From a virus, in IMG/VR virus record IMGVR_UViG_3300042898_000581, positions 1-43,859 of that record: 43,859 nt of DNA; one strand, given 5' to 3'. Shown one piece after another: positions 1-43,859 of this stretch (positions are counted from its first letter, which is position 1; each line of letters starts with the position of its first letter). A model generated the notes under the pieces. That model saw only the letters and a program-made list of their open reading frames with translations, ran no database searches and was not told the DNA's origin. The position numbers and the translations under genes were made by a program.

Positions 1-64
1 GGTCATTGAAATCAATGTGTGTGCGTAGTGCATCCCAAACTTCAGCAACAAAATCTAAATTCAT
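1..64 (-). CDS. Small conserved phage protein after uvsX (3' end cut by window edge)
   Basis: The ATG lies at 62-64 and overlaps the uvsX stop codon (61-63) as ATGA, so translation is probably coupled to uvsX. The 21 visible residues begin MNLDFVAEVWDALRTHID. I recall a short uncharacterised protein with a similar N-terminus beside uvsX in marine T4-like phages, but this is from memory. No function can be assigned from this fragment. Confidence 0.6.
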   Translation of the reverse strand, partial: MNLDFVAEVWDALRTHIDFND

Positions 65-1128
65 TCTGTACCCTCCTCCTCAGGTGTTACAGTACTTATC
101 TTTGTTGTCGCTTTTTGACTATACTCTGACATAACTTTGTCTAAGCAACCGTCAGTATTTGCTTCCCATGCTTTACGAAACTTCTTAATGATTTCACCAT
201 CAAGTGTTGTATATACTAATGAATTACCTTCTTTCTTAACAAGTTCAGCTTTCTCAATCATATCTAATAATCCTGAGTAAGGGCTCATACCTGTTTCATA
301 AGGAATCTTAACTTGCACAGATTCAAATGGTTTCGCATAGCGAGTTTTCATAATCTTACATGCCGCACGAATACCTCGTACATCACTAATCTTATTACCA
401 TCTTCATCTTCTTTAAGTTTTAGTTTCTTCATAGCAACAACAATACTTGAAGCATAAACGAAACCTTGACCGCCTGAGATTTTATCATCTGGATCAAACA
501 TATCTTGTGAAGCATATGTGTGATTAGTTGCAACTAAGCCGATGCCCAGTGAACCAAACATATTAACACAGTTACGAACAAGTGCTGTTAGTGCTTTAGG
601 CTTACGACCCATGTCACCTTTCATATCACCTGCTTCAAACTGATTAACGTCAGTTGGTGTCAATAACATACCTAAACTGTCAATCACAAACAATACCTTA
701 GGACGATCTGTTTCCGGTAGTGCTTTGTAATCTTTAACGAACATAGAAATAGTTTTTCCTACTTCGTCAATCATTGCCATGTTAAGTTTTAACAATTTAC
801 TGTCGTCTGTAGATACACCAAGTGCGTGTAGCCATGCTTCGTCAAGGGCATTCTCTGAGTCAACTAAGACTACAAAGATTCCTTGTTGTTGTGCGTGTCT
901 AACGAGGTTCCCCGAGCAGATGAACGATTTACCTGCTCCTGACTCTCCGGCAAAGACAGTAACTTTACCAAGAGGTACGCCTTTATTAAAATCACCGCTA
1001 ATGAGATAATTGAGTGCATAATTTCCTGTACTGATCCAATCAGTAGGATCGTTGAATCCTATTGATAGACCTTCAATACTTTTTGTAATGTCCTTACGGA
1101 ACTTACTAATGTCGAATGGTTTAGCCAT
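61..1128 (-). CDS. uvsX: UvsX/RecA-family recombinase
   Basis: This 355-residue protein is a RecA-fold ATPase of the UvsX type. UvsX forms filaments on single-stranded DNA and drives strand exchange in recombination-dependent replication and repair. The Walker A motif GESGAGKS is at residues 61-68, followed by the RecA-typical VLVDSENALDEAWL segment near 87-100 and a Walker B strand VLFVID at 145-150. A loop around GGQGFVYASS fits the DNA-binding L2 region. The length is close to T4 UvsX. The start has a strong ribosome-binding site (AAAGGA). It lies downstream of gp32, its partner in T4, with one small gene between. RadA-like alternatives are less likely because of length and context. Confidence 0.95.
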   Translation of the reverse strand: MAKPFDISKFRKDITKSIEGLSIGFNDPTDWISTGNYALNYLISGDFNKGVPLGKVTVFAGESGAGKSFICSGNLVRHAQQQGIFVVLVDSENALDEAWLHALGVSTDDSKLLKLNMAMIDEVGKTISMFVKDYKALPETDRPKVLFVIDSLGMLLTPTDVNQFEAGDMKGDMGRKPKALTALVRNCVNMFGSLGIGLVATNHTYASQDMFDPDDKISGGQGFVYASSIVVAMKKLKLKEDEDGNKISDVRGIRAACKIMKTRYAKPFESVQVKIPYETGMSPYSGLLDMIEKAELVKKEGNSLVYTTLDGEIIKKFRKAWEANTDGCLDKVMSEYSQKATTKISTVTPEEEGTE

Positions 1129-1142
1129 TATATTCCTTTTGT

Positions 1143-1376
1143 TTATTTTACGTGTACATGTGTACTATACACGTTGATTGTTTGTTTGTCTAGTATATCT
1201 GGACATTTTTCTGCGATAGATTCTAATTCCCAATCATTTGGATAATGACGTAATGCACCTCTAGCCCTATCTCTAATGATACTAGGAACACGAGGTGTTT
1301 TACCTGGATCGCATAATTCTTCCAATAGTTTCTTACCTTGCTTAATGGCGCGGTATCTTTCGTCTGGTAATGTCAT
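1143..1376 (-). CDS. BPSL0761-family-like small protein
   Basis: A 77-residue protein beginning MTLPDERYRAIKQGKKLL and containing TPRVPSIIRDRARGALRHYP. This matches my recollection of the BPSL0761 family, short proteins of unknown function common in Burkholderiales and their mobile elements, with pattern PDER..A....FL..L..P..TPRVP...R..A...LRHYP. It sits between gp32 and uvsX with a 14-base gap to uvsX and a good ribosome-binding site (AAGGAG). Presence of a family typical of betaproteobacteria supports a betaproteobacterial host. The biochemical role is unknown. Confidence 0.65.
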   Translation of the reverse strand: MTLPDERYRAIKQGKKLLEELCDPGKTPRVPSIIRDRARGALRHYPNDWELESIAEKCPDILDKQTINVYSTHVHVK

Positions 1377-1392
1377 GGAGTTCTCCTTAGGT

Positions 1393-1410
1393 AGGGAGCA
1401 AATGCTCCCT
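1393..1410 (-). other. Intergenic RNA hairpin after gp32
   Basis: A perfect 8-bp inverted repeat (AGGGAGCA / TGCTCCCT, 2-base spacer) lies between the gp32 stop and the next start. There is no U-run after it on the minus strand, so it is not a classical terminator. It could protect the gp32 mRNA 3' end or mark a processing site. Confidence 0.5.
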
Positions 1411-1418
1411 ATTACCTT

Positions 1419-2423
1419 TTAAGACTTGTTTTGTCTAGCACGAATCATTGCTAGAATGTCTTGTGCTTTGTCACTTGAAGGTTGTGCTGTAGGAACCTTA
1501 ATAGATTCGGCTGCTGCCATTGCATCTTCTTCCCATGGTGCTGAAGTTTCTGCTACGGGGGCGGTTGCGGGTGTGCCAGTTTCAGTGGACACTGTTTGTT
1601 TTTCCGCGGTTGCTCCTGCAGGTGCCTCTAGTCCCCAAGGACGATAGTAACTACCCCAACGCTCTAAGTCATATGGTTGACCGTCTACACTTGCGTCAAA
1701 CATTTCTTTGATTACACGCAATTCTGCTTCGCCGGGACGCTTTGGCAAGAACTCTGCCAAATTATACAAGCCATGTGCTTCAATAGCGGCTTGCTCTGCT
1801 TCGGTCAATGCTGACTCTTTACGTGCCCAATTACTTGTTGAGTAATCAGCATAACCACCTTTACTTGTTTTCTTAATATTTAAATCAAGACCACGCATAA
1901 AGTCTGTTGGCAATTCTTCCATCTCAGGATCCATCAAACTTGCTTTAATGATTGTAAAGATTTGTGGACTAATAATGAATCTACGAATTGGGTTAGCTGG
2001 TGTTTTGTCATCACCAATTGGATTCTGACGAACAAAACCTTGAAACAAATAACTGCGTTTCTTCCAGTATTTGTTTGCTAACTCTTTCAATGTTTCATCT
2101 TTATACCAAGGACGAACTTCAGTTAAGATTGGGCATTGTGCTTTTGGATCATACATCTCAACGCAAGGTACTTGTACTTCAATACGTTTGACATTAGGAT
2201 CACCTTTAACTCCATTGAATGGAAGTTTAATAATTTGTCGTTCTACCCAGAAGTATGGGTTGTTGCTATCTGCATCAGGCAATAGACGCAATGTGGCTGT
2301 TGTGCCTTCGTCCATATTCCAGTGGGGGTAGATAGAGTTGTCTGATTGTTTCTGTGTTGAACCAGAAGTTGATTTGTTTTCTTGTGCCGCAATACGGGCA
2401 CGAATTTCTGCTAATGATGCCAT
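1419..2423 (-). CDS. 32: gp32-like single-stranded DNA-binding protein
   Basis: A 334-residue protein resembling T4 gp32, which coats ssDNA at replication forks and organises recombination proteins. The basic N-terminus (SLAEIRARIAAQENKS) fits the cooperativity domain. The core follows the gp32 pattern, with YPHWNMDEGTTATLRLLPD near residues 32-50, FWVERQIIKLPF near 58-69, and C87 and C97 in PCVEMYDPKAQCP, in the region where T4 gp32 binds zinc. The full T4 zinc ligand set is not evident. The last 15 residues (AQDILAMIRARQNKS) echo the N-terminal segment, as I recall for some marine phage homologues. Two predicted promoters lie upstream. Confidence 0.92.
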   Translation of the reverse strand: MASLAEIRARIAAQENKSTSGSTQKQSDNSIYPHWNMDEGTTATLRLLPDADSNNPYFWVERQIIKLPFNGVKGDPNVKRIEVQVPCVEMYDPKAQCPILTEVRPWYKDETLKELANKYWKKRSYLFQGFVRQNPIGDDKTPANPIRRFIISPQIFTIIKASLMDPEMEELPTDFMRGLDLNIKKTSKGGYADYSTSNWARKESALTEAEQAAIEAHGLYNLAEFLPKRPGEAELRVIKEMFDASVDGQPYDLERWGSYYRPWGLEAPAGATAEKQTVSTETGTPATAPVAETSAPWEEDAMAAAESIKVPTAQPSSDKAQDILAMIRARQNKS

Positions 2424-2502
2424 GATTTTATTTCCTTATAAATTGAGATGGTCTCTTTTTTAATATTCGCCGCTTCCCTATGAAACGACTAACATAAGAG
2501 TT

Positions 2503-2531
2503 AGTATAGCATGTCTAACTCTCAATGTCGA
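2503..2531 (-). promoter_or_regulatory. Sigma70-type promoter for gp32
   Basis: TCGACA at 2526-2531, a 17-bp spacer and TATACT at 2503-2508. The predicted leader is about 70 nt, long enough to hold a translational operator such as the gp32 autoregulatory leader of T4, but I did not resolve a pseudoknot in it. Confidence 0.65.
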
Positions 2532-2533
2532 TA

Positions 2534-2541
2534 GTATTTAT
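2534..2541 (-). promoter_or_regulatory. T4-like late promoter upstream of gp32
   Basis: ATAAATAC on the minus strand in the intergenic region, matching the T4 late consensus TATAAATA at 7 of 8 positions. It sits beside the sigma70 promoter, so gp32 may be expressed both early/middle and late. Confidence 0.55.
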
Positions 2542-2588
2542 CCCTATTGTGGGTAAACACATTTTTTTGTATAGGTTTTTAACCCTTT

Positions 2589-3884
2589 TTAAATGTATGG
2601 TAGCCCGATAATTTTATCCAACATACGTTCATATGTTTTATCTAGGCTTTCATTAAACAATTCTTGTTGAACTGGCTGTTCCCATAATTTCATTTTAACA
2701 TTATCTAACCAAAGTCTAACTTGTTCAGATGTTAATGGAGTCTTATCATTACCTAAATTATATAACAAAGGAACATATTGTTCTACTGCATCAGCTATTT
2801 GTTTATCGCTATAATCTTTTTCTGCTAAATCCTTAGCAAATCTTCCCTTAAACATAGCAAACAATCCAGGCAAATGTTTAGTAATCCATTCATTGTAGTT
2901 AGGGTTACTATATTTACGAGACGGTTTAATATCATACCCTTCATTTATACTTTCTTGCACATTAGCTGTGCTGGGCATGTTCTGTTGTTTTTGATTATTT
3001 ACAAGCCAAGAAATATCTGCTACCTTTTTATCTGGTGCCGAATTTGCACTAGTCATTTTTTCAATATTTTGATTAATAAAATCTAAACTCTGACTAATTT
3101 CAACCTTCATTTTACTAATATCTTCCGCATCTTGCATAATGCCGGCTCTTAAGTTTCTTGATATCTCAAGTTCTTTATTCATGTCTGTGCCAAACTTTTC
3201 AAGTTTATCAGAGGTAATTTTTTTATAATCACTGAAACTAGTCTTATATTCTTTAAATCTTAGTTCTTTAGCAGCCAATCTAGCTCTAGCATCTTTGAGA
3301 CCTCTTGCAACTTCATTATAATTAACTGTTGCATCATTTTCAATATCTCTTACCATATCTTGTAACTTCTTAACATCTTCTTTATCAGTTGATTTATTTG
3401 TTTGCAACATTTTAACTTGAGAATTTAGTTCATTATATACTTTGGGATCCATTCCTGGTTTAGTTTTTAATGCTTCTAAATCTTTTTGAATTTTTTCTAA
3501 TTCATCAGCACTAGCTTTTGCTTGTTGTTGTGTACCAGAACTACCGGTAGTTAACATACCACTAAGCTGTTTTAATCTAGCAACTTCTTTGTCAGTTTCA
3601 ACAGATTGTTGTTCAAAATTTTGTAGTTCTTGACCCAAATCATTTACTACACTTCTTAGCCGTTCATTTTCACGTTTTTGAGTATCTATTAAACTATTTT
3701 GCTTTGAATCAGTTGTTTCCTGATTTTGCATTTCATCTGCAATTAATAATATCATTGCCTGTTCTGAGGAATAGCCAGGATATTTGTTTCTAGCTCTATA
3801 TATTAAATCTTTGTCAACCGGCAAAGCCCTAACAGAACCATCATCAGTTCTTGGGTTTTCATTTAATAATGATGCTATTTTCAT
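2589..3884 (-). CDS. Coiled-coil phage protein, possible head core or virion component
   Basis: A 431-residue protein I do not recognise. Residues about 45-280 are charged and heptad-rich and almost certainly form long coiled coils, with repeats of the type LEKIQKDLEALKTK. The C-terminal 110 residues look globular, including YNEWITKHLPGLFAMF. The ATG overlaps the previous gene's stop as ATGA at 3881-3884, so the two are translated together. Position just after the terminase and an upstream gene rich in protease-like sites makes a structural or scaffold role plausible, but this is inference. Confidence 0.8.
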   Translation of the reverse strand: MKIASLLNENPRTDDGSVRALPVDKDLIYRARNKYPGYSSEQAMILLIADEMQNQETTDSKQNSLIDTQKRENERLRSVVNDLGQELQNFEQQSVETDKEVARLKQLSGMLTTGSSGTQQQAKASADELEKIQKDLEALKTKPGMDPKVYNELNSQVKMLQTNKSTDKEDVKKLQDMVRDIENDATVNYNEVARGLKDARARLAAKELRFKEYKTSFSDYKKITSDKLEKFGTDMNKELEISRNLRAGIMQDAEDISKMKVEISQSLDFINQNIEKMTSANSAPDKKVADISWLVNNQKQQNMPSTANVQESINEGYDIKPSRKYSNPNYNEWITKHLPGLFAMFKGRFAKDLAEKDYSDKQIADAVEQYVPLLYNLGNDKTPLTSEQVRLWLDNVKMKLWEQPVQQELFNESLDKTYERMLDKIIGLPYI

Positions 3885-6049
3885 TTTCTAATTCCAGCAA
3901 TATTTAATATTCTTGCTAAGTCATCTGAACCTTCAGCTACTGTTTCATTAGTTAAAGGTGTGTCTAATTTCTTAACAGGAGGTTTTGGAGTAGGATAATA
4001 TGCAGATTTAGCACGTTTATCTGTACCCTTAATTTTAGGATTATCTACTCTAGGATTTACATGCTTCCATGGATCAAGAGCATCATTCTCTTTCTCTTCG
4101 CCTTCACCAACTAGATCACCAATCGTTGCTGGCTTATTTGCTTTAGGGCCTTTGTTACGCCATTGTCCTGCTTCACCTGTAGCATAGTCACCGGCGAACT
4201 CATCTTCAGATATAGGTTCTTCTTTATCGCTATAATTAGCACGGATATTTTGCATTTTCTTTTCACTAGCATGGTCTTGTCCAGCTTTACGTAATGCATC
4301 CATACCTTTTTTACCATACTTCTTAAGACCAAAAGATGCTTGTAGTGCGCTTTCATCAACTTCATCTTCTTCAATAGTGTTCATACGTTTCTTCAATGCA
4401 GCCATGCCAGCTGGACTAGTCATATTCTTCTCATCAGCTTTAGCTAAATCTTGTTTGTTGACTTTCCAATCACCACCTTTTTCTTTACGATGAACTGCAG
4501 GCGTATTGATTTTCTGATCGGCTTGTTGTGCTGGATCTAACGCTTCTTCCATACTCATCAAATCTGATTCTTTCAAACCATTTTTTTGTAATATATTAGA
4601 TAGTTGCGCTCTTATACTTGCAACCTGTTTTCTTGTGGACTGGTCCATTTCACCTTTAAATACCAATTGTGACAATTGGTCAATTAATTTTTTAAGTTCT
4701 TGTGAGTCATCATATGGAATTTTTAAACTAGGTACTCGGTTGATATCGTAGCCAAACATTCTTGCTTCATCAACTGGCTTATCTTTTGGTTCAGGCTTCT
4801 TACCAGTTTGTGGAACACCTGCTGATTTTTGTAAATCTCTAATTAGGTCTTCTTCACTACCGCCACCTAATTTGTCAAATACTTTACTTCCAACTTTCTT
4901 AACGGTATCTAAGATACCCTCATCTAACTCATCCTCTTCAGGTATTGCACCTGGATTACTAGATTGAGTATCTGATTCTTCTAAATCAAGTGAATCTAAA
5001 TTGTCTTTATCAGTCTTTACATTATGATCCAATGTTTCTGCACCAGGGGCTTCAGTTAAACTATCAGCCCATTCGCTTAATTCATTAACTTCTTTCATCT
5101 CAGCTACTTTTTTATGTAACTTACTCAATATTGGCATTACACTTTCAATACGTGGATCTAATGTTTCTTGTACAAACAACTCATTTAAATTGTTTTCTTC
5201 TGCCTCATCTTCCATTAATGGAGGAGTATATGATTCAAAGTACGCATTGTATCCACGTGCGCCACGCATCTTACTTAATGATTCTCTTAAACTTTGATAA
5301 TGATTAATACCTTCATTAACTAATTGTTGTGCTGATTCGTTGAATTGATTATTACGTGTAGCACGAACAAATCCTGCCATCTTTTGATATTCTTCACATA
5401 AGCTACCAATATGATTCCAACGGTCATCATGCGGTAAACCACCTTCAGCTAAATGACGGGCATATATCTGAGCAATACCTGGCTTAGTTGTAGGAGCAAG
5501 AATTCTTTCACCCTGTGTATTCTCTAAGAAGATACGGTTTACATTACGATAACGTTGTTCACCTTCTTCAATTTGACGACTATGTTCAATAACAATCTTA
5601 ACTGTTGGAATATTGTCGTTATAACTAGCTTTCTTACCCATTGGATAGTAGCCTTCTGATATTCTTTCTTGCTTTTTCATATGTTCCCTTTTTGCCATAT
5701 CATATTTTAAATGGTCTCTGTTTTTAACTTCAAAACTCAATTGGTGTTGCTGTGAGAAACGCTTTAGATGATTCAATAGTTTATACCACGAATCATCACC
5801 GCCGTTATTTTCTTTTTCGCTGTTAGCAACATCATCACCAAAATAGATTACTAACTTGTGTAATCCATCAATAGATGCTGTTACTGTACCGTATTCTTCT
5901 CCGTCTTTAGTAAACTTAAACTGAAAGACTTCTGCTTCTTCTGGGACTGGAATTTCCTTACCCGAAGTATCCAATAGTGTAGGGGCATACCCTCTACTAC
6001 GTAATAGCTCAAATAATGAGCGGTTGATTGATTCTTGATTTTTAGCCAT
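3881..6049 (-). CDS. Large acidic phage protein with many prohead-protease-like sites
   Basis: A 722-residue acidic, Glu/Lys-rich protein without a recognised domain. The first 110 residues look folded, while much of the rest is low-complexity and probably disordered. It contains many sites of the form hydrophobic-x-Glu followed by Gly, Ala or Ser (ISEG, VNEG, LTEA, LDEG, VDEA, VDES, VGEG, VAEG). T4 gp21 protease cleaves after (L/I)xE in head and core proteins, so this protein may be a processed scaffold or internal head protein. A late promoter sits 3 nt upstream of the ATG. It follows the terminase by 21 bases. The function is unproven. Confidence 0.82.
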   Translation of the reverse strand: MAKNQESINRSLFELLRSRGYAPTLLDTSGKEIPVPEEAEVFQFKFTKDGEEYGTVTASIDGLHKLVIYFGDDVANSEKENNGGDDSWYKLLNHLKRFSQQHQLSFEVKNRDHLKYDMAKREHMKKQERISEGYYPMGKKASYNDNIPTVKIVIEHSRQIEEGEQRYRNVNRIFLENTQGERILAPTTKPGIAQIYARHLAEGGLPHDDRWNHIGSLCEEYQKMAGFVRATRNNQFNESAQQLVNEGINHYQSLRESLSKMRGARGYNAYFESYTPPLMEDEAEENNLNELFVQETLDPRIESVMPILSKLHKKVAEMKEVNELSEWADSLTEAPGAETLDHNVKTDKDNLDSLDLEESDTQSSNPGAIPEEDELDEGILDTVKKVGSKVFDKLGGGSEEDLIRDLQKSAGVPQTGKKPEPKDKPVDEARMFGYDINRVPSLKIPYDDSQELKKLIDQLSQLVFKGEMDQSTRKQVASIRAQLSNILQKNGLKESDLMSMEEALDPAQQADQKINTPAVHRKEKGGDWKVNKQDLAKADEKNMTSPAGMAALKKRMNTIEEDEVDESALQASFGLKKYGKKGMDALRKAGQDHASEKKMQNIRANYSDKEEPISEDEFAGDYATGEAGQWRNKGPKANKPATIGDLVGEGEEKENDALDPWKHVNPRVDNPKIKGTDKRAKSAYYPTPKPPVKKLDTPLTNETVAEGSDDLARILNIAGIRK

Positions 6050-6052
6050 ATT

Positions 6053-6060
6053 GTATTTAT
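6053..6060 (-). promoter_or_regulatory. T4-like late promoter at the 722-residue gene
   Basis: ATAAATAC on the minus strand, ending 3 bases before the ATG. With T4 spacing the transcript would start at or inside the start codon, and no Shine-Dalgarno sequence is present at a useful distance. Confidence 0.6.
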
Positions 6061-6070
6061 CTTTTACCTC

Positions 6071-7618
6071 TTAGCTTATGACCGCAAAGAAGGGCAATGG
6101 AGCTATGTATTCATCATGGTCACGAATCTGTGTCTCTAAATTCACATGATAATCACTTAAATGCTGTAACATACGTGTAACTAACAAACTAGCCATAATC
6201 AAATCGTCTGTATCCCCGATTTTAGCGGCATAGCTTCCGCCGTGTGCGACAAACGCTTTTAGTTCACTTATAAGACTACGACTATTTACAGTCATTTTCT
6301 TGCTCTCAACCAATGTTTTAAACTTAGCACAACTTGCTAGTTTGCTTTTATTAGTTGTATTAAATCCTCTACGTCCTTTGCCTGCTTCGCTAATAAAGAT
6401 ACCCGGGATATTACTTTCCCCGTATTCGTTTAATGATATGATAGCGGCTTCCCCAATTCCATTACATTCAATAGAATAGTAGATGTTGTTTGGTTCGTTT
6501 GTACATTCTGCTATATATTTGCTTATCTGTGCTAATAGTTTAATCTGACTTGGGATATCCGTTTTATTATGTTTCCATTCACCTACTTGTGTAGTAGTAT
6601 TTGCTTCAAAGATTTGTATGGCTGACGGGTCACCACCTGTACCTAAGCTTGGGTCTAATCCTACACAATAAATATTACCCTTCTTAGGCTTTTCATACCA
6701 ACGTACTTGTCCTATACGACTTACAGGTTCTATACCTTCCATGGCTATCAATGTATTTGGATTAATCAATGTCTCATCAGCAATAATGAACTCGCACCCA
6801 ATTTCTCGGTTAAAACGATCATCGCCGAGCTGTGCTTTTATTTCATCAGCCCACTTTTGATCTCGTCCTGGTTGTTCACTCCAATGCGCTCTATATGCTC
6901 TGAAGCCGTTAACACCTATTTCTGTTGTGTTACCAAAATCATCTTCGGTCTTGTTAGCACCCTTCCAAATATAAGCAAATTGATCCTCGTCACTGTTTGG
7001 TGTGCTTGTGATAATAGCTTTACCACCTGTTGACAATGTTGGTGTTATAGCTGTCCAGAATTCTTTAGCAATACTTGGTCTAACGAATGCAAACTCGTCC
7101 AAATATAATAGTGTAATAGACATACCACGACCTGTATTTTCAGTAGTTGTTGCACTTACAATACGACTACCATTCTCAAAGTCTAATGATCCTTTGTTGT
7201 ATGTTGTTACACCAGCTTTAATATGATCGGGGCAGTTTTCATATGCATAACGAATACGTTGCATAATCTCCTGAGCACCTGTATATTTGTGTGCCGCAAC
7301 CAAGATAGTACTGTCTGGTACAAACATGGCGTACCAGAGTAAGTATCCTGCGGCTGAAGTTGACTTACCAGATTGACGAGGCATCAAGCTGATACTATAA
7401 CGATAGTTGTGATATGTTTCAATCAATCGTTTTTGATAGGGCCAAGGATGATAAACCATACTACCTTTAGTAGGGTGTTGTATCATAAAGAAGTTATCCA
7501 TAAAATATAGATAACCTGTATCTGGGTCACAGCATTTAATAAAATCCTGTAGTTCTTTATCAGTTTTAAAAACTGTTTTAGTATAGGGATTCTTTACTAG
7601 TGAAGGTGTATTACTCAT
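6071..7618 (-). CDS. 17: Terminase large subunit (gp17-like)
   Basis: This 515-residue protein is the packaging motor ATPase and nuclease. The N-terminal ATPase domain has a Walker A-like PRQSGKST (residues 80-87), Walker B TLLYLDEF (169-176) and coupling motif STPN (205-208). The C-terminal RNase H-like nuclease shows D322 (GLDPSLGTGGDPSA), E384 (IECNG) and D471/D472 (DTDDLIMAS), the expected acidic triad. Length and motif order fit T4-like large terminases, though it is shorter than T4 gp17 (610 residues). No small terminase gene is recognised nearby. A consensus TATAAATA late promoter ends 6 bases before the ATG. Confidence 0.96.
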   Translation of the reverse strand: MSNTPSLVKNPYTKTVFKTDKELQDFIKCCDPDTGYLYFMDNFFMIQHPTKGSMVYHPWPYQKRLIETYHNYRYSISLMPRQSGKSTSAAGYLLWYAMFVPDSTILVAAHKYTGAQEIMQRIRYAYENCPDHIKAGVTTYNKGSLDFENGSRIVSATTTENTGRGMSITLLYLDEFAFVRPSIAKEFWTAITPTLSTGGKAIITSTPNSDEDQFAYIWKGANKTEDDFGNTTEIGVNGFRAYRAHWSEQPGRDQKWADEIKAQLGDDRFNREIGCEFIIADETLINPNTLIAMEGIEPVSRIGQVRWYEKPKKGNIYCVGLDPSLGTGGDPSAIQIFEANTTTQVGEWKHNKTDIPSQIKLLAQISKYIAECTNEPNNIYYSIECNGIGEAAIISLNEYGESNIPGIFISEAGKGRRGFNTTNKSKLASCAKFKTLVESKKMTVNSRSLISELKAFVAHGGSYAAKIGDTDDLIMASLLVTRMLQHLSDYHVNLETQIRDHDEYIAPLPFFAVIS

Positions 7619-7623
7619 AATAA

Positions 7624-7632
7624 GTATTTATA
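7624..7632 (-). promoter_or_regulatory. Consensus T4 late promoter for terminase
   Basis: A perfect TATAAATA (7625-7632) followed by C. With T4 geometry (element at -13 to -6) the transcript would start about one base before the terminase ATG, giving an essentially leaderless mRNA. Confidence 0.75.
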
Positions 7633-7652
7633 TGAGCAATTTAATAATGGTA

Positions 7653-7678
7653 TTAAAAAAGCACTCCTAAGAGTGCTT
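7653..7678 (-). terminator. Rho-independent terminator after the methyltransferase gene
   Basis: An 8-bp stem (AAGCACTC / GAGTGCTT, 4-base loop) followed on the minus strand by a U-run. It ends the upstream transcript just before the terminase promoter. Its stem differs from the GGCTC/GAGCC terminators elsewhere in the window. Confidence 0.85.
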
Positions 7679-7682
7679 GATG

Positions 7683-8378
7683 TTATTTGATATCTAATGG
7701 TCTAGCTTTAGTAGCAACAACACAATAGTATTTTTCTTTCATTGCTAATGGCTTATCCGGATCTTCTGAATTAGGAGAACTTAACTCAAATTCAAAGTTA
7801 TCAAACTTGTTAACTGCAAAACCAGTACGATCTAATAATGCAGCCAATTGTTGTTCACCTAAAATACTATAATGGTTTAGATTCCATTCGTGTTTACGCT
7901 GAGTATCGGGTGCAGGAACTTCAATATACAATTTACCACCTTGTTTCAATACACGATTATATTCCATCAAACTAAAGATAGGATATGGACTATGTTCCAA
8001 TGCATGACGTAAAAAGATAAAATCAACACTTTCATCAAAATAACCTTCTTTTTGTGGTAAGAAACTCAAGTCATATGTTTTAATAGTATGACCCTTAGCC
8101 TCACAAATTTTTATGTCGCCCGGGCTTAGTGTTACACCGATAACATCAGTATATTCCCGTTCTTTCATCTCATCTAAGAAATAACCAGGACCGCAACCCA
8201 AGTCTAAGATTTTAGCATCCTTTGGAATATTTAGTGGGTCAATATATTGATTTACTACTTGAGAAGTAAGTTGTTTATGAAACTGACTATCACCTTCTTC
8301 ATATATATGGGCTGTATAAAGCCATTCGTTGTAAAATTTTAATTTGAGTAAATCTAGCGTGTTATTGATATCAATCAT
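7683..8378 (-). CDS. Class I SAM-dependent methyltransferase
   Basis: A 231-residue Rossmann-fold methyltransferase. Motif I ILDLGCGPGYFLDE is at residues 57-70. It is followed by VIGVTLSPGDIKICEAKG, an acidic-strand region, then DFIFLRHALEHSPYPIFSLMEYNRVLKQGG, the usual arrangement in Methyltransf_11/23-type enzymes that act on small molecules, lipids or sugars. The substrate cannot be read from sequence. Genes of this type in T4-like phages often accompany surface or glycan genes. It ends at a strong terminator and lies between structural genes and the terminase. Confidence 0.85.
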   Translation of the reverse strand: MIDINNTLDLLKLKFYNEWLYTAHIYEEGDSQFHKQLTSQVVNQYIDPLNIPKDAKILDLGCGPGYFLDEMKEREYTDVIGVTLSPGDIKICEAKGHTIKTYDLSFLPQKEGYFDESVDFIFLRHALEHSPYPIFSLMEYNRVLKQGGKLYIEVPAPDTQRKHEWNLNHYSILGEQQLAALLDRTGFAVNKFDNFEFELSSPNSEDPDKPLAMKEKYYCVVATKARPLDIK

Positions 8379-8430
8379 TCTGAATCCTGTAATTTGATAT
8401 AATTACTTATTCACAAAATGAGTGGTCAAA

Positions 8431-8805
8431 TTATTTTCTTTTATAGCCTTTAAAAGGTTTAACAGTGCTTTGAGTGTTTGTGCCATCTAATTCTTTACTT
8501 TTCAAATCACCTTTATTTAAATCGTGATAATCAGATCCTGCAGCCTTGTATGCCATCAGTAACATATCTTGTTCTTGCTGAGTATAAGGTACTGCAATAT
8601 TATATCTTCCAGCCCAACTTTCACCGTCCATATTTGGTACAAAAGTTCCATCGGTTGCGGCCGCTGCCATCATAATTCTATTCAATTCATATATCCGATC
8701 AGCCGCGTTGTTATCACGAAATTTATGTAACCCTTTTGTGGCCATTTGTTTTCTATTTCCTATTTTTCCGATTTTAGATTCGGATACAAATTCATTTGCT
8801 CTCAT
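8431..8805 (-). CDS. Putative capsid-targeted internal protein (paralogue A)
   Basis: A 124-residue protein that starts MRANEFVSES. This resembles the T4 internal-protein capsid-targeting sequence MKTYQEFIAE, which gp21 protease removes after the Glu inside the prohead. The last residues, PFKGYKRK, are almost the same as the C-terminus of the adjacent 8802-9209 gene (GFKGYKRK), so the two share both ends but differ in the middle. The ATG overlaps the neighbour's stop. The middle segment has no recognised fold. A role as an internal, possibly ejected, head protein is inferred. Confidence 0.78.
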   Translation of the reverse strand: MRANEFVSESKIGKIGNRKQMATKGLHKFRDNNAADRIYELNRIMMAAAATDGTFVPNMDGESWAGRYNIAVPYTQQEQDMLLMAYKAAGSDYHDLNKGDLKSKELDGTNTQSTVKPFKGYKRK

Positions 8806-9209
8806 TTTCTTTTGTATCCTTTGAATCCTTTAATCGGTGACTGAGTTAATGTATCGTCCATCTCATCACTTTTAGGAGTACTTACCATTTTTTTACCAGA
8901 TTTTCCAACTTTCTTTAATGCTTGGTCAATAGTTTTACCAAGTTCTGTATCAAACTCAGATGACACAACCTGATGTTCTCCCCAACTACTTTCTGCTCTA
9001 AACTCCGGCTCAAATCCATTCTTTACATTATCGTTGCCACCTTCGCCCCTGACTGCGGCAATCGCTACACCAAAACGATATAAATCATAGAAGTCATTGT
9101 TCTTTAACTCTGGAATAACATACGTGTTAGGTAGGGACATAGTTGCTAAATCTAAACCATCGTGTACTTTACTCAATGTTGTTTCAGTAATAAATTCTTT
9201 TGCTCTCAT
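8802..9209 (-). CDS. Putative capsid-targeted internal protein (paralogue B)
   Basis: A 135-residue protein with N-terminus MRAKEFITETT, another match to the T4 capsid-targeting sequence; the predicted cut is after ITE. The basic C-terminus SPIKGFKGYKRK is shared with paralogue A. The region between is unlike paralogue A and has no recognised domain. The start overlaps the preceding stop by one base at 9209, and a 4-base overlap links it to paralogue A. Whether it is packaged is inferred from the motif alone. Confidence 0.78.
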   Translation of the reverse strand: MRAKEFITETTLSKVHDGLDLATMSLPNTYVIPELKNNDFYDLYRFGVAIAAVRGEGGNDNVKNGFEPEFRAESSWGEHQVVSSEFDTELGKTIDQALKKVGKSGKKMVSTPKSDEMDDTLTQSPIKGFKGYKRK

Positions 9210-10099
9210 TAAGATTCCGTTGTTAATATTACGCCGTCTTCGGTACCCATTAGATATCCATTAGCATACCCATCTAATGCAATATCTACACCAACTGTAA
9301 CAACTGCTTCTGGATATGTTATTACTGCTGATATAAAATGTTCTAAATATGCATTAACTAATGGATTAATCATAACTCTAACATTACTACCAGATACATC
9401 CATATCATATCTACAAATAGCATTACCTTCAAATAACGTAGAATGTCCGCTAAATCTTACTCCAGCAAGATTATTAGTGATACTTGCGGTTAATGTAATA
9501 TCCTGCATGTCAGGAGTTCCTTCATCACTTGAACGGATTTGAAATTCACCTTGATAAAAACGTGCTATAGGTACTTCAAATATAACTTGATTTGCGGAAA
9601 GACCTGTTGTATATGCAGTTGATGTTGTTGTACTAGTTAAAAATAAATTACTAAAATTATTATTAATCTTATAGAAAGCGGTTCTTAACGGATCACCGTT
9701 ACCATCATTAGGTGTCTCTCCAATATTAATATATTCTTGATTGCCATATGGACCAAATGTTAATATATTATTTGACGATTCTACAGTAGTTAAGGCTAAA
9801 GCTGTACTAGTGGAAACTGTTGGTTTTGTAACTCTTTGTTTTTGTCTGATAAGTACAGGATTATTAGCTCTGCTGTCAAATTTATTAGTAATATACACAT
9901 TACCAATATTAAGATTATTGGTATTGCCTGTTGGTGTGGATTGGTTTGTAGAATTAATTACTTCTACTAGAGTAGAACTAGCAGAATTACTTGTAGGAAA
10001 AGAAAACAAATTATTAGCTACATTAGCAAAAGCCGTACTTAATGGATCTGCATTACCACTAGTGGGCATACTGTTTGCATTAGTAAATTCTTGTGACAT
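9209..10099 (-). CDS. Phage structural protein with repeated NxGDPLxTAFxxxNNNF motif
   Basis: I take the start at 10097-10099 (MSQEFTNANS), 296 residues, because AGGA lies about 7 bases upstream and the longer frame to 10162 would begin upstream of the predicted promoter. Two copies of a motif occur near the N-terminus, NADPLSTAFANVANNLF and later NGDPLRTAFYKINNNFSNLF. As I recall, such motifs recur in structural proteins of marine T4-like phages, often at the start of fibre or baseplate-associated proteins. The remainder is beta-rich. Its exact place in the virion is unknown. Confidence 0.75.
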   Translation of the reverse strand: MSQEFTNANSMPTSGNADPLSTAFANVANNLFSFPTSNSASSTLVEVINSTNQSTPTGNTNNLNIGNVYITNKFDSRANNPVLIRQKQRVTKPTVSTSTALALTTVESSNNILTFGPYGNQEYINIGETPNDGNGDPLRTAFYKINNNFSNLFLTSTTTSTAYTTGLSANQVIFEVPIARFYQGEFQIRSSDEGTPDMQDITLTASITNNLAGVRFSGHSTLFEGNAICRYDMDVSGSNVRVMINPLVNAYLEHFISAVITYPEAVVTVGVDIALDGYANGYLMGTEDGVILTTES

Positions 10100-10120
10100 G
10101 TAAAATCCTAAACCTATATA

Positions 10121-10128
10121 GTATTTAT
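10121..10128 (-). promoter_or_regulatory. T4-like late promoter for the structural gene
   Basis: GATAAATACTATATAGG on the minus strand, ending about 20 bases before the MSQEF start, with AGGA between. This supports the downstream start choice. Confidence 0.65.
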
Positions 10129-10388
10129 CAAAAGCCGAACCAATTCTTCTTTGGCGCTTCAATAACTATAGGGGTTTTACTACGCTGGATTTCTTGTAAG
10201 GCACGTATTGCTTCCATTTTTACTTGATTGTCAGAACTTTTTGTCATATCAATCAATACACTTATTCGTGCCGCTTCACTCATTGTGGCATCTCTACTTA
10301 TGGATTTCTGTGCTTCTAAGTATAGCTCAAAATCATTGTTGGTGGCACAGCCGGCTAACAATACACACAATAATATCAAATACTTCAT
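10128..10388 (-). CDS. Small lipoprotein
   Basis: An 86-residue protein with a lipoprotein signal peptide and lipobox LLAGC, giving a mature Cys near residue 14. The mature part is short, helical and charged, ending PKKNWFGF. It directly follows the spanin-like pair with a 9-base gap. It could be an accessory or second outer-membrane spanin subunit, or a lipoprotein that alters the host envelope. No known family recognised. Confidence 0.7.
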   Translation of the reverse strand: MKYLILLCVLLAGCATNNDFELYLEAQKSISRDATMSEAARISVLIDMTKSSDNQVKMEAIRALQEIQRSKTPIVIEAPKKNWFGF

Positions 10389-10397
10389 AATATGCTA

Positions 10398-10658
10398 TTA
10401 TTTTACGTTATCAAATATCTTTTTCTGTTCATTATACCAATCTTGCCATCCGTCAACCTTAGTTGAACATTCATGGTATAGTGAGTAGTTATGTATAATA
10501 ACCTTAAGCATTTCAGTTATAGCAACCTTATCACCCTCAATCTTTTTAAGACTTTCGCATTTCTTCATTAATTCAGGTGTAGCGTTTGGGAACTTTTGTT
10601 TAACTGGAACAGTTGTTGAGCATCCAGCTAATAATAGAAGTATTAATAGATATTTCAT
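10398..10658 (-). CDS. Putative outer-membrane spanin (Rz1-like lipoprotein)
   Basis: An 86-residue lipoprotein with lipobox LLAGC and a mature Cys near residue 13. The mature chain contains a helical segment and DGWQDWYNEQKKIFD near the end, a pattern I associate with phage Rz1-like proteins. Its ATG overlaps the stop of the upstream membrane/coiled-coil gene as ATGA at 10655-10658, the typical tight linkage of two-component spanins. Spanins fuse inner and outer membranes in the last step of lysis. No endolysin is recognised nearby. Confidence 0.65.
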   Translation of the reverse strand: MKYLLILLLLAGCSTTVPVKQKFPNATPELMKKCESLKKIEGDKVAITEMLKVIIHNYSLYHECSTKVDGWQDWYNEQKKIFDNVK

Positions 10659-11113
10659 TTTGTAGCCGCCTTATTCAACTCAGTAGCTTGATTATGTAGG
10701 TCTATGATTTCTTTAGGGACAGGACAGTTTTCAATATACTTGATAACTTCTTCTTTTTTGATTACTTCTTTATCAACGTATTTGATAATGTCTTTACCTT
10801 TTTCACGTATAACTTTAGTCTTTTCTACAATCTTTTCTTGGATCTCAATGTTCTTGTTTGCAGATTGTGCTTCAGCTTGAGCCATTTTAGCTTCCATCTC
10901 TTTGACCTTAAGTTCCCATTCTTTATAATCAGCTAGGCCTCCCTCAAGATATACGCCAAACACAAGCACAATGATGCTACAAATTTGTATAGCAAATTGA
11001 TATGTTTTAACAAAAGGAATGAATCCTAGGACGAATCCTGCGAGGGTGCCCAAAATACCTAATCCAAAGATTACATGTATTGCGGCGTCGGGTAGTATTG
11101 ATAGTATCCACAT
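10655..11113 (-). CDS. Putative inner-membrane spanin (Rz-like) with coiled coil
   Basis: A 152-residue protein with two hydrophobic segments (about residues 8-34 and 38-58), then a long charged coiled coil (about 63-125) and a C-terminal segment IENCPVPKEIIDLHNQATELN. A membrane anchor plus periplasmic coiled coil next to a small lipoprotein gene is the inner-membrane spanin layout. Two membrane segments are unusual for Rz, which has one, so a holin-like or fused role is possible. A late promoter lies 7 bases upstream of the ATG. Confidence 0.65.
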   Translation of the reverse strand: MWILSILPDAAIHVIFGLGILGTLAGFVLGFIPFVKTYQFAIQICSIIVLVFGVYLEGGLADYKEWELKVKEMEAKMAQAEAQSANKNIEIQEKIVEKTKVIREKGKDIIKYVDKEVIKKEEVIKYIENCPVPKEIIDLHNQATELNKAATK

Positions 11114-11120
11114 AGTATGC

Positions 11121-11128
11121 GTATTTAT
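11121..11128 (-). promoter_or_regulatory. T4-like late promoter for the lysis cluster
   Basis: CATAAATACGC on the minus strand, 7 bases before the spanin-like ATG, overlapping the stop codon of the radical SAM gene (11125-11127). Late timing fits lysis genes. Confidence 0.65.
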
Positions 11129-12105
11129 GCCAGGGGATACTTACTTTCAGGAAGTATTTTAGTTGCTACCATATCAGTTCCGCAAAAACATTGTTCAATT
11201 TTACAGGGTACGTAATTATCAGTAAATGATATATTATCATATAGACTACGTGTTTCACCCTGTTCGCATACTCCTCTATATATAACATCATGGTCAATTC
11301 TCATAGTAGATGATCCTATATTACAATCCCAACCCATAAAGTTGTTTTTTTGTTGTTTCATTAATACTTGGGGATTAATATTATAAGAAAGGTTGTTGTT
11401 ATATGTTATTTTTAAAGTATGATTTATTTTATATTTAGGATCTAATAAAGATTTTACTTTAGTATTTTTATGTTTTCCGGGTAACCAGTTTTCAGTCTTT
11501 AATTTAGTTATTTCTTCAGTTGTATATTTTGAATATATATCTGGATTTCCCATCATTGCTTTAACTGTTATAGTTGCTCCGGTGTTTTTAATTAAATATT
11601 CCTGTGCTTCAAATGCCTTATCTAAAGTAGTATACACATGAGTAATCAAGCATATTACATCTGTAGCCTCATTATGAAATAAATTTGCAACTTCTGTAAT
11701 ATGGTGATAATCATTTGTTTGCTCACTATGGTATGTTAAAAACAAATTATCCATTAATTTTGATTCTTGTAACTCTTTCCACCACCTGATAGTTCTTGCG
11801 CCATTTGATATCATACTTATCATTGCCCCTTTAGACTTCATATATGCTAATAAAGGAATGAGATCGGGATATAGTGTGGGTTCACCGCCGGTAATTTGAA
11901 TCCAAAAAGGCATATCACCGCATGCCGCAACTAATTTATCAGTATATTCTTTGTATTTGTCTAAAGTAAACCATCGTTGACTTCCGTCTTTGTGTCTGCT
12001 ACCGCAAAAACTACAATCATGGTTACATACGTTATGTATCTTCCATTCAATGAATTTATAGTCTGCTTGTGTTGCTTTTTCTACTTTAATTGGGAATATC
12101 TTCAT
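11125..12105 (-). CDS. Radical SAM enzyme with C-terminal cysteine cluster
   Basis: A 326-residue radical SAM protein. The 4Fe-4S motif CNHDCSFC (CxxxCxxC, C27/C31/C34) is followed by ITGGEPTLYP (71-80), the SAM-binding GGE motif. Near the C-terminus several cysteines (GWDCNIG, GVCEQG, VPCKIEQCFCG) resemble a SPASM-like auxiliary cluster site. Such enzymes modify peptides, sugars or nucleotides. It follows an epimerase and a DegT aminotransferase, so sugar or surface chemistry is possible, but the substrate is not known. The start overlaps a late promoter region, with no clear Shine-Dalgarno. Confidence 0.85.
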   Translation of the reverse strand: MKIFPIKVEKATQADYKFIEWKIHNVCNHDCSFCGSRHKDGSQRWFTLDKYKEYTDKLVAACGDMPFWIQITGGEPTLYPDLIPLLAYMKSKGAMISMISNGARTIRWWKELQESKLMDNLFLTYHSEQTNDYHHITEVANLFHNEATDVICLITHVYTTLDKAFEAQEYLIKNTGATITVKAMMGNPDIYSKYTTEEITKLKTENWLPGKHKNTKVKSLLDPKYKINHTLKITYNNNLSYNINPQVLMKQQKNNFMGWDCNIGSSTMRIDHDVIYRGVCEQGETRSLYDNISFTDNYVPCKIEQCFCGTDMVATKILPESKYPLA

Positions 12106-12108
12106 CAG

Positions 12109-13176
12109 TTATTTATAGAAATTAATAACCTTACTTGCGATATATTCTACTTCTTGGTCAGTTAATTCCGGATACATAGGAAGACTTAATACTCCCCTAG
12201 ATAATAATACGCTATTACTTAATAGATCGGGTTTAGCTAATTCTTTGCCAATTGGTAAATCACCCAACACATATTCATAATGAACTTTACTATCAATTCC
12301 ATCAGTCAATAAATGCGTATGTAAACTATTACGATCGGCTAAATACATTACAAATTTTTGATGAGCATGAGGATCTTTTGTATCCGACAAACAATTTATA
12401 GGCAAGTCTTTAAATTTATCACACCAATATTTTGCTATATTACTTCTACGTTTTTGCCACTCATATATATATTTTGTTCTAACTAATATTTGAGCACAAT
12501 CTTGTTCGCTCATCTTGCTATTAGTCCCGGCATTGTAAAAATAAGGCTTGTTATTATCTCTGTAACTTGAAGCATATAGATATAACTTTTCATCGTTTGT
12601 GACAATTGCACCACCATTACCTGAACTAGGTAAATTCTTTGTAGGGTCAAAACTGATTGACATACCACTACCCACATCACCTTCACATGCTAACCAATGT
12701 TGTGCTCCATCAACTATTACTCCATATGCATTTGGATAATTAGCATTAGGCCAGGGCTTGCGACCCGCAAATCCCATCACACAATCATATATTCCACCTC
12801 TACCTGTCTCATGTTGGATAACACCATTCTTATCAGTATCAGCTAATTCAATGTCCCAGCCAGCTGTTATAAACGCATTTAGTGTGGCTGGGTAGGTTAA
12901 ATTAGGAATACGAATTTTGGGGTTGCCCTCCATAGTTTCACTGTGTGAAATCTTTTTCCAACGGGCTATAATCTCTAATGCTTGTGTACCTGAATGTACA
13001 GTTATAGCATACTTTGTACTAGTACGATGTTTTAGCCATTCTTCAAACGATCGGGTGTAATGACCACCAACTAGTTTACCGTCTTTTAGGGCACGGTGAG
13101 TTGCATCAAGCAACTCTTCACCGATGTTCTTATACTGTCTTGCTAGACCAAAATGCGGAATTACTAAGCCACTCAT
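12109..13176 (-). CDS. DegT/DnrJ/EryC1/StrS-family aminotransferase
   Basis: A 355-residue PLP-dependent sugar aminotransferase-type protein. Visible features are HSGTQALEI near residue 61 (cofactor phosphate site), IVDGAQHW with D156 and SFDPTKNLPSSGNGGA with the likely PLP lysine K180. Family members transfer an amino group from glutamate to nucleotide-linked keto-sugars. The start overlaps the end of the upstream epimerase by 47 bases, which suggests a translationally coupled pair making an amino sugar, for virion or host glycan modification. The C-terminal part is typical. The exact sugar is unknown. Confidence 0.9.
   Translation of the reverse strand: MSGLVIPHFGLARQYKNIGEELLDATHRALKDGKLVGGHYTRSFEEWLKHRTSTKYAITVHSGTQALEIIARWKKISHSETMEGNPKIRIPNLTYPATLNAFITAGWDIELADTDKNGVIQHETGRGGIYDCVMGFAGRKPWPNANYPNAYGVIVDGAQHWLACEGDVGSGMSISFDPTKNLPSSGNGGAIVTNDEKLYLYASSYRDNNKPYFYNAGTNSKMSEQDCAQILVRTKYIYEWQKRRSNIAKYWCDKFKDLPINCLSDTKDPHAHQKFVMYLADRNSLHTHLLTDGIDSKVHYEYVLGDLPIGKELAKPDLLSNSVLLSRGVLSLPMYPELTDQEVEYIASKVINFYK
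12110..12117 (-). promoter_or_regulatory. Consensus T4 late promoter at the radical SAM gene
   Basis: TATAAATA followed by ACTG and the ATG. The spacing (4 bases) would put the transcript start within the start codon, so the promoter may serve the next genes or give a leaderless message. It overlaps the stop of the DegT gene (12109-12111). Confidence 0.65.
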
Positions 13177-14098
13177 AATATTTTTGAAATCCTTCTTCTA
13201 CATCTATCTTAGGATCATAACCAAAGTCTCTACGAGCGGCATCAATGTTCAATGCACCACGACTTGGGAAATCAGCATCTTTATCTTTAACTATCAATGT
13301 TCCACCACCTGCTAACTTCAATGCTAGTTGTGCGGCTTCTAACAATGTACGACTGTGACTCTTGGTGATATTATATGTTTTGTTATTGGTGTTATTACTT
13401 AATGCGGCCGCAACAATACCATCTGCGGCATCTTCTACATATGTAAAGTCTAATGTTTCATTTGCACCATTAACATTCAATATGCCGCCTCGCATTGCGG
13501 TAAGCATAAACTTAGCAATAACACGATCCTCAACATCTAGTTCACCATACACCGCACTTGGACGAATGATTGTATGACTAAAACATCCACGACGGCTATA
13601 ATCTTCTACTAATCTTTCTCCGGCTAGTTTCATAATGCCATACTGACCTTGCGGCTTACAGTTATAATCTTCTGTTACGTCATCTGTAAAGTCACCGTAT
13701 ACCATTGAACTACTGATATAAACAAATTTCTTTATTCCATGCTTCTTACTAACTTCACACAAATTTAATAGACCTTCCATCATTGTTTTTGCTCCCATAG
13801 TTGGATTAGCATTAACAACTTTTTGTCTTGGAAAACTAGCCATATGAATCACAATATCAAACTTGTATCGTTCAAATAACCAATCAATACTTTCGCTAGA
13901 AATGTCAATAGCATGGATACTGCCGGGTTGTATTTTCTTCAACCGTTCTGTCATTAGATAGTCAATCTCATCTTGTGGAATGATACCGTAGTTAGTTCGT
14001 ATATCGGTAATAGCAACACGGTGTCCCATATGTTGCAATCTATCTACTACATTATGTCCGATAAGTCCTAATCCACCTGTAACTAGTATATTACTCAT
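13130..14098 (-). CDS. NAD-dependent sugar epimerase/dehydratase (SDR)
   Basis: A 322-residue extended short-chain dehydrogenase. The nucleotide-binding motif GGLGLIG is at residues 8-14, a catalytic YGIMK at 153-157, and the preceding YISSSMVYG segment supplies the catalytic Ser. Members interconvert nucleotide sugars such as UDP-glucose or GDP-mannose derivatives. The ATG is within the end of the 14091-14423 gene, and the 3' end overlaps the aminotransferase gene, so these form one cassette with the radical SAM gene. The specific sugar cannot be read from sequence. Confidence 0.9.
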   Translation of the reverse strand: MSNILVTGGLGLIGHNVVDRLQHMGHRVAITDIRTNYGIIPQDEIDYLMTERLKKIQPGSIHAIDISSESIDWLFERYKFDIVIHMASFPRQKVVNANPTMGAKTMMEGLLNLCEVSKKHGIKKFVYISSSMVYGDFTDDVTEDYNCKPQGQYGIMKLAGERLVEDYSRRGCFSHTIIRPSAVYGELDVEDRVIAKFMLTAMRGGILNVNGANETLDFTYVEDAADGIVAAALSNNTNNKTYNITKSHSRTLLEAAQLALKLAGGGTLIVKDKDADFPSRGALNIDAARRDFGYDPKIDVEEGFQKYYEWLSNSAFWSSKTV

Positions 14099-14423
14099 AT
14101 TTTAATTTCCAAAATGTTAATTGTTTGTGTGTTAGATATGCTCTAATATGATATACATAACTATAATCGTATAGGTCATTGTTACGATGCCAACTAGGTG
14201 GAGGATTAGAGTTTTCCATTATCCATTTACCAGCTTCTGTTTGTTGCCACTCATATATAGGTTGTGCTACAAACAAATCAGGATCTTCAACATCACCCAT
14301 TCTAATAGTATGTACTACATGAGTGATAGATACAGTCTCTTCTCCGGTATCAGATATTTGTACCTGATATTTGGGTCTAGTAAATTCGTCTTTAGACTGC
14401 CATTGGTGCTTTGATAGGGCCAT
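14091..14423 (-). CDS. Conserved phage protein of unknown function
   Basis: I choose the ATG at 14421-14423 (MALSKHQWQS, 110 residues). A longer frame begins at 14489 but would overlap thyA by 98 bases and has no ribosome-binding site; GGAG lies 13 bases before the chosen ATG. The protein contains DVEDPDLFVAQPIYEWQQTE and a run of aromatic residues. It overlaps both thyA and the downstream epimerase gene. No function recognised. Confidence 0.65.
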   Translation of the reverse strand: MALSKHQWQSKDEFTRPKYQVQISDTGEETVSITHVVHTIRMGDVEDPDLFVAQPIYEWQQTEAGKWIMENSNPPPSWHRNNDLYDYSYVYHIRAYLTHKQLTFWKLKYE

Positions 14424-15291
14424 CACTTTTATAGTTCTCCAAATATATATCTGCCATTGATATTTCAAAGATGTTTGTTTTTGAGGCATTTAACATCAAT
14501 GTCGGTAACGGGTACGGTTCACGTGTTAGTTGTTCTTTGACTTGTTCAATGTGGTCTTTGTAAATATGTGTATCACCTGTACTGATTACAAGTTCTCCTA
14601 CTTTCAGATTACAGTGATGTGCCAATAGATGTGTAAGTAGTGCATAAGAAGCAATGTTAAAAGGTAGACCCAAGAAAACATCAACACTACGCTGATACAT
14701 ATGACAAGATAGTTCTTTATTTTTGTTGACATAGAATTGACTCATAACGTGACAAGGGGGCAATGCCATTTCTTCTAACTCGCTCACGTTCCAAGCACTA
14801 AGAATGTGCCTGCGCCCATTAGGATCTTCAATTAATCCTTTAATGAGATTTGCCAATTGGTCAACTTCCGTGCGGTCAACGGCAAGGCGGTTACCACCTT
14901 TGTGCGCCGGGCCCATGTCTTTTTCAACCGTGTCTTTGTTCCAATGCCGCCATTGTACCCCATATACACGTCCGAGATCACCTTCAAATTTCGCTTTAGG
15001 CTTCCAATACGATGCTTCTGCATTCGGCGTCCAGATAGTAACCTTTCCTTCACTTGTACCGTGGGTAAGTTCTGCCAATCTACGCTCATCACTACTTCCT
15101 TCAATAAACCAAAGAAGCTCACCGACGCAAGCTTTCCAAGCAAGTTTCTTAGTAGTGACTGCGGGAAAGCCCCGACGCAAATCAAAGCGAATATGACGTC
15201 CAAAAACACTATAGGTGCCAACACCAGTTCTGTCATCTTTCATTTCTCCGTTATCTAGTATATCTTGTAATAGTTCTAAGTATTGTTTCAT
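14392..15291 (-). CDS. thyA: Thymidylate synthase ThyA
   Basis: A 299-residue ThyA that converts dUMP to dTMP using methylene-tetrahydrofolate, supplying dTTP for phage DNA synthesis. Motifs include DDRTGVGTYSVFG near the N-terminus, RRHILSAWN, the catalytic Cys in PPCH (about residue 180), DVFLGLPFNIASYA and DTHIYKDH. I take the ATG at 15289-15291 because it overlaps the upstream stop (ATGA) and has AAGGA 7 bases upstream; an earlier ATG at 15312 lies inside the upstream gene. No intron is seen, unlike T4 td. Confidence 0.95.
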   Translation of the reverse strand: MKQYLELLQDILDNGEMKDDRTGVGTYSVFGRHIRFDLRRGFPAVTTKKLAWKACVGELLWFIEGSSDERRLAELTHGTSEGKVTIWTPNAEASYWKPKAKFEGDLGRVYGVQWRHWNKDTVEKDMGPAHKGGNRLAVDRTEVDQLANLIKGLIEDPNGRRHILSAWNVSELEEMALPPCHVMSQFYVNKNKELSCHMYQRSVDVFLGLPFNIASYALLTHLLAHHCNLKVGELVISTGDTHIYKDHIEQVKEQLTREPYPLPTLMLNASKTNIFEISMADIYLENYKSDGPIKAPMAV

Positions 15292-15878
15292 TCTTTTATC
15301 CTTATTGACCATATGCTACTACGATGATATAAGGTCACTGTAGTTTTATAAAGTCTTTCTAATATTTTAACATTGTGTATTACATCCGGATATGTTTCAT
15401 CATAGTCATGACCGCATATCAATGCATTGGGTTTAAGAAATTTTTTAAAATATAATATATTCATTATATCATCTGGATTTTTATGAGCACAATCTAAAAA
15501 AAGTAAATCAATAGATTCTTTATCATATGGATAAACTTTTAAATTTTGTTCCAACTTTAATGGTATAATATTTTTATAATCTTTTGTGAATTTTGTGAAT
15601 TCTTCTTCTTTATTATAAACTTTGTTTGGTTGCCAAAAATCATTACCAGTTTCCCCTTGACCTAGACTAGGTGGTGATAGGTGTGTATGCTTATTAAAAT
15701 AATCTATACAATAAATTTTAACTGAGGAGTATGCTCCTTCAGAAAATGCAACCGCCGTTCTTCCAAATAATGATCCTATTTCCACAATAATCCCATTTTC
15801 TGGAACAGTTCTTGCACATTCGTATATGATATCAATATCTTTTTTTGTGCTTAATCCAGGAACACTGTATGCTTTCAT
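15288..15878 (-). CDS. Class I methyltransferase (Methyltransf_24-like)
   Basis: A 196-residue Rossmann-fold protein. VEIGSLFGRTAVAFSEGA at residues 32-49 is a motif I of the CmcI / Methyltransf_24 type, followed by IYCIDYF, the acidic second strand, and DLLFLDCAHKNPDD, a typical acidic loop after strand 4. Members often methylate or modify sugars and antibiotics, but the substrate here is unknown. The stop overlaps the thyA start as ATGA, so it is coupled with thyA. Confidence 0.8.
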   Translation of the reverse strand: MKAYSVPGLSTKKDIDIIYECARTVPENGIIVEIGSLFGRTAVAFSEGAYSSVKIYCIDYFNKHTHLSPPSLGQGETGNDFWQPNKVYNKEEEFTKFTKDYKNIIPLKLEQNLKVYPYDKESIDLLFLDCAHKNPDDIMNILYFKKFLKPNALICGHDYDETYPDVIHNVKILERLYKTTVTLYHRSSIWSIRIKE

Positions 15879-15916
15879 TATCAGTTACAAATATATTTGG
15901 TAAATAGCCTTAAGTT

Positions 15917-16213
15917 TTATAGTTTATTAAGTAATCTATCAGTTTCTGGTTGTACAGTATCAGCAATACTTTGTACGTTAAGAACAAACTCTACACTAAC
16001 TATCAAATCTTCCAACTCATTTAGTTTTCTACTAACAGCATCCTCTACTTGATCTGGATCCAAACCTTGTTGAAGTAACTTTTGAATATTAATAGTTTGT
16101 TGCTTCTTACCAGTTAATTTAATAATTAATTTTTTAATAAACTCTACAGGTATTTTGTTCTTCTCTACATCTTCAAGGATGTGTTCCCATTTATCAATAA
16201 AATCAGGCGACAT
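15917..16213 (-). CDS. Conserved phage protein of unknown function (helical)
   Basis: A 98-residue, mainly helical and charged protein with KIPVEFIKKLIIKLTGKKQQTINIQKLL split across residues 20-46. I recall similar short proteins in T4-like environmental phages but no function. It overlaps the previous gene by 11 bases and so is probably translationally coupled to it. Confidence 0.7.
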   Translation of the reverse strand: MSPDFIDKWEHILEDVEKNKIPVEFIKKLIIKLTGKKQQTINIQKLLQQGLDPDQVEDAVSRKLNELEDLIVSVEFVLNVQSIADTVQPETDRLLNKL

Positions 16214-16913
16214 TAGTTACTTTTTTAGTGTATTTTCTTTTTGTTGGTGTAGCTACTTCTGCAACTACTGCCTTTTTAGATTTAGTTGATTTAACTGTTT
16301 CTTTAACTGCATGTGTGGGATCCATTTGTGCGGCTTCTTTTAACAATCTGTCAGCTTCTGCCATTAAGCCTTTTGCCTCTGCAGACATTTTTTGTGCTTG
16401 TTGGCGTAAGTTATTAGCTAATGTAGTATCACCTAATAAATCATCTGAGCCTACAACTGGCGAGTTTGATTGTGGTCCACGCATTCTACGTGCTACGTCA
16501 GCTGGATCTTGCAATCCACGACTATTATCTAGTTCAGCCATACGTCTAACAGCATCCTCACCCATTTTCATTTCATCTAAAATTTTATTAAGATCATTTA
16601 ATTTAATGCGTGTATTAGGTGCCGGAGTCATTACAATTTGTTCTGTATTGACTTTCTTTAATTGACCTTCTATGTGCAAAACTTGCAGAATTGGTCGGCC
16701 GTCTTGTGTGTAACTTCTATTCAATGCATCGGCTAAATTTTCACTACTTTGACCTATATCACTTTCAATACAACGAATTAATGAATCATGTATATTCTTA
16801 TTGATTGTTTCTGTATATGTAACTAAGCACATATGAGGCTCGCCTGGTACTTCTCGGAAAATTACAGCTACTTTTCTGTCCCCGTGTTTCCCTACGTGTC
16901 TTGTAAAACTCAT
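16203..16913 (-). CDS. Conserved phage protein with N-terminal globular domain and helical tail
   Basis: A 236-residue protein starting MSFTRHVGKHGDRKVAVIF. The N-terminal 95 residues look globular, the middle is helical, and the Lys/Ala/Thr-rich tail ending KRKYTKKVTNVA is likely disordered and basic. A strong ribosome-binding site AAGGAG precedes the ATG. The family is unfamiliar in function; the layout fits a nucleic acid or virion-associated protein but that is only a guess. Confidence 0.75.
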   Translation of the reverse strand: MSFTRHVGKHGDRKVAVIFREVPGEPHMCLVTYTETINKNIHDSLIRCIESDIGQSSENLADALNRSYTQDGRPILQVLHIEGQLKKVNTEQIVMTPAPNTRIKLNDLNKILDEMKMGEDAVRRMAELDNSRGLQDPADVARRMRGPQSNSPVVGSDDLLGDTTLANNLRQQAQKMSAEAKGLMAEADRLLKEAAQMDPTHAVKETVKSTKSKKAVVAEVATPTKRKYTKKVTNVA

Positions 16914-16987
16914 ATTATGTTCTCCTTGTAATATGCTAAAGTTATTTAATAAGAAATTTGTTCTCTACAAAATTTCCATATGCCCAT

Positions 16988-17239
16988 TTATGACCATTTT
17001 AACTCATAAAAAGTTGCTTCTTGCGGGTCCTCAAATGCAATACAACTAGGAGAAATTAACTCAATAATACTAGTTGAAATTGTAGGATATGTAATACTAA
17101 ATCTTCCAGTCAATTTATCCAATACCCATTGTTTAGATTCAGGTGTGCATGGATGTGATGTTACTATAAAATGTTTAGGAGTATATGTCAACTCTCTTTC
17201 ACTAAACCACGTAATAGGATCTAACTGATATTCAATCAT
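16988..17239 (-). CDS. Hypothetical protein
   Basis: An 83-residue protein beginning MIEYQLDPITWFSEREL, with no family or motif recognised. It overlaps the upstream gene's end by 4 bases (17236-17239). No membrane segment or signal peptide. It closes a series of overlapping small genes before a 74-base intergenic gap. Confidence 0.65.
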   Translation of the reverse strand: MIEYQLDPITWFSERELTYTPKHFIVTSHPCTPESKQWVLDKLTGRFSITYPTISTSIIELISPSCIAFEDPQEATFYELKWS

Positions 17240-17667
17240 TTTGTTAAATTGTCCAACATCTTATATTTTTCCCAGGCTTCTACTACTGCAGGGGTTGAGT
17301 TATCGTTAGTAGGAACCACTTGCATCCACAATCCTTGACCTAATTTAGCTGGATGATTATACAGGTAACTATGTCCAGCTCTGCGACCTTCATCATCAAA
17401 TACTCTAGGTTGATGTATCCTACCCGAGAAATATAATCTAGTAGCTAATGCCTTTACATCAGTCAGGTCATACTCGCCTAAGGTACCCAGATTTGAACGG
17501 CGTTGATATGGATTACCTTCTGCGTAGTATTGTTCTACTACTTGCATAAAGGTATCGTAATCAGGACACAATGTACGTGTTACAATGAACATAACATCAT
17601 CCTCGGACACTTCGTTATGCATAATACTAACTAGACAACCACCAAGACTAGTACCAATATACATCAT
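17236..17667 (-). CDS. Hypothetical phage protein
   Basis: A 143-residue protein beginning MMYIGTSLGGCLVSIMHNEV, with conserved-looking EGNPYQRRSNLGTLGEYDL and ARLYFSGRIHQPRVFDDEG segments. I know no function. It overlaps both neighbours by 4 bases (ATGA type), which supports it being a real gene in a polycistronic mRNA. Confidence 0.72.
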   Translation of the reverse strand: MMYIGTSLGGCLVSIMHNEVSEDDVMFIVTRTLCPDYDTFMQVVEQYYAEGNPYQRRSNLGTLGEYDLTDVKALATRLYFSGRIHQPRVFDDEGRRAGHSYLYNHPAKLGQGLWMQVVPTNDNSTPAVVEAWEKYKMLDNLTK

Positions 17668-18038
17668 ACAATCATCTTCCTATCTTGCTTAACGTAATCA
17701 CTATATACTTTTTTACCATTAGTTCTAATCCATTCTACGATAGGCTGTGGATTATCATTAAATGCTTCCTTAAGTTCATCATACTCAACAGTACTATTGA
17801 ATTCATAAATCTCATATGCACGTTGACTATTTGCACTCGCACGAAGGATCATCATTTGTAATGGTATACCCAATGGTTGGCTGGGTATACGTTGGTCTTT
17901 AAGAATAGCAATAATTTTCTGTTGTTCCCATTCATTGTATTTTTTCATGTGCAAGTCAACATCATGTAGACTTTCAAGACCTTGCATATCCCACATTGCT
18001 AGATAGTGCTTAGTTTTGTTCTTTTTTGAGTAGGACAT
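17664..18038 (-). CDS. Hypothetical protein, charged and helical
   Basis: A 124-residue protein beginning MSYSKKNKTKHYLAMWDMQG. No signal, membrane or catalytic motif is apparent. The start overlaps the upstream gene by 29 bases and the end overlaps the next by 4. Function unknown. Confidence 0.7.
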   Translation of the reverse strand: MSYSKKNKTKHYLAMWDMQGLESLHDVDLHMKKYNEWEQQKIIAILKDQRIPSQPLGIPLQMMILRASANSQRAYEIYEFNSTVEYDELKEAFNDNPQPIVEWIRTNGKKVYSDYVKQDRKMIV

Positions 18039-18267
18039 ATACCATCTCTGCTTTGTTAATTGCGTTTGCTAATGTAGGTTCTGTTTCTGCTAGTTTGAGA
18101 ATTTCTTTCCACTCATGCCATTTAGCAATACTTTTTCTTTCGGGATCTTCTCTAATTAAGGTGCGGTCAAGAGACCCACTTTTACGTGAATAGATCGTTT
18201 TGCCACCATCAGGGCTTTCGTAAATTAAATCCGGGCTTTTGTAAATTAATATTGAATCATTAGTCAT
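18010..18267 (-). CDS. Small phage protein with SPDGGKTIYSRK motif
   Basis: An 85-residue protein whose N-terminus contains a near-duplication (IYKSPDLIYESPDGGKTIY) and then charged helical sequence. I recall SPDGGKTVY-type segments in uncharacterised short proteins of T4-like phages. It overlaps the 38-codon membrane ORF upstream by 8 bases and the next gene by 29 bases. Function unknown. Confidence 0.7.
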   Translation of the reverse strand: MTNDSILIYKSPDLIYESPDGGKTIYSRKSGSLDRTLIREDPERKSIAKWHEWKEILKLAETEPTLANAINKAEMVYVLLKKEQN

Positions 18268-18376
18268 CGTGTTTTGATAAGGTATCTAATGCATAGGATA
18301 GTAGTCTAATAAAAATATACAAGACTACTCCTAGTACCAATACTATAAAGCCATAGCCAAGTATATCTAATATCAT
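18260..18376 (-). CDS. 38-residue single-pass membrane peptide
   Basis: A short ORF beginning MILDILGYGFIVLVLGVV with one hydrophobic helix (about residues 2-24) and a short charged tail ending SKHDD. Its ATG overlaps the stop of the VWA gene as ATGA (18373-18376) and its end overlaps the next gene's start by 8 bases, the same dense packing as certain genes here. The position suggests a membrane partner of the VWA/AAA pair, but that is inference. Confidence 0.6.
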   Translation of the reverse strand: MILDILGYGFIVLVLGVVLYIFIRLLSYALDTLSKHDD

Positions 18377-19659
18377 GTTGATGACGACTCATCATAAATT
18401 GCATACGTACCGAATGGGGGATTGGGATTCTTGTCACCATGAATGATCCATGTCGTATCACAATAATCAGCATCACCCCAACTACCAAAAGGATAGCCGT
18501 CAGTGAAACAAATCAATCGTTTAGGTACATTGCCAATGTCTTTCAAGTATTTAAAGATACAATCAAAGTCAGTGCCGCCGCCGCCCATTGGCTCATATTC
18601 TTCAATGAGGTCCATGTTCTCACTACTGAAGTCTTTCGGGTTATATGTCTCAGTATCAAAACAGAATACATGGACCTTGTAACCATCAAACGCATCCATC
18701 ATGCCACCCACTTCACCTAAGAATTGCTGTGCTTGTTTGTTACTGATACTACCTGACATGTCAATAGCAACAACAACATCAATTTCTTCACCGGGATTCA
18801 TGCCGGGCATAATAGCATCCATATGCCAACCTCTACGTGAGGGACGCATCCATGAATAATCTGTACGAATAGCACTTGTCAAATTCGTTTGAATCAGTTC
18901 ACGCCAGGGCATAACTGGGTTAGTTGCTTGCTTAATCAAACGTTCAACACCTAAAGGCAATGAACCTGCTTCAGCACTGCTTGCGGCATTGATAATAGCT
19001 TGCTTAACTTCCTGACGTACACGTTCACGTTCTTCAGGACTCATTGTTGGGCGTTTGCTTTTGCCTTCACTATCTCCGTTACCTTCACCATCATTCTCAC
19101 CTTCACCATCCATGTGATCGTCAATCATCTGGTCAAGTAAATCATCAATGGAGATTTTCTGAACATTCTTCATCAAATCATCATAGATTTCTTCTGCGGC
19201 TTTACCATCATACTTCTGCTCATACAAGCAAGGTACTGTTTTAATAAACTCACCCACTTTATGACGTTTCAAATCAGCATTAACAGCATAGTCATCAGCA
19301 ATATTCCAGATCTCAGGATCACGATTACCTCTACGACCCATGTGGTCATAGACAACGTGTAACACTTCATGCCCAACTAAGAATTCAACTTCTTTAGGCT
19401 TCAACATCATAATGAAACGACTATTGTAATAGAATTTCAAGCCATCAGTTGCCGCTGTACTACACCATAGATCAGCATTAATCAATTGCATACGAGTAGC
19501 AAGATTGCCGAAAAAGCTATGACGTAACAATAGACCAATACGTGCGGTAACTAATTTTTCACGTGCTTGATAGTCAATCTTACTATCTGTAGGTCCTACA
19601 AGATTCTCAAATTTCTTACTGCGACTACGTTTTTTACTGGGATTAATTACTTCACTCAT
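18373..19659 (-). CDS. VWA-like metallopeptidase-domain protein (DUF2201 type)
   Basis: A 428-residue protein with two parts. The N-terminal part has HEVLHVVYDH (HExxH at residues 97-101) and NIADDYAVN (119-127), the layout of DUF2201_N putative metallopeptidases. An acidic Gly/Asp/Glu-rich linker follows (about 180-200). The C-terminal part is a VWA-like domain with a MIDAS DMSGS (300-304) plus GGGGTDFD and CFTDG. The partner ATPase gene (MoxR type) lies upstream, separated by a 54-codon gene, and the pair resembles RavA/ViaA-type chaperone modules. It has its own sigma70-like promoter and an AAAGGA ribosome-binding site. Confidence 0.88.
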   Translation of the reverse strand: MSEVINPSKKRSRSKKFENLVGPTDSKIDYQAREKLVTARIGLLLRHSFFGNLATRMQLINADLWCSTAATDGLKFYYNSRFIMMLKPKEVEFLVGHEVLHVVYDHMGRRGNRDPEIWNIADDYAVNADLKRHKVGEFIKTVPCLYEQKYDGKAAEEIYDDLMKNVQKISIDDLLDQMIDDHMDGEGENDGEGNGDSEGKSKRPTMSPEERERVRQEVKQAIINAASSAEAGSLPLGVERLIKQATNPVMPWRELIQTNLTSAIRTDYSWMRPSRRGWHMDAIMPGMNPGEEIDVVVAIDMSGSISNKQAQQFLGEVGGMMDAFDGYKVHVFCFDTETYNPKDFSSENMDLIEEYEPMGGGGTDFDCIFKYLKDIGNVPKRLICFTDGYPFGSWGDADYCDTTWIIHGDKNPNPPFGTYAIYDESSST

Positions 19660-19685
19660 ATTGGTCCTTTGTTAGTTATGTATGT

Positions 19686-19714
19686 ATTGTAACACACTAG
19701 TGATTTACTGTCAA
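19686..19714 (-). promoter_or_regulatory. Sigma70 promoter for the VWA gene
   Basis: TTGACA (19709-19714), 17-bp spacer and TACAAT (19686-19691). The leader would be about 20 nt with an AAAGGA ribosome-binding site. The -35 box lies just past the 54-codon gene's stop. Confidence 0.75.
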
Positions 19715-19716
19715 AA

Positions 19717-19881
19717 TTACATTGATAGTTTGCGATAACCTTTATCAAAGTAAATCCTTGCATAAGGTTCCGCACCTTTAGTATACAGTTCCTCGGCTTC
19801 ACTTTTGTTCAATCCACGATCACGGGCACTTTGACCCATTGCGTAGAAATACTTCTTTCCAGTTAAAATCTTTGTTGCCAT
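19717..19881 (-). CDS. 54-residue basic protein between the AAA and VWA genes
   Basis: A short ORF beginning MATKILTGKKYFYAMGQSA and continuing through a charged segment to YRKLSM. It starts 1 base after the MoxR-type gene's stop, and its stop abuts the VWA promoter. The sequence looks coding, being free of low complexity with a plausible amphipathic helix. It resembles no family I know. Because it sits inside the ATPase/VWA pair it may be a linker or partner protein. Confidence 0.68.
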   Translation of the reverse strand: MATKILTGKKYFYAMGQSARDRGLNKSEAEELYTKGAEPYARIYFDKGYRKLSM

Positions 19882-19882
19882 A

Positions 19883-20983
19883 TTAATTACCTGCATCTAC
19901 AATGTACTTGCCGTATTTCTTATGGAAGTCATCAAAGTTCTTCAATTGTGAAGGTTCAATCGGTAACTTGTATGTCTTAAGAGCAATCTTAGCACCCATA
20001 ACAACTAGTTCAGTCTCAAAGTTTGCCATAATGTAACTGAAGAAATTATCAGCCATTGTGTGAAACTCTTTGCTAGAAACTTTCTTTGTTTCTAGTGCAT
20101 CACGCAATTCATAGCACATTGAAATAGTCAATGAGTACATTGCAGAAATTTCTTTAACTGCGAGGTCCTTAACTTTACCTGACAAAATGTCTGAGGGTTC
20201 TGGCATACGACCTGCTACTTTACGATGTGCCGCAAACTTAACAGCAAGACCTTCACCAACTGCACCTGAAATCAAATTGAACAATGTATCACTATCTGTG
20301 TCATCTTCATCATTCAACAAATCACTAACAAAACACCATGAACGAGGTGTAGCAAATGCACGTGAACTAGATTTAGCATCAAAATCGTACAAATCTTGTT
20401 TAGCGAATGATAGATAACCCACAACATCTTTGTGAATACCTTTGTTCACAGCCCAATTCTGCCATGATGTAAAATCGGCTCGCATTTCTAAGTGTAAGAA
20501 ACGATTAGCTAGGGGCATCGGCATTCTGAAAGTAACACCTTTGTCAGAGTCACGATTGCCTGCCGCAACAATCACAACGTTATCAGGAAGTACATACTTA
20601 CCAACTCTACGATTTAGAATAAGTTGATAGCCAGCCGCTTGTACTGCGGGACTTGCACTATTCATTTCATCTAAGAATAGAACAACAATCGGGTACTTGC
20701 TTGCTAGTTCTTCATCAGGCAAGTCAACAGGTGCCGCCCAGTCCATTTTATTAATATCACGATTGAAATACGGAATACCACGAATGTCTGTAGGTTCCAT
20801 TTGTGCCATACGCAAGTCAATCATAAAGCCACCTAGTTCATCTGTGACTTCAGAAACAACTTCTGATTTACCGATGCCGGGAGGGCCCCACAAGAAAAGC
20901 GGGCGTTTAGCTTTGAATGCTTTAAGCATTGCTTTGCGAGTTTGTACACTAGTGATAGTGAGATTGTCTGATACTGATGCCAT
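19883..20983 (-). CDS. MoxR-type AAA+ ATPase
   Basis: A 366-residue AAA+ ATPase of the MoxR/CbbQ/NirQ group. Walker A GPPGIGKS is at residues 33-40, Walker B VLFLDE at 101-106, sensor 1 in VAAGNRDSD near 139-146, and the ANRFLHLEMR segment contains an arginine-finger-like motif. MoxR ATPases act as chaperones that load metals or remodel VWA-domain partners, fitting the VWA-metallopeptidase gene that follows. The start has a clear CAGGAG site and sits downstream of two tandem sigma70 promoters. Its role in a phage is unproven; target remodelling of a host enzyme is one option. Confidence 0.92.
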   Translation of the reverse strand: MASVSDNLTITSVQTRKAMLKAFKAKRPLFLWGPPGIGKSEVVSEVTDELGGFMIDLRMAQMEPTDIRGIPYFNRDINKMDWAAPVDLPDEELASKYPIVVLFLDEMNSASPAVQAAGYQLILNRRVGKYVLPDNVVIVAAGNRDSDKGVTFRMPMPLANRFLHLEMRADFTSWQNWAVNKGIHKDVVGYLSFAKQDLYDFDAKSSSRAFATPRSWCFVSDLLNDEDDTDSDTLFNLISGAVGEGLAVKFAAHRKVAGRMPEPSDILSGKVKDLAVKEISAMYSLTISMCYELRDALETKKVSSKEFHTMADNFFSYIMANFETELVVMGAKIALKTYKLPIEPSQLKNFDDFHKKYGKYIVDAGN

Positions 20984-21016
20984 TAAGTGCTCCTGTTGAA
21001 AATTTAATATGTATGA

Positions 21017-21045
21017 AGTATAGTCTAAAACTGATTTATTGTCAA
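21017..21045 (-). promoter_or_regulatory. Proximal sigma70 promoter for the AAA gene
   Basis: TTGACA (21040-21045), exactly 17 bp, TATACT (21017-21022). A predicted leader of about 27 nt carries CAGGAG. Confidence 0.85.
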
Positions 21046-21117
21046 ATTTTGTGTTGTTGTTTATTTACAACAGATTGTGGATTGATAAAGAGATAGTTTT
21101 CTAGCTTCAATATGAGT

Positions 21118-21146
21118 ATTGTATCATTGATTGGATTTATTGTCAA
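21118..21146 (-). promoter_or_regulatory. Distal sigma70 promoter for the AAA gene
   Basis: TTGACA (21141-21146), 17-bp spacer, TACAAT (21118-21123). It overlaps the stop region of the 84-codon gene. The two AAA promoters share TTGACAATAAATC at the -35 end, suggesting local duplication. Confidence 0.75.
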
Positions 21147-21147
21147 A

Positions 21148-21402
21148 TTATTTCATTAGATTAGCCATTAGTAGTAGCTTTTCTAAGTGATTGATTGCTG
21201 TATTGATATCGGCAACCCTATCGTTTAACATTTCGTATTTGCCCGTTCTACGTAGATTGACTTCCAGTTTACTTAGTTCACTTACCATTTTGTCAATGTT
21301 TTTGTGCATACGATGTAAGTCTGGATTGTAGCCAATCCCATTCATTTGACTTGATAAGTTACTACTAACTTGATTCCAATCTAAAGCACGTTCTATTTTC
21401 AT
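21148..21402 (-). CDS. Small helical phage protein
   Basis: An 84-residue protein, helical and charged, with a likely coiled coil over residues 28-80 and ending EKLLLMANLMK. It starts MKIERALDWNQVSSNL. I recall similar short proteins in T4-like cyanophages but no function. The predicted transcript start of its promoter coincides with the A of the ATG, so the mRNA appears leaderless. Confidence 0.72.
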   Translation of the reverse strand: MKIERALDWNQVSSNLSSQMNGIGYNPDLHRMHKNIDKMVSELSKLEVNLRRTGKYEMLNDRVADINTAINHLEKLLLMANLMK

Positions 21403-21408
21403 ACGATG

Positions 21409-21437
21409 AGTATAACAGACTATGGAATTTATGTCAA
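21409..21437 (-). promoter_or_regulatory. Consensus sigma70 promoter with transcript start at the ATG
   Basis: TTGACA (21432-21437), 17-bp spacer, TATACT (21409-21414). Only 6 bases separate TATACT from the ATG at 21402, so the predicted start is the A of the start codon. The -35 box abuts the upstream terminator. Confidence 0.82.
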
Positions 21438-21438
21438 C

Positions 21439-21463
21439 AAAAAAGGCTCCTGAGAGCCTTTTT
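21439..21463 (-). terminator. Rho-independent terminator after the propeller gene
   Basis: Stem AGGCTC/GAGCCT with A-rich and U-rich flanks on both sides, ending transcription of the upstream adhesin gene; near-symmetric and probably bidirectional. It shares its stem with four other terminators in the window. Confidence 0.88.
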
Positions 21464-21487
21464 ATTTTAGTGTTGTTAATTTTATTG

Positions 21488-22411
21488 TTAACCGTAGGCT
21501 GCGGCTGCTAATCCGTATCTTGCAGTACCAACACCTGCAGTATCAGTAGCTACTACCCCGGTGTTTGATACTTTGTTGGTTAATGAATATGGAATATAAG
21601 GTCCCTCAACCAAACCATATCCAAATATAGCTTTATCATTGCCATAACCTGCGGCCGCCAAAAAACTTCTAACAGTACCAACACCTGTAGTATCAGTAGC
21701 TACTACCCCGGTGTTTGATACTAGGTTAGTTATTGATGTAAAAGCAGGATCCCGTCCATATCCAAATATAGCCTTATCAGTGCCATAAGTTGCGGCTGCA
21801 AGGGCTTGTCTAGCAGTACCAACTCCGGTAGTATCTGTAGACACCACCCCGGTGTTTGATACTAGATTGGTCATTGATCCCTGTGAGTTAATCACTTGCC
21901 CATATCCAAAAATAGCTTTATCAGTTCCATATCTTGTGGCTGCTAATGCAGTTCTAGTAGTACCAACACCTGTAGTATCATTAGCAACTACTCCGATATT
22001 TGATACTAGGTTAGTTATTGCTGTCTGACTAGAGCCAGCAAGTCCATATCCAAATATAGCTTTATCGCTACCGTAACCCGCGGCCGCCAATCCATATCTA
22101 GCAGTACCGACACCTGCAGTATCATTAGCAACTACTCCGGTATTTGATACCAAGTTAGTCAATGATTTATCTCCTCCGCTTCCAGTGCCATATCCAAATA
22201 TAGCCTTATCTGTACCATAACTCGCCGCTGATAATCCCCATCTAGCAGTGCCAACACCGGTAGTATCATTAGCAACTACTCCGGTATTTGACACTAGATT
22301 AGTCATTGATACTGTCTCTCCATATCCAAATATAGCTTTGTTTCCCGCCGGCGGAGGTGTTATTGCGAATCCGCCAGCAAATGTTACGCCCGAAAATGTC
22401 ATATCTGCCAT
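21488..22411 (-). CDS. Six-repeat propeller-like adhesin/tail fibre protein
   Basis: A 307-residue protein beginning with a short lead (MADMTFSGVTFAGG). It then has six near-identical units of about 46 residues, each with KAIFGYG, a variable loop of 6-12 residues, TNLVSNTGVVA, DTTGVGTAR and LAAAxYG. Six tandem beta-rich units fit a six-bladed beta-propeller, a shape used in phage receptor-binding tips, but this is inferred. The repeats differ in the loop between KAIFGYG and TNLVS, the likely ligand-facing or variable surface. A late-like promoter (CTAAATAC) and AAAGGA site precede it. Confidence 0.75.
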   Translation of the reverse strand: MADMTFSGVTFAGGFAITPPPAGNKAIFGYGETVSMTNLVSNTGVVANDTTGVGTARWGLSAASYGTDKAIFGYGTGSGGDKSLTNLVSNTGVVANDTAGVGTARYGLAAAGYGSDKAIFGYGLAGSSQTAITNLVSNIGVVANDTTGVGTTRTALAATRYGTDKAIFGYGQVINSQGSMTNLVSNTGVVSTDTTGVGTARQALAAATYGTDKAIFGYGRDPAFTSITNLVSNTGVVATDTTGVGTVRSFLAAAGYGNDKAIFGYGLVEGPYIPYSLTNKVSNTGVVATDTAGVGTARYGLAAAAYG

Positions 22412-22429
22412 AATATATTATCCTTTATA

Positions 22430-22437
22430 GTATTTAG
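22430..22437 (-). promoter_or_regulatory. Late-type promoter for the propeller gene
   Basis: CTAAATAC on the minus strand, two mismatches to TATAAATA, followed by AAAGGA and the ATG. Confidence 0.45.
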
Positions 22438-22455
22438 CAAAAAAGATTAGATAAA

Positions 22456-22478
22456 GAAAAAGGCTCCGAAGAGCCTTT
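22456..22478 (-). terminator. Rho-independent terminator after the second propeller gene
   Basis: Stem AAAGGCTC/GAGCCTTT with CGAA loop (UUCG on the minus strand) and A/U flanks. It ends the upstream FN3-propeller gene. Confidence 0.85.
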
Positions 22479-22495
22479 AATATGTATAATACCTT

Positions 22496-23689
22496 TTATG
22501 ATAGCGAATAGCCTGCTGCCGAAGGATTAAATCTAGTTTGACCGACAATTGTAGTATCAGTTGCAACAACCCCTGTGTTTGATACTAGATTAGAGTAATC
22601 ATATAAGGGATCTCCGTACGCAAATATAGCTTTATCATTACCATAACTTGCGGCTGCTAATTGTCCTCTACTAGTGCCCGCGCTAACAGTATCACTAGCA
22701 AAAACACCGGTATTTGATACTAGATTAGTATCTCTTCCTGGGCTACCAAATATTGCTTTATCACCGCCATAACCTGCAGCCCCTAAAACATATTTAGCAG
22801 AAACTGCTTCAGTAATATCATTAGCAACCACACCTGTGTTTGATACTTTGTTGGTTATTGATACTGTAGCAGACCCGTTATAACCAAATCCAAATATAGC
22901 TTTATCTAATCCATAACCTGCGGCCGCTAATCCGTATCTAGCAGTACCGACACCTGAAGTATCACCGGAAACCACACCTGTATTACTTACTAAGTTAGTT
23001 ACTGATGTTACTACAGGACCACCGTATCCAAAAATAGCTTTATCTGTACCATAGGCCGCAGCCGCTAGTAAAGTCCTACTAGTACCCACACCCGCAGTAT
23101 CGTTAGCAACAACACCAGTATTTGATACTAGATTGGTCAATGATACGTAACCAACTGAACTCTGTCCATATCCAAATATAGCTTTATCAGTACCATATCC
23201 TGCGGCTGCAAGGCCATCCCTAGCAGTACCTACACCTGTTGTATTACTTGCAATTACACCAGTATTACTTACTAGATTGGTTACTGAGAAACGACCAGAA
23301 TTGTTTGCACCATAGCCAATTATAGCCTTTTTAGTTCCGATTATAGGATTATTTGTTGTAACACTATTACTTGCCGCACTTGGACTACTTGTACCTACAT
23401 TATTAGTAGCAGTTACTGTAAATGTATAACTTGTACTACCAGTTAATCCAGTTACATTAATAGTACCACTACCTGCTTGATTTAATGTACCAGTGACATT
23501 ACCCGGACTACTTGTTGCCGTATAGCTTGTAATTGTTGCACCTCCATTGTTAACCGGAGCAGTAAATGTTACTGTTGCAGTTGTCTCACCTGTAGCTGTT
23601 GCCGTTCCGATAGTTGGTGCACCGGGTACTGTAGGTGGTGCTGTAAGATTCATTCCACCTGATAAAGTCATTCCACCTGTAAAATTCAT
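22496..23689 (-). CDS. FN3-domain six-repeat propeller-like adhesin
   Basis: A 397-residue protein. The start MNFTGGMTLSGGMNLT is shared with the next upstream adhesin. Residues about 21-115 form a fibronectin type III domain (PGAPTIGTATATGETTATV, GGATITSYTATSSPG, TSYTFTVTATN). The rest holds six KAIFGYG/TNLVSNTGVV units as in the 21488-22411 gene, although the fifth and sixth are degenerate. This suggests a fibre tip with a linker FN3 domain. It probably binds host surface, but the target is unknown. Confidence 0.78.
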   Translation of the reverse strand: MNFTGGMTLSGGMNLTAPPTVPGAPTIGTATATGETTATVTFTAPVNNGGATITSYTATSSPGNVTGTLNQAGSGTINVTGLTGSTSYTFTVTATNNVGTSSPSAASNSVTTNNPIIGTKKAIIGYGANNSGRFSVTNLVSNTGVIASNTTGVGTARDGLAAAGYGTDKAIFGYGQSSVGYVSLTNLVSNTGVVANDTAGVGTSRTLLAAAAYGTDKAIFGYGGPVVTSVTNLVSNTGVVSGDTSGVGTARYGLAAAGYGLDKAIFGFGYNGSATVSITNKVSNTGVVANDITEAVSAKYVLGAAGYGGDKAIFGSPGRDTNLVSNTGVFASDTVSAGTSRGQLAAASYGNDKAIFAYGDPLYDYSNLVSNTGVVATDTTIVGQTRFNPSAAGYSLS

Positions 23690-23690
23690 A
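23651..23690. repeat. 40-bp exact direct repeat, copy 1 (start of FN3 propeller gene)
   Basis: Identical to 25259-25298 over 40 bases. It covers the first 13 codons including the ATG, encoding MNFTGGMTLSGGM, so these genes share an N-terminal module at nucleotide level, pointing to recent duplication or gene conversion. Confidence 0.85.
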
Positions 23691-23706
23691 AAATATATCC
23701 TTTGTT

Positions 23707-23714
23707 GTATTTAA
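23707..23714 (-). promoter_or_regulatory. Late-type promoter for the FN3 propeller gene
   Basis: TTAAATAC on the minus strand, followed by AAAGGA before the ATG. Confidence 0.4.
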
Positions 23715-23740
23715 CAATATAGTAACAAAAATTTAGTATT

Positions 23741-25297
23741 TTATTGTCTACCGGTACCGGCCATTTGAACACGTGGTCCACTTAGTGGTCCTCGTATACT
23801 TGCAATACCAGTATCATTGGCATAGGTGATACGTTGAACAGTAGATAATCTATTAGTAGCTCCTGGACCCGGGGCATATGCTCCGCCGAACCACCCATAT
23901 GTACTATCTCCCGAAGTTGCGGAATCTGAAATTCCACTGTTAAAAGTTCCTCTATTAGTTGATGTTACTGTATCTGTTGCATATGTTATCCGAGTTATTG
24001 TACTAACCCTCCCGGAGCCAGGCATATACCCTCCACCAAACCATCCATAATTAAGGTTACCTATTGCCGCAAGACCCTCTGAATTTATAGTTAACGGGCC
24101 GCGAACGCTTGCAGTAGCGGTATCTGTTGCATATGTTATTCTATCCACTGTAGATAAATCTTGTCCGGTATCGCCATCTCTTCCGCCACCAAACCAACCA
24201 TCAGTGGTATTCCCAATTGCAGCCAATATTAATTTGGATTGGCTTAACGGCCCCCTGTAAGTAGCAGTAGCAGTATCAGTTGCATAGATTATTCGCTGTA
24301 CACTTGATCTATAACTGCCTGCACCATACCAACCATATGTAGTGTTATCAGAAACCGCTCCCATACCAAAGTTACCGGCGGCAATTAACGGTCCACGAAT
24401 ACTAGCAGTAGAAGTATCGGTTGAGTAATTAATGCGATCTACCGTAGTTCTATTACCTGCATTATTACCACCGGCTACCCATCCGTCATATCCTGTTCCA
24501 GCAGATGCTGCCTGATATCTATTTGAACTTAACGGGCCACGTACACTTGCCGTAGCCGTATCTGTTGCATATGTGATTCTGTCTACTGTTGAGTATATTA
24601 TAGTTCCTGTTCCCGGTGAAAAATAAGTTCCACCGGCAAACCAACCATACGATAATGCCGGAGCCGGTACTGAAGGATCAGTAGTAATACTATTACTTGC
24701 CGCACTTGCACTACCTGTACCTGCAATATTAGTAGCAGTAACGGTAAATGTATAACTTGTGTTTGCTGTTAACCCGGAAACAGTAATAGTACCAGATCCT
24801 GCTTGATTTAATGTACCTGTAACTCCACCGGGACTACTTGTGGCTGTATATGATGTAATTGTATCCCCACCATTACTAACAGGGGCAGTAAATGCTACAG
24901 TCGCTGTTGTCTGACCAGTTGCTGTTGCAGTTCCTACTGTAGGAGCTCCGGGTACCGACGGTACTATATCATTTGTAGCATTTGAATTTGCAGAAGAATT
25001 TCCGTAACTGTTAGTACCGGTTACTACACAACGTATTCTATAGTTAACGTCTGCTTGAACCAAAGTATACGTGCTACTATTTGCACCTAATATATTACTA
25101 TATGATCCTCCACCTCGTTGCCATTGATATGTATACGTTATTGTGGCAGTACCAGTCCATGTGCCATCAGTAGTTGATAGTGTTGAACCAAACGTCTCGG
25201 TTCCGCTAACTACCGGGGCCACAGTATTTACCGGTGCGGTTCCTGACACTACAATACTCATTCCACCTGATAAAGTCATTCCACCTGTAAAATTCAT
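23741..25297 (-). CDS. Ig-like plus FN3 plus six-repeat adhesin/tail fibre
   Basis: A 518-residue protein with ordered modules: N-terminal MNFTGGMTLSGGM, an Ig-like domain (about 20-115, with TYQWQRGGGSYSNI and STYTLVQADVNYRIRC), an FN3 domain (about 118-212), then six repeats of about 50 residues. Each has GWFGGG, a variable stretch, STVDRITYATDTATASVRGPLS. I recall GWFGGG/ITYATDTATASVRG repeats in fibres of environmental cyanophage-like viruses. This repeat family is different from the one in the two downstream genes although the number is again six. Probably a receptor-binding fibre. Confidence 0.8.
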   Translation of the reverse strand: MNFTGGMTLSGGMSIVVSGTAPVNTVAPVVSGTETFGSTLSTTDGTWTGTATITYTYQWQRGGGSYSNILGANSSTYTLVQADVNYRIRCVVTGTNSYGNSSANSNATNDIVPSVPGAPTVGTATATGQTTATVAFTAPVSNGGDTITSYTATSSPGGVTGTLNQAGSGTITVSGLTANTSYTFTVTATNIAGTGSASAASNSITTDPSVPAPALSYGWFAGGTYFSPGTGTIIYSTVDRITYATDTATASVRGPLSSNRYQAASAGTGYDGWVAGGNNAGNRTTVDRINYSTDTSTASIRGPLIAAGNFGMGAVSDNTTYGWYGAGSYRSSVQRIIYATDTATATYRGPLSQSKLILAAIGNTTDGWFGGGRDGDTGQDLSTVDRITYATDTATASVRGPLTINSEGLAAIGNLNYGWFGGGYMPGSGRVSTITRITYATDTVTSTNRGTFNSGISDSATSGDSTYGWFGGAYAPGPGATNRLSTVQRITYANDTGIASIRGPLSGPRVQMAGTGRQ

Positions 25298-25298
25298 A
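25259..25298. repeat. 40-bp exact direct repeat, copy 2 (start of Ig/FN3 gene)
   Basis: Second copy of the 23651-23690 sequence, at the start of the 518-residue adhesin gene. Perfect identity at DNA level. Confidence 0.85.
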
Positions 25299-25315
25299 AG
25301 ATATACCCTTTATCT

Positions 25316-25322
25316 TATTTAT
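25316..25322 (-). promoter_or_regulatory. T4-like late promoter for the Ig/FN3 adhesin
   Basis: GATAAATAAG on the minus strand, followed by AAAGGG and the ATG. Confidence 0.55.
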
Positions 25323-25363
25323 CAAATAACTATCAATGTTTTATGAATGGAATTAACAATATA

Positions 25364-26035
25364 TTATTTTGTTCTTTTTATTTTCTTTTTAGCAACAGGT
25401 GTTTCTAACTCTTTTGGTGCATCCACTACTGTTGTAGTTGGTTGATTAGTTAATTCTAACATAATATCTTTCTGTTCCAACAATACAGTATTTTGCGGGA
25501 CAAGACCTATTTGAATCAATGATTGTAATGTTTGTGGATTACTCATAGCATTCAATAATTTAGCTGGACTAGGTCTGCCCATAGCTATGATTTCAGATTG
25601 AATCTCACGACCAACTGTTACTGTGAATTCATAGTTAGCATTAGCTTCAAACATTTCATCATCGGTGTATGGTGTACCATCTGGATGTTTAAGTCTTGTT
25701 GGTTCTACTTCAGCATAGAGTTCAGCCATATATTTTTCTAATATTTTAATCTCTTTGCGATTAAGTTCAAAAGCGTGTTTTTGGTCATCTAAATGTGATT
25801 CCAATTCAATGATTTCTGCTTGTAAATTAAGCAAAATATGCGGTAGTGCTGGAACTGTTTTTAGATGTTTTAGTTCTTCAAGTTTAGCTTGATATTTGAG
25901 TTCAGCTACTTCTTCTAGAACGGCTGCTCGTTTTCGTCCGACATAGAAGCCTTGAAGTGTTTTGATTTTTTCCCAGGGTGTTGAACCAATAACCTGGTAA
26001 CGATAGTTAAATTCTGAATTTAGATTTGAAGCCAT
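25364..26035 (-). CDS. Coiled-coil protein between fibre genes, possible fibre-associated factor
   Basis: A 223-residue protein with helical sequence over residues 30-115 and a disordered C-terminus ending KKKIKRTK. It begins MASNLNSEFNYRYQVIG. I do not recognise its family. Its location between fibre genes makes a fibre chaperone or connector plausible, but that is a guess. The Shine-Dalgarno (GAGAG) is inside an 8-bp hairpin arm, which would hide it in read-through mRNA. Confidence 0.72.
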   Translation of the reverse strand: MASNLNSEFNYRYQVIGSTPWEKIKTLQGFYVGRKRAAVLEEVAELKYQAKLEELKHLKTVPALPHILLNLQAEIIELESHLDDQKHAFELNRKEIKILEKYMAELYAEVEPTRLKHPDGTPYTDDEMFEANANYEFTVTVGREIQSEIIAMGRPSPAKLLNAMSNPQTLQSLIQIGLVPQNTVLLEQKDIMLELTNQPTTTVVDAPKELETPVAKKKIKRTK

Positions 26036-26042
26036 TTTTTTC

Positions 26043-26065
26043 TCTCTATAAGTTGTGTATAGAGA
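26043..26065 (-). promoter_or_regulatory. Hairpin sequestering the ribosome-binding site of the coiled-coil gene
   Basis: Perfect 8-bp inverted repeat TCTCTATA/TATAGAGA with a 7-base loop. The 3' arm contains the GAGAG ribosome-binding site 5 or so bases before the ATG at 26035. A late promoter 5' of the stem would start transcription inside the 5' arm and remove it. Confidence 0.6.
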
Positions 26066-26073
26066 TATTTAAT
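26066..26073 (-). promoter_or_regulatory. Weak late promoter placed to bypass the hairpin
   Basis: ATTAAATA on the minus strand, two mismatches to TATAAATA. By T4 geometry, initiation would be at about 26060, inside the 5' arm of the hairpin. Confidence 0.4.
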
Positions 26074-26097
26074 GACTTATTTGTCTGTCTAAAAATT

Positions 26098-27252
26098 TTA
26101 TAAATCACCTGTGTTAGTTGAAGGGAATGCTCTTCCCGCACCCCAAATTATACGTACTGCTCCACCATTATCAACAGATGACCCGTCAGCGTTTGCACTA
26201 AGTCCGGCACCACCACCATATGTTCCACCTCTAGGTAATCCATTTGAACCCGGAAATCCCGGGCCACCCATTGGCCAAGGTTCTATACCTGCACTAGTGT
26301 TTGTGCCATATCCATAACCACCTGCACCACTAGCTCCTTGACCTAGTAAACCTACACCACCACCGTTGCCAGCATAGCTAAATTGTCCTCCGGAAGCTCC
26401 GCCTCCGCCGCTTCCACCGGTACCTGCACTACCAGTGCCGCCCCTAGCAAGATATGAGGGGGCACCGGTGCCTCCTGTTCCAGAATAACCACCTGCACCG
26501 CCGTGACCGCCATATATTAATGTAGGAGGGCTAGCTCTGTATATTCCACCCTCTCCACCTTCGCCACCACCATCTCCATTAAACCAGCCACCTCGGCCGC
26601 CTTGTACAAAATCGGCACTAGTAGTAGGTATACCATTGCCGCCATCGCCCCATAAGGTGCTTGTACTAATAAAATAACTTTGTCCACCTTTAGTAGGGTT
26701 GAATATGTTCCTACCCGCACCAACTACAACAGTATATGATTGTCCGGGAACTACAGTAATATTATTTTTCCATCCTAATCCGCCTCCACCCGCGCTGCCT
26801 GTGCCTCCACCCCCGGCACCAACAACAACAGCACACACTGATGTTATACCACCGGGTGCTACCCATGAATATGTTCCGGCAGTGGTAAATGCCACCTGAC
26901 CCGTTGGAGGAGCATTGGTTGTAATTGAATTACTTGCGGCACTTGCACTACCTGTTCCTATATTATTTGTAGCAGTAACTGTAAATGTATAACTAGTACT
27001 TGCCGTTAAGCCGGACACTGTAATAGTGCCTGAACCCGCTTGAGTTAATGTACCAGTAATATTACCTGGACTACTTGTTGCTGTATAACTTGTAATTGTT
27101 GCACCTCCATTATTAAGTGGGGCAGTAAATGCTACTGTTGCTGATGTTGCACCTGTAGCAGTTGCTGTACTAATAGTCGGTGCTCCTGGTACTGTTGGTG
27201 GAGGTGTTATACTTACACCTGCTCCTAATGTTATGCCTGGTCCAATATCCAT
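26098..27252 (-). CDS. FN3-plus-glycine-rich adhesin
   Basis: A 384-residue protein. The N-terminus MDIGPGITLGAGVSIT is followed by an FN3 domain (about 20-112) very similar to those of the neighbouring adhesins. A strand-rich part (VAFTTAGTYSWVAPGG) follows, then a region with more than a third glycine (GGAGG, GTGGSGGGGASGG). Glycine-rich folds are known in phage tail-tip adhesins such as the gp38 type, but whether this one packs that way is not shown. The C-terminus is short and hydrophilic (GRAFPSTNTGDL). An ATAAATAC late promoter and GAAGGA site precede it. Confidence 0.78.
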   Translation of the reverse strand: MDIGPGITLGAGVSITPPPTVPGAPTISTATATGATSATVAFTAPLNNGGATITSYTATSSPGNITGTLTQAGSGTITVSGLTASTSYTFTVTATNNIGTGSASAASNSITTNAPPTGQVAFTTAGTYSWVAPGGITSVCAVVVGAGGGGTGSAGGGGLGWKNNITVVPGQSYTVVVGAGRNIFNPTKGGQSYFISTSTLWGDGGNGIPTTSADFVQGGRGGWFNGDGGGEGGEGGIYRASPPTLIYGGHGGAGGYSGTGGTGAPSYLARGGTGSAGTGGSGGGGASGGQFSYAGNGGGVGLLGQGASGAGGYGYGTNTSAGIEPWPMGGPGFPGSNGLPRGGTYGGGAGLSANADGSSVDNGGAVRIIWGAGRAFPSTNTGDL

Positions 27253-27272
27253 GTTAAATATCCTTCTTTATT

Positions 27273-27280
27273 GTATTTAT
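27273..27280 (-). promoter_or_regulatory. T4-like late promoter for the glycine-rich adhesin
   Basis: GATAAATACAA on the minus strand, with GAAGGA before the ATG at 27252. Confidence 0.65.
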
Positions 27281-27288
27281 CAAACAAC

Positions 27289-27312
27289 AAAAAAGGCTCA
27301 TTGAGCCTTTTT
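27289..27312 (-). terminator. Rho-independent terminator after the porin gene
   Basis: Stem AGGCTC/GAGCCT with ATT loop and strong A and U flanks. Ends the porin transcript; near-symmetric. Confidence 0.88.
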
Positions 27313-27330
27313 ATACAATCTCAATGGAGA

Positions 27331-28212
27331 TTAGAAGCGATGTGTTACACCAACACCAACTTGTTTTACGTCATTTGCTGTACCAGTAGCATCAACATTA
27401 CGATAGTTGACACCTAATGCAGTACGCTTACTGAAGTTATAATCAGCACCCATTGCATAAGCTTTAACATTAGTATTTGTTTTACCATAGCTAGCTTTAG
27501 CAGTTACTGGACCAAATGCTTGACTTGCACCAAACAAATCACCTGTACGTGCTACCGCACCTTTGTCATCACTATGTGAGTAAAATACTTGTGTATTACC
27601 TAATTTTGCGCTACCAGCATATACTGTACTTTTCTCAATACCTTGAGTATATTGTGCAACTGTTGCGTTAATACCAAACAATTTTGCACTTGCACTATAG
27701 CTAGATGCTTCTGTACCTACACCATTTTGTGTGCGGTCATATGTTGCAGTTACACCTTTGACTGGTGTCAACGCAAAGAATGTACCATTGCTCATTCTTA
27801 AACCACGCAAGTTATGTACATCACCTGCAACACTACCATACAATGTACCAAATGCATCATTGTTAGTAATTGATAAGAAGTGACTGTGTAGATTGCGACC
27901 TAAATCAATGCTACCAAGCTTGTTTGCCAAACCAATTGTTGATTGACGATCACCAAGTTTAGTATCTGCACCAGTGATAGGATCATTGGCTTTTAAACTT
28001 GTATCTAGTACTATACGAGCCTTCATACCACCAATGTTTTCATTTACTGAAATAGTGATGTTGCTTGTTGGATCAGTAGCTAGAGTTGTTTTGCTAGTAG
28101 CACCAGTCTTAGTATTGTCAACAAATTCGCTGATTTTACCATTTAGATTAATTTGTGCTGTTGCAACTAGTGTTGTTGCGGCCAATAATGTCGCTATTGC
28201 GATTTTCTTCAT
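27331..28212 (-). CDS. Outer-membrane porin (betaproteobacterial type)
   Basis: A 293-residue protein with a signal peptide (MKKIAIATLLAATTLVATAQ, likely cut near residue 19). Alternating beta-strand sequence follows, and it ends VGVGVTHRF, the terminal Phe typical of outer-membrane beta-barrels. INLNGKISEFVDNT after the signal fits Gram-negative porin_4 proteins of betaproteobacteria. Usual relatives are around 340-400 residues, so this is short but looks complete, with the C-terminal strand intact. It has its own TATAAATA promoter, a 5' hairpin and a strong terminator, so it is regulated as a late single-gene unit. Presence in a phage is unusual. Confidence 0.82.
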   Translation of the reverse strand: MKKIAIATLLAATTLVATAQINLNGKISEFVDNTKTGATSKTTLATDPTSNITISVNENIGGMKARIVLDTSLKANDPITGADTKLGDRQSTIGLANKLGSIDLGRNLHSHFLSITNNDAFGTLYGSVAGDVHNLRGLRMSNGTFFALTPVKGVTATYDRTQNGVGTEASSYSASAKLFGINATVAQYTQGIEKSTVYAGSAKLGNTQVFYSHSDDKGAVARTGDLFGASQAFGPVTAKASYGKTNTNVKAYAMGADYNFSKRTALGVNYRNVDATGTANDVKQVGVGVTHRF

Positions 28213-28233
28213 AAGATTTTCCTTTAAAAATAA

Positions 28234-28249
28234 GCCTGATTCCTCAGGC
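28234..28249 (-). promoter_or_regulatory. 5' leader hairpin of the porin mRNA
   Basis: GCCTGA/TCAGGC stem with GGAA loop, at the predicted 5' end of the transcript and followed by UUAUUUUU and AAAGGA. It could stabilise the mRNA 5' end or be a weak attenuator. Confidence 0.55.
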
Positions 28250-28257
28250 TAGACTAA

Positions 28258-28265
28258 TATTTATA
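28258..28265 (-). promoter_or_regulatory. Consensus T4 late promoter for the porin
   Basis: Perfect TATAAATA on the minus strand. Predicted start is a few bases 5' of the leader hairpin. Confidence 0.72.
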
Positions 28266-28337
28266 GTGATTTTTGTTACCCATATAAAATAGTTGTTTAC
28301 GTAATAACATACGCTTTAACACAAAAATAGGCTTAAC

Positions 28338-28751
28338 TTACTCTATTTCAATCCATGAAATTGTATCTTCATCCCATTTGTAAATTTTATCATCCGATGG
28401 GTATGAACCAATCGGTGATTTAAATGAGCAAGTTATTTCATCAAATATCCAAGATGGATACCCATGTTCTGCCCAATCTTGTTTAATTGCATCTTGCTTT
28501 GCTAGTTTTTCTTCATCAGTCATTGAACGAACAGTGTGAACATCGGTACAAACTCCATCAATTATTTCATAATGAACACCTACATATATTTCATATACGC
28601 CCAAAACACTAGGTTCTAGTTTACGCACAAATTCAATAAACTCTTCCGGGAGGTTATTAATATCAATATGAGGGAAAATTTGTATAAAATTTTCTTCAAG
28701 TATAGGATGCTCAACTGGTTCCCCGTTTTGTAATCTAATAAATAATTTCAT
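28338..28751 (-). CDS. Fibre-associated or tail assembly-like protein
   Basis: A 137-residue protein beginning MKLFIRLQNGEPVEHPILEE. It has VRSMTDEEKLAKQDAIKQ and a final YKWDEDTISWIEIE. Short proteins with HPILEENF at the front and a WDE...W ending occur, as I recall, near fibre genes in environmental T4-like phages, where they may help fibre assembly. This neighbour set is consistent. Function otherwise unknown. A GATAAATAT late promoter precedes it. Confidence 0.68.
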   Translation of the reverse strand: MKLFIRLQNGEPVEHPILEENFIQIFPHIDINNLPEEFIEFVRKLEPSVLGVYEIYVGVHYEIIDGVCTDVHTVRSMTDEEKLAKQDAIKQDWAEHGYPSWIFDEITCSFKSPIGSYPSDDKIYKWDEDTISWIEIE

Positions 28752-28776
28752 TTTATAAATCCTGTTAGTAATTATT

Positions 28777-28784
28777 ATATTTAT
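28777..28784 (-). promoter_or_regulatory. T4-like late promoter for the 137-residue gene
   Basis: GATAAATATAA on the minus strand, about 25 bases before the ATG with AGGA between. Confidence 0.55.
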
Positions 28785-28803
28785 CTCAAAAAAATAAAGG
28801 ATT

Positions 28804-28826
28804 AAAAAGGCTCAAAGAGCCTTTTT
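28804..28826 (-). terminator. Rho-independent terminator after the DUF4214-like gene
   Basis: Stem AAAAAGGCTC/GAGCCTTTTT with AAA loop. A/U flanks on both sides make it effectively bidirectional. Confidence 0.88.
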
Positions 28827-28841
28827 ATAGTAGTATATTGA

Positions 28842-29741
28842 TTACGCTACTAAAGGAGTATACTCAATACCAGTTGTTGCTAAACCAACTAAACCAATAG
28901 TAGTTTCAAATGCTGATAATTCGCTAGCAATAACTAACACATCAGCTTGACTATACTTATTAGCAGTCATCCAGTTTGTCAATGCTGTTACATCTGCAAT
29001 TGTAGCTGTAGTACCCATAACATTTTTGTAAACATGCTTAATGAATGTCTCATCACTAATACCACCGGCATCAGTTTTGTAAGTGTCAGTAGCTAACAAT
29101 GCTGTAGCTAATTCTTTGTTTGTCCAACCTGCATCAGCAAGATAGATACCAATACCTTTGTATGCATTAGTAACATCACTAGTACCTAATGCGGCTGCTA
29201 GTAATGCGTATACATCACCTGCACGTCCGGCGGCATCATAAGCAATAGCTTTGTCTGTAAAGACTACACGTTCATGATCGGCAAGATTAAATTCCATGTT
29301 ACTAACTAGTGTGCTAGCTAGTGTTACTTTACTAGCAGTTTTAGTTGTAGTGAACTCTGTACTTGCACCGCCTGCTGTGTAAGTGTCAATACCAGTTGTG
29401 CCAGTAACGTCAACTGTAACATCAACTGTACCGTCACCGATACGACCTGTACCTACTACACCAAATGTAGCAATCTTACCTGCTGTACCAACTGTTGCAA
29501 CTGTAACGATTAAGTTGTTAGCAACTGTTCCACCTAGTGCTGTACCAGCAAGAGTTATTGTGTCACCTGCTAGATAACCGCGGCCTGCGCTAGCGGCTAG
29601 ACTGTCTAGTACAACGGAATAAACTCCGTTAGTTTTTGTAACATCAAATGCGGCTTCAACACCTGCACCGCCTGTTAAGCCAGTGATGTTTTGATAGGTA
29701 GCGTTTACCGGTTTATCTTTGATTGTAATTGTTGTTGTCAT
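28842..29741 (-). CDS. Secreted/surface-type protein with DUF4214-like C-terminus
   Basis: A 299-residue protein without a signal peptide, rich in Thr/Val/Ala/Gly. The N-terminal half (residues 1-145) is beta-like, with GRGYLAGDTITLAGTALGG resembling phage head or fibre decoration repeats. The C-terminal half contains AYDAAGRAGDVYALLAAALG and FIKHVYKNVMGTTATIADVTALTNWMT (in two parts), a pattern similar to DUF4214, which occurs in surface and S-layer-like proteins. A sigma70 promoter and a CRP-like palindrome lie upstream. Role is unknown. Confidence 0.68.
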   Translation of the reverse strand: MTTTITIKDKPVNATYQNITGLTGGAGVEAAFDVTKTNGVYSVVLDSLAASAGRGYLAGDTITLAGTALGGTVANNLIVTVATVGTAGKIATFGVVGTGRIGDGTVDVTVDVTGTTGIDTYTAGGASTEFTTTKTASKVTLASTLVSNMEFNLADHERVVFTDKAIAYDAAGRAGDVYALLAAALGTSDVTNAYKGIGIYLADAGWTNKELATALLATDTYKTDAGGISDETFIKHVYKNVMGTTATIADVTALTNWMTANKYSQADVLVIASELSAFETTIGLVGLATTGIEYTPLVA

Positions 29742-29775
29742 AAATTTCCTTTTATATATAAAAAATAACTCAATA

Positions 29776-29805
29776 AGTATATAGCGTTTCTACTAGTAAT
29801 GTCAA
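29776..29805 (-). promoter_or_regulatory. Sigma70 promoter for the DUF4214-like gene
   Basis: TTGACA (29800-29805) and TATACT (29776-29781), spacer 18; an alternative TATATA gives spacer 16. One of the few host-type promoters in the fibre half of the window. Confidence 0.65.
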
Positions 29806-29824
29806 GGTTAATCCTGGCTAAACG

Positions 29825-29840
29825 TGTGATCCGGATCACA
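29825..29840. promoter_or_regulatory. CRP-like palindrome upstream of the DUF4214-like promoter
   Basis: TGTGATCCGGATCACA is an exact match to the CRP pattern TGTGA-N6-TCACA and is centred about 62-64 bases before the predicted transcript start, near the class I CRP spacing. It overlaps the racemase stop codon (29836-29838). It might instead be a symmetric operator for another regulator. Confidence 0.45.
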
Positions 29841-30519
29841 TGTTGGTGTGAAAAATAGCTTTTTTGACCAAACTATCTATGCTATTCACTAATGGTATAC
29901 CATTTTGCTCCAATTCTTTAACAGCTAAGGGTAATTCTGTGCAACCCAATACTACTGCACTTGCACCCCGACTAATCAAACTATCTACTACAGAAATTAA
30001 CATGGTATGTGATTTAACCATATCCCCTGCTTTAATTAAATCTATAGCAGGTTGTACTATGTTATCCATTTCTTCTTGACTAGGAACAATACAATCCCAA
30101 TCAGTTAACCGATTTTGATATAAGCCTAATTCAATTGTAGCCTGTGTTCCCATTATACCTATTGTGCCTGTAACATTTATATCACGTAATGAATCAGCTA
30201 CGCTATCTACAATATGTAGAATAGGAATTTTAAATTTAACTAATTCATCATACCAGTAATGTGCTGTGTTGCAAGGTATGACAATTGAAGTACATCCAAC
30301 TGCTTTCAATACTTGCATACCTTGTAGTAAGTATGGTAGTGGTCTATCATCACCATTACGTATACTTGTACTACGATCTGGTACACGTGGTTCATTCCAT
30401 AGTACGAACGGAATATGTTCTTGGTCACAACTTGCAGGTGTTTGTTGTATAAGTCTAGTTACGAACTCTGCACTTGCGGCTGGACCCATTCCACCTAGTA
30501 TACCTAATCGTTTGGTCAT
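29836..30519 (-). CDS. Aspartate/glutamate racemase family protein
   Basis: A 227-residue Asp/Glu/hydantoin racemase family protein. N-terminal LGILGGMGPAA (GGMGP at 9-13), first catalytic Cys in PCNTAH (C83), second in GCTE (C193), both present, so a two-Cys acid/base mechanism is possible. Length fits bacterial aspartate racemases. It could produce D-aspartate or D-glutamate, used in peptidoglycan. Its ATG overlaps a 20-codon membrane peptide stop (ATGA), and the unit is downstream of a symporter and a periplasmic binding protein, forming a small amino-acid cassette. Confidence 0.9.
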   Translation of the reverse strand: MTKRLGILGGMGPAASAEFVTRLIQQTPASCDQEHIPFVLWNEPRVPDRSTSIRNGDDRPLPYLLQGMQVLKAVGCTSIVIPCNTAHYWYDELVKFKIPILHIVDSVADSLRDINVTGTIGIMGTQATIELGLYQNRLTDWDCIVPSQEEMDNIVQPAIDLIKAGDMVKSHTMLISVVDSLISRGASAVVLGCTELPLAVKELEQNGIPLVNSIDSLVKKAIFHTNM

Positions 30520-30578
30520 ATTATAACCAATATGATGATTATGAAAATACCAATAGCTATTACGCTAGGAAGTCTCAT
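30516..30578 (-). CDS. 20-residue single-pass membrane peptide
   Basis: A very short ORF, MRLPSVIAIGIFIIIILVII, almost entirely hydrophobic after the first few residues. Its start overlaps the stop of the 200-residue membrane gene (ATGA, 30575-30578) and its stop overlaps the racemase start (ATGA, 30516-30519). Two exact 4-base overlaps in tandem support translation, although peptides this short are hard to prove. It could be a membrane regulator of the transporter or only a coupling device. Confidence 0.5.
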   Translation of the reverse strand: MRLPSVIAIGIFIIIILVII

Positions 30579-31177
30579 TTTTTGAATAATAATGCCGAAG
30601 CAATAACTAATGCTGTTTGTGCGGCTTCTACATCAGCTGGTTGCTCTTTCCAACCTACACTAATTTGACCAATGAATACGCCGGGTTCAGCAGGTACACT
30701 GATTCTACACATATAGTTAACACCATTCTCCCTGTACGCAAATCCAATTAAGCTTTGTGGCTTAAGATAAGGACTACATGGTATCTTACCAGACATTAAA
30801 CCAATCACATCATTGTTGTTATCGTAGTTTTTAGAAAATAATCCAACATCTAATCCATCATGTTGTTTTATTCTTCCACCATTGCGTGTAGCTAAGAACA
30901 CAATTTTTCTAGTGTTTACTAGTGTATTAACTTCCATTATAGATACAAGTTCTACCTCTGTATTTTTTAATAAGAAATTATATGCCTCATCATACTTGCC
31001 GTTCATCTTTGGTAATGCCTGTTGAGCTTTATACGTTGCCAAGAATGAATCTTTTTCTGTATAAACGATCCAACCAGCAAATCCTAGTATACAGAGAAAG
31101 ACAACGGTGAATAGACGAAATGGACTTTCGCCTATATAAGTTAATAAACTAAAGAGAAAATCTTTAAGTTTGTCCAT
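30575..31177 (-). CDS. Membrane-anchored periplasmic protein
   Basis: A 200-residue protein with a single hydrophobic anchor (about residues 18-40, RLFTVVFLCILGFAGWIVY) and a probably periplasmic remainder containing a KIPCSP/YMCRIS Cys pair. I do not recognise the family; I recall similar anchored proteins in T4-like phages near transport or lysis genes. It starts inside the symporter gene (14-base overlap) and is followed by the 20-residue peptide with ATGA. Confidence 0.72.
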   Translation of the reverse strand: MDKLKDFLFSLLTYIGESPFRLFTVVFLCILGFAGWIVYTEKDSFLATYKAQQALPKMNGKYDEAYNFLLKNTEVELVSIMEVNTLVNTRKIVFLATRNGGRIKQHDGLDVGLFSKNYDNNNDVIGLMSGKIPCSPYLKPQSLIGFAYRENGVNYMCRISVPAEPGVFIGQISVGWKEQPADVEAAQTALVIASALLFKK

Positions 31178-32441
31178 CCGGTGCTACCTCTTTGTCACAG
31201 ACAAATGCTGTTACTGCTACGTTACCGTGTACATGACTTGCTGTGCGAATCATATCCATTAATGGGTCAACTGCAATCAACAACACTAACACAGCTTCAC
31301 TTGGAAGTTTTAACAAGTCACAAACAACTGCTACTGTAGCAACTGTTAAGATACCTGTTGTGCCTGCACTTGCTAGTCCTGCTAAGATACTACCAAATAA
31401 CACAACCATTAATCCGGTTAAGCCCAATGGTGCATCATAGATGTTGGCAATAAACACTGTGGCGATAGCATAGTAAACAATACTGCCAATACGATTAACA
31501 GTGAAACTTAGTGGAACAGTTAATTCAACTCCGCCTTTATCAAAGTGTAGTCTGTGTAATGATTCTTGTGCGTATGGTATACATGCTAATGAACTGCGTG
31601 AGCTAACAGCTACAATCAATGTTTCTTTAGTTTCACGGATAACAGTCATTAAACTTAATCCACTACGCATCCAAATTACAACAGTGCCTGCAATAACTAC
31701 TAATAGACCACCAATAAATTGTTGCATTACAAAGTCAAACATAGTTAAGAATATACCTACACCCACTTTACCAACTTGTGCTGATATCATTGCTAACAAT
31801 GCAATTGGTAAAAAGTAATTTAAGAACTTAAAGATGCTGATACTTGCTTGTTGAATGCTTTTAAGCACTTCTACAAGCATCTTTTGACCTTCTGTTTTAA
31901 GATGTCCAAGCGCAACACCAAATATTAAACAGAAGATAACAATCTTCAAGCTTTCACCATTGTTTAGTGTATTGAAGATGTTTTCTGGAATAAACTTCTC
32001 TGCCATTTTACCTGCATTTACTGAGGGTTCTACTGGCATTGGTTCTTTAAGAGTAATGTTTAAGTCTGTCCCACTGTCTTTGTCGTTTACTAGTACACCA
32101 AGTTGTGTTTTCTTCTCAGGTGTCATTTCTGTGCCAGTTATTAGAACAGTACCTACGCCAATAGTTGCGGCTAAGAACATACTACCAACAAAGCCTACAA
32201 TGATTTTGCGAATCAATTGTTGACTACCTTCTTTCTGTAGTAAGCCAATGATACCAACTAAGATAGTTGCTAATAAGAATGGTAATACTACAACTTTAAG
32301 TAAGCTGATGTAGATGCCTCCTAAGCTTTCAAAGTTTAAGCTGAACTCAGGAGCATATACTCCACTAAGTATACCAACAATGATAGAACCAAGTATGGTC
32401 CACGGGCTTGTTAAAAACGTTTTTAAATGTGTGGTTGTCAT
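31164..32441 (-). CDS. Dicarboxylate/amino acid:cation symporter-type transporter (DAACS)
   Basis: A 425-residue multi-pass membrane protein. It has SSRSS (280-284) where the family's serine-rich HP1 lies, ASAGTTG (357-363) at HP2, and DPLMDMIRTASHVHGN (392-407) in TM8, with D396 and R399 at the positions that bind acidic substrates in GltPh. The usual NMDGT of TM7 is replaced by NRIGS (316-320), and the TM8 N and D positions are H403 and N407, so sodium coupling may differ; an SSRSS subfamily with similar changes exists. It lies between the binding-protein gene and a membrane gene, with which it overlaps by 14 bases. Confidence 0.88.
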   Translation of the reverse strand: MTTTHLKTFLTSPWTILGSIIVGILSGVYAPEFSLNFESLGGIYISLLKVVVLPFLLATILVGIIGLLQKEGSQQLIRKIIVGFVGSMFLAATIGVGTVLITGTEMTPEKKTQLGVLVNDKDSGTDLNITLKEPMPVEPSVNAGKMAEKFIPENIFNTLNNGESLKIVIFCLIFGVALGHLKTEGQKMLVEVLKSIQQASISIFKFLNYFLPIALLAMISAQVGKVGVGIFLTMFDFVMQQFIGGLLVVIAGTVVIWMRSGLSLMTVIRETKETLIVAVSSRSSLACIPYAQESLHRLHFDKGGVELTVPLSFTVNRIGSIVYYAIATVFIANIYDAPLGLTGLMVVLFGSILAGLASAGTTGILTVATVAVVCDLLKLPSEAVLVLLIAVDPLMDMIRTASHVHGNVAVTAFVCDKEVAPDGQT

Positions 32442-32450
32442 AGCAGGTCC

Positions 32451-33269
32451 TTATTTCTTTTCTGCTTTATATCTATCCATTAACTTTTTAGTGTCAATGT
32501 TACTGTATTCATTTTTGATAACATAATCTACAATACTTAGTAACTGTGTAGATTTGTAATTTACTGCTACTGCAATGTTATCTACACTATCACTGATTGT
32601 AATTGACTTTGTAGTAATGGCTGCATCTGGTTTTTCAAAAGCAATTTTCTTAATTTCAAATTCATCTCTATAAGCGGCTGCAATATCACCACGTGTAACT
32701 TTATCAATGATTACTTCCCATTTATCTTCTGGAAGAAACGTAGCTTTAGGGAAATTAGTACGTGCAAACGTGTCGTAGCTTGAGTTACGTATGAAACTTA
32801 TTTTACCATTAAAATCTCTAATGACTTGATATACTTCACGACCTTGGCTGTTTTGACTTAACCATAAACGATTGAGAACTAGTGACTGTCTTAATTTAAC
32901 GTATGGTGTGCTAAATTTAACTACTTGTAGTCTAGGGGCTGTAACAGATAGTTTACTTACTGCAACGTCTGCTCTACCGTCTCGTACTTGTTCAACAACT
33001 TCAGCAAAGCTTTCAGCATCTCGTCTAAACTGTACGGGAACTCCAAGCATTACGCCTATTCTTCGTGCAATTTCAACGTCAAGACCTTTGATATCATCCC
33101 CTTCACCACTGAAGAAAGGAGGGTTATCTTTTTTGGTCATTGCCACAATAAGAACGTTTGCTTTCTTAATTGCGGCAATATCAGGGGGTAGTGGTACCGT
33201 AGAAGTTGGTAATTGTGCGTGGACAACTGAACTAATCAGTACGAATAATAATAGTAGTAGTTTTTTCAT
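32451..33269 (-). CDS. Periplasmic amino-acid-binding protein (SBP_bac_3 type)
   Basis: A 272-residue protein with signal peptide MKKLLLLLFVLISSVVHAQ (cut near VHA/Q) and the two-lobe substrate-binding fold of polar amino-acid receptors: VLIVAMTKKDNPPFFSG early, GLDVEIARRIG, VVEQVRDGRADVAVSKLS (residues about 111-128), then the second lobe and a C-terminal helix. Usually these serve ABC transporters, but the next gene is a DAACS-like symporter, as in tripartite-like or scavenging arrangements. A TATAAATA promoter sits 6 bases before the ATG, so the mRNA appears near-leaderless. Which amino acid it binds is not known. Confidence 0.88.
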   Translation of the reverse strand: MKKLLLLLFVLISSVVHAQLPTSTVPLPPDIAAIKKANVLIVAMTKKDNPPFFSGEGDDIKGLDVEIARRIGVMLGVPVQFRRDAESFAEVVEQVRDGRADVAVSKLSVTAPRLQVVKFSTPYVKLRQSLVLNRLWLSQNSQGREVYQVIRDFNGKISFIRNSSYDTFARTNFPKATFLPEDKWEVIIDKVTRGDIAAAYRDEFEIKKIAFEKPDAAITTKSITISDSVDNIAVAVNYKSTQLLSIVDYVIKNEYSNIDTKKLMDRYKAEKK

Positions 33270-33275
33270 AGTACT

Positions 33276-33284
33276 GTATTTATA
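33276..33284 (-). promoter_or_regulatory. Consensus T4 late promoter for the transport/racemase cassette
   Basis: TATAAATAC on the minus strand, 6 bases before the binding-protein ATG. Predicted leader is about 2 nt. This shows the host-like cassette is under phage late control. Confidence 0.72.
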
Positions 33285-33311
33285 CTAGGAAAACCCTAAC
33301 TTACCATAAAA

Positions 33312-33932
33312 TTACTTATTTGCCAATGGATTATCCATAGCTTTTTGTATTTTGCTATCAACTTCTCTCTTTAATGTCTCTACTTCACGGTTTATTTCTC
33401 TACGAGCGGCAGTAAATTCACTATTAATTTCTTTACGGGTTGATTCCATATCTTTACGAATTGCAGCCGCTTCGGTTCTGGCCCTTTCTAGGTCTTCTCG
33501 CACAGCCTTACGCATATCACGCATTTCTAACTCGGTTTCACGTTGGGCTGTCTTAACACTACGTTCCACTTGTTCAGTCACAGATTCATTACGGCGGATA
33601 TCATTCTTCAAATCAGTTTTGATATCACGTGTATAATCAGCACCTTTTTGACTATTCTCCTCAATGACCGCTAAACGTTTATCAAATCCAGATAAGTCTG
33701 GTGCACTATATTCAGCAATTTTTTTCTTCATACCCACGTAGTCTTTATAGACTTCAAAGGTTCCGTAAAGCCCACCTAATATAGATGATACAATTGTGGC
33801 TGCAACCATTAGTTTAGCTGGGGTAAATTCATATCCACCAATACTAATAACTGTATCTTTGCTAGCATACTTTTTAGCGGCTGCCTCAAGTTCATCAACC
33901 TTAGCATTTACGTTTTTAATTTCTTCTGTCAT
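33312..33932 (-). CDS. Membrane-anchored coiled-coil protein
   Basis: A 206-residue protein with an N-terminal helical lead, one hydrophobic segment (about residues 40-65, KLMVAATIVSSILGGLYGTF) and a long charged coiled coil from about residue 80 to the end (RKEINSEFTAARREINREVE). I recall similar anchored coiled-coil proteins in T4-like environmental phages. A structural membrane role such as lysis timing or tail-membrane contact is possible. AGGAGAAAAC lies before the ATG. Confidence 0.75.
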   Translation of the reverse strand: MTEEIKNVNAKVDELEAAAKKYASKDTVISIGGYEFTPAKLMVAATIVSSILGGLYGTFEVYKDYVGMKKKIAEYSAPDLSGFDKRLAVIEENSQKGADYTRDIKTDLKNDIRRNESVTEQVERSVKTAQRETELEMRDMRKAVREDLERARTEAAAIRKDMESTRKEINSEFTAARREINREVETLKREVDSKIQKAMDNPLANK

Positions 33933-33953
33933 TGTTTTCTCCTAATTTATTTG

Positions 33954-34043
33954 TTATCTTAATATTAGATATTGCACTATTACAATGAATGCTATAACTA
34001 TTACCACACCACATACTATATCATAAATGAGTTGTCCATTCAT
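33954..34043 (-). CDS. 29-residue single-pass membrane peptide
   Basis: A short ORF, MNGQLIYDIVCGVVIVIAFI then VIVQYLILR, with one hydrophobic helix. AGGA lies about 8 bases before the ATG. It begins 1 base after the stop of the 609-residue gene. No homologue is recognised. Confidence 0.5.
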   Translation of the reverse strand: MNGQLIYDIVCGVVIVIAFIVIVQYLILR

Positions 34044-34044
34044 A

Positions 34045-35874
34045 TCATTGTCCTAACTTATATTGTTGATTGACCATTTCTTGGTGTAATCTATCACTAC
34101 CCAATCCTCTTAACAATCTTACGTTATCAACATTGACTTGATGTTTGTATATCTCTTTTGGTGCATAGAATGCTACATCAGGCATCATTACTGAATATGC
34201 TTGATATCCTGCAGGTTGTATTGCCATCTTATTAATATCAACAGCTCCAGCCAATTCATTTGGCAATACATTTTTTTTCACTGTTTCTGTCTTTTGTTCT
34301 TGTGTATTTGTATTTTGTAATATTGGGCGTTCTTCTATTGCATCGTTTAATACAGAACGTGTACCCATTTTGATACCTTCATTCTGTGGTAATTCTATTT
34401 CAATACTACCTGAGTTTGGCACACGTGAAACAAACAATTCAAATCTTGCAGAGTCACCGGTTGAATTCATATTTTGTAAACCTGATATATTTTCTATAGA
34501 AGGTTGAACGTAGCTATTATTAACCATTGCAGTTAAAGGAGCTGATGAACTAGTATCACTATTAATTGTTTGCTGGGTTGCTGGTTTTAATAATTCAATA
34601 GTAAATGCAGTAACTGTTGTTGAATTTGATTCTGTTGTTTGTGTTGTACTGTTTGATTTTAATACTTCAACCTTACCCACATTAGTTTGTGTAGCACCAC
34701 TAAGTGGTCCAGACGAGCTTTGTGCTTGCATTGAACTAGTTGTTGTGCTACTAGTTGTCGTAGTAGTTGTAGCACTTTGACTAACTGCTGAGGCAGAAAC
34801 TGCTTCTGCTTGTTCTTGTGCTTGCAATGCATCTTTGGATGCAGCCGATTCAGCGGCTTGAACTACTGCCTTTGCTTCATTACCAATTCTAGCCTGATTG
34901 CTACTAATCATACTTAACACTGATCCTAAACTAGGTCCAGCTTTATTATCATTTGCTGTTTTAGTTTCGCCTAGTTTGGCTTGTTGTCCACCTCCTTGTG
35001 GTTGACTACCCGGTGGAGGTGGACTATTTGGATTATTACCGGGACCTGATCCCGGTGGGGGCGGATTACCGGGTGGAGGTTCTGTGCCAGGGGGAGGTGG
35101 GGGCGGTGAACCATCCGGCGGCGGTGGTGGCGCATCTCCCGGAGGAACTATTACAGGATTTAGTTTTGCAAGCGCATCATTATATCCTCTACAGCTAGGT
35201 GAGTACAATGGATTGTTAGTACACGGATCAACACTATACTTCAAACTAAAATTAACCGCAGTTATTTCTGGTCCATATGGCCCTGTTAAGTTATTAGTAT
35301 CTTTACCAATAAATCCGTATACAGCATTACCGAGATCAGGCACACCATACGCACTTTTAAAATCTCTGCTAAGATTAAAGTTTCTCCAACCGTATGTATT
35401 GTATGTTAGATCCCAGTTATAACCTTCTAACACTTTTGAGTTTGTATTGTTGTAGATATTTACATAGGCACCAAAAATGTCAGTCTGGCCATTGTCCCAT
35501 CCATTGCCGTTTTTCGCTTGAAATGTAAAGTTAAACCCGTTGACTTGTAGACCCGTACCACTATTAGGCAATGCGTTTTTAATACTAACAATCTGGTATA
35601 AATCAGTAGCCTGATTAGAGAAGTTAATAACATTGGAACCTGAGCCCCAGGCAGCAACTCTAGGTAATCCACCACAATAACCTTGTCCGCCTGGCTCCCA
35701 ACAGGTAAGCTGTTGACCAATAGTACCAGCATTTTGCCAGGTAGAGGTTATACCAGTAGCCTGATTAGTAAAGTTAGTCAGGTTACCGGTAGTAGATATA
35801 TCTTGACTATTAGAATAACTTGCGGACAACAACGCCAAGGATAGCGCCAATGCCAATTTTCTTATAAGTATCAT
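34045..35874 (-). CDS. Large exported proline-rich virion or surface protein
   Basis: A 609-residue protein with a signal peptide in the first 23 residues (MILIRKLALALSLALLSASY), an N-terminal beta-rich domain (about 24-240) with several Cys, a proline/glycine-rich linker of repeated PPPPPDG and PPPGS units (about 245-300), and a Ser/Thr/Gln-rich helical tail. The signal peptide is encoded in a region that overlaps the upstream gene in a different frame. I do not recognise a catalytic motif. Exported phage proteins with this layout may sit in the host envelope or on the virion; not resolved. Confidence 0.75.
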   Translation of the reverse strand: MILIRKLALALSLALLSASYSNSQDISTTGNLTNFTNQATGITSTWQNAGTIGQQLTCWEPGGQGYCGGLPRVAAWGSGSNVINFSNQATDLYQIVSIKNALPNSGTGLQVNGFNFTFQAKNGNGWDNGQTDIFGAYVNIYNNTNSKVLEGYNWDLTYNTYGWRNFNLSRDFKSAYGVPDLGNAVYGFIGKDTNNLTGPYGPEITAVNFSLKYSVDPCTNNPLYSPSCRGYNDALAKLNPVIVPPGDAPPPPPDGSPPPPPPGTEPPPGNPPPPGSGPGNNPNSPPPPGSQPQGGGQQAKLGETKTANDNKAGPSLGSVLSMISSNQARIGNEAKAVVQAAESAASKDALQAQEQAEAVSASAVSQSATTTTTTSSTTTSSMQAQSSSGPLSGATQTNVGKVEVLKSNSTTQTTESNSTTVTAFTIELLKPATQQTINSDTSSSAPLTAMVNNSYVQPSIENISGLQNMNSTGDSARFELFVSRVPNSGSIEIELPQNEGIKMGTRSVLNDAIEERPILQNTNTQEQKTETVKKNVLPNELAGAVDINKMAIQPAGYQAYSVMMPDVAFYAPKEIYKHQVNVDNVRLLRGLGSDRLHQEMVNQQYKLGQ

Positions 35875-37090
35875 CTATCTTTACCTCATCTACTTTTGGT
35901 AGTTTTTCTGGGTTTGCTTCCCAAGATGCTTTAGCTTGTTCACCGATCTTACCATCGTATGGACAAGGTGTTCCTGCTGCCAACATAGCTTCAAACACAC
36001 GACGGTCTTGACACATCACAGCAACTGCGGCTACCTTCATACCCATGTCGTATAGAGTTTTAGACAACTTTAATCTTTCACAATTCATGTCACGTACTGT
36101 GCCACCTGAACTTACGCCAAATACTTGTGTCTGTACACTACCAGAACTACCGGTGCTACATAAGTCAGCATTGCCACCACTTAACATAGAGGGTGCAACA
36201 GCAGTTGGTGGAGGTTGAATAACTCTTTGAGTTACTTCAGTTTTATTAATATTAGTATTAGTTACCTCACCGGCTTGAATATTTGTACTTACATTAGTGT
36301 TTTGATTAATATTGTTATTAACAGCAGTACTAGCACTAGTTGAAGTATTGATATTACGGTTAGTCATATCACCGGTATTGACATTGTTGTTTGTAGCAGT
36401 ACTACTATTAACATTATTATTGTTGTTGACGGCAGTACTAGTATTAACATTATTGTTGTTATATGTCATTGTACCAGTATTTTCATTCTTGTTTACGTTA
36501 GTATTGACACTAGTACTAGTATTAACATTATTATTGTTATACGTCATTGTACCGGAATTAACATTAAAGTTAGTATTTGTATTTGTACTTGTACTTGTAC
36601 TAGCATTGTTATTGTTATATGTCATTGTACCAGTATTGACATTATTATTGTTATTAGTGTTTACACTAGTGCTTGTGCTAGCATTGTTATTGTTATATGT
36701 CATTGTTCCGGAATTAACATTATTGTTATTATATGTCATTGTTCCCGAATTGACATTATTATTGTTATTTGTAACAGTGCCACTTTGCACATTGTTATTG
36801 GTGTTTACACTAGTGCTATTATTGTTATTAGTATTATTGCTAGTGCTATTAACTGCACTAGTACTATTGCTATTACTATTACTATTAGTATTACTGTTAG
36901 AAGTAACTGTGCTAGTGCTATTACTTGTACTATTAGTGTCTACCAAACTTTTAGAATCATAAGTTCCTTGGTTAATTAGGGTACTTGTACCTGTAGTTGT
37001 GCCACCGGCTGAACTTGAAGTTGTGGTGGTTTGAGCTTGAATAGTGATTGCCATGCCCATGATGGCACATATAGCGAGAATCTTTTTCAT
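35810..37090 (-). CDS. Exported Asn/Ser/Thr-rich repeat protein with Cys-bearing C-terminus
   Basis: A 426-residue protein with signal peptide MKKILAICAIMGMAITIQAQ (cut near residue 18-20). The middle (about 45-290) is very rich in Asn, Ser and Thr, containing many MTYNNNNVNSGT-like units. The C-terminal 120 residues are globular with several Cys (DLCSTGSSG, MNCERLKL, AVMCQDR, GTPCPYDG) and end with a hydrophobic helix IGIGAILGVVVRKLF that could anchor it. I recall a similar C-terminal domain in T4-like environmental phages. The last 22 codons overlap the next gene's start. Confidence 0.78.
   Translation of the reverse strand: MKKILAICAIMGMAITIQAQTTTTSSSAGGTTTGTSTLINQGTYDSKSLVDTNSTSNSTSTVTSNSNTNSNSNSNSTSAVNSTSNNTNNNNSTSVNTNNNVQSGTVTNNNNNVNSGTMTYNNNNVNSGTMTYNNNNASTSTSVNTNNNNNVNTGTMTYNNNNASTSTSTNTNTNFNVNSGTMTYNNNNVNTSTSVNTNVNKNENTGTMTYNNNNVNTSTAVNNNNNVNSSTATNNNVNTGDMTNRNINTSTSASTAVNNNINQNTNVSTNIQAGEVTNTNINKTEVTQRVIQPPPTAVAPSMLSGGNADLCSTGSSGSVQTQVFGVSSGGTVRDMNCERLKLSKTLYDMGMKVAAVAVMCQDRRVFEAMLAAGTPCPYDGKIGEQAKASWEANPEKLPKVDEVKIDDTYKKIGIGAILGVVVRKLF
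36390..36790. repeat. Tandem AAC/TATAAC-rich repeats encoding Asn-rich units
   Basis: Imperfect tandem repeats of about 36-60 bases. On the minus strand units read AATGTTAATTCC...ATGACATATAACAAC, coding for VNSGTMTYNNNN-like units. Slippage or recombination between units could change length between strains. Confidence 0.75.
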
Positions 37091-37114
37091 TTTTATTATT
37101 GTCCTCTAGAATTA

Positions 37115-37122
37115 ATATTTAG
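37115..37122 (-). promoter_or_regulatory. Late-type promoter for the Asn-rich protein gene
   Basis: CTAAATAT on the minus strand, followed by AGAGGAC and the ATG at 37090. A weaker match to the consensus. Confidence 0.4.
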
Positions 37123-37153
37123 TTAGATTTTAGTTGAGAAATATCAAGCTTTA

Positions 37154-37489
37154 TTAAATTTTGATGAGTATGTCAGAGTTTGGAGTTAATGATGGCACGC
37201 CAGGCCAAACTGTTTTTAACTGAAATTTTAGAGTACTGTCACTTATTCTTCTCAGTCCTAAGGCAGTTTCGCTTGACCAATCGTAAACCCAAAACCTTTG
37301 TCCAGATGGGATTTTTTGAAGTTTGCGTAATACTTTAGGTAATTGTTTTTTTATAATATAATCTACAGCGTGGGGAGATACCCCACGCTCTTTGGCACGA
37401 TCTATTGCATGTTGGTCTACTATGATTTCTAAATCATTAGTAATTATAGTACCCATAGCCGCTTCTGTTATAACTTCATTAATACGCAT
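37154..37489 (-). CDS. Putative capsid-targeted protein with DUF4258/toxin-like fold
   Basis: A 111-residue protein starting MRINEVITEAAM, again like T4 MKTYQEFIAE-A, with a predicted cut after ITE. The mature part begins ITNDLEIIVDQHAIDRAKERGV and contains H and R residues arranged like DUF4258 / BrnT-type small RNase-like proteins (HAIDRAKERG). If both readings hold, it could be an internal head protein injected with DNA. A late promoter lies 3-4 bases before the ATG. The enzymatic function is inference. Confidence 0.68.
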   Translation of the reverse strand: MRINEVITEAAMGTIITNDLEIIVDQHAIDRAKERGVSPHAVDYIIKKQLPKVLRKLQKIPSGQRFWVYDWSSETALGLRRISDSTLKFQLKTVWPGVPSLTPNSDILIKI

Positions 37490-37492
37490 ATA

Positions 37493-37500
37493 CTATTTAT
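37493..37500 (-). promoter_or_regulatory. T4-like late promoter for the capsid-targeted gene
   Basis: CATAAATAG on the minus strand. Only 3 bases separate it from the ATG at 37489, so transcript start and start codon overlap. Confidence 0.55.
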
Positions 37501-37502
37501 GC

Positions 37503-37530
37503 AAAAAGGAAAGGCTCCGAAGAGCCTTTC
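37503..37530 (-). terminator. Rho-independent terminator after the tmRNA gene
   Basis: GAAAGGCTC/GAGCCTTTC stem, UUCG tetraloop on the minus strand, then CCUUUUU. It follows the coding piece of the tmRNA and marks its 3' boundary region. Confidence 0.88.
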
Positions 37531-37571
37531 TGCTATTTTCTGTTACGAGGGATAACTCCCCTAAGCGGCGT

Positions 37572-37604
37572 TCAGGCTGCTAATGCGAACTGTGAGTCGT
37601 TTGC
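37572..37604 (-). other. tmRNA tag-coding sequence
   Basis: From a GCA resume codon the frame reads ANDSQFALAA then TGA (37572-37574). With the alanine carried by the tmRNA the tag is A-ANDSQFALAA. It keeps the AND start and the ALAA end recognised by ClpXP-type proteases; the middle resembles betaproteobacterial tags such as ANDERFALAA. Confidence 0.92.
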
Positions 37605-37724
37605 GGTTACTTTTTTTGCTTCTACGACCGAGTTACCCCAATCCTAACGGCTTCTGCTTTGCCGAGCTGTCCACTAATTTACTTGTTGCCCTGTCGAATC
37701 TAGGTCAGGCCCATCATAAAGAAA

Positions 37725-37796
37725 CTAACTTGTCATTTCATTAAAAATAAAAAGCATAATAACAATTAGTACTATCCACTTGCTAAAATTTTCCAT
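37725..37796 (-). CDS. 23-residue membrane peptide ORF inside the tmRNA intervening segment
   Basis: MENFSKWIVLIVIMLFIFNE and MTS, with a strong AAAGGA ribosome-binding site 6 bases before the ATG. It is inside the segment removed when the two tmRNA pieces are made. Hydrophobic except for the ends. A real product is uncertain, but the site, start and frame are intact. Confidence 0.45.
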   Translation of the reverse strand: MENFSKWIVLIVIMLFIFNEMTS

Positions 37797-37808
37797 TATA
37801 TTCCTTTA

Positions 37809-37866
37809 TGGTGGACCTGGGGGGATTCGCACCCCCGTCCAGAACACTTTTCTCTTTGCTTCATAC
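37809..37866 (-). other. tmRNA acceptor piece (3' tRNA-like domain)
   Basis: T-stem GGGGG/CCCCC with loop TGCGAAT, then acceptor strand CAGGTCC, discriminator A and encoded CCA. TGTTCT just upstream can pair with AGGGCA of the coding piece as a short P2 helix (two G-U). The 5' end is about 10 bases after the stop codon of the 1377-residue gene. Confidence 0.8.
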
Positions 37867-37876
37867 AGCAATAACT

Positions 37877-40800
37877 TCAATTGTATTTAGTATTAAAATA
37901 CTCTTTTAACCAAGGCCAATCATAACTTAGTCGTAATTTGTCTAACTCACCATTGACTTGTTCATAGTATTCTACAGCATCTAATGCACCATTGATACTA
38001 TATTGGGCAAAATTGCCTTCACCCACAGTTGACCATATCTTTAATCTATGTTTGCTTATTGTGCTATCTTCTAATCGTAACTTTATAGCTTCACGGAAAC
38101 TAGTACGCCATGTGCTAAATTCATCTGTATTATAGTTTGCTACACCCGAATCTATATCTACCACTTCATGTTCATTATCTAATGTAAAGTCTAATCCTTT
38201 ACCCATATTACCCAATGTAATCTCTTTGTTGTAGGCAATCATAGCTTGGTGACCATATACTAATCCATTAACAGGGTTTGTAGCATGAAAAATATAATGT
38301 TTAGGTACTTGTAATCTATCCGGTTGCCATGTCCAATCAAATTTATTGTTAACTTCTAATTTAGCAAATACAGTAAACATCCAAGGAGTACTACTTGCTT
38401 TTGCGGCTGCATGATAGGAAGCAACACGGCCGTTTATCCCATCAACTCTAACAACACGATTAGGTAGTTTATCGGTTACTTTTAATAAGTGTTCATAGTT
38501 CTCGTCAGCTCCGATTTCTCCGTTGCTTAGGAAGACTATATCTAGTGGTTTTGACTGACCGATCTTTGTTGCTTTAGCAATGTATGGATAATCATATAAT
38601 TCTTTCTCAACATAATCGTTAGCTTCTTTAGGTATAATGACCCGTGTACCGCCGGCATTCGTAATCAATATATTCTTTGATTCTTTAGACCACATACTGA
38701 TGGGTTCATCATTAACTTCTGAAGCAATTACATTATCACTTGTAGTAAAAATAGCATACGGGAAATTATATGTATGTTTTTTAAAGTTTAAATGAGTATC
38801 TTCTGTTACAAAACTAGGAGCAGGTAATCGTTTTACTCGCTGATGTTGGTTAAAATTAATTTTCTCTATATTTTCTAACCTATATATACCGTCTACTAAA
38901 TTACGCAATTTGTTTACATTGACAAAGAAGGTATCTCCAAACTTTTGCTTATCACTAGGGAATACATGTAATTGTTCTAATGAAAACGGGTCACATATAT
39001 AAGTAAAGTCAAAATTTGTGTAATCACATATTGAACTACAAACCCAAATATAGTGATCCTTTTTTGTATCCAACTCATTTAATAAACTATTTAAAGTAGT
39101 TAGATAGTTATTTTTATATGTGATTGTGTGAACATTTTCACATTTGCTTTTAATTAATAATTCAACAGTACTATCATTGCCGTAATCAATCAAGTAAACG
39201 TCATACAAACAATTACTAGCAACAGCACGTTTTGTTTTTACAAAGTTTAAATTACTTAAGTGTTCAATGATTTTTACATATTTTGTATCTTCAACAAATG
39301 TCTCTTTATTAACCATAAACGTACTACCCCAATGACTCCATTGAGTTCCAAACACATGCACCATCGTCATCTGCCATGGGTTAGGGTAATAGTTAAATTC
39401 AAAGTTTGTGTAGTCTAATTCGCTGTTCAATATCCAGCATAGTTCTGTTGTAGATTTGTTGATACAACGATTGATAGTATCAACCCAACTATTTAGATAA
39501 CGTGTTTTAGTGATATTAGGGAACTTAAGTTTCAATTGTTCAAAACGTATTGCTGATTCTTTATTACCTTTATCCACAAAGAAAGCATCAACTGGTTTAA
39601 ACAGTTTAGATAGATATTCTTCATTTAATTTTGTGTTTTCAATAAAACTGATATCTTTATATCCTTGTTGCCACATCTTACCATTAACTAAATAAGTTTG
39701 TGTCGTTTCACTGTCAGGGCTACCAAATGTATTAATATTGAATGCTTGTTCTTTCGTTGGTTTCCAACTGAAGTCAAACGTAGTGTAATCAATATTTTTA
39801 CGTAATGCCCAAAAGATTTCATTACTATGTTGTTCTATTAATCTATCTAATGTAGTTTCAATATAATATTGAGGGTATTGAATGACACTATCTTCAGATA
39901 TAAGTATATTTTCCAAAAATACTATCTCTCCGGCATTACCTGGGGTAATATATTTAGGACCATCTTGTAAATGAATATCTTCTAATACTGTACCAAATTG
40001 ATAGATATAAGGAGGACTATGTGGATCTGGATGCCAACTAAAATCAAATATGGTTTTATCAAAGCCTGCAGGTATAACCCAGTGAGTAAAATTTTGTTTA
40101 ATTTTTGCTATAGGATAATCTATATACTTTATATCAGTTGCCCCTGTTGCAATATATCTTGGACCACCTATCTTATCCCATGTACTGGGAAACTGATAGA
40201 TATAAGCAGGTTCAGTACTATCTGGATGCCAGCTATAATCAAATTCTTCTATATTGTCAGGTATATCCCAATTTACTTTGTCGGGCAATCGTTTTGCTTT
40301 GAATAAGTCCATGTACTTTACAAGGGTATTTTCATTACATAATGGCGCAGTAAATATAGGACCATCTGTTTTTTGCCATTGCGTACCAAATTGATAAACC
40401 ATCGGTTCGTCATCTATATTCGGATGCCAACTAAAGTCAAACTCACTAGTATCTAATCCAGCCGGAATAGACCAATGTGTCATATCTTGTTTAACTTTTG
40501 CTATAGGATAATCTAAATATTTTGTTTCAGTTGCACCTTCTACTGTGAACTTAGGGCCGCCTGTTTTACTCCATGTGCTAGGAAATTGATAGATATAGGC
40601 AGGCTCAGTATCATCTGGATGCCAACTCCAATCAAATGATTTTTGATCCACATTACGTGGGATCAACCAATTAGTAAATCTCCATGCTACTACGTGTGCT
40701 TTGACATCATCAATGTATTTTACTTCTGTTGCGCCGGGTACTACATATCTAGGACCACCTGTCTTTTGATGTATGGTGCCAAATTGATATATGTAGGGCG

Positions 40801-42010
40801 GATCATATTTAGATAGATCAGGTTCCCAACTAAAGTCAAAACTGTTTTTTATAACATAAGGGGGTATTTCCCAGTTATCCATACACGGTTTACGGGTAGC
40901 ACGTTCTTCCATGTATTTGTATTCTGTTGCACCCTTAACTACATATTGAATAGATATTTTATCTTCAGGTTTATTCCATTGATTACCCCAAGCATAGATA
41001 TAAGGAGGGCTCCATGGATCAGGTTGCCATGAATAATCTATGCCATGACTATTTTCTAAATGTTCAAATCTAGAACTATTAGGCAATAACTTTGCCTTCA
41101 TTGATGTAGCATTAATGTATTTCCGTTCAGTTGCTCCGGTAACGTAATACTCAACAGTCGGCATAATTTCACCTGGATATTGAGTATTTCCGAATACATA
41201 AATATAGGCAGGTTCGTTTGGATCAGGTCTCCAACTAAAGTCAAACGTAGATTTGTCTATAGATTTCCATATCTTCCACTTATCCCATTCAGGTACTACC
41301 GTAACATCATTGCTCATGTACTTGCGCTCTGTTGCATCTTCAACATGATATTCAAGTGTTGGCTCTATTTCAGCACTTATATATTTGTTACCCCAAGTAT
41401 AAATGAATGCAGGTTCTCTTGGATCAGGTCTCCAACTAAAGTCAAAATTTAATTTATCTACTGATTGTATTTCTACCCACTTATCCCATTCAGGCAATAA
41501 TTCTACTACCTCAGTCATGTATTTTATATTAGTTGCACCTTCAACATGATATTCTATGTAATGTTTAACTTCTACTGGATAGAATTTGCAACCCCATTTA
41601 TATATATAGGGTAGGTCATATGGATCGGGTTCCCAACTAAAATCAAATTTTAATTCATCTATTTTTTCTAATACTACCCAATTATCATTCTTTATATTTT
41701 TTCTAGGTATCGGTTCAACATCTGCACGATATATAATAATTTCAACATGTTGTTTGGGGCATAACCACGTGCCACTATCTTTATGGCGGGTACTTGGCCA
41801 AACGTTATTATATTCACTAGTCCAAACTTCATCATCCGGCAAAAAGTCAAAATCCCATTCCCAATCAAATTTAGAGTAATCACAATATTCATTGATTATC
41901 CAAAAATGTTCTGTTGTTGCTAACTGTCTGGCATGTGAGAGTGACGTTGCATATTGCTCTCTTGGATGGACGTTGGGCTTTTGTCCATAATAAAATACAT
42001 CTCTTATCAT
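37877..42010 (-). CDS. Giant repeat protein with FDFSWxPDP units
   Basis: A 1377-residue protein with about 13-14 repeats. A typical unit has FDFSWHPDPxxPPYIYQFG, a short variable stretch, GGPxYxVxGATExKYxD and then WxIP. The N-terminal part (FYYGQKPNVHPREQYATS, FWIINEYCDYSKFDWEWDFD) and C-terminal part (VASYHAAAKASSTPWMFTVF, LRLSYDWPW) lack perfect repeats and may be separate domains. I recall similar units in environmental T4-like phages, but no biochemical role. The C-terminal part could be glycosyltransferase-like; I cannot establish this. Its position next to an epimerase gene suggests surface or glycan functions. Its stop is next to the tmRNA. Confidence 0.8.
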   Translation of the reverse strand: MIRDVFYYGQKPNVHPREQYATSLSHARQLATTEHFWIINEYCDYSKFDWEWDFDFLPDDEVWTSEYNNVWPSTRHKDSGTWLCPKQHVEIIIYRADVEPIPRKNIKNDNWVVLEKIDELKFDFSWEPDPYDLPYIYKWGCKFYPVEVKHYIEYHVEGATNIKYMTEVVELLPEWDKWVEIQSVDKLNFDFSWRPDPREPAFIYTWGNKYISAEIEPTLEYHVEDATERKYMSNDVTVVPEWDKWKIWKSIDKSTFDFSWRPDPNEPAYIYVFGNTQYPGEIMPTVEYYVTGATERKYINATSMKAKLLPNSSRFEHLENSHGIDYSWQPDPWSPPYIYAWGNQWNKPEDKISIQYVVKGATEYKYMEERATRKPCMDNWEIPPYVIKNSFDFSWEPDLSKYDPPYIYQFGTIHQKTGGPRYVVPGATEVKYIDDVKAHVVAWRFTNWLIPRNVDQKSFDWSWHPDDTEPAYIYQFPSTWSKTGGPKFTVEGATETKYLDYPIAKVKQDMTHWSIPAGLDTSEFDFSWHPNIDDEPMVYQFGTQWQKTDGPIFTAPLCNENTLVKYMDLFKAKRLPDKVNWDIPDNIEEFDYSWHPDSTEPAYIYQFPSTWDKIGGPRYIATGATDIKYIDYPIAKIKQNFTHWVIPAGFDKTIFDFSWHPDPHSPPYIYQFGTVLEDIHLQDGPKYITPGNAGEIVFLENILISEDSVIQYPQYYIETTLDRLIEQHSNEIFWALRKNIDYTTFDFSWKPTKEQAFNINTFGSPDSETTQTYLVNGKMWQQGYKDISFIENTKLNEEYLSKLFKPVDAFFVDKGNKESAIRFEQLKLKFPNITKTRYLNSWVDTINRCINKSTTELCWILNSELDYTNFEFNYYPNPWQMTMVHVFGTQWSHWGSTFMVNKETFVEDTKYVKIIEHLSNLNFVKTKRAVASNCLYDVYLIDYGNDSTVELLIKSKCENVHTITYKNNYLTTLNSLLNELDTKKDHYIWVCSSICDYTNFDFTYICDPFSLEQLHVFPSDKQKFGDTFFVNVNKLRNLVDGIYRLENIEKINFNQHQRVKRLPAPSFVTEDTHLNFKKHTYNFPYAIFTTSDNVIASEVNDEPISMWSKESKNILITNAGGTRVIIPKEANDYVEKELYDYPYIAKATKIGQSKPLDIVFLSNGEIGADENYEHLLKVTDKLPNRVVRVDGINGRVASYHAAAKASSTPWMFTVFAKLEVNNKFDWTWQPDRLQVPKHYIFHATNPVNGLVYGHQAMIAYNKEITLGNMGKGLDFTLDNEHEVVDIDSGVANYNTDEFSTWRTSFREAIKLRLEDSTISKHRLKIWSTVGEGNFAQYSINGALDAVEYYEQVNGELDKLRLSYDWPWLKEYFNTKYN

Positions 42011-42037
42011 TTGATTATTTAATAGTGTATTGTATTA

Positions 42038-42955
42038 TTAAATAATTCTTTTATGTTTCCACAAATCAATAGCCATATCTAATCCGTCATTTAAATTAAC
42101 TTTTGGACTCCAACCCAATAAACGTTCTGCTTTTGCATGAGTAGAGTTTAATACATATATCTCACCGTCACGTTTTGGTTTAGTGTTCCAATTAACCGTG
42201 CCTTTCCAATTCAACTTACTTGCAATCATATTAACTAATTCTTCAATTGTAACTGCATTGTCGGGTCCACAACAAAAGAATTCTTTACGTGCTTTATCTG
42301 GATTAGCCAATACTACTTCATATAAATCTAGCAAGTCATCAATCCATAAAAAGTTTCTATATGGCTTTCCATAACCTAAATTAATTTCGTTTGGATTACT
42401 TAACATTTGTGTAATAATTTGTTCTACTACAAAGAAATCATTATCATTTCTGCCGTATGTGTTAGTCTGTCTTAATGCACAGAAAGGAAAATTGAATGCT
42501 CTACCAGCATATTCTAAATAATGCTCACACGCAAGTTTAGCAACAGCATACGGGGCATTGGGATGTTGTTTAGTTTCTTCAGTAAACGCCGGTAATACAA
42601 AATCTTTACCATGTTCAATTAAATCACTTTCCGGTTGCCATCCATACGTTTCCATAGTGGAACTAAACAAAAACAATTCTAGATTCTTAAGTTTTCTTGC
42701 ACATTCAATAAGATTAACTGTACCTACATAATTAATCTCGCTAAAAGTGATTTGTTCATAAAAACTCTTTTCAACTTCTGTTCTTGCTGCCAAATGTATA
42801 ATCATATCTGGATTAACTTCTTGAAGACGCTGGTCTACTTTTGCCAACTCTAATAAATCACAACCCAAATCATGTATTTCATATTTGTGTTGTAATCTTT
42901 TTTGTAAGTATCCACCTATAAATCCACTAAGTCCTGTTACTAATACTTTTTTCAT
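42038..42955 (-). CDS. NAD-dependent nucleotide-sugar epimerase/dehydratase
   Basis: A 305-residue extended SDR protein. GLSGFIG (8-14) binds NAD(P), SSTMETYG near 98-105 supplies the catalytic Ser/Thr region, and YAVAK (Y136/K140) is the catalytic pair. The C-terminal part, including WIDDLLDLYEVV, is typical of GalE/RmlB-like enzymes. It makes or rearranges a nucleotide-linked sugar. The start overlaps the previous gene by 29 bases. The substrate is unknown. Paralogue of the 13130-14098 gene, but clearly different in sequence. Confidence 0.9.
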   Translation of the reverse strand: MKKVLVTGLSGFIGGYLQKRLQHKYEIHDLGCDLLELAKVDQRLQEVNPDMIIHLAARTEVEKSFYEQITFSEINYVGTVNLIECARKLKNLELFLFSSTMETYGWQPESDLIEHGKDFVLPAFTEETKQHPNAPYAVAKLACEHYLEYAGRAFNFPFCALRQTNTYGRNDNDFFVVEQIITQMLSNPNEINLGYGKPYRNFLWIDDLLDLYEVVLANPDKARKEFFCCGPDNAVTIEELVNMIASKLNWKGTVNWNTKPKRDGEIYVLNSTHAKAERLLGWSPKVNLNDGLDMAIDLWKHKRII

Positions 42956-43859
42956 TTTTTAATCCTTTTAAATAATTTTTAAATTCTTCTACTCTAGCAT
43001 ACACATGATTTTTATTATGTGTTACAATCTCAGTCCACTCATTATACATATTCTCTAAATCTTTGGTTAAACATATATCCTTAACAATTTCTGTTATACG
43101 AAATACTCGGTTTGTATGATTAGTTATAGTATCATAATCTTCATCCCAAAATTTATCAAATGTTTTATACCCAGCTATCTTAAGATGTTCCAATGCATAT
43201 GGCACCGATTGTATTATAAAAGGATGTTCATATAACATCGCTCTAATAATCTTTTCTGTATAAAAAAATCCTGTTTTCATGTCAGTTGCTTCGTCAAATC
43301 TACTTTCTGATACGATGCTAAAATATGACCTGTCATAATATTCCGCTAAATTTTCCTTATTGCCAAATCCCATCCATGATCCGGTGTACGTACTACGGTT
43401 TCTGTCCGTCAGTGCTGATTGGTCAAGAACAGCCGATTGCAAATCTATTTCATCAATAATCTTAATCCATTCTTCATTTTTATATGTATTTTTTATATAT
43501 TCAATCAATGGTAAACTTGTTGAAGTGCTTTCGGCAGGAATTGAGATAAACCCGTACTTATTCAAATCTTCTTTTGTAAAAGTGACATGTGACATTAATC
43601 TATCTAATGTGTATCGCCTAGCTAATTTAATAAATTTTTTATCTCTTTCACATTTAGTTGGGTGATATTGTGGTAATTTTTTTAGACTCCATATTTCAGC
43701 CATTGGCATATGTATTAAATTGTTTCTATATGATTCATTTAGTATTCCTAATATGTCCGGGTGAAATATAGAAGTTGACCATATATAAAAATCCCTACAG
43801 GTTCCAAATTCTTTCAGGAACAGATCAAATATTCTATTGATAACATCTATCTCACAATC
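42927..43859 (-). CDS. Unidentified protein, 5' end beyond the window
   Basis: The reading frame stays open from 42927 to the end of the window, at least 310 residues. An internal Met at 43709 is not necessarily the start; upstream codons such as FGTCRDFYIWSTSIFHPD continue the same frame. The C-terminal half has segments like YDRSYFSIVSESRFDEATD and FYTEKIIRAMLYEHPFII, reminiscent of the EK..RA.....PFI motif in some glycosyltransferases. The overlap with the epimerase start supports a glycan pathway, but this is a guess. Confidence 0.7.
   Translation of the reverse strand, partial: DCEIDVINRIFDLFLKEFGTCRDFYIWSTSIFHPDILGILNESYRNNLIHMPMAEIWSLKKLPQYHPTKCERDKKFIKLARRYTLDRLMSHVTFTKEDLNKYGFISIPAESTSTSLPLIEYIKNTYKNEEWIKIIDEIDLQSAVLDQSALTDRNRSTYTGSWMGFGNKENLAEYYDRSYFSIVSESRFDEATDMKTGFFYTEKIIRAMLYEHPFIIQSVPYALEHLKIAGYKTFDKFWDEDYDTITNHTNRVFRITEIVKDICLTKDLENMYNEWTEIVTHNKNHVYARVEEFKNYLKGLKNEKSISNRT

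Follow-up and report, generated by a model that had tools for sequence, protein, structure and literature searches.

In a viral DNA we have identified a circularly permuted phage tmRNA whose excised spacer appears to double as a tiny mRNA, a reading to which we assign a probability of a little under 0.8. The window, an IMG/VR virus record analyzed over its full 43,859 bases, encodes a T4-type terminase, a RecA/UvsX-like protein and a thymidylate synthase, and the tmRNA starts seven bases after a gene for a 1377-residue protein (42010-37877, minus strand). Permuted tmRNAs are already known in T4-like phages, and it is the nesting of protein genes in the excised spacer for which we found no earlier report. 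If the reading is correct, a phage non-coding RNA gene doubles as a protein-gene cassette, with one transcript yielding both a ribosome-rescue RNA and a protein from the discarded part, and this might be why the split form of the gene is well suited to phages. It would also mean that small phage proteins, many of them single-pass membrane peptides, are hidden where gene finders may not look.

The tmRNA at 37870-37572 (minus strand) is recognized by both Rfam and ARAGORN. In a cmscan search, RF04321 (tmRNA_permuted) scores 117.1 bits (E 2.3e-22, cut-off 47) over model positions 1-213 of 213, and RF01850 (beta_tmRNA) scores 112.9 bits (E 1e-33, cut-off 84) over the whole model length; the latter is the sole clade-specific model retained in its clan for the window, placing the RNA in the betaproteobacterial subtype. 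The initial annotation had proposed a permuted tmRNA at 37532-37870 and had suggested Infernal with the Rfam permuted models as the check; that range and the anatomy hold, with coordinates exact to the nucleotide, ARAGORN gives coordinates that agree with it, and the encoded CCA, the full 7-bp acceptor stem with G3-U70, the tag ANDSQFALAA with its hydrophobic end and stop codon, and the terminator are all confirmed (Table 1). The gene order is permuted: the 3' piece, which carries the acceptor end, comes first, and the 5' piece, which encodes the tag, lies downstream of it. All seven acceptor stem positions are paired (37819-37813 with 37712-37706), and the precursor from 37875 to 37685, folded with the acceptor stem, has a z score of -4.4 and beats 200 of 200 shuffles. 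The T-loop is intact and no intron family in Rfam matches the window, which argues against a tmRNA of the group I intron-containing form.

Table 1. Features of the permuted tmRNA locus in the window, in order of transcription.
Feature	Position	Strand	Support
Acceptor piece: P2 helix 5' strand, T-arm, 3' acceptor strand, discriminator, CCA	37809..37870	-	RF04321, ARAGORN
T-arm: GGGGG, loop UGCGAAU (G55), CCCCC	37836-37832, 37831-37825, 37824-37820	-	
3' acceptor strand CAGGUCC	37819-37813	-	
Discriminator A; encoded CCA	37812; 37811-37809	-	
Intervening segment (spacer), 96 nt, predicted to be absent from mature RNA	37713..37808	-	cmscan coordinates
Putative Shine-Dalgarno (SD) sequence AAGGA of nested ORF, inside spacer-end helix	37802..37806	-	sequence, fold
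Nested ORF: ATG, 23 residues MENFSKWIVLIVIMLFIFNEMTS, TAG stop; hydrophobic, transmembrane-like	37725..37796	-	homologues L060, L356; hydropathy
Coding piece: 5' acceptor strand GGGCCUG, D-region ACCUAGAUUCGACAGGG, tag frame to stop	37572..37712	-	RF04321, ARAGORN
Tag reading frame ANDSQFALAA; UGA stop	37604-37575; 37574-37572	-	ARAGORN, tag frequency
Intrinsic terminator GAAAGGCUC-UUCG-GAGCCUUUC; U-run	37530-37509; to 37503	-	

The tag is strongly associated with viruses. A pattern for ANDSQFALAA that allows some variation at the fourth residue matches at least 120 IMG/VR stretches, and host tags were judged through the same search of 84,980 species genomes, where it matches one contig (L127) encoding the Thr variant ANDTQFALAA and the exact tag is absent. 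We rejected L127 as a genuine genomic carrier, since it is a 3-kb contig of a metagenome-assembled genome and most members of its GTDB family lack a permuted-tmRNA match (3 of 49 exceed the cut-off); it is probably a misbinned phage contig. Among the listed viral tag matches, every tmRNA found by ARAGORN is permuted, and many of the matches that ARAGORN missed have the T-loop GGCAGUG; two such loci were tested (L011 and L124), and Rfam recognized both. A collection search found no cultured phage that matches the typical coding piece of this tmRNA type, and plasmids, considered as a source of host tmRNAs, gave short T-arm matches only. That the tag is enriched in viruses suggests a non-host signature on the proteins tagged in infected cells, which could be sought by proteomics. 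We also note that Xanthomonas phages X1 and Rb1 and Stenotrophomonas phage vB_Sm_QDWS359 (L352, L353 and L354) carry permuted tmRNAs with structured spacers that are not annotated as such; the hosts of these phages presumably have a one-piece tmRNA.

Across about 280 viral tmRNAs the T-loop and D-region change together, pairing UUC with UGG, UGC with UAG, and GGC..G with either CAG or UAG, and at the level of single positions T-loop 55 co-changes with D-loop 18, and 54 with 58. The GGCAGUG T-loop and its D-region were considered as a new structural class and rejected as such because the Rfam alphaproteobacterial consensus has GGCGGUA with UAGGAUCGAC; the data do contain the 18-55 and 54-58 co-changes, but these are probably not new. 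We also dropped a further class of parser hits, with T-loop TGTTGAT and CCG ends, as probably spurious.

The intervening segment of the window holds an ORF that the initial annotation missed. The two ends of the spacer are predicted to pair (UAAAGGAA, 37808-37801, with UUUCUUUA, 37724-37717), and because the SD sequence lies in this helix, translation of the ORF may be weak or conditional. The ORF ends 12 nt before the 5' piece (G37712). It is short and, taken alone, reaches p 0.07 against shuffles; the same ORF is present at the same place in two relatives (L060 and L356) with few substitutions, and comparison of the window with L060 gives dS 0.74 and dN 0.07. We regard the evidence for the window's own 23-codon ORF as modest, with the population statistics carrying its case, and production of the micropeptide as likely, although less secure than the tmRNA anatomy and the ORF excess.

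The population statistics come from 222 distinct viral permuted tmRNAs, parsed from three scans whose patterns, on the tag or the T-arm, are blind to the spacer. A full-span ORF was defined as one whose start lies among the first bases downstream of CCA and whose stop is no more than 16 nt from G1; similar spacers were clustered, and expected counts were taken from shuffles retaining both spacer ends. Full-span ORFs occupy nine of nine clusters with spacers of at least 200 nt (0.00 expected), 10 of 15 with spacers of 140-199 nt (0.17 expected), 6 of 27 at 100-139 nt (1.23 expected) and 20 of 86 at 60-99 nt (8.99 expected). The last of these is only about twofold over chance, and the loosely defined ORFs in 60-99 nt spacers were therefore set aside as evidence, with strict criteria and hydropathy substituted. 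When an ATG, an SD sequence and a fixed stop position are all required, 27 ORFs among 137 are found where 0.48 are expected, and in the 60-99 nt spacers there are 13 where 0.39 are expected. No spacer of 140 nt or longer has a full-span ORF on the reverse strand. These counts demonstrate, at the level of sequence, that predicted protein-coding ORFs are in strong excess in the spacers of viral tmRNAs. Of the 222 tmRNAs, about four fifths have a spacer without a full-span ORF.

The ORF-bearing spacers also share sequence signals. An SD-like sequence is present in 33 of 41 ORF-bearing spacers and in 17 of 117 ORF-less ones (Fisher p 2.6e-14), with the ORF-bearing class set by position only, and in the ORF-bearing spacers it falls in the 5' strand of the spacer-end helix (33/41). 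Pairing of the spacer ends is in cis, with a mean of -7.7 kcal/mol for a spacer's own ends versus -2.9 kcal/mol for ends swapped between tmRNAs (n=166), and the helix is weaker in spacers with an ORF than in those without (-6.0 versus -8.4 kcal/mol). The sequence UGAU directly precedes G1 in 35 of 41 ORF-bearing and 85 of 117 ORF-less spacers and provides the stop codon for most of the ORFs; in nearly all ORF-bearing cases the stop codon lies 1 or 12-14 nt before G1. Because both the helix and UGAU are also found in ORF-less spacers, the ORFs appear to borrow processing signals. At four loci (L464, L025, L041 and L312) the spacer ORF stays open beyond the predicted RNase P site and enters the body of the tmRNA, with UGUU in place of UGAU before G1.

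Hydropathy predicts that most of the short spacer ORFs encode peptides with a single transmembrane segment: 28 of 31 micro-ORFs pass the hydropathy cut as transmembrane-like, whereas the alternative frames give 3 and 0. Recognizable proteins in spacers include a DUF2061 membrane protein (3.5e-20) and a CxxCxxCC protein (1.3e-6) from the unselected scans, and a thioredoxin (4.1e-21) from a further scan selected for SD and ATG after CCA, which also gave more members of families already found. The spacer proteins of L265 and L295 have no convincing PDB or Pfam match, and L437 and L442 each have two ORFs in one spacer. Relatives of the DUF2061 protein occur in 55 viral loci and lie inside a tmRNA in only two, both already known, and from this we conclude that the DUF2061 gene was captured. 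Highly similar spacer proteins are found across T-loop classes (L295 versus L441 and L457; and L039, L043 and L264), which means that spacer and tmRNA body recombine. Substitution patterns give evidence of selection on several spacer ORFs, with dS and dN of 1.38 and 0.15 for L263/L276, 0.25 and 0.03 for L283/L302, and 1.47 and 0.13 for L043/L264; the L120/L313 pair has no excess of synonymous change. Several short proteins with MR(I/A)xE-like starts are encoded in the window at 8431-9209 and 37154-37489 and by the spacer ORFs of L265, L283, L295 and L482; these starts resemble the capsid-targeting starts of T4 internal proteins.

From these features we infer how the RNA could be processed, charged and used for tagging, and how its spacer could be translated. 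A single precursor would begin with the acceptor piece, continue through the spacer and the tag-coding piece, and end at the terminator. Cleavage by host RNase P would create the 5' end at G37712, and host 3' nucleases would expose the CCA end at 37809, with the two halves held together by the acceptor stem and P2. The RNA would be charged with alanine by virtue of G3-U70, bind host SmpB and EF-Tu, and rescue stalled ribosomes in infected cells, adding the phage's own tag, the ALAA end of which would suit ClpXP-type proteases. The spacer would contribute an SD sequence in its first bases and the 23-codon ORF for a putative membrane micropeptide, and in relatives the same slot holds other small genes, many with the conserved UGAU before G1 as stop. 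The ORF signals in the window together with the other small genes in the slot of its relatives suggest that the spacer is a gene slot co-transcribed with the tmRNA. The initial annotation had the phage using its own rescue system, which stands for the RNA but not for SmpB: neither the window nor the tmRNA-bearing relatives nor any further virus record searched (the longest of 383 kb) yielded one, whereas ten bacterial controls gave a hit. Because these virus records are partial and come from metagenomes, the negative is suggestive only; SmpB has been recorded in huge phages (PMC7162821). Most likely the RNA uses host SmpB, AlaRS and EF-Tu.

There are several related systems to consider. The initial annotation knew of no permuted tmRNA described in a T4-like phage, but the T4-like OM43 methylophage (myophage) Melnitz has a two-piece tmRNA, and 53 of 133 unique phage tmRNAs are reported to be ARAGORN two-piece structures, nearly all aquatic (PMC9004378). 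Pelagibacter phage Mosig likewise has a permuted tmRNA, annotated as SsrA, with a 44-nt spacer lacking a full-span ORF. Both are T4-like phages of aquatic bacteria with no SmpB of their own reported, although their tmRNAs are alphaproteobacterial in type whereas that of the window is betaproteobacterial, and Melnitz is linked to a glutamine riboswitch, of which there is none in the window at Rfam gathering thresholds. The two-piece tmRNA of Betaproteobacteria (RF01850, RF04321) shares with the window the gene order, T-arm, acceptor stem, G3-U70, CCA and a tag ending in ALAA, but the window's version is phage-borne, combines T-loop G55 with D-region UAG, and has a tag that is absent from the species genomes apart from the Thr variant; moreover its spacer holds an ORF, whereas that of the Rfam permuted model is short, at about 30 positions. 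Among tmRNA genes with a group I intron, some harbor a homing endonuclease gene (PMC11915505); this is likewise a protein gene that lies inside a tmRNA gene and is lost from the mature RNA, but there a self-splicing intron lies in the T-loop, whereas the window ORF lies between permuted halves and the proteins are unrelated. The intervening sequence of a permuted tmRNA has been described with a tRNA-Ala gene in one case and a repetitive element in another (PMC11915505), which is the same slot, but these are single cases of an RNA gene or repeat rather than recurrent protein genes. Among open-licence PMC papers, including the 2025 tmRNA database paper (PMC11915505), we found no report of a protein gene in a permuted tmRNA spacer.

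One alternative is an ordinary phage permuted tmRNA with a spacer that is filler, such that the window ORF is there by chance and only the long ORFs of relatives are real captured genes. We think this unlikely. It is consistent with the existence of other phage permuted tmRNAs, with the majority of spacers lacking a full-span ORF, and with the modest excess of loosely defined ORFs in short spacers and the p value of the window ORF, but it does not account for the strict ORFs in the 60-99 nt spacers, for hydrophobicity confined to one frame in 28 of 31 micro-ORFs, or for retention of the window ORF in L060 and L356. Alternatively, the tmRNA could be a degenerate, non-functional remnant or a decoy that titrates SmpB, as a TLD-only tmRNA described in mycobacteriophage DS6A may do. 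The altered T-loop and D-region (UGCGAAU with UAG) and the failure to find a phage SmpB in the records searched would fit, but the acceptor stem is complete and is accompanied by CCA, G3-U70 and a tag with its stop, while the T-loop and D-region co-change over the roughly 280 viral tmRNAs and pair likewise in the alphaproteobacterial Rfam consensus, and we consider a remnant or decoy highly improbable.

Two further proposals keep the spacer ORF functional and add a link to the tmRNA itself. In one, which we view as doubtful, the ORF is a control device sensing ribosome availability through tmRNA supply, either because translation through the spacer-end helix competes with precursor processing, or because an RNase P cut beside the stop generates an almost non-stop mRNA that is policed by tmRNA. 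The location of the SD sequence within the helix, the weaker helix of ORF-bearing spacers, the stops placed 1 or 12-14 nt before G1 and the small number of ORFs entering the tmRNA body (as in L464 and L025) all favor such a device, but ORF-less spacers have the helix and UGAU too, so that the ORFs may merely borrow them, and the encoded proteins are mutually unrelated. A bolder extension of the tiny-mRNA reading, which we offer tentatively and with low expectation, is that permuted phage tmRNAs reserve their spacer as a gene slot and couple its translation to maturation of the tmRNA, with ribosome supply balancing the small protein against the rescue RNA; it is likewise improbable, in our judgment, that an SD sequence locked in the spacer-end helix and a stop codon at the RNase P site constitute this coupling. 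If the spacer is indeed a tiny mRNA, any link between its translation and RNA processing becomes directly testable.

The tmRNA locus appears to have a history of replacement. The tmRNA downstream of homologues of the 1377-residue gene differs between relatives: in L413 and L416 (at about 7150-7500) it has the GGCAGUG T-loop and CCU instead of an encoded CCA, and its 23-nt spacer forms a hairpin that extends the acceptor stem, and in L415 it is of a third type. At L412 (7100-8150 of IMGVR_UViG_3300023174_000038, 348.7 kb) the first part of a window-like acceptor piece is broken off in the T-loop by an inserted HNH endonuclease ORF, and beyond this ORF lie another acceptor piece, unlike the first, and a coding piece. 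This arrangement and the differing tmRNAs of the relatives suggest that a homing endonuclease swapped tmRNA alleles. Compact tmRNAs with a 23-nt spacer, an acceptor stem extending into the spacer hairpin and CCU rather than an encoded CCA are found at L413/L416, L011 and L415, and these could be an unprocessed, closed form. At L008 there are two successive acceptor-like pieces with a 52-residue ORF between the first pair, possibly a tandem, partly decayed tmRNA.

Elsewhere in the window, 27331-28212 encodes a Gram-negative porin (Porin_4, 1.2e-19) with an apparent signal peptide, and the region 29836-33269 encodes an Asp/Glu racemase, a sodium:dicarboxylate symporter and a family-3 solute-binding protein, together forming an amino-acid uptake set. 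Genes for a radical SAM protein, a DegT/DnrJ aminotransferase and an NAD-dependent epimerase adjoin one another at 11125-14098.
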